NCBI GenBank assembly: GCA_902776955.1
Contig: CACYSG010000007.1
Coordinates: 20,673-84,672 of the forward strand
From: an uncultured Bacteroidales bacterium
GTDB lineage: Bacteria > Bacteroidota > Bacteroidia > Bacteroidales > Muribaculaceae
DNA length: 64,000 bases
Reading direction: 5' to 3'
The notes under the pieces were generated by a model. The model saw only the letters and a program-made list of their open reading frames with translations, had not been told where the DNA came from and did not search any database. This document shows, piece by piece, positions 1-64,000 of this stretch. Numbering within the stretch: position 1 is the stretch's first letter; every line of letters begins with the position of its first letter. The position numbers and the translations under genes are program-made.

Positions 1-1992
1 GCCGCCAAGGCCGAGCCCATCTACCCCGACCACGACATCATCGTGATGAGTGACGAGGCCCACAGGACCCAGAACGGCATCTTTGCCGAGAACCTGATGC
101 ATTTGCTGCCCACGGCGAGCCGCATCGGCTTCACGGGCACCCCGCTGCTCAAGAACGACAACATCACGGCAAGGACCTTCGGCGGCTATGTGAGCATCTA
201 TGACTTCAAGCGTGCCGTCGAGGACAAGGCCACCGTGCCCCTTTACTACGAGAACCGTGGCGAACGCCTGCAGGAACTCAAGAACCCCGAAATCAACGAG
301 GAAATCGCTGCCGCGCTCGAGGAGGCAGGCGATATGGACTCGTCACAGCTGGCCAAGTTGGAGCAGGAGTTTGCCAAGGAAGTGCACCTGCTCACTGCCA
401 AAAAGCGCCTGCGCGTCGTTGCCCAGGACTTCGTGAAGCATTACAGCGACCTGTGGACCAGCGGCAAGGCGATGATGGTGTGCTACAATAAGGTGACCTG
501 CGTGCGCATGTACGACTACGTGCAGGAATACTGGCAGCAGGAAATCAAGGCAGTAGAGAAACAGCTCAACAAGTGCACGTCTCAGCAGGAGTATCAGGAG
601 CTGAAGCGCAAGTTAGAGTGGATGCGGGAAACCGAGATGGCCGTGGTCGTCTCGCAGGAGCAGAACGAGATGCAGACCTTCAACAAGTGGGGCCTCGACA
701 TCGTGCCGCATCGCGAGAAGATGATAAAACGCGAGTTGGACAAGGAATTCAAGGACCCCGACTCGCGGCTGAGGGTGGTGTTCGTGTGCGCCATGTGGCT
801 CACGGGCTTTGACGTGAAGACGCTATCGTGCCTGTATATCGACAAGCCCATGAAGGCCCACACCCTGATGCAGACCATCGCCCGTGCCAACCGTGTCGCC
901 GAGGGCAAGACCAACGGCCTGGTGGTGGACTATATCGGTATCGTGAAAGCCTTGAAACAGGCGTTGGCCGACTACACCGCCAATGCCAAAGGGCTGGAGG
1001 GCAACGACCCGACCATCGACAAGGAGAAACTCATTAAGAGCGTGGACGAGACCATCGCTGCTACCCGTGAGTTCCTGAAAGAGCACGGCATCGATCTGCA
1101 GGAACTGATTGAGGCTGAGAGCTTCATGAAACTGTCCAAACTCAAGACGGCTGCCGATGCCATGTGCGCCACAGTGGAAATTAGGAAATCCTACTGCACG
1201 CTGGCCACCACGCTGCTCAACCGCTGGAAATACCTCGACCGCGATGACATCACGCCCGAGCGCAAGCAAGCCAAGGACGCCATCGAGGCCATCTACAAGG
1301 AATTGCAGAAGAAACGCAAACATGCCGACATCACCGACTTGAGCGTCGCCATCAACAACATCATTGATGAGCACCTGGAGATTGACTCCTCGGTTGTAGC
1401 TGAGAGCGGACGACGCTTTGACATCAGCCGCATCGACTTTGACCTGCTGCAGCGTGAGTTCGCCAAGGCCAAGCAGAAGAACCTGCTGCTCAAGGATATT
1501 CAGGAACTGCTGCAGGAGAGGTTGGCCGAGATGCTGGCACAGAATCCGTCGCGCATCAACTTCTACGAGCGCTACCAGGAAATCATCGAGTCCTACAACC
1601 AGGAGCAGGACCGCGCGTCCATTGAAAAGCTCTTTGAGGAGCTGATGGACCTGTCCAAGAAGTTGAGTGAGGAGGAGCGCCGCTACGTGCGCGAGGGCTT
1701 TGAGAACGACGAGCAGCTGTCGATGTATGACCTGCTGATGAAGGACGACCTCACCAAGGCCGATATCAAGAAAATCAAGGAAGTCGCCGTCGAGCTGCTC
1801 GAGAAAATCAAGACCCAGTTGGCCACGATGGACCACCCGTTCGAGAAGCGCGAGACCAAGGCCGCCATCATCATCACCATCCGCGACACCCTGTGGGAGA
1901 TGCTGCCCGAGAGCTACAGCGACGAGAGCATCGACACCTACAAGGACGCCGTCTTCGAGTACGTCCAGCAACGCTACGGCGGCGTAGCCTAA
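1..1992 (+). CDS. hsdR: Type I restriction enzyme R subunit, C-terminal part (5' end outside window)
   Basis: This is the motor subunit of a type I restriction-modification complex, which translocates DNA using ATP and cleaves it away from the recognition site. The reading frame is already open at base 1, so the N-terminal nuclease domain and Walker A motif lie upstream of the window. The visible part begins just before the DEAH-type motif II (DEAHRTQ), then shows motif III (GFTGTPLL), a helicase C lobe with GFDVKTLSCLYIDKPM and the motif VI-like QTIARANR. A long charged helical C-terminal domain follows, which in this family contacts the HsdM/HsdS core. No hsdM or hsdS is visible downstream, so they should lie upstream if present. 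Family identity is clear. Completeness and activity cannot be judged. Confidence 0.9.
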   Translation, partial: AAKAEPIYPDHDIIVMSDEAHRTQNGIFAENLMHLLPTASRIGFTGTPLLKNDNITARTFGGYVSIYDFKRAVEDKATVPLYYENRGERLQELKNPEINEEIAAALEEAGDMDSSQLAKLEQEFAKEVHLLTAKKRLRVVAQDFVKHYSDLWTSGKAMMVCYNKVTCVRMYDYVQEYWQQEIKAVEKQLNKCTSQQEYQELKRKLEWMRETEMAVVVSQEQNEMQTFNKWGLDIVPHREKMIKRELDKEFKDPDSRLRVVFVCAMWLTGFDVKTLSCLYIDKPMKAHTLMQTIARANRVAEGKTNGLVVDYIGIVKALKQALADYTANAKGLEGNDPTIDKEKLIKSVDETIAATREFLKEHGIDLQELIEAESFMKLSKLKTAADAMCATVEIRKSYCTLATTLLNRWKYLDRDDITPERKQAKDAIEAIYKELQKKRKHADITDLSVAINNIIDEHLEIDSSVVAESGRRFDISRIDFDLLQREFAKAKQKNLLLKDIQELLQERLAEMLAQNPSRINFYERYQEIIESYNQEQDRASIEKLFEELMDLSKKLSEEERRYVREGFENDEQLSMYDLLMKDDLTKADIKKIKEVAVELLEKIKTQLATMDHPFEKRETKAAIIITIRDTLWEMLPESYSDESIDTYKDAVFEYVQQRYGGVA

Positions 1993-2318
1993 CCCGATCA
2001 ATCCTCTAGCCGAAAGAACAAAAAAAAGAAGCGCCCCCTTGCTGATATGAACCCCTAAAGATTTTTGTTTGATTTCTGGTGAGTTCATATTCAGTTGTGC
2101 ATGGGGTTTTGTAGAGGCAGGGGGAACGATTCTTCAGTTCGAAAAATGCACGCATTTTTCATCTAGAAGGGCCGCTCCCTTTCCTTGCGGTTGCCTAATT
2201 TACAATACGACAAGCCGATGTTGTGGACTATGAATTTAGGCGTTCTGTGAGAGTAAAAATTAATTTTTTTGTTAAATTCCAGCAAATTTCATTATTCACG
2301 TGTTAAATTGCTTGTAAT
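1993..2318. other. Intergenic region, no gene seen
   Basis: The interval between hsdR and the dockerin protein gene is AT-rich in its second half. No ORF with coding character, no strong terminator hairpin and no clean TAnnTTTG promoter was found. It ends in an A/T-rich leader before the ATG at 2319. Confidence 0.4.
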
Positions 2319-3748
2319 ATGAAAAAAGAATCATTACTTTTTCGTATGGTCGTCCTGGTGGCGGCCGTGATGTGCGCTCTGGGCGCCAGTGCCCAAGAGG
2401 CCTATGCTGTGTACACGTCGGACAACGCGGCGCTGTCGTTCTACTACGACTACGACCGCAGCACCCGCACGGGCACAACCTATGACCTGAACGTAGGCCC
2501 CGCCGATCCCGGTTGGGTGACCGATTTCACCAATCTCAGTGTGAAGCAGGTGGTCTTTGACCCCTCGTTTGCCGGAGCCCGCCCGACGAGCACCTTCTAT
2601 TGGTTCTCTGGGATGAGAAACCTTGTAACCATCACTGGCTTGGAGTACCTGAACACCAGCGAGGTGACGCGCATGGATAACATGTTCAACCGTTGCTATA
2701 AGTTGACGAGCCTGAACCTGGAAAAATTCAACATCACGAAAGTGACCGACATGAGTGAGTTGTTCAGGAGCTGCAGTGCTCTGCAGACCATCTACGTGGG
2801 CGATGGCTGGAGACTGAGCGAGATGGCTCAATCCAGCTCTCATAATGTGTTCAAGGACTGCACCCGTCTGGTGGGAGGCAAGGGCACGGCCTACGACGCT
2901 GCCCATGTGGATGCCGACTATGCCCACATCGATGGCGGCACGGGCAACCCGGGCTACCTGAGTGCAGGCACCAAGTCCTATGTCTGCTACACGCCCGAGA
3001 ACACGACGCTGACGTTCTACTACGACAGCCAGCGCGATTCCCGCCCGGGCAGGACCTATGACCTGAACGTGGGACTCAACAGAGTCGGTTGGGAACTGGA
3101 CCATACCTGTAGCGAGGTGACCAATACGGTCATTGACCCCTCGTTCGCCGATGCCCGCCCAACGACAACCTATGCTTGGTTTTATGGGATGAATAAAATT
3201 GACACCATCATCGGCCTGGAGTACTTGAACACCAGCGAGGTGACCATTATGAACTGGATGTTCGGGCACAGCACTAATTTGGAGCACATCGACGTGAGCC
3301 ACTTCAACACCGATAAGGTGACCTCGATGTACGCAATGTTCGGGGATTGCGAGAAACTAAGGCCCTTGACCTGTCCAACTGGAACACCGATTGCGTCACT
3401 GAATCAGAGCATATGTTCGCAAACAACTTTCTCCTGGTGGGTGGCCAGGGCACAGCCTGGGACGCATCCAACCCGAAGGACAAGACTTATGCCCACATCG
3501 ACGGCGGACCCAGCAACCCGGGCTACTTCACCGAGAAGTCTGCCTTCATTCGCGGCGACGTGAATGGCGACGGCCAGGTGAACATCAGCGACGTGACCAT
3601 GCTGATCAACCTGCTGCTCAACGGTGGCGAGTTGCCCGCAACCGCCGACTTTAACGAGAATGGCACGACAAACATCAGCGACGTGACAGCCTTGATTACC
3701 TATCTGATGGGCGGCACTTACTCATCTTCGCTAAAGCTCGCAGTTTAG
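2319..3748 (+). pseudogene. Secreted DUF285/BspA-type surface protein with C-terminal dockerin-like domain, frameshifted
   Basis: The gene encodes a signal peptide (MKKESLLFRMVVLVAAVMCA), then two similar modules of about 200 residues. Each module starts with a YxxYT...LxFYYD segment and continues with DUF285 repeats (LEYLNTSEVTxMxxMF). A C-terminal dockerin-like pair follows (GDVNGDG...NISDVT, then NISDVTALITYL). The frame breaks near 3355-3361: reading from 2319 runs into nonsense ending at 3563, while the expected continuation (ALDLSNWNTD onward) is in another frame and runs to 3748. One missing A in an expected CTAAAGG would explain this exactly. Such proteins are usually exported adhesins or glycan-related surface proteins. 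The dockerin may mediate assembly, but no cohesin is seen. The break may be real decay, a reversible switch or a consensus error. Confidence 0.75.
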
Positions 3749-3812
3749 AGTTTAAAGTTTAGAGGAGAGCATCCGCGTTCCTGGGACGGTGGGTAAAACC
3801 TTGAGAGCACGG

Positions 3813-3961
3813 GTGCCATCAGTTGGGACGGTTCTTGTGATGGGCCAAAGCGAAGCGAAAGATGGTGCAAGCCGAATGCCATAATGCTTGCATTAATGGC
3901 TAAGGCGCAGCCCATCTTGTGCGGAGCAACCCCATCAACAAGACCCGTCCCAATGATGCAC
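3813..3961. repeat. Long nested hairpin element (copy 1 of a structured repeat)
   Basis: A left arm (3813-3844) and a right arm (3931-3961) are nearly perfect reverse complements (GTGCCATCAG... against ...CAATGATGCAC). Together they enclose a second structured core at 3861-3916. In the core, GATGG pairs with CCATC, GCC with GGC, GCCAT with ATGGC and AATGC with GCATT, leaving a GAA/TAA internal loop. A related core with different but still paired stems lies at 52615-52674. The element is in a non-coding gap of about 520 bases with no ORF. It could be a mobile hairpin or a structured RNA. Confidence 0.6.
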
Positions 3962-4027
3962 CGCCCCCGGCTTTAAATAGCGTGAGTTCGATGAAGATAA
4001 ACCACTTATGCTAAATTTGTCCGCTAT

Positions 4028-4109
4028 GTAGAGACGCAAAATTTTGCGTCTCAGGGGTAGCATAATGGTAATTTCTACCGATTGGAGACGCAAAATTTTG
4101 CGTCTCTAC
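4028..4109. repeat. Double-palindrome element (MITE-like)
   Basis: Two identical perfect 22-bp palindromes, centred on CAAAATTTTG and flanked by GAGACG/CGTCTC, lie at 4031-4052 and 4085-4106. Their outer ends are inverted (GTAGAGACGC at 4028, GCGTCTCTAC ending at 4109), and the spacer contains GGTAG/CTACC. The whole unit is therefore an 82-bp inverted structure. Sequences of this type recur between genes in Bacteroidetes. I infer a non-autonomous repeat and cannot name its transposase. Confidence 0.6.
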
Positions 4110-4189
4110 TGGCTAACTCTGTGAAATACAGAATAGATTTTACCCAGCTCACGTTATAATAGCACTGCTATCAGCCAGCTAGGATATGC

Positions 4190-4229
4190 AAAGAGGATGT
4201 GCCATCAAAATGTGGCACATCCTCTTTTT
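4190..4229. terminator. Bidirectional terminator-like hairpin
   Basis: A perfect 15-bp stem (4190-4204 with 4213-4227) surrounds an 8-nt loop and is followed on the plus strand by a T run. It lies just past the stop of the minus-strand gene ending at 4271, so it probably stops that transcript and anything entering from the plus strand. Confidence 0.6.
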
Positions 4230-4270
4230 ATAAGGACTCTATAAAAGAATCAGTTCGATAGATTGCTCAC

Positions 4271-5461
4271 TTAGAAAATCTCGGTAATAACGACGTGAAC
4301 CTTGTCTTCGTCGTTATTGTAGGGATTGAAGACGATCTCAAAGTTGAAGGCACCAGTCTTGTAAACGCCAGCGGGCCATGAATGGTCCCAATTGTGATCT
4401 TGAACAACCTTGAAACTGATGTCGTCACCCTCTTGGAACCAACCGGCCTTGTTCAAACGGTAGATACCGTCATCACCCTTAACCATTTCGTTGCCCTCGT
4501 AGTAGGGGTCCCAGTCGGCTTCAAACAGGTTGGGGGTACCGGCAACGGTGTAAACGTGCTCGATGACACCGGCCTTGGTCAGCGTGCAGGTAATGTGTTC
4601 TTCACCTTCCTCAACCTCGGGCTTGAAAGTGATGACGATGGTATAGACGCCTTCCTCGGCTACTTCAACAACATGGTTGTTGCCCATGCCGGCGGGATAC
4701 TCATACACGCCCCAGTCGTGGTTGCCCACAATCTTGAACTCGAAGTTCCCGGTCAGGTTGACGCCCGTCTTGGTCAAGGTGTAAACGCCATAATCACTCA
4801 TAACCATGTTGTTGTTATTATCGGCGGGATCCCAGTCGCTGCCAAAGACGCTCTCGGTACCAGCAACGGTGTAAACCATCTCGGAAACGGGCCACGTGCC
4901 GTTCAGCAGGAAGTTGATCAGGCTGGTCACGTCGCTGATGTTCACAGTGCCATCCAAGTTGCAGTCGGCAGTAGCAGTAGCGCTCTGGTCGGTCATCATG
5001 ATGTTGATAAGAGCAGTCACATCCGAGACGTTGACATGGGTGTCGTAATTCACGTCACCACGAGGCGCATCGCCTTCAATCTTGAATTTCATGTTCGCCT
5101 CGTCAAAGGTGAAGGTATACTCCAGACCATAACCATGGAATACGTAGGCATCGCTGGTATGAGCAAATTGGGTGCTGTGCTCGACACCTTCCACAACGGT
5201 CACGTTACCGTTCGTGGGACCAATACGGTAATTGTCGTTGAAGACGTCCCAATCAGCATCCAGTTGGGTGGCAAATACAAACCATACATCGCCCGTAAGG
5301 ACGGTCTTGTAGGTGTAGACGCCATTGTCGTAGGTCATTTGCACACCGGCGTCGGGTTGCCAGTCGCCAAAGGGGGCAGTACCCACAATGTACATTTCTG
5401 CATTAGCATTGATGCCAATCAAGGCCATCATCATCGATAAAAACAGCGTTACTTTTTTCAT
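4271..5461 (-). CDS. Secreted protein with beta-sandwich modules and an internal dockerin-like domain
   Basis: The protein has 396 residues from the ATG at 5461. I chose this start because it opens a standard signal peptide (MKKVTLFLSMMMALIGINANA), whereas the longer frame adds a non-signal leader. After the signal comes a module rich in W/F/G with 'YIVGTAPFGDWQ', then a dockerin-like pair at about residues 133-188 (GDVNYD...NVSDVT, NLDGTVNISDVT). Two more similar modules follow, each starting 'YTVAGT..F..DWDP'. Such modules resemble starch- or glycan-binding beta-sandwich domains of SusE/SusF-like proteins, but this is inferred from pattern only. The dockerin is internal here, unlike in its neighbours. 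The protein is likely periplasmic or surface-exposed. A possible minus-strand -7 box (TAGTTTTG, 5676-5683) lies about 210 bases upstream. Confidence 0.7.
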   Translation of the reverse strand: MKKVTLFLSMMMALIGINANAEMYIVGTAPFGDWQPDAGVQMTYDNGVYTYKTVLTGDVWFVFATQLDADWDVFNDNYRIGPTNGNVTVVEGVEHSTQFAHTSDAYVFHGYGLEYTFTFDEANMKFKIEGDAPRGDVNYDTHVNVSDVTALINIMMTDQSATATADCNLDGTVNISDVTSLINFLLNGTWPVSEMVYTVAGTESVFGSDWDPADNNNNMVMSDYGVYTLTKTGVNLTGNFEFKIVGNHDWGVYEYPAGMGNNHVVEVAEEGVYTIVITFKPEVEEGEEHITCTLTKAGVIEHVYTVAGTPNLFEADWDPYYEGNEMVKGDDGIYRLNKAGWFQEGDDISFKVVQDHNWDHSWPAGVYKTGAFNFEIVFNPYNNDEDKVHVVITEIF

Positions 5462-5817
5462 TGTTAGTTTGATGATTAAATAATAAGTTAAACAATAAGG
5501 TTTATTACTCAAACCTGAAACTCTAAAAGCCGTACAAAATAAGTAATAATTCTTTATTTTTGATATCTAAATTAACAACTTTTTCTAAAATTTGCGCAAT
5601 CGCTTGCACTTAGCCGGCAGGCCATGTGCCTGAACAATTACTTGTCGAACGGAAATTGGCATGATGAGGCTATTGCAAAACTAATGTCTCATTTTGTTGT
5701 ATGAAAACAGTGTGGAGCATTGATGCATCGGGGGGGCGGCTCTTCTGGATGCCTAAAAAATTTTGGAGCCTTGGCGTGGGGTCCTGTGTGGTAATTGATA
5801 AATGGGTTGTCTAAATA
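5462..5817. other. Intergenic region, no gene seen
   Basis: This AT-rich stretch lies between divergently transcribed secreted-protein genes. It should contain the promoter of the minus-strand gene, but apart from the weak TAGTTTTG candidate at 5676-5683 nothing convincing was found. No ORF has coding character. Confidence 0.4.
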
Positions 5818-5849
5818 TTTGTACATCCCATTAAGAATTACTATATTTG
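5818..5849 (+). promoter_or_regulatory. Bacteroidetes-type promoter
   Basis: TTTG (5818-5821) is followed after 20 nt by TATATTTG (5842-5849), which matches the Bacteroidetes -33/-7 consensus. It would give a leader of roughly 85 nt before the ATG at 5942. Confidence 0.65.
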
Positions 5850-5941
5850 CAGCGGATTATTATATACTCTTGACAAATATGTTAGGATGATAATTAGAGT
5901 TTATTAGTATATGTGTATTAACTAAAAGAGGTTACATTATT

Positions 5942-6709
5942 ATGAAGAAATTTTTATCACTATTCGCACTTTCCCTGCTGACGATTTCGGCAGGGGCTGT
6001 TACCGACCTGAGCCAGGCCAACGCTCTGCAAGATGACGAGAACTTTACCTTTAACGGCAACGCCGTTGTTACCGTCTGCAGGAATAACTACGTGTTCTTG
6101 CGCGACGAGAGCGGCTTTGGCATGATTTCGGGCGTTCAAGGTACTTTTGAGAACGGCCAGGTGCTGAACTCGGGTTGGTCTGCCACCAAGACCAGCAACA
6201 ACGGTTGGGCTTGGTTCGCCCAAGCAAGCGGCCTGAGTGCCAGCGGCGAGACCAACACCGCCCTGGCTGCGGCCATCGTTCCCTACAGCATCGATGAAAG
6301 CTTGCTCAATGCTTATGTTTGCATCCAGAATCAGGCACCCAGTTTCTTCCCTGCCCGCAAATTTACGCTGCCTGACGGCTCGAAAATTGCTAAGACCGAA
6401 AGCTTGTGGGCCGGTAATGCTGATGCTACCACAGGCAATTACAATGTCTATGGTGTTATTGTCAAGATTGGCGACGAATTGATGTTCAATATCCTTGATT
6501 ACGAGGATTATGTTGAGCCTATCGAAATCATCCGTGGTGACGCGAACGGCGACGGCATCGTCAACATCAGCGATGTGACCCTGCTGATCAACGCCGTCCT
6601 CAACGACGACTTCAGCACCATCAACATAGCCAATTCCGACATGGACGAGAACGAAGCCATCAACGTCTCGGACGTTACCGCCCTGATCGCTATTGTGATG
6701 AACAACTAA
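5942..6709 (+). CDS. Secreted OB-fold-like protein with C-terminal dockerin-like domain
   Basis: The protein has 255 residues. It starts with a clear signal peptide (MKKFLSLFALSLLTISAGAV), followed by a domain of about 170 residues containing 'FTFNGNAVVTVCRNNYVFLRD' and 'NVYGVIVKIGDELMFNI'. That pattern is seen in OB-fold modules of secreted Bacteroidales proteins. The C-terminus from about residue 197 is a dockerin-like pair with calcium-loop type sequences (GDANGDGIVNISDVT; DMDENEAINVSDVT). No enzyme motif is recognised. It stands alone behind its own promoter and ends at a convergent junction marked by a 48-bp palindrome. The 3' flank (CGCAGTTTAGGGTTTA...GCATCCGC) resembles the 3' flank of the frameshifted dockerin gene at 2319-3748. 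This suggests the two loci share recombined flanks. Confidence 0.7.
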   Translation: MKKFLSLFALSLLTISAGAVTDLSQANALQDDENFTFNGNAVVTVCRNNYVFLRDESGFGMISGVQGTFENGQVLNSGWSATKTSNNGWAWFAQASGLSASGETNTALAAAIVPYSIDESLLNAYVCIQNQAPSFFPARKFTLPDGSKIAKTESLWAGNADATTGNYNVYGVIVKIGDELMFNILDYEDYVEPIEIIRGDANGDGIVNISDVTLLINAVLNDDFSTINIANSDMDENEAINVSDVTALIAIVMNN

Positions 6710-6772
6710 GTATGCGTGCTACTACCCGCAGTTTAGGGTTTAGCGAGGCATCCGCCTGTTAAAGCCCTCAAG

Positions 6773-6820
6773 TGAACTGCACCCCAAAAGTTTTGTGTCT
6801 AACTTTTGGGGTGCAGTTCA
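6773..6820. repeat. 48-bp palindrome resembling fused IS3-family ends; may act as terminator
   Basis: A perfect 20-bp inverted repeat (6773-6792 and 6801-6820) encloses an 8-nt loop. The arms begin with TG and end with CA. The sequence TGAACTGCACCCCAAAAGTT resembles terminal repeats of IS3-family (IS150 group) insertion sequences. No transposase lies between them. It sits where two genes converge (ends at 6709 and 6928), so it may end both transcripts. CAAGT occurs at both edges, overlapping the arms. Confidence 0.6.
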
Positions 6821-6927
6821 AGTACGCGGAAACCAATTAGTTCAATTGGACGTAATTCGTAGTTTTTGATGAGACGAACGGCCACGCCAAGGCGAGGCAA
6901 GGTTACGGGGGCGTTGTCGGCGGCTGG

Positions 6928-8385
6928 TTATTGGGCATTCAGCATCTGGTTGACTAGGGCGGTCACGTCGGTGACGTTGATATTGCCGTCGCCGTTGACA
7001 TCGCAGTAGGCGGGAATACCCTCATCGGCGCTGAGCATCATATTGACGACGCTGGTCAAGTCGCTGACGCTGATGGAGCCGTCGCCGTTGATGTCGCCAG
7101 GACCGGCACCGATAAACGGCACGATGCGGTAAAACCAACTCCATTCGGGGTGATTGCGATAGGCTTCCAGCGACTCGTTAGGCACAAACAGCGTTGCGTT
7201 CTCGTAAATATATCCCGAAGCGCCTTCTTCGTTATTGTTGAAAGGCATATCAGCCTCCGGCGGAACAATTCCTCGGCAAATCACCTTTGTCAAGCCGACG
7301 CAACCACTGAAAGCGGATCTGCCCACCCAGGTCACCGATGCGGGAATATCAACCTCGGTGAGCGCCATGCAATCGGCGAAAGCTTCGGCGCCAATCCATT
7401 CAAGGCCCTCGTTAAGTGTAACACTCGCCAGGTTATCACATCTGGCGAAGGCAGCGTCGCCGATGGTGTCACAAGACGAGGGCATCGTCACTTCGGTCAA
7501 ACTGTGACACTGAACGAATGCACCGGCACCGATGCAAGAGACATTGTCGGGAATCTTTATTTCGTTCAACTCATCACACAGAGCGAAAGCACCTTCTCCA
7601 ATGAAAGTAACATTGTCGGGGATTGTGATACTGGATATGTTCGTCAAGTAAAAGGCACATTTCCCTATCGTGTCCAACGTGTTGGGCAACTGGATGTTGG
7701 TCAAATCGCATTCCTGAAAAGCATAGTCATTGATTGCCGCAACGGTATAGGTCTTGCCTTTATATTCAACGGTGGCAGGAATGACTAAATCACCATAATA
7801 GCATGGATTGGCAGTAGACACATGATCCATCCAGTTCCATTCAGGGTCGTCGGAGGTGATGTTTCCCCAAAATGGGTCAAACACGCTGCAGGGGTCTATC
7901 GTGAGCTTTGAAACAGCAACCGACGATTCATCAAGAATACGATAATAGATGTCATTAACATTAAAGTCATAGTAGCGCTGATAATGCCCCATTGGGAAAC
8001 GGTTGAAATAGAAACTTTCCTTGACCGTATCACTCGGTAATTTGTTCTCGGCCACAGCATAAACTTCTACCCAGCCCCATGCCGACTCCTGAAGCACAAT
8101 CGCATTCCACTCGGGCATAAAGTCTTTCCAGTCCTGTTTATAAACAGTGCCATCCCAGTCATCAGTATACTCATACCTGTAGTGAAGGACCACGTCGGCT
8201 TCATCGGTATTCTCAAACTCGATGGAACACCAATCATAGTACCTGAGATCAAACCCATCTTCTGGTACACAAATATAACGTTGACGAATGATGGGAGGCG
8301 ATGTCTGCGCCTGACTGTTCTGCGCAATAACGTCAACACTTGCCAGCATAACCAGCAACAAAGTGAAAAGTAATCTCTGTTTCAT
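6928..8385 (-). CDS. Secreted BspA-like leucine-rich-repeat protein with dockerin-like tail
   Basis: The protein has 485 residues from the ATG at 8385, chosen because it opens the signal peptide MKQRLLFTLLLVMLASVDVIA; the longer frame would put 24 extra residues in front. Residues from about 215 to 400 are LRR_5 (BspA/TpLRR) repeats of the form 'LTEVxIPxSVTxIGxxAFxxC', about 23 residues per unit. A C-terminal dockerin-like pair follows from about residue 430 (GDINGDGSISVSDLT; DVNGDGNINVTDVT). BspA-type proteins are surface proteins implicated in adhesion to host matrix or other bacteria. The gene is the partner in layout of the similar gene at 13872-15140. No carbohydrate-active domain is seen. 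Confidence 0.8.
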   Translation of the reverse strand: MKQRLLFTLLLVMLASVDVIAQNSQAQTSPPIIRQRYICVPEDGFDLRYYDWCSIEFENTDEADVVLHYRYEYTDDWDGTVYKQDWKDFMPEWNAIVLQESAWGWVEVYAVAENKLPSDTVKESFYFNRFPMGHYQRYYDFNVNDIYYRILDESSVAVSKLTIDPCSVFDPFWGNITSDDPEWNWMDHVSTANPCYYGDLVIPATVEYKGKTYTVAAINDYAFQECDLTNIQLPNTLDTIGKCAFYLTNISSITIPDNVTFIGEGAFALCDELNEIKIPDNVSCIGAGAFVQCHSLTEVTMPSSCDTIGDAAFARCDNLASVTLNEGLEWIGAEAFADCMALTEVDIPASVTWVGRSAFSGCVGLTKVICRGIVPPEADMPFNNNEEGASGYIYENATLFVPNESLEAYRNHPEWSWFYRIVPFIGAGPGDINGDGSISVSDLTSVVNMMLSADEGIPAYCDVNGDGNINVTDVTALVNQMLNAQ

Positions 8386-8561
8386 AATTGGAAATATTAG
8401 GGTCGTGAATAATATATGTTGTACAAGACAGACCTGCCGGTCTATTTCAATTCGCACAAAGACACAATACCTTATTTCAAGGGCAAGACGCCAAAAGCCT
8501 ACTCTTCTACTAAAATAGCCCCAAAAATTGACAATTTCGGGCTAAAAAAGAAAATTTTGTG

Positions 8562-10991
8562 TTACAACGAGTCGGGGACGGCCAAGGGCTCATCAAGCTT
8601 CTCCTTGGGGTCAATGTCGTCGGTGAGCGGGATGAAGAGGGAATCCTCGTCAAACTCCATCATCGTGGAGTCAAACTCCTCGATCGGGACAAGAGCCGAG
8701 CAGCCCGAGTAGAGGGCGGCATCGATAGGCTCCTTGGCGGGCGCGAAACGACGGTGGTACTTCTGGAACTGCGGGTCGCTCAAGACAAGCTGCAGGAAGC
8801 GGCCGCAGATGGGCAAGGCCGTACGGCTGCCCTGTCCGAGGGCGCCCCAGCGGAAGTGTATCTGCCTGTACTCGCCACCGACCCATGAGCCGCACACCAG
8901 TCCGGGCGAGACGGCGACAAACCAAGCGTCGGCATGGCGGTTGCTCGTTCCGGTCTTACCGCCCAGGTCCACGTCATACAGCGGCCGCGTGATGTATCCG
9001 TTCAGCGCCATCGCCGTGCCTCCGGCATCGGTACGGCACGCCATGAGCATCTGCTGCATGAGCCATGCCGAGCGGTAGGACATGGCCTGGCGGTGGTGGT
9101 CGGGAGCACGGTAAATCTCGTTACCGTCGCGGTCCACGATGCGGGAAACGATGACCGGCTCATGCATCATACCGTCGTTGACCACGGTGCAATAGGAATT
9201 GACGAGTTCCATCAGGTCCACGTCGCTGGCACCCAACGAGAGCGCCGGCTTGGGATCCATGGGAGAGTTGATGCCCATGTCGCGGGCAAGCCGGGCGATT
9301 TCGCTGAAACCCACCTCACGGGCGACGCGCACGGTAACGCTGTTGATACTCTGAGCAAACGCGCCGCGCAGGGTCATCTCCGACCCGCTGAAGGTGCCGT
9401 TGGCGTTCGTTGGCCGCCAATGTTCCATTTCTTGCTTGTCCTCGTTATAGACCAGCGTGTCGATATACTCGTCGAGGCGGCGGTCACAGGGCACGAGGCC
9501 ACGCTCCATCGCCATGGCATAGACAAAGAGCTTGAAGGTCGAGCCGGGCTGGTGCTTAGCGCGCACCTTGTCATACTTCCACGTGTCGAAGTCCACGTCG
9601 CCCACCCAGGCCTTGACATGGCCGTTCTCGGGCTCCATGGCAATGAAGCCGCAGTGCATGAAGTGCAGCATATAGCGCACCGAGTCGAGCGAACTCATCT
9701 CCATATAGAGCGAGTCGTTCTCGTAGTCGAACAAGTGCACCATGTGGGGCTGGTTCATGTAGTAGTTGACCGAGTCGAGGTCATTGGGATAGCGGGCGAG
9801 CAATTCGTGGTAGATGGGCGTGTTGCGGGCCTTGTCCTCGACAAAGTTGGCAATAGGCTGGTTGTTATCGTCGAGCCAGCAGTCCCGATCGCCCCAGTGG
9901 CTCCTGAAGTTCTGCTGGACAATCTTCATCTTCTCGCTGACGGCCTGCTCGGCATACTCCTGCATCTTGCTGTCGAGCGTGGTGTAAATCTTGAGTCCGT
10001 CGCGCTCGAGGTCGAGTTTGAGGCCCTGTTGCTTGGCGATTTCCTCTATCTCGCGGGCGACAGCCTCACGGAAGTAGGGAGCAACACCGTCATAGTTGGC
10101 CTCGATGGTGTATTTCAGGTCGATGGGCAACGACGACACCGAGTCATACTGCTGCTGGGTGAGGTCCTTGAGGTTGAGCATATTGCGCAGCACCTGGTTG
10201 CGGCGCCGCAGGCTGTTCTTGGGGTTGATGCGCGGATTATAGGTGCTGGTGGCCTTGAGCAGGCCGACGAGCACGGCACTCTCCTCGAGTTTGAGCTTGC
10301 GTGGCGTGGTCTTGAAATAGGTGTTGGCCGCAGTCTTGATGCCGTAGGCATTGCTGCCGAAGTCCACCGTGTTGGCGTACATCTCGAGGATTTCCTGCTT
10401 GGAGTAGAACATCTCGAGCTTGGTGGCGATAATCCACTCCTTGCTCTTCATGATGAGCATCTTCACACCGGGGATGTAGCCGAGCAGGCCCGTGGAATAG
10501 TCGCTGCGGGTGCGGAACATGTTCTTCACCAGCTGCTGGGTGATGGTGCTGGCACCGCGGGGACGGCCGTGGAAAATCATATCCTTGACGGCGGCGCCCA
10601 GGCCGCTGAAGTCGATGCCATGGTGGCTGTAGAAGCGCTCGTCCTCGGTATCGATGAGGACCTTGAAGAATTCAGGGTTGATCGAGTCATAGGGGACGGG
10701 GGTGCGGTTCTCGTCATAGTATTTGCCGATAGTCTTGCCGTCGGCGCTGTAGAGGTAACTGGCCTCGGGGTTGCGGGGGTGCATGATGCTGTAGGTGCTG
10801 GGCGACTTGCCGAAGAGCCACAGCAGGTTGACATCGACCGCAACGAGGTATAACAGGAACAGGACGATGAACGTTGCCAGGCCAACCAGGATGCGGACCC
10901 ACCAGGGACGTCCGCGGTATAGCCCCTTGTACCATAACTTGAAACGACGCCAGTTGCGCGTGATGATATTGCCTGATTGTTTCTCGCTCAT
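8562..10991 (-). CDS. mrcA: Class A penicillin-binding protein (PBP1A-type)
   Basis: This bifunctional enzyme polymerises lipid II into glycan strands and cross-links peptides on the outer face of the inner membrane. It has 809 residues. A short basic cytoplasmic segment and one membrane helix (WWVRILVGLATFIVLFLLYL) come first. The family 51 glycosyltransferase motifs follow: EDERFYSHHG at about residue 117, RGASTITQQLVKN, and KSKEWIIATKLE. In the transpeptidase, STFK at about 484 carries the acylated serine, SIN and KTGTS (about 680) complete the active site. Length is normal for Bacteroidales PBP1A. It lies 44 bases downstream of the glycosyltransferase gene on the same strand, so the two may be co-transcribed. 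Confidence 0.93.
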   Translation of the reverse strand: MSEKQSGNIITRNWRRFKLWYKGLYRGRPWWVRILVGLATFIVLFLLYLVAVDVNLLWLFGKSPSTYSIMHPRNPEASYLYSADGKTIGKYYDENRTPVPYDSINPEFFKVLIDTEDERFYSHHGIDFSGLGAAVKDMIFHGRPRGASTITQQLVKNMFRTRSDYSTGLLGYIPGVKMLIMKSKEWIIATKLEMFYSKQEILEMYANTVDFGSNAYGIKTAANTYFKTTPRKLKLEESAVLVGLLKATSTYNPRINPKNSLRRRNQVLRNMLNLKDLTQQQYDSVSSLPIDLKYTIEANYDGVAPYFREAVAREIEEIAKQQGLKLDLERDGLKIYTTLDSKMQEYAEQAVSEKMKIVQQNFRSHWGDRDCWLDDNNQPIANFVEDKARNTPIYHELLARYPNDLDSVNYYMNQPHMVHLFDYENDSLYMEMSSLDSVRYMLHFMHCGFIAMEPENGHVKAWVGDVDFDTWKYDKVRAKHQPGSTFKLFVYAMAMERGLVPCDRRLDEYIDTLVYNEDKQEMEHWRPTNANGTFSGSEMTLRGAFAQSINSVTVRVAREVGFSEIARLARDMGINSPMDPKPALSLGASDVDLMELVNSYCTVVNDGMMHEPVIVSRIVDRDGNEIYRAPDHHRQAMSYRSAWLMQQMLMACRTDAGGTAMALNGYITRPLYDVDLGGKTGTSNRHADAWFVAVSPGLVCGSWVGGEYRQIHFRWGALGQGSRTALPICGRFLQLVLSDPQFQKYHRRFAPAKEPIDAALYSGCSALVPIEEFDSTMMEFDEDSLFIPLTDDIDPKEKLDEPLAVPDSL

Positions 10992-11035
10992 GTGTCTGTA
11001 GTGTTTTTAAAGTCGTGTAACTAGGGGAAGGAGAC

Positions 11036-11791
11036 TCATTGCCTGTTGGCACTGCCTGCAATCCGCCGCTTGAGGTAGCGTGGGATGAAGCTCAGGTGGG
11101 CCATGGTCGCCTTCAAGGTGCCGTAGTGACGGCACATGATGCGATATCGCTCCCACAGCGATGCGCGATGATGCCGCGTTGTCACTCCCTCGGCAAGGTA
11201 ACTGATGATGGGCTGACGCCCTGCATAGGCATTGTCGGTCGATTTCTTCAGGACACGGATGCACCAGTCATAGTCGGCGCTGTATCGGTATCGCAGGTCG
11301 TAGGGCTGCGCCAGGTCACGCCTGACGACAAACGCCTGATGACAAACCACCATGCCGTCAAGGAAGCTGTTAACCGTCAATCGCTTGGGTGCGGTGAGGT
11401 GTCTCCGTCCCACGACATCGCGCCGGGCATCAACGAGCTGGGTTTGACCGTAGATGACACCGGGGTTGGCGGCGGCAAGGACGGCGAGGCGGGCAAGGAC
11501 GGCAGCGTCGGCAAAGGCGTCACCCGCATTAAGGAAAATCAGGTAACGTCCGCGCGCACGCGATATGCCCTTGTTCATGGCATCATACAACCCCTTGTCG
11601 GGCTCGCTGAACACCCTCAAGCCTGCAATAGAAGCCTGCCTGACGATAGCGAGCGTATCGTCGCTGGATGCGCCATCGATGATGAGCATCTCGTAGTCAC
11701 TACTCGACTGGCGCTGAACGCTCTCGAGGGTGGGAGCGATGACACTGGCGGCATTCCAGGTGACGGTGATGATAGAAAATAACGGATCCAT
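11036..11791 (-). CDS. Family 2 glycosyltransferase
   Basis: The protein has 251 residues from ATG 11791; a TTG three codons earlier is the only longer start. The GT2 (GT-A fold) core is plain: an N-terminal 'FSIITVTWNAASVI', the nucleotide-binding 'IIDGASSDDTLAIV', and 'EPDKGLYDAMNKGI'. The segment 'RGRYLIFLNAGDAFAD' carries the metal-coordinating region in place of a classical DXD. No membrane helices are apparent. It probably transfers a sugar from a nucleotide donor during polysaccharide or LPS synthesis, but the substrate cannot be told. It precedes the PBP gene on the same strand. A promoter at 11820-11850 drives it. Confidence 0.85.
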   Translation of the reverse strand: MDPLFSIITVTWNAASVIAPTLESVQRQSSSDYEMLIIDGASSDDTLAIVRQASIAGLRVFSEPDKGLYDAMNKGISRARGRYLIFLNAGDAFADAAVLARLAVLAAANPGVIYGQTQLVDARRDVVGRRHLTAPKRLTVNSFLDGMVVCHQAFVVRRDLAQPYDLRYRYSADYDWCIRVLKKSTDNAYAGRQPIISYLAEGVTTRHHRASLWERYRIMCRHYGTLKATMAHLSFIPRYLKRRIAGSANRQ

Positions 11792-11819
11792 GCCTAGCAA
11801 AAAGTGGTTTTGTAGGACG

Positions 11820-11850
11820 CAAAATTACAGTTTTTTGATGAAATTTACAA
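11820..11850 (-). promoter_or_regulatory. Bacteroidetes-type promoter for the glycosyltransferase gene
   Basis: On the minus strand TTG (11850-11848) is followed after 20 nt by TAATTTTG (11827-11820). Transcription would start about 20 bases before the ATG at 11791. Confidence 0.6.
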
Positions 11851-11897
11851 TCAATCGCACATTTTTTACGTTAATATGCATAAAAGGAGATAATAAA

Positions 11898-12389
11898 ATG
11901 AGGTTTTACAAGACACTTGCCGCGCTGGCAGCCGCGGCCGCGCTGGTGACACTAGGCGGCTGTGATCACATCGATAACAAGTCGGTACCCAACTTCGGGG
12001 TGCGCATCGACCTGGGCAACTATGCCCTGTGGAGCACCTACGGCGTCAACGGCATGGGCGATTTCCGCATCTTTGACCGCGAGAAACACCTGCCGTCCAA
12101 TTTCCCGTATAATGTGAACACCTACACTGGCTATGGAGGGGTCCTGCTGATGATGGGACTTGACTACCCGATGGCCTATGACCTGTCGTGCCCGGTGGAG
12201 GCCAGCCAGAGCGTAATCCTCTCGATCGACGCCGGCAACCTCGAGGCCGTGTGCTCGCGATGCGGCTCGCGCTTCAACCCGCTGACCGGAGCCGGAGGCC
12301 CCGTGAGCGGCGTCGCCATCAAGAACAAGGTAGGCATGCGCCAGTACCGTGTGCTGCCCAGTTCAGGCGGCTTTGTCATCACCAACTGA
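11898..12389 (+). CDS. Rieske-like lipoprotein lacking the histidine ligands
   Basis: The protein has 163 residues. I start it at ATG 11898 because this gives a lipoprotein signal ending in TLGGC (Cys22) and is preceded by AGGAGA, an unusually SD-like sequence for this phylum; longer in-frame starts add a poor leader. The C-terminal half (PMAYDLSCPVE... CSRCGSRFNPLTG ...YRVLPSSGGFVI) follows the fold pattern of Rieske ferredoxins and ring-hydroxylating dioxygenase subunits. The usual CxH and CxxH ligand pairs are here CPV and CSRC, so a normal 2Fe-2S cluster is unlikely. Related lipoproteins are common in Bacteroidales and their role is unknown. A hairpin at 12485-12510 probably ends transcription. 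Confidence 0.7.
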   Translation: MRFYKTLAALAAAAALVTLGGCDHIDNKSVPNFGVRIDLGNYALWSTYGVNGMGDFRIFDREKHLPSNFPYNVNTYTGYGGVLLMMGLDYPMAYDLSCPVEASQSVILSIDAGNLEAVCSRCGSRFNPLTGAGGPVSGVAIKNKVGMRQYRVLPSSGGFVITN

Positions 12390-12484
12390 GGTTCCACACA
12401 ACCGACCTGATTTTTTTGAAATGTTCCACGCGCGAGGGACCCTTTCTTGACGGCTATTTGGAGGGGCAAATCCACAAATTTAGT

Positions 12485-12510
12485 AAAATGCGGCCTTCGG
12501 GTTGCATTTT
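12485..12510 (+). terminator. Hairpin terminator after the Rieske-like lipoprotein gene
   Basis: An 11-bp stem with two G-T pairs (12485-12495 with 12500-12510) is capped by a TTCG tetraloop, and the right arm ends in TTTT. The remaining gap to 12765 is AT-rich and shows no gene. Confidence 0.6.
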
Positions 12511-12740
12511 GCAATTTTCAGAGGCATTTCAGTTCACTCGGAGCACATTTTTTGTAGCAAAAATTCAAAAAATAAGTCTTATAGGATGCCATTTATTGTT
12601 AAAAAGTGTAAACTTTTTCATTTTTAATTTCCAAAATTTAAACAATCCGACCCTCCGTTAGGCCCCATAGGCAGGGGAATTGCGTGGAACAATTCGCCAA
12701 AAACGCGAAAAACGCCAAATGTTTACAAGTGTTTAAGAAG

Positions 12741-12772
12741 TTTGGCCACGTTGGCGGTTTGGGGTACCTTTG
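12741..12772 (+). promoter_or_regulatory. Bacteroidetes-type promoter for the NlpC/P60 gene
   Basis: TTTG (12741-12744), 20 nt, TACCTTTG (12765-12772). The leader to the ATG at 12871 would be about 90 nt and is open in the gene's own frame. Confidence 0.7.
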
Positions 12773-12870
12773 CCACGCAAACCAGGGCGTACGGCATCGA
12801 AATCGTTCTTGATGCCCTTGACGAAAAGGCCGCCGATGAGCGGATTTTCCAGTCCACTAAAATAATTATT

Positions 12871-13404
12871 ATGAGTTTTATCAAAAGTAAAATAAGTTTA
12901 TCAGCATTATTCGTATTATTAGCAATCACCTTTACCGGATTGTCGTCCAACGCTCAGCGACTGGAGTCGCGTAAGCCGGGCACCGTACTCGAACAGCTCG
13001 AGCAGAATAGCCGCAACAGCATCGTAGATCAGGTTATCAATTACGCCTACCGTTTCCGCGGTACGCCTTATCGTTACGGAGCAATGTCGCCCCGTGGCTT
13101 TGACTGTTCAGGTTTCACCAGCTATGTGTTCAAGCGTTTCGGCATCGAGCTCGATCGCTCGTCGCGTGGTCAGATCTTTGACGGCGTGCGCGTGAAGAAG
13201 AACGAGCTCCAGCCCGGTGACCTGGTGTTCTTCCAGGGCCGTTCGGGACGCGGTGGCGTGGGCCACGTGGGCATCGTCACCAAGGTCAACGAGGACAACA
13301 CGTTCCACTTCATCCACTCGGCATGCAGCAGCGGTGTTACCGAGAGCAAGAATACCGAGTCCTACTACAGCCGCCGTTACGTCGGCGCCTGCAGGGTACT
13401 GTAA
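12871..13404 (+). CDS. Secreted NlpC/P60 cysteine peptidase (peptidoglycan endopeptidase)
   Basis: The protein has 177 residues from ATG 12871, chosen because it opens a signal peptide (MSFIKSKISLSALFVLLA...). The upstream in-frame extension lies partly before the predicted transcription start. The NlpC/P60 domain fills the rest: catalytic Cys79 in RGFDCSGF, His132 in GHVGIV and His149 in FIHSA. These form the usual Cys-His-His centre that cuts within peptidoglycan stem peptides. 'PGDLVFFQG' is the usual supporting motif. There is no additional SH3 or LysM wall-binding module, so this is a minimal periplasmic hydrolase. It is monocistronic with its own promoter and a hairpin after the stop. 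Confidence 0.9.
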   Translation: MSFIKSKISLSALFVLLAITFTGLSSNAQRLESRKPGTVLEQLEQNSRNSIVDQVINYAYRFRGTPYRYGAMSPRGFDCSGFTSYVFKRFGIELDRSSRGQIFDGVRVKKNELQPGDLVFFQGRSGRGGVGHVGIVTKVNEDNTFHFIHSACSSGVTESKNTESYYSRRYVGACRVL

Positions 13405-13438
13405 CAATAACAAACCACAATTCAATAAGCAAACCACA

Positions 13439-13467
13439 GCGTGCGCCCCATCCACTGGAGCGCACGC
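13439..13467 (+). terminator. Hairpin after the NlpC/P60 gene
   Basis: GCGTGCGC (13439-13446) pairs perfectly with GCGCACGC (13460-13467) across a 13-nt loop. The T tract behind it is weak (TTGCTATAT). Confidence 0.45.
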
Positions 13468-13507
13468 TTGCTATATAACCCACCAGTGTCCGGTAAAATG
13501 CGAAAAA

Positions 13508-13771
13508 TGCAGGCCGAAGGTCTGCACAAGGCCAGTAGGCCTTGACTTGAACTAACACCATGGCGCGAGGGCCGTAGGTCCTCGTGGCTTGGTGAAAGAG
13601 ACGCTATGCTACTCGGGCCCCGTAGGGGGCCACAAATGCAGGCAGTGATTGGCCCTCTTCGAGGCCCAATCCATTACGTGCTGGTTCCCCAGGCCACACG
13701 AGGCCTACGGCCTGTGCGCCCTGGGGTTTCCTCAATTCAAGGCCGATGGCCTTGTCGTGGTCTTCGACCAC
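13508..13771. repeat. Array of eight short hairpins in a non-coding gap
   Basis: Eight successive stem-loops fill this interval: 13508-13526, 13527-13544, 13566-13584, 13616-13631, 13647-13671, 13687-13726 (two nested levels), 13738-13754 and 13757-13771. Stems are 5-8 bp or more, mostly GGCC-rich. Loops are 3-4 nt (GAA, AGTA, GTA, GTAG, TTC, TAC, GAT, TTC), so several units look like the same hairpin in opposite orientations. A 77-codon frame crosses the array but has no coding character. Confidence 0.6.
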
Positions 13772-13871
13772 ATCGGCCCCACCTTTTATCGGGTGAGCTC
13801 AAATGTGTCTATAGTGTATCTAGCTTAACGACAGCCTAACGAAGCCGATAAGCATTCGGTTTCTAAAACCG

Positions 13872-15140
13872 TCAATTGCCGTTCAGCAGCAAACCAGTAA
13901 GTATGGTCACGTCGCTGATGGTGACATTGCCGTCGCCGTTCACATCGCAGTAGGGAGGAATTTCATCACCATTGAGCATCTGATTGATAATGTCTGTCAC
14001 GTCGCCAATGCTCAACGTCCCGTCACCGTTCACATCGCCAGGTCCAGCACCCCTAAACGGTACAATGCGCGAGAACTTGCCCCACTCCTCATGAGCCTTG
14101 TAAGCCTCCATCGACTCGTAAGGAACAAATAAAGTAGCTTGGCTAAAAATGCTTTCATCAGCAAAGCTGTTAGACGTGCTAGGCGGGTTAACGGATTTAC
14201 AGGTTATTGATTCCAAACCCGTACAACCAGCAAAAGCTCCTCGGCCGATAGCTGTGACTGAATCAGGCAATACTATGCTTGTCAAGCCAGGACAATTTAC
14301 GAAGGTTTTTTTATGAATAACATTATGGTTAGGGATGATCAAGTCGCCAGAATAACACGGAGCATGAGATTCAGGGTCTATATATTTGTTGCAGATGCCC
14401 TGTCTATTATCGACATTTGAGAGGTCCCAATTCGTAGACTCTTTGTAATAAAACCCATCATAATAGAAGTCATATCCATAAATCCCGAACTCATCAATTT
14501 CCTCTTTTAATTCCATGATCATACCCATATCACTGATTCCTGAAGAATTAGTAGTCATCACTTCAATAACACAGTGTTGATGACGAGGTTGTGGAGCATA
14601 CCACACTTTGAACGGGCCGCTATAGTCTTCCCAATCGCTATCAATCCAGTTAGTCCAGTCATATGGGTCAACAAATCTCGTTTTATACCTGATACTACTT
14701 TCATCATCACTTTCCAGTACCATCCAGAAGGAATCAGATTCCTCGTCATGATATATAGTAAAACGAGGAATACCTGGACGAACTAACTCCTTGGTGGTTT
14801 CGCTCATCTCACACCCCTCGCTCTGGGCAGTAGCTGTAAACAACAACGTCTTTGGCATGAATTGCATATAGCCCGTAGCAGCTTCAGGGGCATAATAATA
14901 GGGATTAGCGACTTCTTCGCCATTCAAGTAGAGATGTACATCACCTTCTCCTGTGGCTGTAATCAGATAGTAAAAAACGCATACTTCATCGTAAAAATAG
15001 CAATTATCAAAACTACCATTTAATTCGTTATTGGAGCCAGCCCATTCAAAGGATATTTCAGGAGCTGGCGTTATGTCAGCAAAAGAGGCCGTGGAACATA
15101 AAGCCATCAATGCAAGAGTTAAAAAGATCTTTTTCATCAT
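13872..15140 (-). CDS. Secreted BspA-like LRR protein with dockerin-like tail
   Basis: The protein has 422 residues, with a signal peptide (MMKKIFLTLALMALCSTASFA). The long N-terminal region has no recognised domain but contains chitobiase/Fn3-like 'YYLITATGEGDVHLYLNG' and 'FTATAQSEGCEMSE' segments. A short LRR_5 stretch follows at about 270-350 (LTSIVLPDSVTAIGRGAFAGC). The dockerin-like pair begins at about 365 (GDVNGDGTLSIGDVT; DVNGDGNVTISDVT). The C-terminal 100 residues closely resemble those of the protein at 6928-8385, including 'SMEAYKAHEEWGKFSRIVPFRGAGPGD'. This points to a shared cassette spread by duplication. It is probably surface-exposed. Confidence 0.78.
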   Translation of the reverse strand: MMKKIFLTLALMALCSTASFADITPAPEISFEWAGSNNELNGSFDNCYFYDEVCVFYYLITATGEGDVHLYLNGEEVANPYYYAPEAATGYMQFMPKTLLFTATAQSEGCEMSETTKELVRPGIPRFTIYHDEESDSFWMVLESDDESSIRYKTRFVDPYDWTNWIDSDWEDYSGPFKVWYAPQPRHQHCVIEVMTTNSSGISDMGMIMELKEEIDEFGIYGYDFYYDGFYYKESTNWDLSNVDNRQGICNKYIDPESHAPCYSGDLIIPNHNVIHKKTFVNCPGLTSIVLPDSVTAIGRGAFAGCTGLESITCKSVNPPSTSNSFADESIFSQATLFVPYESMEAYKAHEEWGKFSRIVPFRGAGPGDVNGDGTLSIGDVTDIINQMLNGDEIPPYCDVNGDGNVTISDVTILTGLLLNGN

Positions 15141-15305
15141 GATTCAGTATTTTTCAGATTAAACATAATTTTTACCAATGGCGAATTTACTGAATACATC
15201 TTCAGCTTTCCAAACAAATTTTGGAAGAAAATGCACAATTGACAATTATTTCCCAAAAATTGTCTAATAATTTTACACTTTGAACAATTCTTGCCATTGT
15301 CAACA

Positions 15306-15337
15306 TTTGCTGGATTGGGGCGTTTTTAGTAAGTTTG
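15306..15337 (+). promoter_or_regulatory. Bacteroidetes-type promoter for the esterase gene
   Basis: TTTG (15306-15309), 20 nt, TAAGTTTG (15330-15337). The ATG at 15360 follows after a leader of about 16 nt. Confidence 0.65.
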
Positions 15338-15359
15338 CGGCAATAAAACCAGAATTGAG

Positions 15360-16685
15360 ATGACATCCAAGCAAATTATCTTCACCATATTGTTCCTGTT
15401 GGCGGCCTTGCGGCTCACCGCCGGGCACGTCTTGATTGACGGGACTCTTGACCAGTCGGATATCTATCCGGGGACGGTACACACCTTCCAAGTGTACGTG
15501 CCCGACCAATATGACGGGAAGCGCCCCGCCGGGCTGTATGTGGGCCTGGACGGGGTGTTGTGCAATGCCCCCCAGGTGATGGACTCGCTCATCGCCTCGC
15601 GCAAGATGCCGTGCGTCATCGGCGTGTTCCTGCAGCCAGGCATCATCAAGTCGGGCGACGGCACGGTGCTGCGCTATAACCGCAGTTACGAGTTTGACAG
15701 CACGACAGGCGAGTTCGCCCGTTTTCTAGACACCGAGTTGCTGCCCGCCGTGGAGCGAATGACCACACAACGCGGCAAGGCCATCAGGCTGTCGCGGCGT
15801 CCCGAGGACCGGATGATCTTCGGGCTGAGCAGCGGCGGCATCGCCGCGTTTAACGCCGCATGGCACCGGCCGGACTTGTTCGGCAAGGTGTTCACGGGCG
15901 TGGGCACGTTTGTGGCGATGCGCGGCGGCAACGAGTTGCAGGCGCTGGTGCGCAAGACCGAGCCGCTGCCGCTGCGGGTGTTCATCCAGGATGGCACCAA
16001 CGACGTGTGGAACCCGCTGTTCGGCCACTGGTACGAGGGCAACCAACTGCTGGCGAGCGCCGTGCGGTTTGCGGGCTGTGATGTGGAATGTGACTGGAGC
16101 GACGGTGGGCACAACGTGACGCGTGCGAGCCAGATTTTCCCGCAAGTGATGGAATGGATGTGGCGCGACTGGCCCGCCGCAACGAGCACAGGCAAGACGC
16201 AGAACGACTTCCTGCAAGAACTGCTGGGCCCCGAGGACAAGGGCTGGGAACGCATGGGCAACGGCATCGAGCACAAACCCGTTACCAGCATCATCTACCC
16301 AGACCTGACCAATATCGCCATGATTCCCGACGCGCCCGGCAACACCGTGTGGCAATATATCCTCAAGGACGGACAGCCCGTCCACGGCGAGCCCTTCTAC
16401 TGGCTTCACAACGACGACGCCAGCCATGCGCTGGACCTCCAAAGCCTCGCCCTCGACGGCCGCGGCAACCTGTGGGTCGCCACCAGCATGGGGCTGCAGA
16501 TATGTGACCAAAACGGGAGAGTGCGCGCAATCCTGCGCATGCCGCCGGGTTGCGGACGCGTCCACGAGATCACTATCAGGGCTGGAGAAGTGTGGATCCA
16601 TAGCGCCGAGGGCGACTGGCGACGACACTTGAACGTCACCGCTCCCGAGCTGGGAACAAGGCCCGAGAGCCAGGGACAAGGTTAA
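15360..16685 (+). CDS. Secreted alpha/beta-hydrolase esterase (enterochelin esterase-like) with beta-propeller-like C-terminus
   Basis: The protein has 441 residues, with a signal peptide. The N-terminal 270 residues are an esterase of the Fes/D group: the nucleophile elbow GLSSGG (Ser157), an acid in 'QDGTNDVWN' (about residue 215) and His249 in DGGHNV complete a triad. The C-terminal 150 residues, with 'LALDGRGNLWVATSMGLQICDQNGRV', resemble one or two blades of an SMP-30/gluconolactonase propeller, too short for a complete one. Related fused esterases act on carbohydrate esters such as feruloyl or acetyl groups, so a role in polysaccharide use is plausible but not shown. It is alone behind its own promoter. 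The next gene has a separate TACCTTTG box. Confidence 0.8.
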   Translation: MTSKQIIFTILFLLAALRLTAGHVLIDGTLDQSDIYPGTVHTFQVYVPDQYDGKRPAGLYVGLDGVLCNAPQVMDSLIASRKMPCVIGVFLQPGIIKSGDGTVLRYNRSYEFDSTTGEFARFLDTELLPAVERMTTQRGKAIRLSRRPEDRMIFGLSSGGIAAFNAAWHRPDLFGKVFTGVGTFVAMRGGNELQALVRKTEPLPLRVFIQDGTNDVWNPLFGHWYEGNQLLASAVRFAGCDVECDWSDGGHNVTRASQIFPQVMEWMWRDWPAATSTGKTQNDFLQELLGPEDKGWERMGNGIEHKPVTSIIYPDLTNIAMIPDAPGNTVWQYILKDGQPVHGEPFYWLHNDDASHALDLQSLALDGRGNLWVATSMGLQICDQNGRVRAILRMPPGCGRVHEITIRAGEVWIHSAEGDWRRHLNVTAPELGTRPESQGQG

Positions 16686-16724
16686 AAAACTGAAAACCGA
16701 AAACTATAAATAAAAACTTATTAG

Positions 16725-16732
16725 TACCTTTG
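16725..16732 (+). promoter_or_regulatory. -7 box for rel
   Basis: TACCTTTG lies 27 bases before the ATG at 16760. No good TTTG is found about 20 nt upstream, where the sequence is A-rich. Confidence 0.5.
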
Positions 16733-16759
16733 TAGTTTGAATCAAAATGCCCAAGAGTC

Positions 16760-18982
16760 ATGATGCAGAATAACGACATAACGCCCATAACTGAAGAACA
16801 GATGATCGAGCAGGCCTATCAAAACCTGCTAAACATCTACCTGTCAAGCAATCACCGCAAGAAGGTAGAGGTTATTGAAAAAGCATTCAAGTTTGCCCGC
16901 GACGCACATCAGGGTATCCGCCGCCGCTCGGGCGAGCCCTATATCATGCATCCGCTGGCAGTGGCGACCATCGTCATCCAAGAAATCGGGTTAGGTTCGA
17001 CAAGTATCAGCGCCGCGCTGCTGCACGACGTGGTTGAGGATACCGATTACACCGTCGAGGACATCGAGTCCTTGTTTGGCAAGAAAATCGCACGCATCGT
17101 TGACGGACTGACGAAAATCTCGGGCGGCATCTTCGGCGACCAGGCCTCGTTGCAGGCCGAGAACTTCCGCAAGCTGCTGCTGACGATGGGCGAGGACATC
17201 CGCGTCGTTCTCATCAAGATGGCCGACCGTCTTCACAACATGCGCACGCTGTCGTCGATGCCGGCCAACAAGCAGTACAAGATCGCCGGCGAGACGCTGT
17301 ATGTCTACGCTCCCCTAGCCCACCGCCTGGGTCTGTATGCCATCAAGACCGAGCTTGAGGACTTGAGTTTCAAATACAACCATCCGAGCGAATATGAGCG
17401 CATCAAGAACCAGATCAGCGACAGCGAGGAGAGCCGCAACGAACTGTTTGCCCGCTTCTCAGCGCCGATTCGCGAGCGCTTGGATAACATGGGCCTGAAG
17501 TATGAATTCACCTCGCGCGTCAAGTCGTGCTTCTCGATTTGGAACAAGATGCAAGTCAAGCACATCCCCTTCCAGGAGGTATATGACCTGTACGCCGCGC
17601 GCATCATCTTTGAGTGTGACGACGAGAGTGCCGAGAAGCGCATCTGCTGGAACATCTATAACGAAATCACCGAGGTGTATGCCAAGCACCCCGACCGTGT
17701 GCGCGACTGGCTGACGACGCCCAAGGTGAACAAGTACCGCGCCCTGCACGTCACCGTGATGGGCCCCGACGGCAACTGGGTAGAGGTGCAGATACGCAGC
17801 CGCAAGATGGACGACATCGCCGAGCGTGGCTTCGCAGCCCACTGGAAATACAAGATTGGCGAGGGAGAGGAGGAAGAGGAACTGACCACCTGGCTGAGCA
17901 CCCTCAACGACATTCTGAAAGACCCCCAGCCCAACGCAATCGACTTCATGGACACGATCAAGCTCAACCTGTTCTCGAGCGAAATCGTCGTGTTCACCCC
18001 TAAGGGCGAGACCATCACCCTGCCCAAGGGCGCGTCGGTGCTCGACTTGGCCTTCACGCTGCACACCGACCTGGGCACCCACTGCATCGCCGGAAACGTG
18101 AACCACAAGCTGCGCCCCCTGTCCTACAAACTCGTCAGCGGTGACCAGGTGGAGATCATCACAAGCAACTCGGGCACCCCTAAGCCCGAATGGGAGAAAT
18201 TTGTCGTCACGGCCAAGGGCCGCACGCGCCTGCGCAGCGCGCTGCGTCATCAGCGCCGACTCATTATCGAGGAGGGAGAGAAACTCTTCAAGGAATTTCT
18301 GGAGGATCACGACATCCCCTACAGCAACGAGGTGCTGTCGCTGGCCATCAGCCGCCAGCGCGTCGCGGGCAAGGAGGAACTGTTCTACATGATCGGCAAC
18401 AACGAGATCACGATGAACGAGGATATGGTCAAGAAAGAGTCCAGCTCACGACTGAACTGGTGGCGCCGCAACCTGTTCAAGAGCAAGGAGGAGCATAAGG
18501 ACACGACACGCGACGCCCAGAAGGCCATCGACACCAAGGCCATCTACAGCCTGACGACCCGCGACGGCAACAGTAACTATAAGATTGCCGGCTGCTGCCA
18601 CCCCATTCCCGGAGACGACGTGGTGGGCTACCTGAACAAGGCCGGCGAAGTGATTGTCCACAAGATTGACTGCCCCACCCTCGCCCGCCTGAAAGTGAGC
18701 TACGGCTCCCAACTGCTGCAGACGCAGTGGGAGGACCACAGCGACCGTTTCAGGGCCAGCATCCACATCGAGGGCATCGACCAGAAGGGTATCCTGCAGA
18801 CCATCGTCAACATCATCTCCACCAACATGTCCATCAACATGAAGCAGATGAACGTCACCGCCGATGACGGCGTGTTCAACTGCGACCTGGACGTGCTCGT
18901 GAGCGACGCTATCGTGGTCACCAACCTGTGCCGCGAAATCAAGAAAGTGAAAGGCGTTAACAACGCCGTCCGTATAAGCTAA
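16760..18982 (+). CDS. rel: Bifunctional (p)ppGpp synthetase/hydrolase (RelA/SpoT homologue)
   Basis: The protein makes and degrades the stringent-response alarmones (p)ppGpp in the cytosol. It has 740 residues, normal for a long RSH protein. An HD hydrolase domain (about 33-190) has the metal-binding HDVVEDT near residue 90. The synthetase domain (about 240-370) has 'RVKSCFSIWNKM' and 'KYRALHVTVMGPDGNWVEVQIRS'. A TGS domain (about 400-460) carries 'VFTPKGETITLPKGASVLDLAF', and the C-terminal ACT domain contains 'IDQKGILQTIVNIIS'. The HD residues look intact, so both activities are expected. It is the only RSH protein in the window. It is followed after 35 bases by the PgpH-like gene, linking two nucleotide second messengers in one likely transcript. 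Confidence 0.93.
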   Translation: MMQNNDITPITEEQMIEQAYQNLLNIYLSSNHRKKVEVIEKAFKFARDAHQGIRRRSGEPYIMHPLAVATIVIQEIGLGSTSISAALLHDVVEDTDYTVEDIESLFGKKIARIVDGLTKISGGIFGDQASLQAENFRKLLLTMGEDIRVVLIKMADRLHNMRTLSSMPANKQYKIAGETLYVYAPLAHRLGLYAIKTELEDLSFKYNHPSEYERIKNQISDSEESRNELFARFSAPIRERLDNMGLKYEFTSRVKSCFSIWNKMQVKHIPFQEVYDLYAARIIFECDDESAEKRICWNIYNEITEVYAKHPDRVRDWLTTPKVNKYRALHVTVMGPDGNWVEVQIRSRKMDDIAERGFAAHWKYKIGEGEEEEELTTWLSTLNDILKDPQPNAIDFMDTIKLNLFSSEIVVFTPKGETITLPKGASVLDLAFTLHTDLGTHCIAGNVNHKLRPLSYKLVSGDQVEIITSNSGTPKPEWEKFVVTAKGRTRLRSALRHQRRLIIEEGEKLFKEFLEDHDIPYSNEVLSLAISRQRVAGKEELFYMIGNNEITMNEDMVKKESSSRLNWWRRNLFKSKEEHKDTTRDAQKAIDTKAIYSLTTRDGNSNYKIAGCCHPIPGDDVVGYLNKAGEVIVHKIDCPTLARLKVSYGSQLLQTQWEDHSDRFRASIHIEGIDQKGILQTIVNIISTNMSINMKQMNVTADDGVFNCDLDVLVSDAIVVTNLCREIKKVKGVNNAVRIS

Positions 18983-19017
18983 TCCCCAGCGATTAATGAG
19001 ATTTCACCGTATCGATT

Positions 19018-21069
19018 ATGAGAACCAAGAACAATAAGACCATCATCATCCTGCTGCTGGTGCTGTCCATCGGCCTGATCGCGACGACGCTGTTCTTCTG
19101 CCGCGAGGGAGTGCGGGCCTACAGCTTCGAAGTCGGTAAACCATGGCTGCATCCCCGCCTGGAAGCATCGTTCCAGTTTGACATCGAGCTGGACGAGGCC
19201 ATGCGCAAGCACATTACCGACAGCGTGAACCAGAACTTTGCCAAGATCTACACGCTCGACCGCAAGAAGGGTGAACAACAAGTGGCATTGCTGTCCCAAG
19301 CACTGGCAGCCAAGCCCGGCAGCCAAGCGCTGATTCAGGCCGTTATCAAGCTGTACGACGACGGCATCGTGGACAACGACGCCGCCAATGACGTACGCGA
19401 GGGTAAACAGTTGCGTTTCCTCGTGGGCAACAACCAGTTGCAAATGGTTGACACGCACTACATGAGGACCGTTCGTCAGGCTTACACCTGGCTGACCGAC
19501 TCGTTAAAGGGCAACCTGGCGATACAGGAGGCCTTGAAGGGCGTGAACATCACCAACTATCTGGTGCCCAACATGATGGTGGATGTCGAGGAAAACGAGA
19601 AATGGCTCGGTGAGGACCTGCGCGACGCTCTGCGCTCTCCCGGCACGGTACAGGCCGGCGAGGCCATTATCAACCGCGGCGATATCGTCACGCCCAAGAA
19701 GGCCGCCGCCATCGAGAGTTACCACAACGAGTTGACACGCCGCAACAAGGAGCGCAACGTGGACGAGACGCTGAACATGCTGGGTCAGGTCCTGATTGTT
19801 GCGACGCTGATGCTGGCGTTCTTCTTCTTCATGAAATTGTTGCGCAACCGGGTCTTCAAGAGCACGCGCCGCATGGTTTTCCTGATCTCGCTGATTACCC
19901 TTTTTGTCATCGGCGTGTTCCTGTGCGTGAAATTCAAGTACAGCCTGCTGTATGTGATACCCTTCGGGTTGGTGCCGATTATCGTGTCGTCGTTCTTTGA
20001 CGACCACACCTCTTTCTTTGTGCACATCGTCACGGTTCTCATCTGCTCGCTGGTCGCCCAAAACGCTCACCAGGCCGAATTCATCATCATGCAGTTCCTG
20101 GCGGGCATCATCGCCATCGTGTCGGTGAAGGAACTGACCAAGCGCACCCAGCTCGTGCGGTGTGCCGCGTTCATCTTCCTGGCCTACTGCATCACCTATA
20201 TCGCGATAACGCTCATCAACGATGGCGACTTCAGCAAGTTGGACAAGTACTTCTTTGCTTTCTTTGCCATCAACTGTGTGATCCTGTCCTTCGCTTTCCT
20301 GGTCATTCCCATTGTAGAGCGCATCTTCGGTTTCACCTCGTCGATGACGCTGCTGGAGCTGGCCGACATCAACAACCCGCTGCTGCGCCTGCTCTCCACC
20401 AACTGTCCCGGCACCTTCCAGCACTCGCTGCAGGTGGCCAACCTGGGTGGTGAGGCGGCATTGCTCATCGGAGCGAACATGCAGCTCGTGCGCGCCGGAG
20501 CGCTGTACCATGACATCGGCAAGACCAAGAATCCGGCATTTTTCACCGAGAATCAGATTGGCGAGAACCCCCACGACCACCTGGTGCGCCCCGAGGACAG
20601 CGCCAAAATCGTCATTGACCATGTTTCCAACGGCCTGAAGATTGCCGAGGACGCCGACCTGCCCAAAGTCATCAAGGACCTCATCGCCCAGCACCACGGC
20701 AAGGGTGTGACCCGCTACTTCTATTACAAAGCCCGTGAGGCAAATCCCGACGTTGAGGTTGACGCCACGCCGTTCACCTATCCCGGCCCCAACCCGCAGA
20801 CCAAGGAAGCTGCCATCCTGATGATGGCCGACGCCTGTGAGGCGGCCACCAAGAGCATGAGCGACCACAGCGAGGAAGCCATCTCAACGATGGTCAACAA
20901 AATCATCGATTCACAGGTTGCCGACGGCCTGCTGCGCGAGGCTCCCATCAGCTTCCGCGAGGTTGAGGCCATCAAGCAGCTGTTCATCGACCGCCTGCGC
21001 ACGGCCTATCACGCCCGCGTGTCCTATCCCAGCGATGTGACCAAGAGTGACGCCCAAGAATCAAAATAA
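19018..21069 (+). CDS. pgpH: 7TM-HD phosphodiesterase, PgpH family (probable c-di-AMP hydrolase)
   Basis: The protein has 683 residues. The N-terminus has one membrane helix (residues 8-27) and an external 7TMR-HDED-type domain to about residue 250. A run of seven hydrophobic helices follows at about 255-445. A cytoplasmic HD domain then contains HSLQVANLGG and YHDIGK (His at about residue 498). This order defines the PgpH family, whose studied members hydrolyse cyclic di-AMP. Function here is inferred from family. Its position right behind rel suggests coordinated control of alarmone levels, as c-di-AMP and ppGpp pathways interact in other bacteria. An alternative is that it acts on a different cyclic dinucleotide. 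Confidence 0.85.
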   Translation: MRTKNNKTIIILLLVLSIGLIATTLFFCREGVRAYSFEVGKPWLHPRLEASFQFDIELDEAMRKHITDSVNQNFAKIYTLDRKKGEQQVALLSQALAAKPGSQALIQAVIKLYDDGIVDNDAANDVREGKQLRFLVGNNQLQMVDTHYMRTVRQAYTWLTDSLKGNLAIQEALKGVNITNYLVPNMMVDVEENEKWLGEDLRDALRSPGTVQAGEAIINRGDIVTPKKAAAIESYHNELTRRNKERNVDETLNMLGQVLIVATLMLAFFFFMKLLRNRVFKSTRRMVFLISLITLFVIGVFLCVKFKYSLLYVIPFGLVPIIVSSFFDDHTSFFVHIVTVLICSLVAQNAHQAEFIIMQFLAGIIAIVSVKELTKRTQLVRCAAFIFLAYCITYIAITLINDGDFSKLDKYFFAFFAINCVILSFAFLVIPIVERIFGFTSSMTLLELADINNPLLRLLSTNCPGTFQHSLQVANLGGEAALLIGANMQLVRAGALYHDIGKTKNPAFFTENQIGENPHDHLVRPEDSAKIVIDHVSNGLKIAEDADLPKVIKDLIAQHHGKGVTRYFYYKAREANPDVEVDATPFTYPGPNPQTKEAAILMMADACEAATKSMSDHSEEAISTMVNKIIDSQVADGLLREAPISFREVEAIKQLFIDRLRTAYHARVSYPSDVTKSDAQESK

Positions 21070-21140
21070 GGAAGCGCCAAGGGCAATATCTGACGCGAAA
21101 TCGTGTTTATTATATATATAAATGAATACTTGACAAGTTC

Positions 21141-21632
21141 ATGATACTGCATACCCTCCTGTTAATAGCCGGCGTGGCCTGCCTGATTGCCGCCGTGGTA
21201 CTGGTACTGGTGCCGCGATGGGTCGCTGCCGTTCCCGCGTTTGTCGGGCTGGTGCTGATGCACTTGAGCTATTACATAGATGTCAAGACCATGACGTTTA
21301 TCTTCTGGGGGATTGCCACGGCAATCACCGTGGGGCTTTTCTACCTGCAACCCAGCGGGGAACCCGACGGTAACCGTTCGAGCAACCTGTATGTGGGATT
21401 CACCGCCATGGCAGGCGGTATGCTGGGCATCCTGGTGGCGCCACGCATCATGGTGCTTGGGGTCATACTGGGTGCCGCGATGGGTCAGCTGGCCTACAGC
21501 CGCACGCCCGCCGGCAAGTGGATGCTGACCCCGTCGAGCCAGTTCTGGCGATATTTTGCGGCGAAGTGCCTTCCCGCCATCGTCGCCATCTCGATCGTGT
21601 GTATCGCAATCATGGGCGTAGTCATTGAATAA
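21141..21632 (+). CDS. Small integral membrane protein, unknown function
   Basis: The protein has 163 residues and four to five hydrophobic helices (for example LLLIAGVACLIAAVVLVLV and ILVAPRIMVLGVILGAAMG), with glycine-rich packing and short loops. I do not recognise the family. It begins 71 bases after pgpH and is followed closely by a small secreted-protein gene, so it may belong to the same transcript. It has no catalytic motif. It could be a small permease or an assembly factor. Confidence 0.65.
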   Translation: MILHTLLLIAGVACLIAAVVLVLVPRWVAAVPAFVGLVLMHLSYYIDVKTMTFIFWGIATAITVGLFYLQPSGEPDGNRSSNLYVGFTAMAGGMLGILVAPRIMVLGVILGAAMGQLAYSRTPAGKWMLTPSSQFWRYFAAKCLPAIVAISIVCIAIMGVVIE

Positions 21633-21657
21633 AAACGAGACAAACCATCATTCTGGA

Positions 21658-22392
21658 ATGAGACAAACCAATCATATCATCCTCACGCTAGTCGCCGTGT
21701 TCATCACGACGTTGTCCTGTTGGGGCGCGCAGCAGGATTACCCCGAGCGCAGCCAGCCCAACAAGTTCACCATCAAGAAGGTGGATTTTGACCACGTTCG
21801 TGACGTCATCTCCAACCCCAACAACGCCTATTACTACCCCAAGCTGATGAAGGCCTTCAACAGCAACGACACGACCCTGTCGATCGAGGCGTGGAGAAAT
21901 TTCTACTACGGCTACACCTTCCAGGAGGACTATAACCCCTTCCGCGAGAGCATCTATGCCAACGTGGTGGAGGACCTCTACTACAGGCGGCCCACCACCC
22001 GCGCCGAGTGTGACACCATCGAGTCATATGCCGAGAAGTCGCTCAACGACAACATGTTCGACTTGAACCAGATGAACTATTACATCTACGTCCTCAAGGA
22101 GAAGAAGAAACATGCCCGCGCTGCCGTATGGCAGTACCGCCTGGACCGCCTCATCGCGGCCATCATGTCCAGCGGCCGCGGCACCAAGGAGGAACCCTGG
22201 GTTGTCATCGCTCCCGAGCACGAGTATAACATCATCAACTTCCTGGGCTTCGTCGCCACCGAGCACGAGACGCTCGAGGGCGGCATCGACTACATCAAGG
22301 TGCAGCCCGTTGCCGGCAAGAGTGCCGAGGGCTTCTACTTTGACATCTCAAGGATGATGCAGATTGCCGCGCTCAAGTTCCCCGACTATTAG
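21658..22392 (+). CDS. Secreted DUF4919-type protein
   Basis: The protein has 244 residues from ATG 21658, preferred because it opens a signal peptide (MRQTNHIILTLVAVFITTLSCW); a start at 21625 would overlap the previous gene by 8 bases. 'WRNFYYGYTFQEDYNPFRES' and 'NYYIYVLKEKKKHARAAVWQ' are typical of the Bacteroidetes-specific DUF4919 family, mostly helical and possibly TPR-like. The function is unknown. It is probably periplasmic. A strong terminator follows at 22435-22462. Confidence 0.7.
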   Translation: MRQTNHIILTLVAVFITTLSCWGAQQDYPERSQPNKFTIKKVDFDHVRDVISNPNNAYYYPKLMKAFNSNDTTLSIEAWRNFYYGYTFQEDYNPFRESIYANVVEDLYYRRPTTRAECDTIESYAEKSLNDNMFDLNQMNYYIYVLKEKKKHARAAVWQYRLDRLIAAIMSSGRGTKEEPWVVIAPEHEYNIINFLGFVATEHETLEGGIDYIKVQPVAGKSAEGFYFDISRMMQIAALKFPDY

Positions 22393-22434
22393 GCCCAGCA
22401 ATCACGGTGTAATATTTTTATCACTTATCAACAC

Positions 22435-22462
22435 AAAAAGCTACCAAGTTTGGTAGCTTTTT
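22435..22462 (+). terminator. Rho-independent terminator
   Basis: AAAAAGCTACC (22435-22445) pairs with GGTAGCTTTTT (22452-22462) over a 6-nt loop. The T run is part of the right arm. The -33 element of the next promoter overlaps the loop and stem. Confidence 0.8.
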
Positions 22463-22481
22463 CGCTTTTTATGTAATTTTG
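22449..22481 (+). promoter_or_regulatory. Bacteroidetes-type promoter overlapping the preceding terminator
   Basis: TTTG (22449-22452), 21 nt, TAATTTTG (22474-22481). It would start transcription near 22488, ahead of the gene at 22556. Confidence 0.55.
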
Positions 22482-22555
22482 CAACGATGACCGGCCACGA
22501 CAAGGCCTGGTCGCAACTAATTCATTTATTAACCATTTATTCACATTGAATCAGC

Positions 22556-23035
22556 ATGACAAGATCTATCAAAACAATCCTGGTCCTGATGCTTGCGATG
22601 TTAGGCTGCAGTGTGGCAACAGCACAGACGCAGATGACATTCTACGAGCCAAACGGTCACGCTATGGCCGTTTGGAGCCTGCAAGACGTGGGCAAAGTGA
22701 CCTTTGAGGGAGGTGACATTGTCGTGACTCATGCGACAGGCACCTATTCAAGCCCTCTGGCCGAGGTGATGTCGATCAAGTTCACCGACGATGAACAGGA
22801 TCCTACCTCGGTTAAACAAATCCTTGACGATGCGTCACAGCTGCGCATCGCCACCAGCGAGAGTGCAGTGCGTGTGATTGGCGCAAGCCGTGGCACGGTA
22901 GCCATCTGGTCGGTAAGCGGCCAGCAACTGTACGACAACCGCGGCTGGCACGGTGAAGAGATCGATATCTCACATCTGGAGCGCGGCATCTACATTATCA
23001 CTATCAACAATTCAACCTTTAAATTCAAGAAATGA
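22556..23035 (+). CDS. Small secreted protein with C-terminal sorting-like domain
   Basis: The protein has 159 residues, with a signal peptide ending near 'VATAQ'. The middle part ('MAVWSLQDVGKVTFEGGDIVV') resembles the repeated N-terminal motif of Bacteroidales secreted proteins. The last 60 residues ('GTVAIWSVSGQQLYDN... DISHLERGIYIITI...KFKK') fit a type IX-type C-terminal sorting domain (T9SS type A pattern) or a close relative. Its stop overlaps the start of the FISUMP gene by 4 bases (ATGA), indicating translational coupling. The two probably act together at the cell surface. Confidence 0.65.
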   Translation: MTRSIKTILVLMLAMLGCSVATAQTQMTFYEPNGHAMAVWSLQDVGKVTFEGGDIVVTHATGTYSSPLAEVMSIKFTDDEQDPTSVKQILDDASQLRIATSESAVRVIGASRGTVAIWSVSGQQLYDNRGWHGEEIDISHLERGIYIITINNSTFKFKK

Positions 23036-24465
23036 TGAAAAGATTATTCTTCCTCATAGCAATGGTTGCCCTGAGCCTGTCGAGCTTTGCGCAATCCGCA
23101 CCCAACCGACTGATCGTCACCATGAAGAACGGTGACGTGACCGTGTATAAGATCGCCGATGTCGACAGCCTGTCGTTTGACCTGGTAGATGGCGACATCA
23201 CCGCTACCGCCACTTTCAACGGATTTGAGTGGGACGGTGACAACGGTAATGTAAACATGAACATCGCCATGAGCGACGCTGCCGCTTCCTATCGCATGGT
23301 TATTCTTCCCGCCGACCAAGCCGCTGATGCCGAGGCCGCTCTTGCCGCACAGCCCACGAGCACCGCACAGGGTGAAATCAACATGACCATCGACGCTCCC
23401 GTTGCCGGAGCCGAGTACGTTATCGTCACTGTAGCCTATGACAAATACGGTATCGCAGGCGACGTCATGACGACCACGTTTGTAGTACCCGAGCACTCGC
23501 TCGACATGCCCGCACTGGCCATCGCCATCCCCACCAGCTTCAACGACTGCTGGGTACAGCGCGTGATGTACGGTGACATCAAGGTTGCCGAGGTCTGCAA
23601 GGAGTATATCAAGGAGTTTGACGACACGCGCATCGTGGTTTATCCCTGTGACGAGGAAGGCTATGCCATCCTGACCAAGGGTGTTTCGGCCACCGATGGC
23701 GGCACCGTGGTATGGGACGAGGCCAGCAACACCGTTGCCTACACCGCCGGCAACAGCACTCCGCTGACTATGGTTTATCTCGTGAACGGCGAGATCGTCA
23801 TCAGCGCACCTGAGGCCGCCGAGGACGCTCTTGTCGAGGCCGACCTGCTGTATGACAGGCGCGGCAACGATGCGACGACCTACCAGATCGTCAAGATCGG
23901 CACCCAGTACTGGCTTGCCGAGAACCTGCGCGCCACCAAGTGGATTGACGGCACCCCCATCCCCATGTTCAAATCTACCCAGGCCGACGAGTGGAATGCC
24001 AACACCACCGGCGCTTACCATGTCTATGCCGACGACAACGAGTATATCGACATCTACGGCGTGCTCTACAACGGCTACTGCATCGCCAATGCCGAGATGC
24101 TCGCTCCCGAGGGCTGGGAGGTTGCCAGCATGGAGCAGTGGACCGCACTGCGCTCCTATGGTGGCCCCGTTGCCAACAACTTCAAGAGCGACACCGACTA
24201 CTCTTGGAACCTGGGCAAGGAGGGTAACAACGTGACCGGCTTCAACGTTTGGGCAGCTGGTTTGTACTCATCGGCCACTGGTGATGTCGACGACGGCGCC
24301 GATGCATGGTACTGGACCACCACCCCGTTTGAGGATCCCCTGAGCTCTTCGCCCGCCTTCCAGATGATCCGCTTCAACCAGACGAGCAAGAACATGGTTC
24401 GCTACACCACCTCGGGCCACGCTTACACCTTCGGCCACAGCGTTCGCTGCATCCGCAAGAAATAA
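23032..24465 (+). CDS. Secreted FISUMP-domain protein
   Basis: The protein has 477 residues, with a signal peptide (MKRLFFLIAMVALSLSSFAQS). 'RLIVTMKNGDVTVYKIADVDSLSF' is a motif shared with the preceding small protein. A putative Ig/Fn3-like central part follows. The C-terminal 200 residues form a FISUMP domain (Fibrobacter succinogenes major paralogous domain): 'YQIVKIGTQYWLAENLRATK', 'GVLYNGYCI', 'APEGWEVASMEQW', 'WYWTTTPF', 'HSVRCIRKK'. FISUMP proteins are exported and often numerous, and their role is unknown, possibly glycan binding. The gene overlaps the preceding gene by 4 bases. ATG at 23032 is followed by a second in-frame ATG. Confidence 0.8.
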   Translation: MMKRLFFLIAMVALSLSSFAQSAPNRLIVTMKNGDVTVYKIADVDSLSFDLVDGDITATATFNGFEWDGDNGNVNMNIAMSDAAASYRMVILPADQAADAEAALAAQPTSTAQGEINMTIDAPVAGAEYVIVTVAYDKYGIAGDVMTTTFVVPEHSLDMPALAIAIPTSFNDCWVQRVMYGDIKVAEVCKEYIKEFDDTRIVVYPCDEEGYAILTKGVSATDGGTVVWDEASNTVAYTAGNSTPLTMVYLVNGEIVISAPEAAEDALVEADLLYDRRGNDATTYQIVKIGTQYWLAENLRATKWIDGTPIPMFKSTQADEWNANTTGAYHVYADDNEYIDIYGVLYNGYCIANAEMLAPEGWEVASMEQWTALRSYGGPVANNFKSDTDYSWNLGKEGNNVTGFNVWAAGLYSSATGDVDDGADAWYWTTTPFEDPLSSSPAFQMIRFNQTSKNMVRYTTSGHAYTFGHSVRCIRKK

Positions 24466-24486
24466 GTTTACATCCCACGTTCTATA

Positions 24487-24521
24487 ACACAGGCCGGGCC
24501 GTCTCATGGTCCGGCCTGTGT
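24487..24521 (+). terminator. Terminator-like hairpin after the FISUMP gene
   Basis: ACACAGGCCGGGCC (24487-24500) pairs with GGTCCGGCCTGTGT (24508-24521) with one G-T pair and a 7-nt loop. No clear T tract follows. Confidence 0.5.
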
Positions 24522-24588
24522 CTTGCTTCGTTGCACCGCCCATCGCCAAATATTATTTATTTAATGTGCAAAAATCAAGATAATTGAT

Positions 24589-24596
24589 TACCTTTG
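24589..24596 (+). promoter_or_regulatory. -7 box for the acyl-CoA synthetase gene
   Basis: TACCTTTG lies 22 bases before the ATG at 24619. No clear TTTG occurs 20 nt upstream. Confidence 0.5.
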
Positions 24597-24618
24597 CACT
24601 CAAATACCTTTTTGAGTT

Positions 24619-26283
24619 ATGATGAAGGAAAACCTGATCAAGATTTATGAGCGCAGTTTCATCGACAACTGGGAACTGCCGGCATTAACCGACTATAATA
24701 CTGGCGAGCGACTCACCTATGGCGACTTTGCCCGCAACATTGCCAAGCTGCACATGCTGTTCAATGAATGTGGCGTGAAACAGGGCGACCGCATCGCCCT
24801 GATCGGCAAAAACATCCCCAACTGGGTGACCGTCTTTATGGGCACCATCACCTATGGCGCCGTCATTGTTCCCATCCTGCAGGAATTCAATCCCGCCGAT
24901 GCCCAGCACATCATCAACCACAGCGAGGCGACGATGCTGTTCATCAGCAAGAGCATCTGGGAGAACCTGGAGTTTGACAAGATGCCGCGCGTGAGTGCCG
25001 TGTTCCAGCTCGAGGACATGAGCCTGATAGCCGAGAATGAGGGCGAATCCAGGGCTAAGGACGCCAAGGACAGCCTCGAGGAAAAATTTGCCGCTGAGCA
25101 CAGCCAGGGTTTCTACCGCAACGATATCCACTATGCCGATGTTCCTAACGATGCCCTGGTCGAGATCAACTACACCTCGGGCACGACGGGTTTCAGCAAG
25201 GGCGTGATGATTACCGCCAACAACCTGGCCGGTAACATCGTGTATGGCATCAACTCGGGTCTGCACTTCAAGGGGTCGCGTGACCTGGCCTTCCTGCCGC
25301 TGGCTCACGCATTCGGTTGCGCGTTCGACATGCTGACGCCGCTGGCCGTCGGTGGTCACATCACCCTGCTGGGTCGCATCCCGTCGCCCAAGATTCTGGT
25401 CAAGGCGATGGCCGAGGTCAAGCCCAATGTGGTGTTCACCGTGCCGCTGGTGCTGGAGAAAATCTACAGCAAGATGATTGTGCCGATGATCAGTAGGGGC
25501 GCCTTGCGCTGGGCACTGGCTGTGCCCTACCTTGACAAGCGCATTTATGCTCAAATCCGCAATAAGCTGATTGAGGCCTTCGGCGGCGCCTTCGAGGAGG
25601 TGATTGTGGGTGGTGCTCCATTCAATGCCGAGGTCGAGGATTTCCTGTACAAGATCAAGTTCCCGTTCACGGTGGGCTACGGCATGACCGAGTGCGCCCC
25701 GCTGGTGAGCCACACGCCCTGGCGCGAATTTGTGCCCCATAGCGCGGGCCGCATCCTGCCGGGCATCATGGAGTGCAAAATCCTGAGCGACGACCCCGAG
25801 AACATCCCGGGCGAAATCTGCGTGAAGGGCGAGAACGTCATGCAGGGCTACTTCCACAACACCGATGCGACCGAGAAGGTGCTTCACGAGGACGGATGGC
25901 TGCACACTGGCGACATGGGAACCCTGAATGCCGACGGCACCTTGTTCATCAGGGGTCGATTGAAGACCATGCTCTTGAGCTCAAGCGGACAGAACATCTA
26001 TCCCGAGGAGATCGAGGCCAAGCTGAACAATATGCTCTACGTGAGCGAGAGTCTCGTGGTCATGCGCGAGGGCAAGCTCGTGGCGCTCGTCTATCCCGAC
26101 TATGACGCCATGGACCAGCTGGGCGTGACACGCGACAAGCTGCCTGACCTCATGGAGGAAATCCGTACCGAGCTGAACAAGCTCGTCGCCCCCTATGAGC
26201 GCATCGCCAAGATCCAGCTTATGGCCACCGAATTTGACAAAACGCCCAAGCGGAGCATCAAACGCTACCTCTACAGCAACTGA
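24619..26283 (+). CDS. Long-chain acyl-CoA synthetase (AMP-binding enzyme)
   Basis: The enzyme activates fatty acids to acyl-AMP and then acyl-CoA in the cytosol or at the membrane. It has 554 residues. The adenylate-forming motifs are clear: A3 'NYTSGTTGFSKGV', A5 'VGYGMTECAP', A7/A8 'GWLHTGDMGTLNADGTLFIRG', 'SSGQNIYPEEIE', and the C-terminal 'KTPKRSIKRYLY' lysine region. It lacks a transmembrane helix or carrier domain and is close to FadD15-like enzymes. It is monocistronic with its own promoter and terminator. It likely feeds exogenous fatty acids into lipid synthesis; chain-length preference cannot be read from sequence. Confidence 0.9.
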   Translation: MMKENLIKIYERSFIDNWELPALTDYNTGERLTYGDFARNIAKLHMLFNECGVKQGDRIALIGKNIPNWVTVFMGTITYGAVIVPILQEFNPADAQHIINHSEATMLFISKSIWENLEFDKMPRVSAVFQLEDMSLIAENEGESRAKDAKDSLEEKFAAEHSQGFYRNDIHYADVPNDALVEINYTSGTTGFSKGVMITANNLAGNIVYGINSGLHFKGSRDLAFLPLAHAFGCAFDMLTPLAVGGHITLLGRIPSPKILVKAMAEVKPNVVFTVPLVLEKIYSKMIVPMISRGALRWALAVPYLDKRIYAQIRNKLIEAFGGAFEEVIVGGAPFNAEVEDFLYKIKFPFTVGYGMTECAPLVSHTPWREFVPHSAGRILPGIMECKILSDDPENIPGEICVKGENVMQGYFHNTDATEKVLHEDGWLHTGDMGTLNADGTLFIRGRLKTMLLSSSGQNIYPEEIEAKLNNMLYVSESLVVMREGKLVALVYPDYDAMDQLGVTRDKLPDLMEEIRTELNKLVAPYERIAKIQLMATEFDKTPKRSIKRYLYSN

Positions 26284-26340
26284 TTTCGGAGCCAAAAACA
26301 AGGGGTTTTACCAGACTGCGACCTGCGGTTAACAAAATTT

Positions 26341-26371
26341 AACGGATGTTCAAAATGGAGCATCCGTTTTT
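26341..26371 (+). terminator. Rho-independent terminator after the acyl-CoA synthetase gene
   Basis: AACGGATGTT (26341-26350) pairs with AGCATCCGTT (26359-26368), with one G-T pair, an 8-nt loop and a following T run. Confidence 0.75.
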
Positions 26372-26464
26372 ATATCTAGTTGATAATCAGATGTTAATGG
26401 GGTGAAAATTTGACCATTTTTCCATAGCTCGCAAAAAAATGAAATAAAAAAAAGTCGAAAAAGA

Positions 26465-26494
26465 TTTGCAGGTGAAAAAATTGATGTAATTTTG
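26465..26494 (+). promoter_or_regulatory. Bacteroidetes-type promoter for the small lipoprotein gene
   Basis: TTTG (26465-26468), 18 nt, TAATTTTG (26487-26494), giving a leader of about 50 nt to the ATG at 26551. Confidence 0.55.
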
Positions 26495-26550
26495 CAGCCG
26501 ATTTTAACAACCGAATATTATTGTTTTATTATTTAAAATTACAGAAGAAA

Positions 26551-26784
26551 ATGAAGAAGTTAGTTTTAGCTCTTGCTGTTATCGCTAGCGTTAGCATGAT
26601 TTCGTGCACCAACACCAACACTGAGGCCGAGCAGGCAACTGAGAACACCGAGGCTGTTGTTGAGGAGACCGCAGCTCCCGTTGACACTCCCACCGTTGCT
26701 ACCGAAGAGGCTGCTGCTCCCGCTGAGGAGGCTGCTGCTCCCGCTGAGGAGGCTGCTGCTCCCGCTGAAGAGCCCGCTAAGTAA
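26551..26784 (+). CDS. Small lipoprotein with Glu-Ala-Ala-Ala-Pro repeats
   Basis: The protein has 77 residues from ATG 26551, which opens a lipoprotein signal (MKKLVLALAVIASVSMISC, Cys19). The mature part is low-complexity: Thr/Glu-rich, then three nearly identical EEAAAPA units encoded by tandem 21-bp DNA repeats (about 26706-26770). It is probably extended and anchored in a membrane. The tail closely resembles the C-terminal tail of SecG at 60518 (AAAPAKE units), with Glu in place of Lys, so the charges are opposite. Function is unknown. Codon use is strongly biased (GCT, GAG, CCC), as for a highly expressed gene. Confidence 0.75.
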   Translation: MKKLVLALAVIASVSMISCTNTNTEAEQATENTEAVVEETAAPVDTPTVATEEAAAPAEEAAAPAEEAAAPAEEPAK

Positions 26785-26902
26785 GCAAGGACTTTACAAC
26801 AAGAGAAAGTTTGAAGCTGTTCCCGCCGTTAGGCTCGAGCAGCTTTGTTTTTTATAGATACTATAGTGTTTATAGTCACTATAGGAACTATAAAATCAAT
26901 AA

Positions 26903-26927
26903 AAAAGCCGCCTTCAGGGCGGCTTTT
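26903..26927. terminator. Bidirectional terminator between converging genes
   Basis: AAAAGCCGCC (26903-26912) pairs with GGCGGCTTTT (26918-26927) over a 5-nt loop, with A runs on the left and T runs on the right. It serves both the lipoprotein gene and nagB. Confidence 0.8.
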
Positions 26928-26948
26928 ATTGTTGATATCAATGCAAGG

Positions 26949-27758
26949 TTACAGGAGGGTATCGGGATCAAGGTTTTTGGCCTCGATGTCCTTGAAGTAA
27001 CGGTAGGTGCTCACCTTGAGTTCATCGACAGCCAGTTCGTCGGCGATGATGACGGCATGGGGATGCATCTGCAGGGCACTCAGGGTGCACATGTGCGACA
27101 CACCGCCCTCCACGGCCTGCTGCAGGGCGCGTGCCTTGCCGTGGCCATTGACGATAATCATCACCTCGCGGGCATCCATGACCGTGCCGACACCCACGGT
27201 GAGGGCGGTCTTGGGCACCTTGTTGAGGTCGCCATCAAAGAAGCGGCTGTTGGCGATGATGGTATCCTGGGTGAGGGTCTTCTGACGCGTGCGTGACGTC
27301 AGGGACGAGCCCGGCTCGTTAAAAGCGATGTGTCCGTCGGGACCCACGCCGCCCATGAACAGATCGATACCGCCTGCAGCCTTGATACGGGCCTCATAGT
27401 CGGCACACTCCTTCACCAGGTCGGGGGCATTGCCGTTGAGGATGTTGACATTCTCGGGCTTGATGTCGATGTGGGAGAAGAAATTGTTCCACATGAACGA
27501 GTGGTAACTCTCGGGATGCTCCTCGGGCAGGTTGCAGTACTCGTCCATATTAAAGGTTATGACATTCTGGAAAGACACTTTACCGGCCTTGTTCATCTCG
27601 ATAAGTTCGCGGTACATGCCCAGCGGAGAGCTTCCAGTAGGACATCCTAATTTAAACGGTTTGTCGGGAGTAGGATTGGCATCATTAATACGCTTGGCGA
27701 CGAAGCGGGCCGCCCACTTTGATACATTCTCGTAATCAGGTTGGATGATCAGTCTCAT
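26949..27758 (-). CDS. nagB: Glucosamine-6-phosphate deaminase
   Basis: The enzyme converts glucosamine-6-phosphate to fructose-6-phosphate and ammonia, the last step of amino-sugar catabolism. It has 269 residues, the usual length. '[16 protein letters not shown]', 'NMDEYCNL' with the catalytic aspartate region, and '[18 protein letters not shown]' with the ring-opening histidine are present. The C-terminus has 'LKVSTYRYF'. It is transcribed alone, divergently from surE, with facing -7 boxes in a short shared intergenic region. It probably serves use of host mucin or peptidoglycan amino sugars. Confidence 0.95.
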
Positions 27759-27794
27759 ACTTTTTGAATTTGATTATATTTATTTTTGACAAGG

Positions 27795-27802
27795 CAAAGT
27801 TA
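27795..27802 (-). promoter_or_regulatory. -7 box for nagB
   Basis: TAACTTTG on the minus strand, 36 bases before the ATG at 27758. It faces the identical box for surE at 27836-27843. Confidence 0.55.
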
Positions 27803-27835
27803 CTCTTTTTCTGCGTAATCTCAATAAAAAAATAG

Positions 27836-27843
27836 TAACTTTG
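27836..27843 (+). promoter_or_regulatory. -7 box for surE
   Basis: TAACTTTG on the plus strand, 17 bases before the ATG at 27861. The two divergent boxes are only 33 bases apart, so RNA polymerases would compete. Confidence 0.55.
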
Positions 27844-27860
27844 CGGCCAAATTCAATCCC

Positions 27861-28658
27861 ATGGCCAAAATGGACAAGAAACGACCCCTGATTCTCATCA
27901 GCAACGATGATGGATACGACTACAACGGCATCCAGACCCTCATCAAGGTGGCACGCACCATTGGTGACGTGTTTGTCGTGGCTCCTGCCGTGCACCAGAG
28001 CGGGAAATCGAGCGCGATCACCTTTGTGAACCCGGTGCGTACCTTCCTCGTGAAACAGGAGCCGGGATTGACGGTGTACCTGGCTACCGGCACGCCTGCC
28101 GACTGCGTGAAACTTGCGCTTAGCCAGTTGATGGCCGACAACATGCCCGACATCGTGCTAGCCGGTATCAATCACGGTTACAACAACGGCCTGAACACGC
28201 TGTACAGCGGCACGATGGCCTGCGTGTTTGAGGGAATCCTGCATGGCGTGCCCAGCGTGGCGTTCTCCTATGGCCAATATGGCAGCGACGTTGACACCAG
28301 CGTGTGCGAGCCCATCGTGAAACACGTCACCGAGCGCGTGCTCAAGGGCGGACTGCCCAAGGACGTGTGCCTGAATGTGAACATCCCCAAGGTCGAGGGC
28401 GGCGCCTTCAACGGCATGAAGGTGACCGTTGGCGACATGGGACGATGGGTCAACGAGTGGGAACACCGCGTGGACCCCACGGGCCGCGACTACTACTGGC
28501 TGACGGGCGAGTTTGAGATGGCCGACAAGGGCGAGGGACTGACCGACTATTATTGGCTGGAACGCGGCTATGTCACCGTGACACCCACCCATGTGGACCA
28601 GACCGACCATGCGTCGATGTCCCAAATCGCCGATTTACTGCTTGACAACACATTATAA
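27861..28658 (+). CDS. surE: 5'/3'-nucleotidase SurE
   Basis: This cytosolic metal-dependent phosphatase acts on nucleoside monophosphates and survival-linked substrates. It has 265 residues. The N-terminal '[20 protein letters not shown]' holds the metal-binding DD and Asn. 'SGKSSAITF' and '[27 protein letters not shown]' are family signatures. A second in-frame ATG at 27870 could be used. The gene is followed after 25 bases by gltX, so the two are probably co-transcribed. Confidence 0.93.
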
Positions 28659-28683
28659 TAATATATATAAAAGAGAAAAAACA

Positions 28684-30222
28684 ATGGAAAGACGAGTAAG
28701 AGTGCGTTTCGCGCCTTCACCCACGGGTCCGCTTCACATCGGCGGCGTACGCACAGCACTGTATAACTACCTGTATGCCCGCCAGCATGGCGGCGACATG
28801 ATCCTGCGTATCGAGGACACCGACAGCACCCGCTTTGTGCCGGGCGCCGAGGAATACATCAACGAGGCCCTGCAGTGGCTGGGCATCGGCATTGACGAGG
28901 GTGTGCGCGAGGGTGGCAACTACGGCCCTTACAAGCAGAGCGAGCGCCGTGACCTGTACCGCAAGTACACCCAGCAACTGATTGATGCAGGCAAAGCTTA
29001 CTACGCCTTTGACACACCCGAGGAACTCGAGGCCAAGCGTCAGGAAATCAAGAATTTCCAATATGACGCTCGCACGCGCGGTATGATGCGCAACTCGCTC
29101 TCGCTGCCGGCCGACGAGGTCAAGGCCCTCATGGACAAGGGCGAGAAATGGGTGGTGCGCTTCCGCATCGAGCCCGACCAGGACGTGGTCGTTCACGACC
29201 TGCTGCGCGGCGACGTGACCATCAACTCGTCGATTCTCGACGACAAGGTGCTCTACAAGAGTGCCGACGACCTGCCCACCTATCACCTGGCCAACATCGT
29301 GGACGACCACCTGATGGAGGTGTCCCACGTCATCCGCGGCGAGGAGTGGCTGCCCAGTGCGCCGCTTCACGTGCTGCTGTACCAGGCCTTCGGTTGGGAG
29401 GACACGATGCCTGCTTTTATCCACCTGCCGCTGCTGCTCAAGCCCGACGGCAAGGGCAAGCTGAGCAAGCGTGACGGCGACCGCCTGGGCTTCCCCGTGT
29501 TCCCCCTGGATTGGAACGACCCCAAGAGCGGCGAACGTTCCAGCGGTTACCGCGAGGCGGGTTACCTGCCTCAAGCCGTGGTTAACTTCCTGGCCCTGCT
29601 GGGCTGGAATCCCGGCGACGACCGCGAGATTTTCTCGATGGACGAGCTCATCAAGGAGTTCTCCATTGACCACTGCTCCCGCAAGGGCGCCAAATTTGAC
29701 TTCGAGAAGGGCAAGTGGTTCAACCACGAGTACCTGATGAATATGGACGACCGTGAGTTGGCTCAGCTGTTCAAGCCCGTACTGGAGCAGAACGGCGTGA
29801 ACGTTGCCGACTTCAGTGACGAGTTCATCACCCGCGCCGTGGCTATGGTCAAGAGCCGCATCAACTTTGTGTGCGACCTCTGGGACCAGGCCGGATTCTT
29901 CTTTGTCCGTCCCACGACCTACAGCGAGAAGGACATCCGCAAGCGCTGGAAACCCGAGACGCCCGAGCTGATGCGCCAACTGGCCGCCATGCTCGAGACC
30001 ACCGACATGAAGAGCGAGGTGTGTGAAGCCGCAATCATGGACTGGATTGAGAAGAACGGCTTGCACAAGGGCAACGTGATGAACGCCTTCCGCCTGACGG
30101 TGGTCGGCGAGTGCCGCGGCCCGCACATGTTTGACATCACCGAACTGCTGGGCCGTGAGGAAACCCTCGCGCGCCTGAATGCAGGCATTGAAAACATCCA
30201 CGTTCCCGAGCAGGATGCATAA
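28684..30222 (+). CDS. gltX: Glutamyl-tRNA synthetase
   Basis: The enzyme charges tRNA-Glu with glutamate. It has 512 residues from ATG 28684. The class I motifs are '[11 protein letters not shown]' (HIGH, residues about 12-22) and 'GKLSKRDGD' (KMSKS equivalent, about residue 258-266). The catalytic domain, with '[11 protein letters not shown]', is followed by the helical anticodon-binding half. The longer frame from 28591 overlaps surE and was rejected. It ends overlapping the next gene by 8 bases. A single copy is seen here. Confidence 0.95.
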
Positions 30223-31306
30223 GTGGCTCTGTGCCATATTATTAATACTGCTACCGACAGCCATCTCCACTTCGGCCCAAGAGCTGGAGTGGAGCGTTGA
30301 CGCGAGGGTGATGTTCGAGAACCGCGAGGGCGGCAAAGACGAAATCACACCCGACCAGACCATCCTGTTCACCCGTTTGGCACCCGAGTTGGGCGTCTCC
30401 CTGCTCGACGGAGAGCACCAGCTCAAGGGTGGTGTCGTGTGGTACCAACCGATGATTGACGACCTGAGCGGCTACAAGGTGTTGCCCACGCTCTATTACC
30501 GCTACAACCGCCCTGACGGGTGGCATGTGACCGCTGGCCTGATGCCACGGTCGCTGCTGGTGGAACGCATGCCGCGCTACCTGTGGAGCGACTCGCTGGG
30601 CTATTGCCAGCCCAACCTGAAAGGTATCCTGGCGCAGGTCATCAAGCCCGCAGGTTATGCCGAGGTCGCGGTGGACTGGCGACAGATGCAAACCGACGTT
30701 GACCGCGAAGCGTTCACCGTGTTCATGAATGCCGACTGGCGTGTAGCCGGCCCGTTGAGGCTGGGTGGACACGTGCAATACAGCCACCTGGCGATGTCGC
30801 GCAATCATGCCCCTGACGAGCACGTTAACCACGACCTGATCATCAACCCGATGGTGTCGGTTGACCTGTCGCATCGCACAGTTCTCGACTCATTGCGGCT
30901 GTCGGCCGGAGCGATTGTCGCCATGGACAACAACCGAGGCGAGAAAAAGGGAATCAACCACGGCGGCTTCATCGCCACGGCAACAGCCCGATGGCGCTGG
31001 ATACAAGTCGACGAAACCTTCTACAGCGGCGGTGACCTGCTGCCGCTGTATACCCAATACGGCAGTCGCCTGAACCTGGGAGACCCCTACTACCGCAGCA
31101 AGGTGTACAGCCGCACGGATGTCACCTTCCATATCGTTAGCAACCGATTTGTCGACCTGAACGGCTCGCTCATATTCCATGCCACCGACGCCATGACCGG
31201 ATTCTGGCAGCAGCTGTCTTGCCGGTTCTACCTCGACAACCGCCTGTGGAAACGCCGCAACGACAAGTCCTATCTGCACAGCGGCCGTCTGCACCAACTA
31301 TACTAA
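30215..31306 (+). CDS. DUF2490-type outer-membrane protein
   Basis: The protein has 363 residues from ATG 30215, overlapping the gltX stop. I chose this start because it opens a signal peptide ([19 protein letters not shown]). The rest is made of alternating hydrophobic strands with aromatic girdle residues ('[21 protein letters not shown]', 'VDWRQM', '[12 protein letters not shown]') and ends in a strand with Tyr at the C-terminus, as in outer-membrane beta-barrels. It fits the DUF2490 pattern loosely. The substrate is unknown. It lies between gltX and waaA, likely within one transcript. Confidence 0.65.
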
Positions 31307-31332
31307 AAACCTAAACTCAATACTATTTAATC

Positions 31333-32577
31333 ATGGATCCGATTTATAATCTGGGTGTCGCCACCTATCGCAATATAGTAAGGCTAGGAGCAGCCTTTCG
31401 CAAGCCTAAAGCCAAGCTGATGCTGCGCGGACAACGCCGTTGTTTCCGCACGTTGCAGCGCAAGCTCGACCCCTCGGGCGGCTACATCTGGATCCACGCC
31501 TCGTCATTGGGCGAGTTTGAGCAGGGACGCCCGTTGATTGAGATGATCAAGCGCGAACAGCCCGATGCCCGCATCCTGCTGACGTTTTTCTCGCCCTCGG
31601 GCTATGAGGTGCGCAAGAACTTCAGCAAGGTTGACACCGTGGTTTATCTGCCGTTTGACCTGCCCGGCAACGTGAAGCAGTTTTTGGACCTGGTGCAGCC
31701 GTCGATGGCGATTTTTGTCAAGTATGAGTTTTGGGGTAACTACCTGAATGCCTTGAAACGGCGTGGTGTACCCACCTACATCATCTCGTCAATTTTCCGC
31801 CCGAAACAGATATTCTTCAGGCCCTGGGGTGGCATTTTCCGCAAGATGCTGAAGTGTTTTGACACCATCTTTGTCCAGAACGAGGAATCCCGTGAACTGC
31901 TCGCCGGCATCGGCTTCAAGGATAACGTCATCATTGCCGGCGACACACGATTTGACCGCGTGGCCGACGTGAAAGCCGCCGCCAGGGAATTCCCGCTAGT
32001 GGCCAAATTTGTCGAGAAGGCGCCTTTCACGCTGGTGATGGGAAGTTCATGGCCTCCCGACGAGGACATCGTGATCCCCTACTTCAATGCCCACCGCGAG
32101 ATGAAACTCATCATCGCTCCGCACGAGTTTGACCGTCACCGCTTGCACACGCTCATGTCCAAACTGTCGCGTCCGGCTCGATTCTACAGTGAGGCTACGC
32201 AGCAGAACATCGAGAGCGCCGACTGCCTGATTATCGACAGCTTCGGCCTGTTGTCATCGCTGTACCGATACGGCCAGGCGGCCTACATCGGCGGCGGGTT
32301 CGGTGCCGGTATCCACAATATCAACGAGGCAGCCGTTTATAACATTCCCGTCATCTTTGGTCCCAAGTACCAGAAGTTCCAGGAGGCATTCGACCTTATC
32401 GCTCTCGACGGTGCGATGAGCATCCACGACAGCGACACCTTCTCGGCTGCGATGGACCCGCTGCTGGAAAACGAGCCGTTGCGCTTGAAGTGCGGCAAGG
32501 CCGCCGGCGGCTACATCCAGTCCCACCTGGGCGGCACCAAACTAATCTACGACCACATCTTTAATAACAAACATTAA
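31333..32577 (+). CDS. waaA: 3-deoxy-D-manno-octulosonic acid (Kdo) transferase
   Basis: The enzyme adds Kdo to lipid A precursor, an essential step in LPS core synthesis, at the inner membrane's inner face. It has 414 residues. 'IWIHASSLGEFEQGRPLIE' is the family N-terminal signature (with the catalytic Glu), followed by 'LLTFFSPSGYEVRK', 'GDTRFDRV' and the C-terminal donor-site motif 'AYIGGGFGAGIHNINEAAVYNIPVIFGP'. Length is standard. It ends the plus-strand group that starts with surE. Confidence 0.95.
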   Translation: MDPIYNLGVATYRNIVRLGAAFRKPKAKLMLRGQRRCFRTLQRKLDPSGGYIWIHASSLGEFEQGRPLIEMIKREQPDARILLTFFSPSGYEVRKNFSKVDTVVYLPFDLPGNVKQFLDLVQPSMAIFVKYEFWGNYLNALKRRGVPTYIISSIFRPKQIFFRPWGGIFRKMLKCFDTIFVQNEESRELLAGIGFKDNVIIAGDTRFDRVADVKAAAREFPLVAKFVEKAPFTLVMGSSWPPDEDIVIPYFNAHREMKLIIAPHEFDRHRLHTLMSKLSRPARFYSEATQQNIESADCLIIDSFGLLSSLYRYGQAAYIGGGFGAGIHNINEAAVYNIPVIFGPKYQKFQEAFDLIALDGAMSIHDSDTFSAAMDPLLENEPLRLKCGKAAGGYIQSHLGGTKLIYDHIFNNKH

Positions 32578-32598
32578 AGAATACCCCCCTAGCGGGCT

Positions 32599-32723
32599 GT
32601 GTCATAATTGCCATTCGGTAATATAACCGTGCTATCGCACGGGAAATTAAACAAATTTTTAAATTAAAATTATAGATTATTTTATCATTAATTTGCTTAA
32701 TTTCCCGCCCATAGGGCGGTTTT
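32599..32723. repeat. Inverted intergenic repeat, uninterrupted copy ('empty site')
   Basis: A left half (CCGTGC-TATC-GCACGG hairpin at 32627-32642, then GGGAAATTAAACAAATT to 32657) is inverted relative to a right half (AATTTGCTTAATTTCCC at 32690-32706, then CCGCCC-ATA-GGGCGG at 32705-32719). The hairpin sequences differ between halves but both keep perfect pairing. The left half, from GTGTCATAATTGC at 32599, also matches 52569-52616 plus 52682-52692, where a 65-nt insertion interrupts it. Confidence 0.6.
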
Positions 32724-32760
32724 AATTATAGCAGTTGTATTATTAGGATGAATGCAGGCG

Positions 32761-33669
32761 CTATTGGTGCTTGTACTGTGAAGGGGTCATGCCCGTCATG
32801 CGCTTGAAAAACTTGGAGAAGAAGGCGGGATTGGGGAAACTGAGCCGGTCGGCAAGCTGGGCGACGGTGATATCGCTGTGCTTGAGATCGACCTTGGCCT
32901 GATTGATGAGCGCTCGATCAATCCATTCCTTAGCGGTCGCACCGCTTGCCTGCTTGACGAGGGTACCCAGGTAGCGCTGGGTAATGCACAGCTTGTCGGC
33001 ATAGAAGTCCAGCATGTGGTGGTCAAAACAGTGTTCATTGACCAGAGCGATAAAGCGGTTGAAGACGTCCTGCTCGCGGGATTGGGGCGTGGGGACACCT
33101 GTGTCGTAGCGCTCAAACAAGCCGATGATGTAGTTGACAATGGTTGCGATGAGCGAGGCCGAGGCTTCACGGTTATGGTGAGGGTCATCAACCATGCTGT
33201 GCAATATCGCGATCATACGGCCAGCCAATTCACACTCATGCTGGCTCACCTGCAGGTAGAAGTTGTGGAGCCGCCCGTTGAGCGCGGTGGGCAATCGACC
33301 GCCCATAGCGCGGCGCAGGTAATCTTCCTTGACAACAAGACCCGATATCGAGATGTCGGGCGAAATCCTGTCCATCTGAATGATGCCACCATTACCCATG
33401 AAACCTACCGTATTGTCGCTGATGTGATACTTCAGCAGGTTGGCGGTGACATCAACGTCGCCCTTACGGAAGACAATGAAACGGAAATCATCGATGCGAT
33501 AAGGCACCGAGACCTCAAAGATGCCCTGTATCGCCTGATAGGTGTTGGCACCAAACACAACAGCAAAGTCGGGCGAGATGTAGGGTCTCACTCCCTGAAT
33601 CCTGAAATCGGCGTCATTCATCTCGTCAAGGCTTGACAAGGGCAGACGCTGCGGCTCGCGTTTTGACAT
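32761..33669 (-). CDS. AraC-family transcriptional regulator
   Basis: The protein has 302 residues. The N-terminal 190 residues form a cupin-like sensor part ('GIIQMDRISPDISISGLVVKEDYLRRAMGG'). The C-terminal 100 residues hold the two helix-turn-helix units of AraC/XylS proteins, with 'LCITQRYLGTLVKQASG', 'ITVAQLADRLSFPNPAFFSKFFKRMTGMTPSQYK'. Ligand and targets are unknown. It is transcribed away from the tolC-type efflux operon with about 165 bases between the start codons, so that operon is a natural target. A -7 box (TATCTTTG) lies at 33695-33702. Confidence 0.88.
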   Translation of the reverse strand: MSKREPQRLPLSSLDEMNDADFRIQGVRPYISPDFAVVFGANTYQAIQGIFEVSVPYRIDDFRFIVFRKGDVDVTANLLKYHISDNTVGFMGNGGIIQMDRISPDISISGLVVKEDYLRRAMGGRLPTALNGRLHNFYLQVSQHECELAGRMIAILHSMVDDPHHNREASASLIATIVNYIIGLFERYDTGVPTPQSREQDVFNRFIALVNEHCFDHHMLDFYADKLCITQRYLGTLVKQASGATAKEWIDRALINQAKVDLKHSDITVAQLADRLSFPNPAFFSKFFKRMTGMTPSQYKHQ

Positions 33670-33694
33670 ATCTTTGTGGGATTGAATTTGGATG

Positions 33695-33702
33695 CAAAGA
33701 TA
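33695..33702 (-). promoter_or_regulatory. -7 box for the AraC-family gene
   Basis: TATCTTTG on the minus strand, 25 bases before the ATG at 33669. Confidence 0.5.
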
Positions 33703-33799
33703 ATAAAATACCGCTATACACTATCATTATTTCATAATTATTGTACAAAAAGGAAGTTTTTCCATCATAATAGATAAATGCAGGTACCGAATGATGTTG

Positions 33800-33807
33800 T
33801 AATTTTG
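33800..33807 (+). promoter_or_regulatory. -7 box for the efflux operon
   Basis: TAATTTTG on the plus strand, 27 bases before the ATG at 33835. No good -33 element is seen, which would fit a promoter needing an activator. Confidence 0.5.
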
Positions 33808-33834
33808 CAGAGTGAAACAAAAACGCATAGCGAT

Positions 33835-35103
33835 ATGATGAAAAAACTATTGTTCATAGCATTGACCCTGTTGCCGCTATTGTCTGCCGGACAGACGCTG
33901 GAAGAGTGCCAGCGCGCCGCCGAACGCAACTATCCGCTCATTGCCCAGCATGACCTCATCGCCCGCACCACCGACCTCACCGTTGCCAATATCCAGAAAG
34001 GGTGGCTACCACAGGTGACCGCTAGCGCCCAGGCTTCCTATCAGAATGCCGTGGCATCGTGGCCCGACGAGATGAGGGCCTTGATGGGACAGATGGGGCT
34101 GGACATGAAAGGGCTGGCCAAGGACCAGTACCGCGTGGGGCTGGATGTGCAACAGACGGTGTTTGACGGCGGAGCCATCAGCGCCCAGAAGCGCGTTGCC
34201 CGCGAGCAGGGCGCCGTGCAACAGGCTCAACTAGACGTCAGCTTGTACAGCGTGCGCCAGCGCGTCAACGAGATGTATTTTGCCCTGTTGCTGTTGCAAG
34301 ACCAAATCGCACTCAACAAGGACCTGCAGGACCAACTTGCCTCGAGTGAGAAGAAACTCACCTCGATGGTCAAGAACGGCACCGCCGCACAATGCGACCT
34401 CGATAACGTCAAAGCCGAGCGCCTGAACGTCGTCCAGCAGATGACCACGCTGGAGTCGCAACTCCGCGTGCTCATGTCGATGCTGGGCACCTTCTGCGGC
34501 ATCGAGGTGAGCGACGTGAGCAAACCGCAAGCCATCGAACCCGGCACCGGCAACAACCGTCCCGAGTTGAAGCTTATCGACAGCCAACTACGCCTGGCCG
34601 ACGCCCAGGAGAAGGCCCTCAACGCCGCGCTCCTACCCCGGTTGGGCGTGTTCGCCCAGGGCTACTACGGCTATCCGGGTTATAACATGTTCAAGGACAT
34701 GACCGGGCGTGACTGGTCGTGGAACGCCATGGTGGGCGCCCGCCTGACATGGAACATCGGTGCCCTATATACCCGTCATAACGACAAGGCCAAACTGCAA
34801 CTGCAACGCGAGACGGCCCAAAACCAGCGCGAGGTGTTCCTGTTCAACAACCGCCTCGAGCAGATGCAGCAAGACGAAGCCATCAACCGCTACCGCAGCC
34901 TCATGACCCAGGACGAGGAAATCATCACCTTGAGGCAGCAGGTGCGCAAAGCCGCCGAGTCAAAACTGTCGCACGGCATCATCGACGTGAACGACCTGCT
35001 GCGCGACATCAACAGCGAGAACGCGGCACGTGTGCAGCGCTCCATCCACGAGATCGAAATGCTCAAGCAGATGTATGACTTGAAATATACCGTCAACAAC
35101 TAA
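33835..35103 (+). CDS. TolC-family outer-membrane efflux protein
   Basis: The protein has 422 residues from ATG 33835, chosen because it gives the signal peptide MMKKLLFIALTLLPLLSAG. Two repeated helical halves are visible, each with long amphipathic helices ('AQLDVSLYSVRQRVNEMYFALLLLQDQ', 'QDEAINRYRSLMTQDEEIITLRQQVRKAAES'), and the 'LEECQRAAERNYPLI' opening is typical. It forms the outer-membrane duct of a tripartite pump. It is the first gene of a five-gene operon with an adaptor, a double ATPase and two permeases. Confidence 0.9.
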   Translation: MMKKLLFIALTLLPLLSAGQTLEECQRAAERNYPLIAQHDLIARTTDLTVANIQKGWLPQVTASAQASYQNAVASWPDEMRALMGQMGLDMKGLAKDQYRVGLDVQQTVFDGGAISAQKRVAREQGAVQQAQLDVSLYSVRQRVNEMYFALLLLQDQIALNKDLQDQLASSEKKLTSMVKNGTAAQCDLDNVKAERLNVVQQMTTLESQLRVLMSMLGTFCGIEVSDVSKPQAIEPGTGNNRPELKLIDSQLRLADAQEKALNAALLPRLGVFAQGYYGYPGYNMFKDMTGRDWSWNAMVGARLTWNIGALYTRHNDKAKLQLQRETAQNQREVFLFNNRLEQMQQDEAINRYRSLMTQDEEIITLRQQVRKAAESKLSHGIIDVNDLLRDINSENAARVQRSIHEIEMLKQMYDLKYTVNN

Positions 35104-35114
35104 CATCAACCCAT

Positions 35115-36098
35115 ATGACGATGAAAAAGATATTGATAATGGCAAGCGTGGCGCTCATGATCACCGCTTGCGGCAAAAAAGAGAAAGCGTTTGACGCCAC
35201 CGGCACGTTCGAGGCCACCGAGGTCACCGTCAGCGCCAAGGCGACGGGCGAACTCAAATCGTTTGACGTCACCGAGGGGCTCACCCTGGAGTCGGGATCG
35301 CTGGTGGGCCACATCGACACCTACCAGCTGGTGCTCAAGAAACAGCAACTCGAGACCCAACGCGGCCAGCTCGCCGCCAGCAAGCGGCAGATGGCGTCCA
35401 ACCGTTCGGCCACCAACAGCCAGCAGCTGGACCTGAACAAGCAGCTCTCGTCAATCCAGCAGCAGATTGCCAACGCACAGCGCGAACGCCAGCGCTATGC
35501 CGAACTCGTCAAGGACGGCGCCGTGCCGCGCAAGCAGCTGGACGACATCGACAACCAAATCAAGGTGCTCAACAGGCAGCTCGAGGCCACCCGCGACCAG
35601 ATACGCAGCAACAATGCGGCACTGGCCGAGCAGGGAAAGGGCATCGCAGCGCAGATGGACGGCATCGACTCGCAGGTCGCCGGCATCGACGCACAGCAAC
35701 GGCAACTTGACGACCAGATCGCCAACGCCGACATCGTGGCACCCATCAGCGGCACCGTGCTCGAGAAGTATGTCGAGCAGGGAGAGTACGTGACCACAGG
35801 CAAACCGCTCTTCAAGATGGCCAACGTGGACCAAATGTTCATCCGCGCCTATGTCACCTCGGCACAGTTGCAGCAAATCAAAGTGGGGCAGCCGTGCAAG
35901 GTGTTTGCCGACTATGGCAACGGCCAGAAGAAAGAGTATGCCGGCACCATCACCTGGATTTCGAGCCGCTCGGAGTTCACCCCCAAGACCATTTTGACCG
36001 ACGACGAGCGCGCCGACCTGGTATATGCCGTCAAAATAGCCTTCCAGAACGACGGTTTTGTCAAGATAGGCATGTACGGCGAGGTCAAGTTCCAGTAA
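35115..36098 (+). CDS. HlyD/MFP-type periplasmic adaptor lipoprotein
   Basis: The protein has 327 residues. ATG at 35115 or 35121 may be used; the latter gives MKKILIMASVALMITAC with a lipidated Cys. 'GTFEATEVTVSAKATGELKSF' is the biotinyl-lipoyl half. A long coiled-coil hairpin follows (about 70-190, rich in Q/L/A). The second lipoyl half contains 'ADIVAPISGTVLEKYVEQGEYVTTGKPLF'. It links the inner-membrane ABC permeases to the TolC-type duct, like E. coli YbhG. The stop codon lies inside the first unit of a 9-bp repeat tract. Confidence 0.9.
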   Translation: MTMKKILIMASVALMITACGKKEKAFDATGTFEATEVTVSAKATGELKSFDVTEGLTLESGSLVGHIDTYQLVLKKQQLETQRGQLAASKRQMASNRSATNSQQLDLNKQLSSIQQQIANAQRERQRYAELVKDGAVPRKQLDDIDNQIKVLNRQLEATRDQIRSNNAALAEQGKGIAAQMDGIDSQVAGIDAQQRQLDDQIANADIVAPISGTVLEKYVEQGEYVTTGKPLFKMANVDQMFIRAYVTSAQLQQIKVGQPCKVFADYGNGQKKEYAGTITWISSRSEFTPKTILTDDERADLVYAVKIAFQNDGFVKIGMYGEVKFQ

Positions 36099-36172
36099 CT
36101 CCAGTCCATCCAGTGATTCCAGTGATTCCAGTGATTCCAGTAACTCCAATGATTCCAGTAACTCCAGTCACC
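36092..36172. repeat. Tandem 9-bp repeat (CCAGTGATT-type), nine units
   Basis: Nine degenerate units CCAGTRAYT fill the gap between the adaptor gene and the double ATPase gene. The first unit contains the adaptor's stop codon (CAG TAA CT). The unit count may change by slippage and alter the spacing of the two genes. Confidence 0.7.
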
Positions 36173-36177
36173 CCACT

Positions 36178-37638
36178 ATGAATGCGATAGAGGTAAACCA
36201 CGTGTCAAAGTCCTACGGCAAGGTCAAGGCGCTGGACGATGTATCGTTCACCGTGGGAAAAGGTGAGGTCTTCGGCCTCATCGGCCCCGACGGCGCCGGC
36301 AAAACGTCGATGTACCGCATCCTGTGCACCCTGCTCAAGCCGGGGCAGGGCAATGCGACGGTCGATGGCTTTGACGTCGTGCGGCAGATGACCGACATCC
36401 GCCGCAGGGTGGGATATATGCCGGGGAAATTCTCTCTCTATCAAGACCTGACGGTCCAGGAAAACTTGGAATTCTTCGCCACATTGTTCGGCACCACTGT
36501 CGAGGCTGGCTATGACACCATCAAGGCCATCTATAGCCAGATTGAGCGCTTCAGGGACCGCAAGACTGGGGCCCTGTCGGGTGGCATGAAGCAGAAACTC
36601 GCCCTGTGCTGTGCCCTGGTGCACCAGCCCAGCGTCCTCTTCCTCGACGAACCCACGACGGGCGTCGACCCCGTGTCGCGCAAGGAGTTTTGGGACATGC
36701 TCATCACCCTGAAGGAGAGCGGCATCACCATCATGGCATCAACGCCCTACCTTGACGAGGTGCGCCGCTGCGAGCGCGTGGCCTTCCTCGACCAGGGCAA
36801 GATAAGGGGCATCGGCACTCCCGACGAGATTCTGACCCGCTTTGCCGACATCTTCAACCCTCCCGGCATCGACCACGACCAGGGAAGCGAGGTCAAGGAC
36901 GAGAACGTGATTGAGGTGGAGCATCTAGTCAAGGCCTTCGGCTCGTTCCACGCCGTCGATGACATCAGCTTCGCCGTCAAGCGGGGCGAAATCTTCGGCT
37001 TCCTAGGCGCCAACGGTGCCGGCAAGACCACGGCGATGCACATGCTCACGGGCCTTAACCAGCCCACGAGCGGCACGGGCCGAGTGGCAGGCTACGACAT
37101 CCGCACCGAACACGAGCAGATCAAAAAGCACATCGGCTACATGAGTCAGCGCTTCTCGCTCTACGAGGACCTGACGGTGGCCGAGAACATCCGCCTCTTT
37201 GGCGGCATCTACGGCATGAACGACGCCGACATCGCACGCAAGACCGACGAAGTGCTCGAGCGACTCAGGTTTGCCGATCACAAGAACGACCTGGTGGGCT
37301 CTTTGCCGCTGGGCTGGAAACAGAAGTTGGCCTTCTCGGTCTCCATTTTCCATGAGCCGAGCATCGTGTTCCTGGACGAGCCCACCGGCGGAGTTGACCC
37401 CGCCACGCGGCGCCAGTTCTGGGAACTGATCTATGACGCCGCCGGCAGGGGCATCACCGTGTTTGTGACCACTCATTACATGGACGAGGCGGAATATTGC
37501 GACCGCATCTCGATCATGGTCGACGGCAAGATCAGTGCGATAGGGACACCGTCGCAGTTGAAGGAGAGGTTCCATCAACCTGATATGGAACATGTGTTCA
37601 TTTACCTGGCCCGTCAAGCGACCCGTAGCAGCGATTAA
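36178..37638 (+). CDS. ABC transporter ATPase with two fused nucleotide-binding domains (YbhF-like)
   Basis: The protein has 486 residues with two complete ABC ATPase domains. NBD1 has Walker A GPDGAGKTS, signature LSGGMKQK, and Walker B 'VLFLDEPTTGVDP'. NBD2 (from about residue 245) has Walker A GANGAGKTT, a shifted signature LPLGWKQK, and Walker B 'IVFLDEPTGGVDP'. The second signature form is also known in YbhF proteins, so it is probably not decay. It powers export together with the two permeases downstream. The probable substrate type is drug-like or cationic, as for the YbhFSR pump. Confidence 0.9.
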   Translation: MNAIEVNHVSKSYGKVKALDDVSFTVGKGEVFGLIGPDGAGKTSMYRILCTLLKPGQGNATVDGFDVVRQMTDIRRRVGYMPGKFSLYQDLTVQENLEFFATLFGTTVEAGYDTIKAIYSQIERFRDRKTGALSGGMKQKLALCCALVHQPSVLFLDEPTTGVDPVSRKEFWDMLITLKESGITIMASTPYLDEVRRCERVAFLDQGKIRGIGTPDEILTRFADIFNPPGIDHDQGSEVKDENVIEVEHLVKAFGSFHAVDDISFAVKRGEIFGFLGANGAGKTTAMHMLTGLNQPTSGTGRVAGYDIRTEHEQIKKHIGYMSQRFSLYEDLTVAENIRLFGGIYGMNDADIARKTDEVLERLRFADHKNDLVGSLPLGWKQKLAFSVSIFHEPSIVFLDEPTGGVDPATRRQFWELIYDAAGRGITVFVTTHYMDEAEYCDRISIMVDGKISAIGTPSQLKERFHQPDMEHVFIYLARQATRSSD

Positions 37639-37644
37639 CTCATT

Positions 37645-38703
37645 ATGAAGCAGTTCATCTCATTCATCATCAAGGAGTCCAAGCACATTGTGCGCGACAA
37701 GCGCACGATGCTCATCCTCTTCGGTATGCCCATCGTGCTGATGCTCATCTTCGGGTTCGCCATCACGACCGACGTGCGCAACGTGCGCACCGTGGTGGTC
37801 ACTTCGTCGTTGGACCATCTCACCCAGAGGGCGGTCGAGAGGCTTGCCGCATCCGAGTATTTCACGATCACCGCCTCTGTCGCCACACCTCAAGACGCCG
37901 AACGGCTGATACGTGGACAGAAGGCCGACCTCGCCATCGTCTTCAGTCCCGACTTCGCCTCCAAGCGCCAGGGCATGCAATTCATCGTCGACGGTGCCGA
38001 CCCCAACATGGCGCAGCAGTGGACCAACTATGCCACCGCCGTCATCGCCAATGCCGACGCGTCGCTGGTCAACAGCAAGATGCTCTACAATCCCCAGATG
38101 AGGTCGGCCTACAACTTCGTGCCCGCCATCATGGGTATGCTGCTCATGCTCGTGTGTGCGATGATGACGTCCATCTCGATTGTGCGCGAGAAGGAGAAGG
38201 GCACGATGGAGGTGCTGCTCGTCTCGCCCGTCAAGCCGTTGATGATTATCGTCGCCAAGGCGATTCCCTATCTGGTGCTCGCCTTTGCCATCCTCACGAC
38301 CATCCTGCTCATGGGGCGCTATGTGCTCGGGGTGCCGCTGCAGGGCTCCATCGTTTGGATCTACGTGGTCAGCACCATCTACATCCTGCTCGCCCTGTCG
38401 CTGGGGTTGCTCATCAGCAACATAGCGACCAGCCAGCTGATGGCATTGCTGCTGTCGGCGATGGTGTTGCTCGTCCCCATCGTGATGCTCAGCGGCATGC
38501 TGTTCCCTGTCGAGTCCATGCCGCCGGTGCTGCAATGGATATCGGCCATCGTTCCGCCGCGCTATTACATCCAGGCGATGCGCAAACTGATGATTATGGG
38601 CGTGGGTATCGGCGAGGTCCTGCGCGAGGTGGTCATCCTCACTGCGATGACGGTCCTGTTGCTGGCCGTGTCCCTGCTGAAATTCAAAACCCGACTGGAA
38701 TAA
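37645..38703 (+). CDS. ABC-2 type permease (YbhS-like)
   Basis: The protein has 352 residues. One N-terminal helix ('TMLILFGMPIVLMLIFGFAI') is followed by a large periplasmic domain (about 45-165). Then come five hydrophobic helices with the conserved 'SIVREKEKGTMEVLLVSPVKP' loop, which couples to the ATPase. This is the ABC-2 (DrrB/YbhS) layout. It begins 6 bases after the ATPase gene. Confidence 0.88.
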   Translation: MKQFISFIIKESKHIVRDKRTMLILFGMPIVLMLIFGFAITTDVRNVRTVVVTSSLDHLTQRAVERLAASEYFTITASVATPQDAERLIRGQKADLAIVFSPDFASKRQGMQFIVDGADPNMAQQWTNYATAVIANADASLVNSKMLYNPQMRSAYNFVPAIMGMLLMLVCAMMTSISIVREKEKGTMEVLLVSPVKPLMIIVAKAIPYLVLAFAILTTILLMGRYVLGVPLQGSIVWIYVVSTIYILLALSLGLLISNIATSQLMALLLSAMVLLVPIVMLSGMLFPVESMPPVLQWISAIVPPRYYIQAMRKLMIMGVGIGEVLREVVILTAMTVLLLAVSLLKFKTRLE

Positions 38704-38713
38704 GCGCATTGCC

Positions 38714-39799
38714 ATGACACTAAAATATCTCATACAGAAGGAATTCCTGCAGATTCGCCGTAATGCGTTCCTGCCGCGCCTTATCGTCATTTTCCCCATC
38801 ATGATGATGTGTGTGATGCCGTGGGTGATGAACATGGAGGTCAAGAACATCGTCGTGGAAGTAGTCGACAATGACCACTCCACACTGTCGCAGCGGCTTG
38901 TCCAGAGCATCGAGGCAAGCAACTATTTCATCTTCAACGGCCTCCAGCCCACCTATCAGGCTGCGCTCAAGGACATCGAGACCAGCAAGGCCGACATGGT
39001 GCTCGTCATTCCCCAGGACTATAGCCGCGACCTCACCAACGGCGCCCATCCCCAAGTGCTCATCGCCGCCAATGCGGTGAACGGCACCAAGGGGGCCATG
39101 GGCAACGCCTACCTGTCGCAAATCGTCACGGCAACCGTCAACCCCGACGTCGCCGACATCCAGTCGCGCGTCTCGACCCTGTTTCTCTACAACAAGCGCC
39201 TTAACTACAAGGTGTTCATGATTCCCGCCCTGCTGGCCATCGTGATGATGCTGATGTGCGGCTTCCTGCCCACGCTCAACATTGTGGGCGAGAAGGAGGC
39301 GGGCACCATCGAGCAGATCAACGTCACCCCCGTGCCCAAATGGGCCTTCATCCTCGCCAAACTCATCCCCTACTGGCTGATTGCCCTGTTTGTCATCGTG
39401 GTGTGCCTGATCCTGTCGTGGCTCATCTATGGCATCACCTGCCAGGGGCCCTTGTGGCTCGTGTTCGTGCTGGCGATGCCGCTGGCGCTGTTCTGGAGCT
39501 CATTCGGGCTCATCATCAGCAACTACAGCGACACGATGCAGCAGGCCATCTTTGTGATGTGGTTCTTTGTCGTGATGATGCTACTGCTGAGCGGCCTGTT
39601 CACCCCCACCCGCTCGATGCCCGACTGGGCCTATGCCACGACCTATATCAACCCGATGCACTACTTTATCGACGGCATCCGCACCGTCTTTGTCCGCGGC
39701 GGCGGCATGCAGAGCATACTCCACCAAGTGCTGGCCCTGTGCGGCATCTCGGGTGTGATGGCTTGCTGGGCGGTCATGAGCTACCGCAAAAATTCATGA
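38714..39799 (+). CDS. ABC-2 type permease (YbhR-like)
   Basis: The protein has 361 residues with the same architecture as its neighbour: N-terminal helix, periplasmic domain and five helices, with 'NIVGEKEAGTIEQINVTPVPKW' as the ATPase contact loop. It ends with 'MHYFIDGIRTVFVRGGG', a frequent sequence near the last helix of this family. It starts 10 bases after the other permease gene. The two probably form a heterodimer. Confidence 0.88.
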   Translation: MTLKYLIQKEFLQIRRNAFLPRLIVIFPIMMMCVMPWVMNMEVKNIVVEVVDNDHSTLSQRLVQSIEASNYFIFNGLQPTYQAALKDIETSKADMVLVIPQDYSRDLTNGAHPQVLIAANAVNGTKGAMGNAYLSQIVTATVNPDVADIQSRVSTLFLYNKRLNYKVFMIPALLAIVMMLMCGFLPTLNIVGEKEAGTIEQINVTPVPKWAFILAKLIPYWLIALFVIVVCLILSWLIYGITCQGPLWLVFVLAMPLALFWSSFGLIISNYSDTMQQAIFVMWFFVVMMLLLSGLFTPTRSMPDWAYATTYINPMHYFIDGIRTVFVRGGGMQSILHQVLALCGISGVMACWAVMSYRKNS

Positions 39800-39884
39800 T
39801 ACTCAGCCCGCTCAATTCCACCTTTCAGCAGAACAGCTTGTAGCGTTAATGAGATTGCTTTATCAAAAAAAATTGCTGAAATCG

Positions 39885-39915
39885 TTGATTATTAACGGAA
39901 TTTGATATACCTTTG
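39885..39915 (+). promoter_or_regulatory. Bacteroidetes-type promoter for yceD-rpmF-fabH
   Basis: TTG (39885-39887), 20 nt, TACCTTTG (39908-39915), 26 bases before the ATG at 39942. Confidence 0.7.
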
Positions 39916-39941
39916 TGGCGCTTTAACGAAAATTTCAGGTA

Positions 39942-40487
39942 ATGGTAGATGCTTTGAAGTTGAAAATCAAGACGTTACCATTTGGCACTCATGCGATTGA
40001 GTGTCATGTGGACGGGTCGTTTTTTGATACCGAAGAGCAAACTGACGTCCGCCGAGCCGATGTTGATGTTACTGTCGAAGTGACCCGCAAGAGCGAGACG
40101 ACGTTCCACCTGGAGATCTCTTGCCGCGGAACGGTAACAACAAGCTGCGACCGCTGTCTTGAAGATCTGGATTTGCCGGTGGATGTGTCCTATTGCCTGA
40201 ACGTTGAGCAGCTGGGCACCGAGCTTGACGACAGCAACGACGAGCTCCTGATCGTGCCATCGGACTGGCGAGAGCTGGATACCGCACCTCTGGTGCGCGA
40301 CACCGTGTTACTCGCCCTGCCGATGACGCACTGTCATGAAGACGAGTCGCAATGCAACGCCACCATGCTCGAGATGCTCGACACCCATCTCGTCGAGGCC
40401 GTCCCCGACGCTGATGACACCGAGAGAGATACCGCAGCCACCGACCCTCGCTGGGAGGCGCTGAGGAAGTTGAAAGATGAACAATAA
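39942..40487 (+). CDS. yceD: YceD/DUF177-family protein
   Basis: The protein has 181 residues. The DUF177 pattern is 'ISCRGTVTTSCDRCLEDLDLPVDVSYCLNVEQ', a strand-rich core with a CxxC pair, and a C-terminal acidic part. The family lies beside rpmF in most bacteria and is linked to 23S rRNA metabolism. The gene is 21 bases ahead of rpmF and shares its promoter, so ribosome synthesis and lipid synthesis (fabH) are coupled here. Confidence 0.85.
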   Translation: MVDALKLKIKTLPFGTHAIECHVDGSFFDTEEQTDVRRADVDVTVEVTRKSETTFHLEISCRGTVTTSCDRCLEDLDLPVDVSYCLNVEQLGTELDDSNDELLIVPSDWRELDTAPLVRDTVLLALPMTHCHEDESQCNATMLEMLDTHLVEAVPDADDTERDTAATDPRWEALRKLKDEQ

Positions 40488-40508
40488 CTTTTAAATAACA
40501 ACAAGAAA

Positions 40509-40691
40509 ATGGCACATCCTAAAAGAAGACAGTCAAAGACCCGTACCGCAAAGCGCCGCACCCATGATGTGGCCGTGGCTCCGACCATCGCTCAGTGCAG
40601 CAACTGTGGCGCATGGCATGTTTATCACACCGTATGTCCCGAGTGCGGTTACTACCGTGGCCGGAACGTGATGAACAAGGAGGAAGCCTAA
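40509..40691 (+). CDS. rpmF: Ribosomal protein L32
   Basis: The protein has 60 residues. 'MAHPKRRQSKTRTAKRRTH' is the basic N-terminus of L32. CxxC pairs (CSNCG, CPECG) form a zinc ribbon, so this is the zinc-binding type. It sits between yceD and fabH, the usual order, with plsX missing from between rpmF and fabH. Confidence 0.95.
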   Translation: MAHPKRRQSKTRTAKRRTHDVAVAPTIAQCSNCGAWHVYHTVCPECGYYRGRNVMNKEEA

Positions 40692-40855
40692 ATCCGCTAC
40701 GGTGACGACCCCAGCGATTGCTGTGGGCTCACAAAGTGATTTTAATGCGCAACGAGATATCCTGAATGGGCTGAAACGCAGATTTTGTTCAATCTCATTT
40801 GGGATATTGACTTTACAAAACACCTCATTATTAAGAAAGGAACGCTTTCAAGCTT

Positions 40856-41839
40856 ATGCTGAACGCAAAGATTACAGGTATTGCGTCTTATCTGCCCGAT
40901 GACGTGTTGGACAATGAGATGCTGTCCCAAATGGTCGACACCAACGACGAGTGGATCACCACCCGCGTGGGTGTGAAAGAGCGTCGCATCCTGAAGAAGC
41001 CCGTGGGCTCGTCATGGATGGGAATCCAGGCGGTGAACAAACTCCTCGAGGAGACCGGCACCGACCGCGACGACATCGACCTGCTTATCTGCCCGACTTC
41101 CAACCCCGACTACCGCTTCCCCTCGACGGCATCGGTAATCGCTCATGGAGTGGGCATCGAGAAGAAGTGCTACGCCTATGACATCCAGGCCGCCTGCGCC
41201 GGTTTCCTTGTCGGACTCTACGAGGCTACGGCCTACATCCGCGCCGGCATCTACAAGAAGGTCATCGTCGTCTCGGCCGAAAAGATGTCAAGCATGGTCG
41301 ATTACAACGACCGCGCCACTTGCCCCCTGTTTGGTGACGCTGCAGCCTGCATGCTGCTCGAGCCCACCGAGGAGAACATCGGCGTGATGGATGGTATCTT
41401 CCATGTCGACGGCTCAGGCCTCGAGCACCTGGTCTATAAGGCCGGCGGCTCGGCCCTGCGCACCAGCCACGAGACGGTCGACGCCAACTTCCACTGTGTT
41501 TATCAGGAAGGTCGCGCCGTTTACCGTCATGCGGTAATCGACATGCTCACCTCGAGCAAGGACGTGATGAAGCGCAACGGCTTGACGAACGACAATATCG
41601 ATTGGTTCGTTCCTCACCAGGCCAACCTGCGCATCATCGAGGCCGTTGGCGCCCGACTGGGCATCGACGAGAGCAAGGTGATGGTCAACATCGAGAACCG
41701 CGGCAACACCAGTGCCGCCAGCATTCCGCTGTGTCTCGATGAGAACAAGGACCGCATCAAGAAGGGAGACAAACTGGTTCTCACCGCTTTTGGTGCAGGA
41801 TTCACCTGGGGCGCCCTCTACATCATCTGGTCGCTATAA
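40856..41839 (+). CDS. fabH: 3-oxoacyl-[ACP] synthase III
   Basis: The enzyme condenses acetyl-CoA or branched acyl-CoA with malonyl-ACP to start fatty acid synthesis. It has 327 residues. Catalytic Cys114 lies in 'QAACAGFLVG', His254 in 'VPHQANLR' and Asn284 in 'NRGNTSAAS'. Length is standard. It lies 164 bases after rpmF, and the gap shows no separate promoter, so it is probably in the same operon. Confidence 0.95.
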   Translation: MLNAKITGIASYLPDDVLDNEMLSQMVDTNDEWITTRVGVKERRILKKPVGSSWMGIQAVNKLLEETGTDRDDIDLLICPTSNPDYRFPSTASVIAHGVGIEKKCYAYDIQAACAGFLVGLYEATAYIRAGIYKKVIVVSAEKMSSMVDYNDRATCPLFGDAAACMLLEPTEENIGVMDGIFHVDGSGLEHLVYKAGGSALRTSHETVDANFHCVYQEGRAVYRHAVIDMLTSSKDVMKRNGLTNDNIDWFVPHQANLRIIEAVGARLGIDESKVMVNIENRGNTSAASIPLCLDENKDRIKKGDKLVLTAFGAGFTWGALYIIWSL

Positions 41840-41859
41840 AGCGAACAGACACATTACCT

Positions 41860-41912
41860 GAAGCATCACTACTCACGAGTGTAACAACACATACAGGGGG
41901 TAGCGATGCTTC
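41860..41912 (+). terminator. Hairpin after fabH
   Basis: GAAGCATCACTAC (41860-41872) pairs with GTAGCGATGCTTC (41900-41912) with one mismatch. There is no marked T tract, so it may also be an RNA end protector. Confidence 0.45.
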
Positions 41913-41950
41913 TTGATAGAATCAACTAAAGGGAGCAGAGAGAGAGAAGA

Positions 41951-42029
41951 GTTAAGAGATAAGAGTTAATAGTTAATAGTTAACTGGCTAAAGGCTAACG
42001 GCTAACGGCTAATGGCTATAAGCTAAAAC
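41951..42029. repeat. Degenerate heptamer repeat tract (GTTAAnn / GCTAAnn)
   Basis: About eleven units of 7 bases with the core TAA run up to just before the ATG of era: first GTTAAGA/GTTAATA types, then GCTAAAG, GCTAACG (twice) and GCTAATG. This tract leaves little room for a conventional promoter. Confidence 0.65.
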
Positions 42030-42038
42030 CAAAGTAAT

Positions 42039-42920
42039 ATGCATCGAGCAGGATTTGTCAACATCGTGGGGAATCCCAACGTGGGAAAATCGACACTGAG
42101 CAACCGCCTGGTGGGCGAGCGCCTGTCCATCATCACGAGCAAGGCCCAGACGACGCGTCACCGCATCATGGGAATCGTTAACGGAGAGGATTACCAGATC
42201 GTGTTCAGCGACACGCCTGGTGTGCTCAAGCCCAAATTCAGGCTGCAGCAGAGCATGCTTGAATACTCCACCGGAGCGCTCGTCGATGCCGACGTGCTGC
42301 TCTACGTGACCGACGTGATCGAGACGCCTACCAAGAATCAGGACTTCCTTGACCGCGTTGCCAGGGAGAAAATCCCCATTCTCTTGATCATCAACAAGAT
42401 CGACCTGCTCAAGGGCAATGACGACCTGTTGCGCATCATCGACCAGTGGAAGGAGTTGCTGCCCAATGCCGAGGTGTTCCCTACCAGTGCGCTGGAGAAC
42501 TTCAACGTGGACAATATCATGAAGCGCATCGTCGAGCTGTTGCCCGAGAGTCCGCCCTACTTCGGCAAAGACGCTCTGACTGACCGCAGCAGCCGCTTCT
42601 TTGTGACCGAGATCGTGCGCGAGAAGATTCTGTTGACCTATGACAAGGAGGTTCCCTATGCCACCCAGGTGATTGTGGAGAAATTTGACGAGAGCGACAA
42701 TGCCATCCACATCATGGCGGTGATTTATGTCGAGCGTGACAGCCAAAAGGGGATTATCATCGGCCATCAGGGCAAGAAGCTCAAGCGCGTGGGCATGTTG
42801 GCCCGCAAGGACATCGAGACTTTCTTTGAGAAAAGGGTGTTCCTGGAACTCTATGTCAAAGTCGAGAAGGACTGGCGCAACCAGGAGAACAAGCTCCGCG
42901 CCTTCGGCTATATCGAGTAA
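42039..42920 (+). CDS. era: GTPase Era
   Basis: Era binds 16S rRNA and helps assemble the small ribosomal subunit. It has 293 residues. The G motifs are clear: G1 GNPNVGKST, G3 DTPG, G4 NKID. The C-terminal KH domain has 'YVERDSQKGIIIGHQGKKLKRVG'. Length is normal. It is followed by der after 69 bases, across another heptamer repeat tract. Confidence 0.95.
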   Translation: MHRAGFVNIVGNPNVGKSTLSNRLVGERLSIITSKAQTTRHRIMGIVNGEDYQIVFSDTPGVLKPKFRLQQSMLEYSTGALVDADVLLYVTDVIETPTKNQDFLDRVAREKIPILLIINKIDLLKGNDDLLRIIDQWKELLPNAEVFPTSALENFNVDNIMKRIVELLPESPPYFGKDALTDRSSRFFVTEIVREKILLTYDKEVPYATQVIVEKFDESDNAIHIMAVIYVERDSQKGIIIGHQGKKLKRVGMLARKDIETFFEKRVFLELYVKVEKDWRNQENKLRAFGYIE

Positions 42921-42950
42921 ACAACAACAAGAATATTTTACTAACCGCTA

Positions 42951-42979
42951 ATAGCTAATGGCTAATAGCTGACAGCTTT
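42951..42979. repeat. Short CTAAnnn heptamer tract before der
   Basis: Units CTAACCG, CTAATAG, CTAATGG, CTAATAG and a degenerate fifth fill the gap between era and der. Confidence 0.55.
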
Positions 42980-42989
42980 AATAAACATT

Positions 42990-44303
42990 ATGGGACGACT
43001 AGTAGCAATCGTTGGAAGGCCCAACGTGGGCAAATCAACGCTGTTCAACCGCCTGACGCAAACGCGTGCCGCCATCGTGAACGACACGAGCGGTACCACG
43101 CGCGACCGCCAGTACGGCAAGATGGAATGGAACGGCATGGAGATGTCTGTCGTCGATACCGGCGGCTGGGTAGTGAACAGCGAGGACATCTTTGAGGAAG
43201 AAATCAACAAGCAGGTGCAACTGGCCATCGAGGAGGCCGACGTGATTCTGTTTGTCGTGGACATCAAGAACGGCATCACCGACCTTGACGACCATGTGGC
43301 AGACATCCTGCGCCGCACGTCCAAGCCCGTGATTGTCGTGGCCAACAAGGACGACAACAACCAGGCAATGTATGCCGAGGCCGAGTTCTACTCCCTGGGA
43401 CTGGGGCAGCCATTCTCCATCTCGGCGGTCAACGGCAACGGCACGGGCGACCTGCTCGACGAGGTAGTGAAAAAAATGCCCGCCAAGGGCGAGGAGACGC
43501 TCGACGAGGAGCTGCCCCGCTTTGCCATCGTGGGACGTCCCAACGCCGGGAAATCCTCGTTGGTCAACTCGCTGATGGACGAGGAGCGCAACATCGTCAC
43601 CGACATTGCCGGCACGACGCGCGACAGCATCTACTCGCGCTACAACAAGTTCGGCTTCGACTTCTACCTGGTCGACACCGCCGGCATCCGCAAGAAGAAC
43701 AAGGTCAACGAGGACATCGAGTATTACTCGGTGCTGCGCTCGATACGTGCCATCGAGAACAGCGACGTGTGCATCCTGCTGATTGACGCCACACGCGGCA
43801 TCGAGTCACAGGACGTGAACATCTTCTCGATTATCCAGAAGAACCGCAAGGGTCTCGTCGTGCTCGTGAACAAGTGGGATGTCGCCGCCGACAAGTCGCA
43901 GAAGGCCTTTGACCACTTCGAGGCGACAATCAGGGACCGTTTCGCACCGTTCACCGACTTCCCCATCATCTTTGGCTCGGCCTTGACCAAGCAGCGCATC
44001 CACAAGGTCCTGCAAACGGCCATCGAGGTGAACAACAACCGCCGCATCACCATCCCGACCAACCAACTGAACAACATCCTACAGGCCGACATCACGGCGT
44101 TCCCGCCGCCTGCAGTCAAGGGAAAATATGTGAAAATCAAGTACATCACGATGCTCAAGGGAGCCTATGTGCCCACGTTCATCTTCTTCTGCAACCTGCC
44201 GCAGTGGATCAAGGACCCCTACAAGCGCTACCTGGAGAACAAGATTCGCGAGCACTGGAACCTTCACGGCACCCCCATCAACCTGTTCTTCCGCGAGAAA
44301 TAA
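42990..44303 (+). CDS. der: GTPase Der (EngA)
   Basis: Der has two consecutive GTPase domains and promotes 50S ribosome assembly. It has 437 residues. Domain 1 has '[12 protein letters not shown]', DTGG and 'NKDD'; domain 2 has '[12 protein letters not shown]', DTAGI and 'NKWD'. The C-terminal KH-like domain ends with '[24 protein letters not shown]', typical of Der. Co-location with era is unusual outside Bacteroidetes but common within it. Confidence 0.95.
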
Positions 44304-44464
44304 ACACGTTGAGACGGGGATTTCCCGACCTGGGGCAGAGCACAATTGATAAATCTCATAAACTGCCCAAAAACCATAATGGCCGCAAGTTGCTGAAAAA
44401 TAGCGATTTGCGGCCATTTTCTGAGAAAATTAAGTATGAATATTCAAAAAAAGTACCCGAAAAA

Positions 44465-44497
44465 TTTGGTTCATTAGAAATATTCTTATTACCTTTG
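44465..44497 (+). promoter_or_regulatory. Bacteroidetes-type promoter without a following annotated gene
   Basis: TTTG (44465-44468), 21 nt, TACCTTTG (44490-44497). It would start a transcript near 44504 that ends at the terminator 44647-44700, with no protein gene of normal size in between. Confidence 0.6.
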
Positions 44498-44503
44498 CAG
44501 TGT

Positions 44504-44700
44504 TAAATAACTGACACATTGTTTTCAACAATTCATCAAGAATTATTTATCCATACATTAGGCAACAAACAACAAGAACATATATACTTGAATTTTGGTT
44601 ATGAAGATGGTGTGCTTTTGTGAAAAAGTGCACTTTCGCTTTCTATAAGGGTCAACTTCCGCCTCCTGGTGAGTCAACGGGCTTGACCCTTACTTTTTTT
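44504..44700 (+). ncRNA. Candidate small RNA or leader transcript of about 195 nt
   Basis: The interval is bounded by a good promoter and a terminator (AAGGGTCAA, 44647-44655, with TTGACCCTT, 44683-44691, then ACTTTTTTT). A 15-codon frame at 44601-44648 (MKMVCFCEKVHFRFL) ends in the foot of the terminator hairpin, as a leader peptide would. Either reading, sRNA or attenuation leader, is possible. The next gene has its own promoter. I could not assign an Rfam family. Confidence 0.4.
44647..44700 (+). terminator. Rho-independent terminator with long T run
   Basis: A 9-bp stem (44647-44655 and 44683-44691) is followed by ACTTTTTTT. Confidence 0.7.
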
Positions 44701-44726
44701 GCCGTGAAAAATTTGGAGGGGGAACG

Positions 44727-44756
44727 TTGACGAGTGAAAACTATTTATTACCTTTG
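44727..44756 (+). promoter_or_regulatory. Bacteroidetes-type promoter for the coiled-coil protein gene
   Basis: TTG (44727-44729), 19 nt, TACCTTTG (44749-44756), 33 bases before the ATG at 44790. Confidence 0.65.
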
Positions 44757-44789
44757 CAACAGTTACAAACCCAAAAACGTGTGGACGCT

Positions 44790-45482
44790 ATGAACAAATT
44801 CAAAGTGCTGGTCATCTCACTGACCGTAATGATTATCGCCGCCATGACGCCGTGTGCCATGGCACAGGATGTGCAACAACTCGAAAAAGACATCGAGCAG
44901 CACGAGAAGAACATCCAGGAAAAAGAAGCGGCAATCAAGGAGTTGGAAACCAAAATCGACGAGTTGAAGTCACAACTCAAGGAATTGGAGAACCAGAAAA
45001 AGGCGCTCGAGAAAGAAGTGAAAAACGAGACAAAACTGCGCAAGGACAAGTTCACGACACGCGACGAGCTGGTCTATGACCAGGAAATCGTCGACGTGCT
45101 TTACAACCCCTACAACAAGTCCGACGTGGAAGAGGCGCTCAAGAGCTTCGAGGGCATGGAAACCAAGGACGTGATGAAGAAAAAGGAACTGGTTTCAAAA
45201 TACGGCGAGTACACCAAGAATCTCAAGGAGTTCATGGAGAAACAGAAGGCCGTCCTGGCCAAGGCAAGATGGGCCTACCAGGCTTCGACCAGCGACATCT
45301 ACAAGAAGTTTGAGAAGGAGCTGAAGGGAACCAAGTACTGGAAGATCTACAACAAGAAGGAAAAGAACGAGAGCATCGACTATCTGGACCGCGTGATGGA
45401 CAAGATCATGCTCTTCAAGAACAACGGCCTGAAGGACGAACGCCAGTTCAACGAAATCCTCAACATGCTCTACGCCGACTAA
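44790..45482 (+). CDS. Periplasmic coiled-coil protein
   Basis: The protein has 230 residues from ATG 44790, chosen because it opens a signal peptide (MNKFKVLVISLTVMIIAAMTPCAMA). Residues about 28-85 are a strong coiled coil with heptads (EKDIEQHEKNIQEKEAAIKE and similar). The rest is helical and very rich in lysine. No enzymatic motif is seen. It resembles small periplasmic coiled-coil proteins of Bacteroidales of unknown function. It is followed after 39 bases by the next envelope gene. Confidence 0.7.
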   Translation: MNKFKVLVISLTVMIIAAMTPCAMAQDVQQLEKDIEQHEKNIQEKEAAIKELETKIDELKSQLKELENQKKALEKEVKNETKLRKDKFTTRDELVYDQEIVDVLYNPYNKSDVEEALKSFEGMETKDVMKKKELVSKYGEYTKNLKEFMEKQKAVLAKARWAYQASTSDIYKKFEKELKGTKYWKIYNKKEKNESIDYLDRVMDKIMLFKNNGLKDERQFNEILNMLYAD

Positions 45483-45521
45483 AACCGCCGCCTATAGCGC
45501 AACTCAAACCCGCTTGCCAAT

Positions 45522-46175
45522 ATGATGAACGGGAAAAAGATATGCAAGTCCCTGCGTGAAATCCGTTGCCGCATCGCCAGGGCCAACGACATTGACTACA
45601 CGCCCGCCGTCTGCACCCATGAGGGCAACTGCGCCGGCACCTGTCCGGCTTGTGAGAGCGAACTGCGCTACATCGAGCGCCAGTTGCTCCGACGCACCGC
45701 CACGGGCAAGAAAGTGGCGCTCGCCGGGCTGGCCTTGGGGGCCGCCTCATTGATGCCCATGCATGCACAGCAGGTGGCAAACACTACTCCCCCAAGCACC
45801 CAGCATCAGCCATCCAAACCCATTGTCGATGCCGCTCCCGGGGACACCACGGCAGTCGTGGTGCGCGGCAAGATCATCGCCAAGGATGACAACGAGCCCA
45901 TCATCGGTGCGTCCGTGATGCTCAAGGGGACCGAACTCGGCATGGAGACCGACTTCGACGGCAATTTTGCCATTCGAGTACCCAAGGACAGCCAACTCGT
46001 CATCATCTATGTGGGATACGAGGACTACGAATACGAGGTTAAAAAGGCAACTCCAGGCGAAGAAATCGTCATTGCCCTTGAACCCGATGAGTCCCAAATA
46101 TTGATGGGCGTTGTATCGATTGCGCGTACACCCATGTCAGCCGTCGATGCCGACATCTACATGCCCGACCACTAA
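45522..46175 (+). CDS. Membrane protein with N-terminal Cys cluster and carboxypeptidase-regulatory-like domain
   Basis: The protein has 217 residues. Near residues 30-48 is a cysteine cluster (CTHEGNCAGTCPACESE), suggesting a cytoplasmic metal-binding or redox unit. A single helix follows (KKVALAGLALGAASLMPM, about 65-85). The C-terminal half, with 'VRGKIIAKDDNEPIIGASVMLKGTE', 'TDFDGNFAIRVP' and 'VIIYVGYEDYE', is a CarboxypepD_reg-like beta-sandwich, common at the N-terminus of TonB-dependent receptors. The combination of a cytoplasmic Cys unit with an outside beta-sandwich is unusual. It could be a signalling or anchoring protein. The function is not known. Confidence 0.65.
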   Translation: MMNGKKICKSLREIRCRIARANDIDYTPAVCTHEGNCAGTCPACESELRYIERQLLRRTATGKKVALAGLALGAASLMPMHAQQVANTTPPSTQHQPSKPIVDAAPGDTTAVVVRGKIIAKDDNEPIIGASVMLKGTELGMETDFDGNFAIRVPKDSQLVIIYVGYEDYEYEVKKATPGEEIVIALEPDESQILMGVVSIARTPMSAVDADIYMPDH

Positions 46176-46211
46176 ACCACAAGGCTCCCGTTCGAGACAA
46201 TAACAGGAGAC

Positions 46212-47357
46212 ATGACAAATACATCCTATCGTCCCCGCAATCCAGGCCACGACTATTACGGCACGGGGACCTACCTCATCACGCTCGTGGTGAGCGAGCG
46301 GTCGCCGTTGCTTGGACGGCTAGGCGAGGATGTCAGGCACCCCGAGGTCGTGCTGTCACCGTTGGGTGAAGCGGTAAAGCAAGCCTGGGAAATCATCCCC
46401 GAGAAACAGGCGGCTCACGGCAATCACGTGGCAGTACACGCCTGCGTCTGCATGCCCGACCATTTCCATGGCGTGCTCGAGGTGCTCAAGCCCATGCCAT
46501 GGAGCCTGGGCGACATCATCCAGGCCTTCAAGGCGGCATGCACCAGCCACTGGCAGCAGCAACACGGGCACGGCCATTCCAGCAATCGACCGATATCGGT
46601 CGATTGCCACAGTCCTCATGCCCCGGCATGGCTGCGCGAGAAGGCCCGCCTCCACGACAGCGAGGGCTCACTCATCCGCGCCATGTCCAACCGGCAGCGC
46701 CAGGAGTACTACGCCCTGGTGGGCAGGGAGCAGCGACCGCTGTTCGACGACAATTACGACGACACGGTGTGCCTCGACCAGCGGCACCGCCAGGCCATGG
46801 TTGCCTACGTCCACGACAACCCGCGTCGCGCCATTATGCGCCGCGCCTTTCCCCAGTTGATGCAACGCAGCCTCCATGTCCAAATCGCAGGGCGCGACTA
46901 TGGCATCTTCGGCAACCTGTTCCTGCTGCGGTGGGCCAATAAGGTGCAGGTGCAATGCCACCGCCGGCATCCCGTCACCAGGGAGCCCTACGAGACCACG
47001 CCCGACTATGCCCGCCAGCACCAGCAATGGGTGGATGCCATCATCGGTGGGGCCACCGTCATTGTCACCCCCGGCATCTCACGCGGCGAACTGATGATGA
47101 AAAACGAATGCCTCAAGAGCGGCTATCCCCTCATCCATATCCAGAAGGAACCCATCACGGCCCTTTGGAAACCCGAGCGGATGCGGTTTGAGGCCTGCGC
47201 TAACGGCAGCCTGCTCATTCTCGCGCCCTGGGGCCTCGATGCCATGGCGACCGTCAACGGCGTGCCTGCCGACACCGACTACAGCCGTTTCCACAACATG
47301 AACCATCTTGCCGCCGAGATTTGCGCCTTCAACGGCAACGCCACCATCCTGAGATAA
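46212..47357 (+). CDS. RAYT-like Y1 transposase (HUH endonuclease) with an added C-terminal domain
   Basis: The protein has 381 residues. The N-terminal 200 residues fit REP-associated tyrosine transposases: the HUH motif in 'CVCMPDHFHGVLEV' (near residue 80-90) and 'LFDDNYDDTVCL...YVHDNPRRA', where the Tyr of NYDD is the likely nucleophile. The C-terminal 130 residues ('GGATVIVTPGISRGELMMKN... WKPERMRFEACANGSLLILAPW') are not part of the usual RAYT. They resemble a Rossmann-like DprA/SLOG-type domain; this is inferred from pattern. A perfect 26-bp palindrome lies inside the coding sequence. RAYTs mobilise REP hairpins in other bacteria, and hairpin elements occur in this window. No REP flanks are seen right at the gene. 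Confidence 0.75.
   Translation: MTNTSYRPRNPGHDYYGTGTYLITLVVSERSPLLGRLGEDVRHPEVVLSPLGEAVKQAWEIIPEKQAAHGNHVAVHACVCMPDHFHGVLEVLKPMPWSLGDIIQAFKAACTSHWQQQHGHGHSSNRPISVDCHSPHAPAWLREKARLHDSEGSLIRAMSNRQRQEYYALVGREQRPLFDDNYDDTVCLDQRHRQAMVAYVHDNPRRAIMRRAFPQLMQRSLHVQIAGRDYGIFGNLFLLRWANKVQVQCHRRHPVTREPYETTPDYARQHQQWVDAIIGGATVIVTPGISRGELMMKNECLKSGYPLIHIQKEPITALWKPERMRFEACANGSLLILAPWGLDAMATVNGVPADTDYSRFHNMNHLAAEICAFNGNATILR
46582..46607. repeat. Perfect 26-bp palindrome inside the RAYT-like gene
   Basis: GCAATCGACCGAT (46582-46594) is exactly reverse-complemented by 46595-46607. It encodes residues 124-132 (SNRPISVDC) without disturbing the frame. It may be an inserted palindromic unit or a binding site. 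Confidence 0.7.
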
Positions 47358-47374
47358 CCGCTATCAATAAAAAG

Positions 47375-47418
47375 ACAAGCAAAGCACCTGGTTGAATTTC
47401 ACCGGGTGCTTTGCTTGT
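47375..47418. terminator. Bidirectional terminator between the RAYT-like gene and the tRNA
   Basis: An 18-bp stem with one G-T pair (47375-47392 and 47401-47418) and an 8-nt loop lies between the plus-strand stop and the 3' end of the minus-strand tRNA. Confidence 0.75.
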
Positions 47419-47421
47419 TTG

Positions 47422-47495
47422 TGGTCCCACTTGGGCTTGAACCAAGGACTCCCTGATTATGAGTCAGGTGCTCTAACCAACTGAGCTATAGGACC
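47422..47495 (-). tRNA. tRNA with anticodon CAT, probably tRNA-Ile2 (lysidine type)
   Basis: On the minus strand the 74-nt sequence starts GGTCCTATAGCTCAG and ends GGGACCA, with a 7-bp acceptor stem, D-arm AGTTGGTTA, TTCAAGC T-loop and no encoded CCA. The anticodon CAT is at 47461-47459. The anticodon arm reads GACTCATAATC, the same as E. coli tRNA-Ile2, and the first bases do not match initiator tRNA. I therefore favour Ile2 (C modified to lysidine by TilS) over elongator Met. A -7 box (TATCTTTG) lies upstream at 47544-47537. Confidence 0.85.
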
Positions 47496-47536
47496 GTAAG
47501 ACCAGCTACAGATGTGTTACCATCGAGTAGCGAGTG

Positions 47537-47544
47537 CAAAGATA
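47537..47544 (-). promoter_or_regulatory. -7 box for the tRNA gene
   Basis: TATCTTTG on the minus strand, 42 bases upstream of the tRNA's 5' end. Confidence 0.5.
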
Positions 47545-48146
47545 CAAAAAAAACGTGAATCGCCATCATGTGGAGAGGGGAATTTTTAGGCTTTTTCCTT
47601 GGATTTTGGCTGGCTGTAGAACAGGTGGAACGGATATTACGGAGAAAACGGATAGGACGGGGATGCCGCATACTTTGGGGTCGCGTAATGTGAGGGGGGG
47701 AAGCTAGGGCGCTAAGGTTTCTTTTGCGTCCACACTGGACAAGCGGATGAACGGACGAAGGGGGTGATTGGGGTTTTCCTAAAATATTTTAAAATCCATA
47801 GTGCTGATTTTTTCGGAAAATTGATGAAATAGAGATGATTTTTCCCGTGAAAAACGAGCAAAAAGCGCTTTAAAAGGCCGAAAATGAAACATTTTTGTAA
47901 AATAAAAAGCGCAGGGTAGGAAAAATGCCAGCAAATTGCCTATTTTCACATTTTTTAAAACTAAAAACTTTTTCTATTAGAGAAAAAAATAGTTAATTTG
48001 CATTGTTAATAAAAGGCATATCCTGTATACGGATTATGCACATAGTTGAATGCTTTTATGGGGTAAATATAGTTTTCAAGTATTAGTAATTATTGAGGGT
48101 CTCAGCAGTGATGCTTGGACCTTTCTTTTTTCTTGTCGGGCGAGGC
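47545..48146. other. Long AT-rich intergenic region, no gene seen
   Basis: About 600 bases of low GC between the tRNA and the WbqC-like gene contain no ORF with coding character and no strong hairpin. It holds many A and T runs, for example around 47940-48000. It could hold an unrecognised small RNA. Confidence 0.4.
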
Positions 48147-48815
48147 TCAAAGGCTAGAACTGTAACCGCCCTGCGGGGGGCGTGTCATGGCCGCAAGGAT
48201 GAGGATTCCCTCCCTGCCGTAGTTCATCATCAGGTCAAGGATGCTCAGGTCGGGCTTGAAGCCGTCCTGGGCCTGCCACATCTGATAATAGGGCACGTTG
48301 CCGATGGGCAAGGTGTCGGGACGCTTCATGGCGATGCGTCCACGCAGGTCGGTCACGCCCTCGGGCAGATTGTCGCCCCCGGACTGTCGAGTCTCGAGGG
48401 GCAGATCCATGAAGTCGACCACCAGTTCATGGAGCTGGCTGTTGAACTCATGCAGGTAGCGCTGGCTGCCGTGAATGACGCGCGACAAATCATCGGCGAC
48501 ATAATCAAAGTAGGGGGAACGGCCATAGGCCGAATAGAGCGCGCCCCAGTGCAGCCGTCGCCAGTCGCCGTGCTCCGAGATGAGCACGTCGCGCAGCGGG
48601 GTCGCCATGTTGTTGGTAGAGCCCACGAGGGGCACGGTGAGCGTCTGGATGCCGTTGGGACCGTCGATGCGGTAGCGGTGATGGCTGTGCCGCAAGGGCA
48701 GGCGCGCCTCATCCAGGTCGACCAACAGCGTGCCCACCTTGAGGGCAGCAGCATAGCACCGCACGCTGGCGGCACACATGCTACCCATGATGACTGCTGA
48801 TGATGTATCTAGCAT
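48147..48815 (-). CDS. WbqC-like family protein
   Basis: The protein has 222 residues. 'HRYRIDGPNGIQTLTVPLVGS', 'LISEHGDWRRLHWGALYSAYGRSPYFDYVADDL' and 'YYQMWQAQDGFKPDLSILDLMMNYG' are the conserved blocks of the WbqC family. It is a small soluble protein often found in O-antigen clusters and in Bacteroidales next to signal peptidase genes. The activity is not established, possibly sugar-nucleotide or acyl transfer related. It lies 46 bases downstream of lepB with a heptamer tract between. Confidence 0.85.
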   Translation of the reverse strand: MLDTSSAVIMGSMCAASVRCYAAALKVGTLLVDLDEARLPLRHSHHRYRIDGPNGIQTLTVPLVGSTNNMATPLRDVLISEHGDWRRLHWGALYSAYGRSPYFDYVADDLSRVIHGSQRYLHEFNSQLHELVVDFMDLPLETRQSGGDNLPEGVTDLRGRIAMKRPDTLPIGNVPYYQMWQAQDGFKPDLSILDLMMNYGREGILILAAMTRPPQGGYSSSL

Positions 48816-48840
48816 AGAATAATCATCCTTCCCGCCCCAG

Positions 48841-48867
48841 CTAAAGGCTAAAAGCTAACGGCTATTT
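48841..48867. repeat. Short CTAAnnn heptamer tract between lepB and the WbqC-like gene
   Basis: CTAAAGG, CTAAAAG, CTAACGG and a partial unit overlap the lepB stop codon at 48862-48864. Confidence 0.5.
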
Positions 48868-50307
48868 CTTATCCGGATTAGGCATCTTGAAGATGCGGTT
48901 CCAGCGGATGCCGCCGTTCATCAAGGAGTGGTCCTTGTCAAACGAGATGAGGATGATGGACGGGGTACCCACGATGTGGTCCTCGGGCACGAAGCCCCAA
49001 TAGCGGGAGTCGAGCGAGTTGTCACGGTTGTCACCCTGCATCCAGTAGTAGTCCATCTTGAAGGTGTAGCTCGTGGCGACCTTGCCGTTGATGAGGATTT
49101 GGCCGTCCTTGACCTCGAGGGTGTTGCCCTCGTAGTTGCGGATGCAACGCTCATAGAGCGGCAGGTTCTGGAGCGACAGGTTCACCGTGGCGCCCTTCTT
49201 GGGAATCCAGATGGGGCCATAGTTGGCATGCGTCCAGCCGTAGTCGGTGCCGATGGGATAGGTGATGACGGTCTCGCCGGGATCGGGTTGTATGCGCTGG
49301 ATGTTCAGCACCCACTTGTTGTCCTCGAGCTGCTTCTTCATCGCTGCGGTGAGGGGGAGGACGTAGAGGTTGGCCATCGGATTGCCGTACATGTCCACGG
49401 CGTTTTTGCGGTCGTCATAGCTGATGCCGAGTTCGTCGAACATGGTTTCGCTGATGGTAGTGCCGTCGGTCTCGACATAGTACATGTACTGGACGTTCTT
49501 GGGCTGGGGCACGGCCTGCCCGTTGATATAGACGATGCCGTCCTTGATCTGGAGGTTCTCACCAGGCAATCCCAGGCAGCGTTTCACATAGTTGTCGCGA
49601 CGGTCCACCGGTCGGTAGATGATGTCGCCAAAGACTTCGGTATTGTTGTGAACCACGTCGCGTCCCCTCTCGTAGCACAGGGTGTAATAGTCGGGGTTGG
49701 TGCACTTGAGAGCCACGGTGTCGCCCGCGGGGAAGTTGAACACGACGATATCCATGCGCTCGACATTGCGCAGGCCCTTCAGGCGATGGTAGGGCAGCTG
49801 CGGATGGTCAAAATAGGACTTGCAGTTAAAGAAGGGCAGTATGTTCTGGGTCAAGGGGAAGTGGAGCGGCGTTTGGGGCACGCGCGGACCATAGGTCACC
49901 TTGTTGACCCACAGGAAGTCGCCCGTCAGGAGGGACTTCTCGAGCGAGGACGACGGAATCTGGTAATTCTGGCCGACGAACAGGAACAGGAAGTAAACCA
50001 GCACCAGGGCATAGACGATGGCGTCAATCCAGCTCATGATGGTACGCAAGGGGCCTTTCTTCCAGCCCTTCCACGCTCCCCAGGGGATGAACTGGGTGAG
50101 GTAGATGTCGGCAAGCAACAGCAGGCCCAACAGGAGCAAGGGATTTCCCATCCAGATGGTCCACAGCACATAGATAAACGCCACGATGCCAAATCGCCAC
50201 CATCGCGTTTTCTTGACCCGTCCCAGTCGCTCACGCAGGGAACCCGTCTGCCTTACATATTCTTCTTCTTTTTTATCCTTGTTATTAACGTTGTTGTCTG
50301 TAGTCAT
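48862..50307 (-). CDS. lepB: Signal peptidase I
   Basis: The enzyme cleaves signal peptides of exported proteins at the outer face of the inner membrane. It has 481 residues from ATG 50307; the longer frame adds 24 residues without support. An acidic/lysine-rich cytoplasmic head and two to three membrane segments precede the catalytic domain. The Ser nucleophile is in 'NYQIPSSSLEKSLLTGDFLWVNKV' and the Lys general base in 'NYVKRCLGLPGE'. 'MQGDNRDNSLDSRYWGFVPEDHIVG' is box E. The protein is longer than E. coli LepB because of an insertion between the catalytic boxes, common in Bacteroidales. It probably handles the many secreted proteins here. Confidence 0.93.
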   Translation of the reverse strand: MTTDNNVNNKDKKEEEYVRQTGSLRERLGRVKKTRWWRFGIVAFIYVLWTIWMGNPLLLLGLLLLADIYLTQFIPWGAWKGWKKGPLRTIMSWIDAIVYALVLVYFLFLFVGQNYQIPSSSLEKSLLTGDFLWVNKVTYGPRVPQTPLHFPLTQNILPFFNCKSYFDHPQLPYHRLKGLRNVERMDIVVFNFPAGDTVALKCTNPDYYTLCYERGRDVVHNNTEVFGDIIYRPVDRRDNYVKRCLGLPGENLQIKDGIVYINGQAVPQPKNVQYMYYVETDGTTISETMFDELGISYDDRKNAVDMYGNPMANLYVLPLTAAMKKQLEDNKWVLNIQRIQPDPGETVITYPIGTDYGWTHANYGPIWIPKKGATVNLSLQNLPLYERCIRNYEGNTLEVKDGQILINGKVATSYTFKMDYYWMQGDNRDNSLDSRYWGFVPEDHIVGTPSIILISFDKDHSLMNGGIRWNRIFKMPNPDKK

Positions 50308-50367
50308 GTTTTTGCGTTGTTGGTAAAATTTCGGTGCGAAATTACTAAATAATGTGGAAATAAGCAG

Positions 50368-50375
50368 TAACTTTG
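50368..50375 (+). promoter_or_regulatory. -7 box for the PH-domain gene
   Basis: TAACTTTG, 30 bases before the ATG at 50406. A near match for lepB (TAATTTCG) lies on the minus strand at 50344-50337. Confidence 0.5.
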
Positions 50376-50405
50376 CCAATTAAGAAACGTTTTTTAGGAT
50401 ATGTT

Positions 50406-50768
50406 ATGAAAATAAGCAAGATCATAGCACCGGGCGAAACCATCATCTATCAGCCCAAGCTCAGCAAGTGGGCCTACCTGCAGCTGGGCCGACTGGTGCG
50501 CAACCTGACCACGACCATCTTTGTGAGCGACAAGCGCTTTTTCCACAGCCACGGCTGGATTCACCGGCACGCCCACGAGATTGTCATCGGCAAGGTCGAG
50601 AGCATCCTGGTTGAGCAGAACCTGTGGGGCCGCCTCTGCAACTACGGCACCGTCAAGGTCTCGGGTACCGGCGCCGGAACCATCATTCTGCCCTACCTCA
50701 AACGTCCCATCGAGTTCCAACGCCAGGTGCGCGCCATCCAAGGTGCAGGCACCAGCAGCGAGAATTAA
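50406..50768 (+). CDS. Bacterial PH-domain protein
   Basis: The protein has 120 residues from ATG 50406. It is a single bacterial PH (DUF304/bPH_2) domain: 'GETIIYQPKLSKWAY', 'FVSDKRFFHSHGWIHRHAHEIVIGKVESILVEQNLWGRLCNYGTVKVSGTG'. It lacks the usual membrane helices and may be peripheral. The function is unknown. Sharing the operon with the rRNA/tRNA methyltransferase gene 15 bases downstream may be incidental. Confidence 0.75.
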   Translation: MKISKIIAPGETIIYQPKLSKWAYLQLGRLVRNLTTTIFVSDKRFFHSHGWIHRHAHEIVIGKVESILVEQNLWGRLCNYGTVKVSGTGAGTIILPYLKRPIEFQRQVRAIQGAGTSSEN

Positions 50769-50783
50769 CGTCCTTGAGCTGTC

Positions 50784-51605
50784 ATGCCTATCATTGAAAT
50801 CACATCGATGGACCACCCCGGGGTGGAGGTGTTCAGCACCCTCACCGAGGCGCAGCTGCGCAACCGCCTGGAACCGGACAAGGGCATCTTCATCGCCGAG
50901 AGCCCCAAGGTGATTCATGTCGCCCTCAATGCCGGCTATGAGCCGCTGTCGCTGCTGTGCGAGCGCCGCCACATCACGGGCGATGCCGCCAGCCTGATTG
51001 AGCGCTGCGGCGACATACCCGTCTATACCGGCGAGCGTGAACTGCTGGCCTCGCTGACGGGTTACACATTGACGCGCGGTGTGCTGTGTGCCATGCGCCG
51101 CCCCCTGCCCCACCCCGTTGCCGACGTGTGCCGCGACGCCAGCCGCATCGTGGTCATCGACGGCGTGACCGACACGACCAACATCGGAGCCATCTTCCGC
51201 TCGGCAGCGGCACTGGGCATCGACGCGGTGCTGTTGACCCCGACCTCGTGCGACCCCTTGAACCGCCGTGCCGTGCGCGTGTCGATGGGCTCGGTTTTCC
51301 TCGTGCCCTGGACATGGATCGAGGAGCCCGTCACACCGCGGCTCAACGAGTTAGGGTTCCACACCGCCGCGATGGCACTGAGCGACGACTCCATCTCGCT
51401 CGACGACCCGATACTCAAACGCGAGCCACGCCTGGCCATGATCATGGGCACCGAGGGCGACGGCCTGTCCCGTGAGGCCATCACTGCCGCCGACCATGTG
51501 GTGCGCATCCCCATGCAGCATGGCGTCGATTCGCTAAACGTCGCAGCCGCCTCGGCGGTCGCCTTCTGGGAGCTGCGCAAAACACAGATTAACAACGACC
51601 AATAA
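50784..51605 (+). CDS. TrmH/SpoU-family RNA methyltransferase
   Basis: The protein has 273 residues. An N-terminal L30e-like substrate-binding part with 'FIAESPKVIHVALNAG' is followed by the SPOUT knot motifs: motif 1 'TNIGAIFRSAAALGIDAVL', motif 2 'IMGTEGDGLS' and motif 3 'VDSLNVAAASAVAFWELR'. It methylates a ribose 2'-OH of rRNA or tRNA using S-adenosylmethionine. The target cannot be told, though the size fits RlmB/TrmH relatives. Confidence 0.9.
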   Translation: MPIIEITSMDHPGVEVFSTLTEAQLRNRLEPDKGIFIAESPKVIHVALNAGYEPLSLLCERRHITGDAASLIERCGDIPVYTGERELLASLTGYTLTRGVLCAMRRPLPHPVADVCRDASRIVVIDGVTDTTNIGAIFRSAAALGIDAVLLTPTSCDPLNRRAVRVSMGSVFLVPWTWIEEPVTPRLNELGFHTAAMALSDDSISLDDPILKREPRLAMIMGTEGDGLSREAITAADHVVRIPMQHGVDSLNVAAASAVAFWELRKTQINNDQ

Positions 51606-51619
51606 AATCATATAGAACA

Positions 51620-52486
51620 ATGAGAACACCCAAGATAAGAGTAAGAATGCCCCGCTCCGCACGCACGTGGGCCTATGGATCAACCTGGAAAGAGCTGCTC
51701 CTGACCATCATCGGTACCACCATCTCGATTATACTGACCTTTGGCACCGCCGCCTGCCTCGACAGGTGCGAGCGCGTCGACGACCGCAAGATGTCGGCGC
51801 TGATGGTAATGAGCAATATCGAGAGTTTCTCACGCAATGTGGACCTCATGGCCCAGGACATCGCACGATGCGACTCCATCGGCACGTGGTTGCTCAGTTT
51901 GCCTCAGGACAGGCTCAACAAGATTTCTCCCGAAGAGGCCAGCGATATCATCAATGAGGTGATAGGCTCGATTAATTTCCTGTCACACGACAAGACCGCC
52001 GAGAGCATCTTCAGCAACAATATCGAGACGTGGAAAAACATGGACAACTTCCAGTTCATCGACAATGTGGGCAAATGCTTCGCCAAGATGAATTCCGACG
52101 AGAACAACTGGAACGAATGGGTAACCGAATTTGAGTCGGCCATCACCCGCGTCATCGAACAGATGCAGCCCAACGAGCGCACCCTGGCCAAACTGCTCTC
52201 GGACAATACCGTGCGCCAGAAAATCGAAAGCTTCCATGTCCGCAAAAACTGGCTCGATTACATCTCGGCCTATCACCGCTACCTTAATAGCCAGAACATG
52301 GTCATCATCGGCGTCACCAAGCAGGAAGTCATGGCCTTCACCGATGAGCGTGGCCGCAGCATCAACACGCCCGAGGAGGAACCCATACAATCCTCCTTCC
52401 GCACCAAGCAACTCTCGGTCGACAGCCTCACCACGCTGGCCCCGCTCATTCAGCACATCGACAGCATCCTCTACAACAAGAAATAG
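51620..52486 (+). CDS. Membrane-anchored protein of unknown function
   Basis: The protein has 288 residues. A basic N-terminus and one membrane helix (LLLTIIGTTISIILTFGTAA, about residues 26-46) precede a largely helical domain with regularly spaced charged and aromatic residues ('FHVRKNWLDYISAYHRYLNSQNMVII'). I do not recognise the family. Its C-terminal part faces the periplasm if the helix is a simple anchor. A hairpin terminator follows. Confidence 0.6.
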   Translation: MRTPKIRVRMPRSARTWAYGSTWKELLLTIIGTTISIILTFGTAACLDRCERVDDRKMSALMVMSNIESFSRNVDLMAQDIARCDSIGTWLLSLPQDRLNKISPEEASDIINEVIGSINFLSHDKTAESIFSNNIETWKNMDNFQFIDNVGKCFAKMNSDENNWNEWVTEFESAITRVIEQMQPNERTLAKLLSDNTVRQKIESFHVRKNWLDYISAYHRYLNSQNMVIIGVTKQEVMAFTDERGRSINTPEEEPIQSSFRTKQLSVDSLTTLAPLIQHIDSILYNKK

Positions 52487-52512
52487 AGCATCTCTCTTGA
52501 TTGCAAAAAACG

Positions 52513-52547
52513 AAATTCCCGAAAAACGCTTGATTTTTCGGGAATTT
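52513..52547 (+). terminator. Rho-independent terminator
   Basis: A 14-bp perfect stem (52513-52526 with 52534-52547) encloses a 7-nt loop (CGCTTGA). The stem is A/T-rich at its ends. Confidence 0.75.
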
Positions 52548-52568
52548 TCGGTTTTATGGATTGGGGGT

Positions 52569-52692
52569 GTGTCAGAATTGCGACCCGGCAATAAAACCGT
52601 GCTATCGCACGGGAAAGTTTGTGCAAACCGAAGGCAATGATGCTTGCATCAATTGCTAAGGTGCTGCCAAACTTCGGGAAATTAAACAAATT
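52569..52692. repeat. Intergenic repeat interrupted by a 65-nt hairpin insertion ('filled site')
   Basis: The flanks (GTGTCAGAATTGC... to CGGGAAA at 52610-52616, resuming at TTAAACAAATT from 52682) match 32599-32657. The inserted segment 52617-52681 ends with a second CGGGAAA (52675-52681). The insertion folds: AAGTTTG (52615-52621) with CAAACTT (52668-52674), ACC with GGT, GCAAT with ATTGC and GATGC with GCATC. This is the same layout as the core at 3861-3916. The 7-bp direct repeat suggests target duplication. Confidence 0.6.
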
Positions 52693-52727
52693 ATTATAGT
52701 TCTAGCCTTTGAATAATGAACACCTGT

Positions 52728-54122
52728 CTACACGACGAAGCTGGTGAAAAGTTTGATGAGCCAACCGCTGATGGCCATGTAGATGGTGATGCCGACGATA
52801 TCGTTGGTCACGGTGACGAAGGGACCCGTCGCGATGGCGGGGTCAATCTTCAATCTCTCCAGCACCAACGGGACGATGGTTCCGAACAGCGAGGCGAACA
52901 TTACCACCAGGAACAGCGATGTCGTCACCGCTGCAGCAGCGATGTTGGACTTGGTGGGATCGTTGTCCACAGGGAAGAAACGCGTGTACAGGAAAATGAG
53001 CAAGCCCATCACCAGCGCGTTGATGAGCGCTGTGCTGAACTCCTTGAACAGGTGTTTTCCCACATGCTTGATGTCCAGGCTGCCGTTGGCAAGGCCTTGC
53101 ACGACGATAGCGCTCGACTGGGTGCCCACATTACCGCCGGTACCGCCAATCAGGGGGATAAACAACGCCAGACCCGGCAGGATGCGCAACAGGTCGGCAT
53201 CACCCTCGCCGCCACCCAGGATCAACGCGTTGATGATACCACCCACGAGGCCGATGAGCAGCCACGGCAGGCGCGCACGCACCTGGCGAAACACGTTGTC
53301 ATCGGTCTCGATATCGCCCCAGATACCTGATGCCAACTGGTAGTCGTCCTCTCCCTGCTCACGCACGCGGTCGATAATGTCATCGACGGTGATGCGGCCC
53401 ACCAGGCGGCCGATGCTGTCCACAACAGGCATCGCCACAAGGTCGTATTTCTCGAAGTCAAGGGCAACGTCCTCGATGTGGGTATCGGTGCGCACGCTCA
53501 GCGGGTCGGGCTCCATGACGTGCTTGATTTTGCTGGCCGAGGGATTGGTGATGGTGGTCTTGAGGGGGAAGATGCCCTTCAAGCGGTGGTCATCGTCCAC
53601 GACATAGATGTTATAGATTTCGTCCAGATCCTCGGCCTGCTGACGCATCGCCTTGATGCAGTCGGGCATGGACATATTCTCGTTGACGACAATCATCTCG
53701 GTGGACATGTAACCACCGGCGGTATCCTCGTCATACTGCAGCAGGTCCACGATGTCGCCGGCCTGCTCCACGTCATCGATGTGGCTGATGACGTCCTCAC
53801 GGTCTTCCTCGTCAAGCTCCTGGATCACATCGACGGCGTCGTCGGCATCCATTTGCTCGACTTGCTTGGCGATCTCCTCGTTGGGCATCAGCTCCATCAG
53901 GTCATGGCGCTGAGCCTCGTCAAGTTCTACCAGCACATCGGCGGCAGTCTCGTCGTCGAGCATGAGCATGATGAACAGGGCCTCCTCGTCATTGAGGTCG
54001 CCCACCAGCTCAGCGATGTCGGCAGGGTGCAAATCCCGAATTTGAGCACGCACCAACTCCTCGTTCTTGCTGTCGATGAGTTCGTTGAGATTGGACAGAT
54101 ATTCCTCGGTAAATTCTTTCAT
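52728..54122 (-). CDS. mgtE: Magnesium transporter MgtE
   Basis: The protein has 464 residues. The N-terminal helical MgtE_N domain ('LHPADIAELVGDLNDEEALFIMLMLDDETAADVLVELDE') senses Mg2+. A CBS pair at about 140-250 follows ('MSTEMIVVNENMSMPDCIKAM', 'YDLVAMPVVDSIGRLVGRITVDDIIDRV'). Five membrane helices end the protein, with 'LPGLALFIPLIGGTGGNVGTQSSAIVVQGLANGSL', the pore signature. It imports Mg2+ through the inner membrane and closes when internal Mg2+ is high. It begins 40 bases after rsmA on the same strand, so both are probably in one operon. Confidence 0.93.
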   Translation of the reverse strand: MKEFTEEYLSNLNELIDSKNEELVRAQIRDLHPADIAELVGDLNDEEALFIMLMLDDETAADVLVELDEAQRHDLMELMPNEEIAKQVEQMDADDAVDVIQELDEEDREDVISHIDDVEQAGDIVDLLQYDEDTAGGYMSTEMIVVNENMSMPDCIKAMRQQAEDLDEIYNIYVVDDDHRLKGIFPLKTTITNPSASKIKHVMEPDPLSVRTDTHIEDVALDFEKYDLVAMPVVDSIGRLVGRITVDDIIDRVREQGEDDYQLASGIWGDIETDDNVFRQVRARLPWLLIGLVGGIINALILGGGEGDADLLRILPGLALFIPLIGGTGGNVGTQSSAIVVQGLANGSLDIKHVGKHLFKEFSTALINALVMGLLIFLYTRFFPVDNDPTKSNIAAAAVTTSLFLVVMFASLFGTIVPLVLERLKIDPAIATGPFVTVTNDIVGITIYMAISGWLIKLFTSFVV

Positions 54123-54162
54123 TGCTTTTCAAGTGTCATAGGGTTGGGTTGAAAAAAGATGG

Positions 54163-54945
54163 CTATTGCTCCTGTTGCATGGCGAGCTTGGTGAGGTCGA
54201 TGAAGTCCTCGACGCTCAGCTGCTCGGGGCGTTGTCGAAACACGTCACGTTCCATCACAGCCGGATTGGTGCTGAACATCGACTTGAGCGAGCTTCGCAA
54301 CATCTTGCGCCGTTGTCCGAAGGAATTTTTCACGATGCGCTTGAACACGCGCTCGTCCACGCCGAGGTCGGTCACGCCGTTGCGGGTGAGGCGGATAACG
54401 CCGCTCTTGACCTTGGGGGGCGGGTTGAAGACGTGCTCATCGACGGTGAACAGGTACTCGATGTCGTACCACGCCTGCAGGAGTACCGAGAGAATGCCGT
54501 AGGTCTTGCTTCCTGGGGGTTCGGCTATGCGCTGGGCGACCTCGCGCTGCAACATGCCGCTGCAGCAGAGCACCTGGTCGCGGTAGTCCAGCACCTTGAA
54601 GAAGATCTGGGTCGAGATGTTGTAGGGGTAGTTGCCGATGACGCAGAACGGCTTGTCGCCGTAGAGCTTGTGCAGGTCCATCTTGAGGAAATCCTCGCCG
54701 ATGATGCGTCCATGAAGCTGCGGAAATGCCACCTCGAGATAGTCCACGCTCTCGCTGTCAAGCTCGACGACGGTGAGGTCAAGCCCCATGTCGAGAAGGA
54801 ACTGGGTGAGAACCCCCATGCCCGGTCCCACCTCAAGCACAGGCAAGTGTTTGAAGTCGTCAAGGGTGTGGGCTATCCGCTCGGCGATTGACAAATCGGT
54901 CAAGAAATGCTGCCCCAGTGACTTTTTTGCTCTAACATTCCGCAT
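54163..54945 (-). CDS. rsmA: 16S rRNA dimethyladenosine transferase
   Basis: The enzyme dimethylates A1518 and A1519 of 16S rRNA late in ribosome assembly. It has 260 residues. 'KSLGQHFLTDLSIAERIA', 'VLEVGPGMGVLTQFLL' (AdoMet motif I) and 'VIGNYPYNISTQIFF' (NPPY-type motif IV, here NYPY) are diagnostic of KsgA/RsmA. The C-terminal small helical domain is complete. Divergent -7 boxes separate it from the flippase-like gene. Confidence 0.95.
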   Translation of the reverse strand: MRNVRAKKSLGQHFLTDLSIAERIAHTLDDFKHLPVLEVGPGMGVLTQFLLDMGLDLTVVELDSESVDYLEVAFPQLHGRIIGEDFLKMDLHKLYGDKPFCVIGNYPYNISTQIFFKVLDYRDQVLCCSGMLQREVAQRIAEPPGSKTYGILSVLLQAWYDIEYLFTVDEHVFNPPPKVKSGVIRLTRNGVTDLGVDERVFKRIVKNSFGQRRKMLRSSLKSMFSTNPAVMERDVFRQRPEQLSVEDFIDLTKLAMQQEQ

Positions 54946-54962
54946 TTTTGTTCATTTATTGT

Positions 54963-54970
54963 TACCTTTG
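54963..54970 (+). promoter_or_regulatory. -7 box for the flippase-like membrane protein gene
   Basis: TACCTTTG on the plus strand, about 100 bases before the GTG at 55073, in the divergent gap with rsmA. Confidence 0.5.
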
Positions 54971-54999
54971 CAGGCTCGATTGCGTCCCTTATTAAAGTG

Positions 55000-55007
55000 C
55001 AAAGATA
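55000..55007 (-). promoter_or_regulatory. -7 box for rsmA
   Basis: TATCTTTG on the minus strand, 54 bases before the ATG at 54945. The two facing boxes are 29 bases apart, so transcription from them crosses. Confidence 0.5.
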
Positions 55008-55072
55008 ACCATTTTTTGGGGTTTATCGTCACAATGGGCGACATTTTTAATTAAACATCAAACAAAAACAGC

Positions 55073-56125
55073 GTGAAAAAAGCCATATCCTACTTAGTGA
55101 AATACGGTATCCCCCTGATTCTGGGCGTGGGACTGATGTATTTCCTGTACAAGAACGTCGACTTCAACCTGATGATGGAAACGTTGAAAACCGACGTGAA
55201 TTACTGGTGGTTTGTACCCGTGGCGTTGGTAAGTATCCTGAGCCATGTGTTCAGGGCACTACGGTGGCGCCTGCAACTCAATGCCATCGACGTGAAACCG
55301 TCGTTCAGTGCCGTGCTGAACAGCATCTTCGGGACCTATGCCGTCAACCTGGTTTTTCCGCGCTTGGGCGAGGTGTGGCGCTGCGGCTACATCGCCAACC
55401 GCCAGAAGGCCTCGGTCACCCAGGTGATGGGGTCGATGGTGGCCGACCGTTTGACCGACACCGTCACCGTGCTGGCATTGACGTTTGTGACGTTCCTGCT
55501 GGCCCAAAACGCCTTCAGCCAATTCCTTGACGCCTATCCCGCTGCCAAGGAAAACCTAATGAACGTCGTGAGCGACGCACGCGTGTGGATGGGTACCGTA
55601 GTCGTCATCGCAGCCGTGGGCTGGCTGATGATCATGAAAACCGAGAACAAGATCATCAAGAAGATACAACTCATGGCCCGCAACCTGTGGGAGGGCTTCG
55701 CAGCCATCACCCGCATGGACGGCAAGTGGTGGTTCCTGGTGCTCACCATCCTCATCTGGGGCTGCTACTTCCTGCAGCTCTACCTTGCCTGCAAGGCGTT
55801 CTCGTTCACGAGCGACCTGAGTGTGCTTGCCGTGCTCGTGGTGTTCGTGCTGAGCAGCATCGGCATGGGAGTGCCCACCAACGGTGGCCTGGGAGCGTGG
55901 CACGTGGCCACGATCTTCGGACTCTCGCTCTATGGTGTGGGTGTCTTCTCGCCATCCAACTTTGACCCCCGGGCAACGGCGTTTGCTATGCTCGTGTGGG
56001 GATTCCAGACCTTACTGCTCATCGTGCTGGGCATCTACGCATTCTCCAGCATGGCGATTGACCGCCACCGCATCGAGACCGGCAAGACGGTTGTCGATGT
56101 AACAGGCGACGGCGTAACTTTGTAG
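55073..56125 (+). CDS. UPF0104/LPG-synthase-TM family membrane protein
   Basis: The protein has 350 residues with a GTG start and seven to eight hydrophobic helices. 'HVFRALRWRLQLNA', 'FPRLGEVWRCGYIANRQKASVTQVMGSMVADRLTD' and 'MGVPTNGGLGAWHVATIFGL' are the conserved loops of the lysylphosphatidylglycerol-synthase/flippase-like TM (UPF0104) family. It probably acts in lipid translocation. It is a flippase part without the soluble aminoacyltransferase domain. Confidence 0.85.
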   Translation: MKKAISYLVKYGIPLILGVGLMYFLYKNVDFNLMMETLKTDVNYWWFVPVALVSILSHVFRALRWRLQLNAIDVKPSFSAVLNSIFGTYAVNLVFPRLGEVWRCGYIANRQKASVTQVMGSMVADRLTDTVTVLALTFVTFLLAQNAFSQFLDAYPAAKENLMNVVSDARVWMGTVVVIAAVGWLMIMKTENKIIKKIQLMARNLWEGFAAITRMDGKWWFLVLTILIWGCYFLQLYLACKAFSFTSDLSVLAVLVVFVLSSIGMGVPTNGGLGAWHVATIFGLSLYGVGVFSPSNFDPRATAFAMLVWGFQTLLLIVLGIYAFSSMAIDRHRIETGKTVVDVTGDGVTL

Positions 56126-56127
56126 AA

Positions 56128-56245
56128 TTAAAGGTTAAAGGTTAAAGGCAACAGCTAATGGCTAACAGCTAACGGCTAAAGGCTAACAGCTAAAGTCTAA
56201 TGTCTAAAATCTAAAGTCTAATGTCTAAAATCTAAAGTCTAAAAA
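56128..56245. repeat. Long CTAAnnn heptamer repeat tract (about 17 units)
   Basis: Three TTAAAGG units are followed by CTAAxxG and CTAAxxT units in almost perfect 7-base phase up to about 8 bases before the ATG at 56254. It looks like a microsatellite that may change length. Confidence 0.75.
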
Positions 56246-56253
56246 ATAAACAT

Positions 56254-56820
56254 ATGGACGATAATTTTGACGACTATTTTGAGAATGGTCCTGAGGAGGA
56301 ACCTCAAGTTCATCAAGAAACCGAACTCGAACGCGAGGAACGGGAGATAAAAGAGGCGACGATAGAGCGCCGTGGCTACACGGTGAAGGTGCTGCTTGCG
56401 CTGGTGATTCTGGCAATGGGCCTTTTCCTGGGTTGGTGGATATGGCAATACTATTATCACCCCTACCGTGAGAGCCAAGAGAAGGGATGGATTATGAAGG
56501 TGAGCAACGAGGGCACGATCTTCAAGACCTATGAGGGCGAGATGATCACCGAGAGCTATGTCGAGGACACGCTCGTGGCTATGCACAGCAACTTCGACTT
56601 CAGCATCCCGACCGACAGCCTCGCTCGCTCGGCCATGCGATGGGCAGGTGACGGTCAGCGCGTTATTCTCACCTACAAGGAGTACAAAGGCACCGTCCTG
56701 TGGCGCGGCAACTCCAAGAACGTCGTCACCAAGATTGAGCGCGACAGCGACCTGGTGAAGACCAACCCCTACAAGAACGCGCAAGCGGCTCCCGGTAACG
56801 AGGGAGAAAAGAAAGACTGA
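56254..56820 (+). CDS. Single-pass membrane protein, Bacteroidales-specific
   Basis: The protein has 188 residues. A very acidic N-terminus (about 1-45) is followed by one membrane helix (VLLALVILAMGLFLGWWIWQYYY, about 49-71) and a beta-rich external domain ('VSNEGTIFKTYEGEMITESYVEDT', 'RVILTYKEYKGTVLWRGNSK'). It matches a conserved unnamed protein found in many Bacteroidales. The function is unknown. The repeat tract immediately upstream may influence its expression. Confidence 0.65.
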   Translation: MDDNFDDYFENGPEEEPQVHQETELEREEREIKEATIERRGYTVKVLLALVILAMGLFLGWWIWQYYYHPYRESQEKGWIMKVSNEGTIFKTYEGEMITESYVEDTLVAMHSNFDFSIPTDSLARSAMRWAGDGQRVILTYKEYKGTVLWRGNSKNVVTKIERDSDLVKTNPYKNAQAAPGNEGEKKD

Positions 56821-56966
56821 ACACAGCCTCGGCCATAGGCCTAAAGGCACCCCTGCCGACGCCCAGGCGCTTCGGCGCTAAGCTCTTATCGTCCAAAAAC
56901 ACTCATTTTTCTGCCAAAATGTCACTTTTTAACGGTTTTTTGCTGTCAGTTCCCAAAAAATCGTTG

Positions 56967-56974
56967 TACCTTTG
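56967..56974 (+). promoter_or_regulatory. -7 box for the acyltransferase/sigma-54 activator operon
   Basis: TACCTTTG, 32 bases before the ATG at 57007. The gap 56821-56940 upstream contains a small GGCC-ATA-GGCC hairpin near 56835 and a TTCG hairpin near 56870, similar to those in the 13508-13771 array. Confidence 0.5.
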
Positions 56975-57006
56975 CAGGCCAATTTCATGAGATAAATGTA
57001 GAAAAC

Positions 57007-57891
57007 ATGGAGGAAAATAAGATAGAACAAAACAAACCTCAACAAGCACAAGAGCAGCCCACCCCCATCAAGCCCGATATTCTGGACTATGATGACGTGA
57101 GGAAGGCGGTGCCGTTCTTTGACGGCAAGCCCAAATTGGTGAAGTGGCTGTTCCACCTGTTTGACATGGATGACGCCAACTGGATTCACGGCCACAACTG
57201 CCACACGCCGGGCGTGCCCTTCTGCACGGGTGTGCTCAACGACCTGAATGCCACCATCACCTATAATAACGGCAAGGTGCTTGACAATCTGCCCGAGGGA
57301 GCCTTTATCACGGTGTCCAACCACCCCTTCGGCGCCGCAGACGGTGTGATGATGATTCACATCATCGGCACCCACCGTCCCGACTACAAGTTCATGGTCA
57401 ACATGATACTGAGCAAGATTGGCGGCATGATGCCCAACTTCATCACCGTCGATGCCCTGGCAAGCGACGACCCCGCCAAGCGCGCCGTGTCGATGCAGGG
57501 CATCAGCGAAACGATGAAGCACGTCAAGGCCGGCCATCCGATGGGATTCTTCCCCGCCGGTGCCGTGAGCAAATTGACGTGGAAACTGCGCGTCGAGGAC
57601 CGCGAGTGGCAACCCGTCATCATGCGCCTGATCATGAAACTCAAGGTGCCTGTTATCCCCATCTATATCCACGGGCACAACAGCTGGATTTCACTCCTGC
57701 TGGGCGCCATCAGCTGGAAACTGCGCACCCTCAGGCTGCCCTCCGAGATGTTCCGCCGCAAGAGTTACGACTTCCGCGTGAGCGTGCATGATCCCATCAT
57801 GCCCGAGGAGTATGCCCAATACAAGACCCCCGAGGAGCTGGGTGTCTTCTTGAAAAACGAAACCTACAAGATGAAGAAATGGCAACAATAA
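57007..57891 (+). CDS. Lysophospholipid-type acyltransferase
   Basis: The protein has 294 residues. 'FITVSNHPFGAADGVMMI' is the acyltransferase motif I in the HPFGxxD form seen in a Bacteroidetes group of PlsC relatives. 'MPNFITVDALASDD' and 'GHPMGFFPAGAVSKL' are the later blocks. No membrane helix is obvious except a weak C-terminal amphipathic segment. It probably acylates a lipid such as a lyso-phospholipid, ornithine or glycine lipid. It overlaps the sigma-54 activator gene by 13 bases. Confidence 0.8.
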   Translation: MEENKIEQNKPQQAQEQPTPIKPDILDYDDVRKAVPFFDGKPKLVKWLFHLFDMDDANWIHGHNCHTPGVPFCTGVLNDLNATITYNNGKVLDNLPEGAFITVSNHPFGAADGVMMIHIIGTHRPDYKFMVNMILSKIGGMMPNFITVDALASDDPAKRAVSMQGISETMKHVKAGHPMGFFPAGAVSKLTWKLRVEDREWQPVIMRLIMKLKVPVIPIYIHGHNSWISLLLGAISWKLRTLRLPSEMFRRKSYDFRVSVHDPIMPEEYAQYKTPEELGVFLKNETYKMKKWQQ

Positions 57892-59135
57892 ACGATAACA
57901 ATGTCAGAATGATGATGCAGCGGTTCGGCATCGTGGGACAGTCGCCTGCCCTGCTCGCCGCCATCCGCCGCGCCATGCTCGTGGCCCCGATCGACCTGAG
58001 CGTTCTCATCATCGGTGAGAGCGGTTCGGGTAAGGAGTCTTTCCCGAAGATCATCCACGAGAGCAGCCCCCGCAAGCACAAGAAATACATCGCCGTGAAC
58101 TGCGGTGCCATCCCCGAGGGCACCATCGACAGCGAACTGTTCGGACACGTCAAGGGCTCGTTCACCGGCGCTATCGTCGACCACAAGGGTTACTTTGAGG
58201 AGGCCGACGGCGGTGTGATCTTCCTTGACGAGGTGGCCGAGATGCCGATGAGCACCCAGGCCCGCCTGCTGCGTGTGCTGGAAAACGGTGAATACCTGCG
58301 CGTGGGCGATAGCACGGTGCGCAAGACCAATATCCGCGTCGTTGCCGCCACCAACAAGGACATGCTGCAGGCCGTGAAGGAAGGTAAGTTCCGCGAGGAC
58401 CTGTACTACCGCCTCTCGACGGTGCAGATCAACGTGCCGCCCCTGCGCGACCGTGGTGACGATATCGTCCTGCTGGCCAGGTTGTTCCTGCGCAACTTTG
58501 TCAACGACAACCGCACGGCACTGGTCACGCTCACCGACGACGCCAACCAGTTGCTCAAGTCCTTCCACTGGCCCGGCAACGTGCGCCAGCTGAAGAGCGT
58601 CATCGACCAGGTGGCCCTGTTTGAATCGGGCAACACGGTAGATGCCGCGACACTGCAGCAGTACATGCCCAGCAACCGCGAGACGGCCTTGACGGTGCAG
58701 TCGCAGCCAAACTTCGACTACAACGCCGAGCGCGAGCAGCTGTTCACCTTGATCCTGTCGATGCGTGCCGAAATCGAGGCCTTGAAAAAGCGCATCGACG
58801 GTGTGGGAACGACGACCCATGTGTCGGCCAACGTCCACGAGCTCAAACGCGAGACCAAGCCGTTGCTGGAATACGGCAGCACCAACCCCGAGGTGGACAT
58901 GACCTCGCCTTATCACAACATGCGTAACCAGCCTCAGGACCTGGGACGCGTCGATGAGGTGTCGGCCATGGACGTCGAGGGCGAAACCGTCAAGACGCTT
59001 GACGAGACAGAGCGAGAGACCATCGAGAATGCGCTGCGCCGCAACAACGGCCGCCGCAAACTCACGGCCCAGGAGCTCAACATCTCGGAGCGCACGCTAT
59101 ACCGTAAAATCAAGCAATACAACCTGGAACGCTAG
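57879..59135 (+). CDS. Sigma-54-dependent transcriptional activator (no receiver domain)
   Basis: The protein has 418 residues. The AAA+ domain starts at about residue 18, with Walker A GESGSGKES, the sigma-54 contact loop GSFTGA (normally GAFTGA) and Walker B 'GVIFLDEVAEMP'. The arginine finger region is 'FREDLYYRLSTVQINVPPLRDR'. A linker is followed by a Fis-type HTH ('GRRKLTAQELNISERTLYRKIKQYN'). There is no response-regulator domain, so control must come from partner proteins or expression. The operon holds lptE and secG, so envelope stress is a likely input. Confidence 0.9.
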   Translation: MATINDNNVRMMMQRFGIVGQSPALLAAIRRAMLVAPIDLSVLIIGESGSGKESFPKIIHESSPRKHKKYIAVNCGAIPEGTIDSELFGHVKGSFTGAIVDHKGYFEEADGGVIFLDEVAEMPMSTQARLLRVLENGEYLRVGDSTVRKTNIRVVAATNKDMLQAVKEGKFREDLYYRLSTVQINVPPLRDRGDDIVLLARLFLRNFVNDNRTALVTLTDDANQLLKSFHWPGNVRQLKSVIDQVALFESGNTVDAATLQQYMPSNRETALTVQSQPNFDYNAEREQLFTLILSMRAEIEALKKRIDGVGTTTHVSANVHELKRETKPLLEYGSTNPEVDMTSPYHNMRNQPQDLGRVDEVSAMDVEGETVKTLDETERETIENALRRNNGRRKLTAQELNISERTLYRKIKQYNLER

Positions 59136-59650
59136 TGAAAAGGCTTTTCATCATATTGACCGTTGCCATCGCCGCAATGGCGTGGGAGGCGTGTGTCCCG
59201 CGATACACCCTCAACGGTGCGTCTATTGACTATAGCGTTTACAAGACCATCTCCTTCGGCGAGTTCCCGATACGCGCCTCTCTGGTCTATCCGCCATTGC
59301 AGTCGATGTTCGAGAACCGCATGACCGACATGATTGCCCAGCAGACCCGTCTGCAGGTCATTGACGGCCGCAATGCCGACTTGCACATGGAGGGCGAAAT
59401 CACCAACTATCAGTTGACGCCGCAGGCTGTCGGCGAGGACGCCTATGCCAGCCAGACGCGATTGACGATTACGGTCAAGGTCAAATATGTCAACAACAAG
59501 AATCAGAGCCTGTCAAAGGACCTATCCTTCAGCGCCTACCGTGATTTCTCGAGCACCGAGTTGCTGGTCGATGTCCAGGACGAGCTGTGCAATCAGATCT
59601 GTAAAGACCTGAGCGACCTGATTTTCAATGCAACGCTAGGCGATTGGTAA
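59135..59650 (+). CDS. lptE: LPS assembly lipoprotein LptE
   Basis: The protein has 171 residues with a GTG start that overlaps the previous stop by one base. A lipoprotein signal ends at Cys20 (AWEAC). 'YTLNGASIDYSVYKTISFGEFPIRASLVYPPLQSMFENRMTDMI' and 'ADLHMEGEITNYQLTPQAV' are the Bacteroidetes-type LptE blocks. It plugs the LptD barrel that places LPS in the outer membrane. It is between the sigma-54 activator and secG, as in other Bacteroidales. Confidence 0.85.
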   Translation: MKRLFIILTVAIAAMAWEACVPRYTLNGASIDYSVYKTISFGEFPIRASLVYPPLQSMFENRMTDMIAQQTRLQVIDGRNADLHMEGEITNYQLTPQAVGEDAYASQTRLTITVKVKYVNNKNQSLSKDLSFSAYRDFSSTELLVDVQDELCNQICKDLSDLIFNATLGDW

Positions 59651-59660
59651 GACGAGTACA

Positions 59661-59747
59661 GTTTAAAGGTTAAAGGTTAAAGGGTTACAGACTAAGGACT
59701 AGGGACTAGGGACTAAGGACTAGGGACTAAAAACTAAAAACTAAAAA
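59661..59747. repeat. Heptamer repeat tract (TTAAAGG, then CTAAGGA/CTAGGGA, then CTAAAAA)
   Basis: About twelve units in 7-base phase lead directly to the ATG at 59750, with three CTAAAAA units nearest the gene. Confidence 0.7.
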
Positions 59748-59749
59748 CG

Positions 59750-60511
59750 ATGGGATGGATTGAGGATATCAAGAATCTGGCGTCCGATGACAAGCAGGAG
59801 CTGTCGCGCGAGTGGCTGGAACAAGCTCAGCTCGCCGCGCCCTATTGCGTGTTGCCGGCCCTGCTCTACCTCAAGCATCATGGCGTCAAGGGCAACGAGG
59901 ATGTGCTGGCGGGGCTAGCCATCAGTTTCCCCGACCGTCAGGCGTTGTCCCTCGCGCTGGGCGAGGATGCCGGCCATCTGGCCGACTTCTACCCGCCTGA
60001 AGCGCTGCCCGAGACCCCCGACACAGTGACGACCATCGACCGTTTCCTGGACAACTACGGCAAGACCAGCCCCGGAGAGGTCGAGGCCATCAGCCAAGCC
60101 ATCTTCAACCCCACGCCCGACTATGCCGACGTGCTCGCGGCCCAAGAGAAGGAGGAAGGCGGGGCGAAACTCACCAGCGGCGACTCGCAGGACGAACTCA
60201 TCAATCAGTTCATCGCCGAACAGATGCAGCTGGGCGAGCAGGCCGCCAAAACCCGCATCGATGTCACCATCGACGAGGAAGAGAAGGCCGAAATCGCCGG
60301 TGAAACCATCGACAATCCTACCCAAACCGATGACTCGATGCTGAGCGAAAGTCTGGCCAAAATGTACATCGCCAGACACAAATATTCACAGGCACTTGAA
60401 ATTATTGAGCGATTAAGTTTGAAATATCCAGAAAAAAGTATTTACTTTGCAGACCAAATTCGGTTTTTGGCCAAATTGGTCTTGAATGAGACACTAAACA
60501 CTAACAAATAA
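59750..60511 (+). CDS. TPR-like protein of the lptE-secG operon
   Basis: The protein has 253 residues without a signal peptide. The N-terminal half is helical ('LAAPYCVLPALLYLKHHG'). The middle is acidic and low in complexity. The last 60 residues ('SESLAKMYIARHKYSQALEIIERLSLKYPEKSIYFADQIRFL') form one to two TPR-like repeats. It is found at this place in many Bacteroidales and its role is unknown. It is separated from secG by 6 bases. Its AT-rich 3' end differs from the rest of the gene. Confidence 0.7.
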   Translation: MGWIEDIKNLASDDKQELSREWLEQAQLAAPYCVLPALLYLKHHGVKGNEDVLAGLAISFPDRQALSLALGEDAGHLADFYPPEALPETPDTVTTIDRFLDNYGKTSPGEVEAISQAIFNPTPDYADVLAAQEKEEGGAKLTSGDSQDELINQFIAEQMQLGEQAAKTRIDVTIDEEEKAEIAGETIDNPTQTDDSMLSESLAKMYIARHKYSQALEIIERLSLKYPEKSIYFADQIRFLAKLVLNETLNTNK

Positions 60512-60517
60512 GAAAAA

Positions 60518-60916
60518 ATGTACACTATTTTAGCAATTCTGATCACCATTGCATCGATCCTGTTAATCGGTGTGATTCTTATTCAAAAATCTAAGGGTGG
60601 CGGCCTTGCTGCCAATGTGAACAACTATAACCAGTTCATGGGCGTGCGCAAGACCACCGATTTTGTAGAGAAGGCAACTTGGGGCCTCGCAATCTTCATC
60701 TGCGTGCTGAGCATCGCTTCGGCGTTTGTTTCCGAGCAGAGAATCATCGAGGCTGCTCCCCAGATCAAGAAATTACCCACCAGCGAGACTCAAGCCCCGA
60801 ACTTCGGCACTCAGGCCGAGGAGGCTCCCGCAGCCGCTGCTCCTGCCAAGGAGGCTGCTGCTCCCGCTAAGGAGGCTGCTCCCGCTAAGGAAGCTCCCGC
60901 ACCCGAGGCCAAGTAA
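60518..60916 (+). CDS. secG: Preprotein translocase subunit SecG with extended Ala/Pro/Lys tail
   Basis: SecG assists SecYE-mediated protein export in the inner membrane. It has 132 residues. Two membrane helices (MYTILAILITIASILLIGVI; FVEKATWGLAIFICVLSIASAFV) flank the conserved 'QKSKGGGLAANVNNYNQFMGVRKTTDF' loop. The C-terminal 55 residues are unusual: low-complexity, with AAAPAKEAAAPAKE-type repeats, absent from E. coli SecG but seen in Bacteroidales. The tail should sit in the periplasm. Confidence 0.92.
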   Translation: MYTILAILITIASILLIGVILIQKSKGGGLAANVNNYNQFMGVRKTTDFVEKATWGLAIFICVLSIASAFVSEQRIIEAAPQIKKLPTSETQAPNFGTQAEEAPAAAAPAKEAAAPAKEAAPAKEAPAPEAK

Positions 60917-60941
60917 CCTGCATTTTTGACCCGAATTTTCT

Positions 60942-61000
60942 AAAGGATGCGGTATGTCGTATCCGCATCACAGCGGATGAAGACATACCGTATCCTTTTT
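60942..61000 (+). terminator. Large hairpin terminator after secG
   Basis: AAAGGATGCGGTATGTC (60942-60958) pairs with GACATACCGTATCCTTT (60982-60998) with one G-T pair. An inner hairpin (60961-60966 with 60973-60978) lies within the loop. A T run follows. Its size (59 nt) suggests it may also be a repeat element. Confidence 0.7.
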
Positions 61001-61016
61001 CTCATCTTGACAGACG

Positions 61017-61991
61017 ATGAAAATGACATTATTATATATAGTACTGGCAGCGATGGTGACGGCATGTGGCCATGGCGCCGCAACCTCGACCGACAACGAG
61101 ACATCCACCGAGGCTGTCGCCACAACAACGGCCAGTGAGTGTCAAGCCTTTGACGGCAACGGGGCCCTGGACCTGACCCGGCAGCAATGCAACTTCGGTC
61201 CTCGTGTACCGGGCACTCAAGCCCACGCCAAGTGTGCCGACTGGTTGATTTCCACCCTGAAGCAATCGTGCGACACGGTCATCCTGCAAACGGGGACTGT
61301 CCAGACCGCCACCGAGGGGAAAATCGGTATCAAGAACATCATCGGCGTCATCAACCCCGACGCCAGCCAGCGCCTGCTGCTGCTTGCCCACTGGGACACC
61401 CGTCCCTGGGCCGACAATGACCCCGACCCCGCCAACCACAGCAAGCCTGTGATGGGAGCCAACGACGGGGCCAGCGGTGTGGGCGTGCTGCTGCAACTGG
61501 CACGCCAGCTCAAGGCCGACAGCACCACGCTGGGCATCGATATCCTGCTGGTGGATGCCGAGGACATGGGCGAGGACGACAACGAGGATTCATGGGGACT
61601 GGGCACCCAGTACTGGGTACAGCACCCTCATGTGCAGGGCTACAGACCCTTGTTCGGCATCTTGCTCGACATGGTAGGAGCCCAGAACGCCACCTTCACC
61701 CGCGAGTATTACTCGATGCAGTATGCCGGCGGTTTTGTTGACCTGGTGTGGAATAATGCCGCGGGCAACCATTTCATCAATGCTCAAGGCGGTGCAGTGA
61801 CCGACGACCACGTGTTCGTTAACCGCGGTGGCATCCCCTGTGTGGACATCATCGACATGCGCACCGACACCGGCACCGGCTTCTGCCCCGAGTGGCACAC
61901 CCTGAGCGACACGATGGACGGCATCAGCGCCACCACCCTAGGCGAAGTGGGCCAGACCCTCCTCAACGTCATCTCCAGCCTCGAGCAGTAA
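61017..61991 (+). CDS. M28-family lipoprotein, probable glutaminyl-peptide cyclotransferase
   Basis: The protein has 324 residues. A lipoprotein signal ends at Cys17 (MVTAC). The M28 fold has 'LLLLAHWDTRPWADNDP', 'GANDGASGVGVLLQLARQL' (metal-binding Asp), 'LLVDAEDMGEDD' and 'GFCPEWHTLSDTMDGIS' (His). The single-zinc type with this spacing is that of bacterial type II glutaminyl cyclases such as the Porphyromonas gingivalis enzyme, which convert N-terminal Gln to pyroglutamate on exported proteins. Aminopeptidase activity is the alternative. It lies behind the large secG terminator with no clear own promoter. Confidence 0.8.
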   Translation: MKMTLLYIVLAAMVTACGHGAATSTDNETSTEAVATTTASECQAFDGNGALDLTRQQCNFGPRVPGTQAHAKCADWLISTLKQSCDTVILQTGTVQTATEGKIGIKNIIGVINPDASQRLLLLAHWDTRPWADNDPDPANHSKPVMGANDGASGVGVLLQLARQLKADSTTLGIDILLVDAEDMGEDDNEDSWGLGTQYWVQHPHVQGYRPLFGILLDMVGAQNATFTREYYSMQYAGGFVDLVWNNAAGNHFINAQGGAVTDDHVFVNRGGIPCVDIIDMRTDTGTGFCPEWHTLSDTMDGISATTLGEVGQTLLNVISSLEQ

Positions 61992-62036
61992 CCCCTATAG
62001 ATATTATAGTCACTATTAAATAAAGAATCATCAACA

Positions 62037-64000
62037 ATGAGAAAAGAAAGGATTTTACTCATGAGCGCATTGATTGCAGCGTCGGCCATGTCGACGCAGG
62101 CTCGCATCAACTACCCTGACACGCGTCGCGTCGCAGCGCCGAGACCGAGGCTTGGGTCACTGCCCAGAACAAGGTGACACAGAACTACCTGGCCAAGATT
62201 CCGTTCCGCAAGGACGTGAAGAAGCGCATCACCGAACTCGCCAACTACGAGAAGATGGGAACGCCCTTCAAGGTGAAGGACAAATTCTATTTTTTCAAGA
62301 ACAACGGCCTGCAGAACCAGAGCGTACTCTATGAGTACAACGCCGACGGCAACCACAAGATGGTGCTCGACCCCAACACGCTGAGCGACGACGGCACCGT
62401 GGCCCTGCAGCAGCTCAACTTCTCCAACGACGGCCGCTATCTGGCTTACATCATCACCCGCAGCGGCAGCGACTGGAACGAGATCTATGTGATGGACCTC
62501 AAGGATAACAAGGTGCTCGACGACCACATCGTCTGGGCCAAGTTCACCGACGCCCAGTGGCTAGGTGACGGCTTCTTCTACAGCGGCTACGACGCCCCCG
62601 AGGATGCCAAATCGTCCAAGAACGAGTTCCAGAAGGTTTATTACCACAAGCTGGGCACACCCCAGAGCGAGGACTACATCGAGTATCAGGACAAGAGCGA
62701 ACCCTTGCATTTCCACCAGGTGAGCGTCAGCGACGATGAGCGCTACGTCATCCTGTGGAAGAGCGACGCCGAGGGCAACGACATCTACGTCAAGGACCTC
62801 AAGGACCGCAACCCCCACTATGTGCAGCTGATTGGCGGCATGAAGTATGAGCGCGGGGTCGTGGGCATCGATGGTGGCAAGATCTATGTGATGACCAACG
62901 AGAATGCCCCCAAGGGCAAGATTGTCACCTATGATGCCGAGCACCTGTCGCCCGCCACGCTCGCCGAGTTCATCCCCGAGCAGGAGTCGGTGCTCACGGG
63001 CGCCACGATGGCCGACCACAAGTTCATCCTTACCTATGACAAGGACGCGTCGAGCCACCCCTACCTGTATGACGCTAACGGCCGCCTGATCCGCGAGATC
63101 GAGCTGCCCACCTTCGGCTCGGTAGGCTTCAGCTCCAAGAAAAACGCCAAGGAGGTGTACTACAGCTTCACGAGCTACACCTTCCCCGGTGCCATCTACA
63201 AGTATGACCTCGAGACCGGCAAGAGCGAGCTGTTCTTCAGCCCCAAGGTCAACCTCAAGAGCGACGACTACGTCACCGAGCAGGTGTTCATCACCAGCAA
63301 GGACGGCACCCGCATCCCCATGTTCCTCGTCTACAAGAAGGGCCTGAAGCGTGACGGCCAGCGCCCCACCTTCCTCTACGGTTACGGCGGTTTCAACGTG
63401 AGCCTCAACCCCGCTTTCACCTACACCCGCACCCTGTTCGCCATGATGGACTGCGGCGGCATCTGCGCCTACGTCAACCTGCGCGGTGGTGGCGAGTATG
63501 GCGAGGAGTGGCACCAGGCCGGCACCAAGATGAACAAACAGAACGTGTTTGACGATTTCATCGCTGCCGCCGAGTGGCTCATCGAGAACAACTACACCAA
63601 CCCCAAAAAGCTCGCCTGCAACGGTGCCAGCAACGGCGGTCTGCTCGTCGGCGCTGTGGTTAACCAGCGTCCCGACCTGTTTGCAGCAGCCGTGCCCCAG
63701 GTGGGTGTGATGGACATGCTGCGTTACCACGAGTTCACCATCGGCTGGAACTGGGCCCCCGACTACGGCCGCAGCGACGACAGCCCCGAGATGTTCCGTT
63801 ACCTGCGCGGCTACTCGCCCCTGCACAACATCAAGAACGACGGCACCCACTACCCCGCCATCCTGGTGACCACGGGCGACCACGATGACCGCGTCGTTCC
63901 TGCCCACAGCTTCAAGTATGCCGCCGAGCTGCAGCACTGCAACACCGGCGACCAGCCCAAGCTCATCCGCATCGACAGCAAGGCTGGCCACGGCCACAGC
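62037..64000 (+). pseudogene. Prolyl oligopeptidase (S9A), with 5' deletion/frameshift; 3' end outside window
   Basis: The ATG at 62037 opens a signal peptide (MRKERILLMSALIAASAMST), but the frame is lost after YPDTRRV (near 62130). From 62135 the expected frame continues with 'SAETEAWVTAQNKVTQNYLAKIPFRKD' to the edge. Between RRV and SAET, related enzymes have about 25 residues, including the conserved DPYRWLE; these are missing and the phase is off by a non-multiple of three. The propeller and hydrolase parts are otherwise intact, with the Ser in 'GASNGGLLVG', Asp in 'GDHDDRVVP' and His in 'AGHGHS' at the window end. The gene is inactive unless an alternative start works, or the break is an assembly error. 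Confidence 0.75.

What the first reader, a model, noticed from the sequence alone, without database searches (positions are those of the whole stretch)
52569..52692. Filled and empty insertion sites of the hairpin element within one window
The repeat at 32599-32657 and the one at 52569-52692 align along GTGTCA.AATTGC...ACCGTGCTATCGCACGGGAAA/TTAAACAAATT. At 52617 the second has 65 extra bases consisting of the hairpin element plus a second CGGGAAA. This is what insertion of a small mobile element with a 7-bp target duplication would leave. It gives direct evidence, within the sequence, that the hairpin moves.
Basis: seen in the sequence. Interest (0 to 1): 0.85.

Follow-up and report, generated by a model that had tools for sequence, protein, structure and literature searches.

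The report
Tiny jumping hairpin in gut bacteria
A 65-letter DNA hairpin with no gene of its own appears to have inserted itself many times, at short AAA-containing spots and into other repeats, across a group of gut bacteria; the window shows one repeat that holds it beside a copy that does not.

Summary
The hairpin is a 65-nt unit (model R1) with strong covariation.

As evidence of movement at this locus the reading is only partly right. The filled repeat is an established composite: its right junction occurs at 16 places in 5 of 101 congeneric genomes. And the 7-bp duplication is not the rule; the common part is AAA.

That the unit moves is shown elsewhere. One orthologous 90-bp gene leader, compared in 27 congeneric species, has three insertion sites, filled in 19, 11 and 10 species and otherwise empty, with 1, 2 or 3 tandem units at one site and two unit subtypes at that site in sister species. 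Other subtypes sit in equivalent host-repeat arms in four more species.

Units number 0-79 per genome (56 of 61 carry them) and are patchy in the order (14 of 198). No Rfam match. The enzyme is unknown: IS200-like transposase counts do not correlate; no integron integrase passes its cut-off. Best reading: a new, structure-conserved family of very small non-autonomous mobile hairpins, nearest in behaviour to Yersinia YPAL.

The parts
52566..52724 (+). Host repeat, filled copy: long imperfect palindrome (MITE-like), here without its centre and inner right arm and with the hairpin unit inserted
   Evidence: (matched pieces 52566-52616, 52675-52696 and 52694-52724)
52610..52616 (+). Left CGGGAAA
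52617..52674 (+). 58-nt insert without either CGGGAAA
52675..52681 (+). Right CGGGAAA
52613..52677 (+). 65-nt hairpin unit in the family register (starts NAAA, ends CTTCGG here)
   Evidence: R1 74.3 bits, E 4.8e-20
32598..32743 (+). Host repeat, empty copy, both arms present; empty site after 32646
3857..3921 (+). Second hairpin unit of the window, another subtype
   Evidence: R1 76.5 bits, E 1e-20
3825..3951 (+). A different palindromic repeat (GGGACGGTTCTTGTGATGGG...CCCATCAACAAGACCCGTCCC, judged by eye) that holds the unit at 3857-3921; a like composite at G000:C30:19572, and its right half at C31:25095

Best explanation
The hairpin is one copy of a family of very small (mostly 65-78 nt) non-coding mobile units. 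A unit inserts at NAAA sites, so that AAA, often with neighbouring matching bases, stands on both sides afterwards. It inserts repeatedly at certain spots: arms of palindromic repeats, and gene leaders. It can then be copied along with its host repeat and can multiply in exact-period tandem arrays. Shown: precise presence and absence at one orthologous locus, AAA at many junctions, recurrent hits on the same host-repeat site, structure kept by compensatory change. Inferred: that a recombinase or transposase supplied in trans recognises the folded single strand and moves it; the enzyme is not identified. The window copy itself is a composite that carries an older insertion.
For: Leader of the gene starting MGLIDD in 27 congeneric species: site 1 filled in 19 of 27, site 2 in 11 of 27, site 3 in 10 of 27, all three empty in 1 of 27; empty stretches keep 24-26, 19 and 24-26 nt. 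Site 2 holds one unit in 9 species, two in G082, three in G053; site 1 holds two in G060. Sister species on well-supported branches differ (G060 empty / G059 filled; G047 subtype D / G015 subtype C), and such branches force at least 3 empty/filled changes. Among units not followed by another unit, AAA stands in phase after the unit in 19 of 27 genus units (AA in 27 of 27) and 11 of 26 own units (AA in 15 of 26), against 1.9% of background triplets. Covariation score 0.473 against 0.176 shuffled, 0 of 500 as high; in 41 matches from other genomes, fitted to the model, 0.452 against 0.145. The GAGACGCAAAATTTTGCGTCTC palindrome has 115 empty sites in the own genome (up to 2 mismatches) and 6 filled ones plus a partial one. 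Other subtypes sit in equivalent host-repeat arms in G013, G053, G016 and, less clearly, G072.
Against: No enzyme found. 8 of 27 genus units and 15 of 26 own units do not have AAA in phase on the right, so decay, rearrangement or a looser rule must be assumed. At the C6 locus 13 bases are shared, which a fixed staggered cut would not give. Precise loss between short repeats could explain some empty sites. The leader tree rests on 240 nt, 13 of 23 inner branches are weak, and occupancy of site 2 is no more clustered on it than shuffled labels (8 changes against a mean of 8.8). The genus loci examined were the best-scoring ones returned, not a random sample, and the model was trained mostly on own-genome copies (14 of 19 rows).
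Confidence: 0.75

Rival explanations
1. The hairpin is now only an inner domain of the larger host repeat: it entered once, long ago, and what the window shows is copying of the composite by whatever moves the host repeat.
For: 16 filled right junctions with the same CGGGAAA in 5 of 101 genomes; composites at unrelated loci; 2 filled and 18 empty left arms in the own genome by script, one of these 18 with a unit a few bases further on.
Against: Units occur without this host: leader sites, the GAGACGC palindrome, a third palindrome, tandem arrays. Other subtypes sit in equivalent host arms with a different right junction.
Confidence: 0.12
2. The unit is a functional RNA (a leader structure or processing site) kept by selection on transcripts; it spreads by homologous recombination or gene conversion and not by a mobility system.
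For: Strong covariation; 6 of 29 genus loci have a TAnnTTTG-like box just upstream against 87 of 2900 random windows; sites 2 and 3 of the leader are in sense direction.
Against: Site 1 of the same leader is antisense and is filled in 19 of 27 species; the window unit lies between two convergent genes; one own unit lies in coding-like sequence. At the leader sites the shared bases at the junctions are few.
Confidence: 0.15
3. A REP-like element moved by an IS200/RAYT-type (Y1 HUH) transposase acting on the folded single strand.
For: A hairpin with conserved unpaired bases and head-to-tail junctions without spacer would suit such a route (inference).
Against: Unit number and Y1_Tnp count do not correlate (Spearman 0.02, p 0.88, 61 genomes); 5 genomes without a unit at E 1e-6 have 1-9 Y1 matches; 6 genomes without a Y1 match carry 4-43 units.
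Confidence: 0.1

Closest known systems
YPAL / RU-2 (Yersinia palindromic sequence), from passages of PMC2229807
   Same: Palindromic mobile repeat without TA ends; target duplications of variable size (3 to 26 bp); targets span or lie next to dyad symmetry; mobility argued from empty and filled sites.
   Different: YPAL is 168 bp and from Yersinia; the unit here is mostly 65-78 nt, from Bacteroidales, prefers NAAA and forms exact-period tandem arrays. Sequences were not compared.
ERIC / RU-1 and other bacterial MITEs (passages of PMC2229807)
   Same: The larger host repeat of the window (long imperfect palindrome, conserved ends, intergenic) has this general form.
   Different: ERIC is an enterobacterial 127-bp family with TA ends; by eye I saw no clear target duplication at the outer ends of the host repeat, and I did not search for its transposase.
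BrickBuilt MITE of Porphyromonas gingivalis (abstract and passages of PMC4596501)
   Same: Bacteroidales; head-to-tail units without spacers inside a MITE-like element.
   Different: 23-nt units between a leader and a tail with inverted-repeat ends; the passages I saw mention no covarying hairpin unit and no AAA target. Sequences were not compared.
REP elements (abstract start of PMC3733652) and REPIN/RAYT (PMC3116915, listing only; RAYT details recalled)
   Same: Short palindromic repeats in high copy number.
   Different: REPs are given as 20-40 bp; no correlation with Y1 transposases here.
Very small mobile repeated elements of cyanobacteria (recalled; the words of the title matched in 5 papers, not opened for this)
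   Same: Very small, dispersed, judged mobile from filled and empty sites (recalled).
   Different: Paper not read; size, structure and target rule were not compared.

Membership tests
MITE moved by a DDE transposase (small unit) | Terminal inverted repeats matching a resident IS | not tested
   The unit's ends pair with each other as the outer stem; no comparison with IS ends was made.
MITE moved by a DDE transposase (small unit) | Target duplication of fixed length | tested here: not met
   Where AAA stands on both sides the shared run is 3 to 8 nt, 13 at C6, and 17 where a partial second unit follows.
YPAL | Variable target duplication at or near dyad symmetry | tested here: inconclusive
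   Shared bases vary and several targets are palindromic repeats, but the three leader sites are not obviously so (by eye).
YPAL | Sequence of the YPAL family | not tested
   No YPAL sequence was compared; lengths differ (168 bp by PMC2229807).
REP/REPIN-RAYT | Association with a Y1 transposase | tested here: not met
   Spearman 0.02 over 61 genomes; 6 genomes without a Y1 match carry units. All Y1 families pooled.
Integron attC | Integron integrase in the genome | tested here: not met
   TIGR02249 over its cut-off in 0 of 61 genomes. 60 of 61 have weaker matches, as do all 14 control genomes, so these are probably general tyrosine recombinases (inference).
Integron attC | Folded single-stranded site with conserved unpaired bases | tested here: inconclusive
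   Folded shape with conserved bulge and loop bases; recognition of it was not testable.
Any Rfam family | Match at gathering score | tested here: not met
   Only tRNAs matched in the window and in 17 loci with units.

The most novel reading that the evidence does not exclude
A minimal mobile element that consists of nothing but a folded recombination site: a 65-nt hairpin whose shape, more than its sequence, is recognised as single-stranded DNA by a trans-acting recombinase of Bacteroidales, which inserts it at AAA and builds head-to-tail arrays, much as integron cassettes would if the cassette carried no gene.
Probability: 0.2. Interest if true: 0.85.

Novelty: new variant of a known kind. 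Interest (0 to 1): 0.62.

Why it matters
It gives a natural record, with empty and filled sites in 27 species at one locus, of how a gene-less element of about 65 nt spreads and alters a gene leader. It makes an old question testable: what moves such tiny repeats. It also warns that covarying hairpins in leaders may be mobile DNA and not regulatory RNA.

Tried and rejected
Integron integrase: none over the cut-off in 61 genomes. Y1 transposase: no correlation. Rfam: only tRNAs at gathering score; five matches on the region at E up to 5 were all far below gathering. Phage and plasmid records: no match to one unit copy, distant mode, E up to 0.01. In-frame insertion into proteins, as in Rickettsia palindromic elements (recalled): a long frame runs open through the unit at C25:30581, but I saw no general pattern in 30 own units. 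Literature: searches on palindromic repeats or structured mobile RNA in Bacteroidetes, Bacteroidales or Prevotella gave 4, 0, 0 and 0 papers; searches on ERIC, small dispersed repeats, BrickBuilt, YPAL and very small mobile elements are. I saw only passages of three papers (PMC5771137, PMC2229807, PMC4596501) and listings of the rest; none of what I saw describes this unit. Right arms of the host repeat were not counted by the script (its pattern fits left arms); in the listing those of the own genome look empty. Own junction statistics used 30 of the 37 R1 matches.

Full report
Observation. The first copy reads CGGGAAA-TTAAACAAATT, the second CGGGAAA-(58 nt)-CGGGAAA-TTAAACAAATT. Up to the site they agree at 45 of 52 bases. 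The second copy is not otherwise intact: after ...ACAAATTA it continues with the outer right end (TTATAGTTCTAGCCTTTGAATAATGAACACC), so the centre and the inner right arm are missing.

Host repeat. It is a dispersed, long imperfect palindrome of about 170 bp with ends GGTGTGTCATAATT/AATTATGACACACC; each arm has a small hairpin followed by CGGGAAATTAARCAAATT. A search of the own draft genome (3.23 Mb, 123 contigs) with one whole copy gave 70 matching pieces. Counting left arms by script in the loci I held gave 18 empty and 2 filled at CGGGAAA; one of the 18, at C17:3102, carries a unit a few bases further on.

The small unit. Nineteen copies, 14 from the own genome and 5 from named relatives, align to one shape: an outer stem of 7 bp, a bulged T, two G-C pairs, an internal loop, a 3-bp stem, a purine-rich loop and a variable inner hairpin. 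87.2% of cells are paired against 70.0% in shuffles, and the covariation score is 0.473 against 0.176, reached by 0 of 500 shuffles; the number of further pair types alone is not above shuffles (170 of 500 as high). A second set of 41 matches from other genomes, fitted to the model and so leaning towards it, gives 94.7% and 0.452. Model R1 finds 37 matches in the own genome at E up to 0.1, 35 of them below 1e-6, and in the window two strong ones, 3857-3921 and 52613-52677, plus one at E 0.38 that I do not count.

The window copy is a composite. The right junction occurs at 16 places in 5 of 101 congeneric genomes: G000 2, G071 2, G073 8, G082 3, G091 1. Their flanks differ. The G091 copy has the unit in the opposite arm at the equivalent site, and G073:C40 has two units in tandem. 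The outer stem is AAGTTTG/CAAACTT in the G071, G082 and G091 copies and in the window, AAGCTTG/CAAGCTT in the G073 copies whose left side is present, and mixed in the own C39 copy. The mgtE gene beside the window site was found in 80 named records, by title mostly uncultured Muribaculaceae, Prevotellaceae or Bacteroidales, many from ruminant guts. I printed the downstream region of 39 of the 80. One, L104 (the same place as G073:C26, L206), carries a composite whose outer left part is missing. L111 carries a host repeat without the unit. In many of the 39 the neighbouring gene is another one, so these are not all strict empty sites.

Mobility shown elsewhere. I fetched the leader of the gene beginning ATGGGACTCATTGACGA from 28 of them. 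Two of the 28, G018 and G084, have an unrelated upstream region and were dropped, leaving 26 plus the own genome. G016 has a 90-nt leader without any unit. The other 26 carry units at one, two or three of three sites: site 1 (antisense) in 19 of 27, site 2 (just behind a TAGTAATTTTGC box) in 11 of 27, site 3 (in an A-run) in 10 of 27. An empty site keeps 24-26, 19 or 24-26 nt. Site 2 carries one unit in 9 species, two in G082 and three in G053, with a 65-bp period; site 1 carries two in G060. Two subtypes occupy site 2: C in 8 and D in 3. A tree from 240 nt of the coding sequence is weak (13 of 23 inner branches open), and occupancy is as scattered on it as shuffled labels; but strongly supported sister pairs differ in occupancy or subtype, and the strong branches force at least 3 changes.

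What is shared at the junctions. At site 2 the empty form ACCAAATAAT becomes ACCAAA-ATTTGTGC...TTTATC-CAAATAAT: CCAAA stands on both sides. At site 1 it is CAAA. In the GAGACGCAAAATTTTGCGTCTC palindrome (115 sites with up to 2 mismatches) four of six whole filled copies share CAAAATTT, one shares 6 nt, and one has lost the match by a change on the right; a seventh copy is cut off on the right. In the host repeat of the window it is CGGGAAA. Other subtypes in equivalent arms share AAA in G013 and G016, GGAAA in G053, and AAATCTT in G072, whose host is a less clear relative. Over units not followed by another unit, AAA stands in phase after the unit in 19 of 27 genus units and 11 of 26 own units, against 1.9% of triplets in the same loci (2 and 4 tandem-followed units left out). 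The genus loci were the best-scoring ones the tool returned. At the C6 locus 13 bases are shared. Five of 12 relatives fetched for it (G048, G088, G032, G089, G080) have a single uninterrupted TTGGCACGATAATTGCA; the others have one or two units, a partial one, or short remnants. So the repeat has a short core and grows with the match between target and unit, which fits insertion guided by short similarity better than a fixed staggered cut.

Spread. R1 at E up to 1e-6 finds units in 56 of 61 congeneric genomes, 0-79 each, median 27. In a sample of the order it finds them in 14 of 198 genomes including the own one, in scattered families, again with tandem neighbours.

Which enzyme. Y1_Tnp matches and unit numbers are unrelated. 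No integron integrase passes its cut-off. I commit to a trans-acting enzyme that reads the folded strand, because the shape is kept while the sequence changes, also in antisense and non-genic places. This step is inference.

Against my reading. 15 of 26 own units and 8 of 27 genus units lack the in-phase right-hand AAA. Precise loss cannot be told from non-insertion at single sites. The genomes are drafts, and repeats are where drafts go wrong; but 26 leaders from separate assemblies agree in site lengths to within a few bases, which makes an artefact unlikely.

Noticed in passing
G000:C25:30581-30646 (L175), and L225, L239, L242; also L223, L230: Units sit at the same place inside a coding-like sequence in four congeneric genomes (L175, L225, L239, L242); two more (L223, L230) share the right flank only. 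In the own copy a frame runs open through the 66-nt unit (GDKGI-KTCASRMQNELARFAEAPPSLSN-QAQDEYQRL). By eye the gene resembles a phage tail protein; not tested.
   Followed up: partly
G000:C6:8598-8662 (L179) and L271-L282: Insertion at a TTGGCACGATAATTGCA sequence (looks like a sigma-54 promoter, recalled) leaves it doubled; some species carry several promoter-like copies or short remnants.
   Followed up: partly
genus loci L214-L242: 6 of 29 loci have a TAnnTTTG-like promoter box within 34 nt upstream of the unit against 87 of 2900 random windows; two of the 29 were mis-located by the script.
   Followed up: partly
G000, e.g. C5:20488-20562, C3:76735-76810: GAGACGCAAAATTTTGCGTCTC palindrome, 115 sites with up to 2 mismatches, several in pairs 53-54 bp apart; a second abundant repeat family of the genome.
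   Followed up: no
window 41972-42041, 48839-48880, 56128-56250, 59663-59738: Runs of short imperfect repeats (such as GGCTAAAGGCTAACGGCTAAT, TTAAAGGTTAAAGG, GACTAGGGACTAGGG).
   Followed up: no
G000:C9:54317 (L079), C97:4515 (L078): Very short element GAGGGTGTGTCATAATTCAGTTATGGCTCACCCTC that shares the outer end of the host repeat but has another interior.
   Followed up: no
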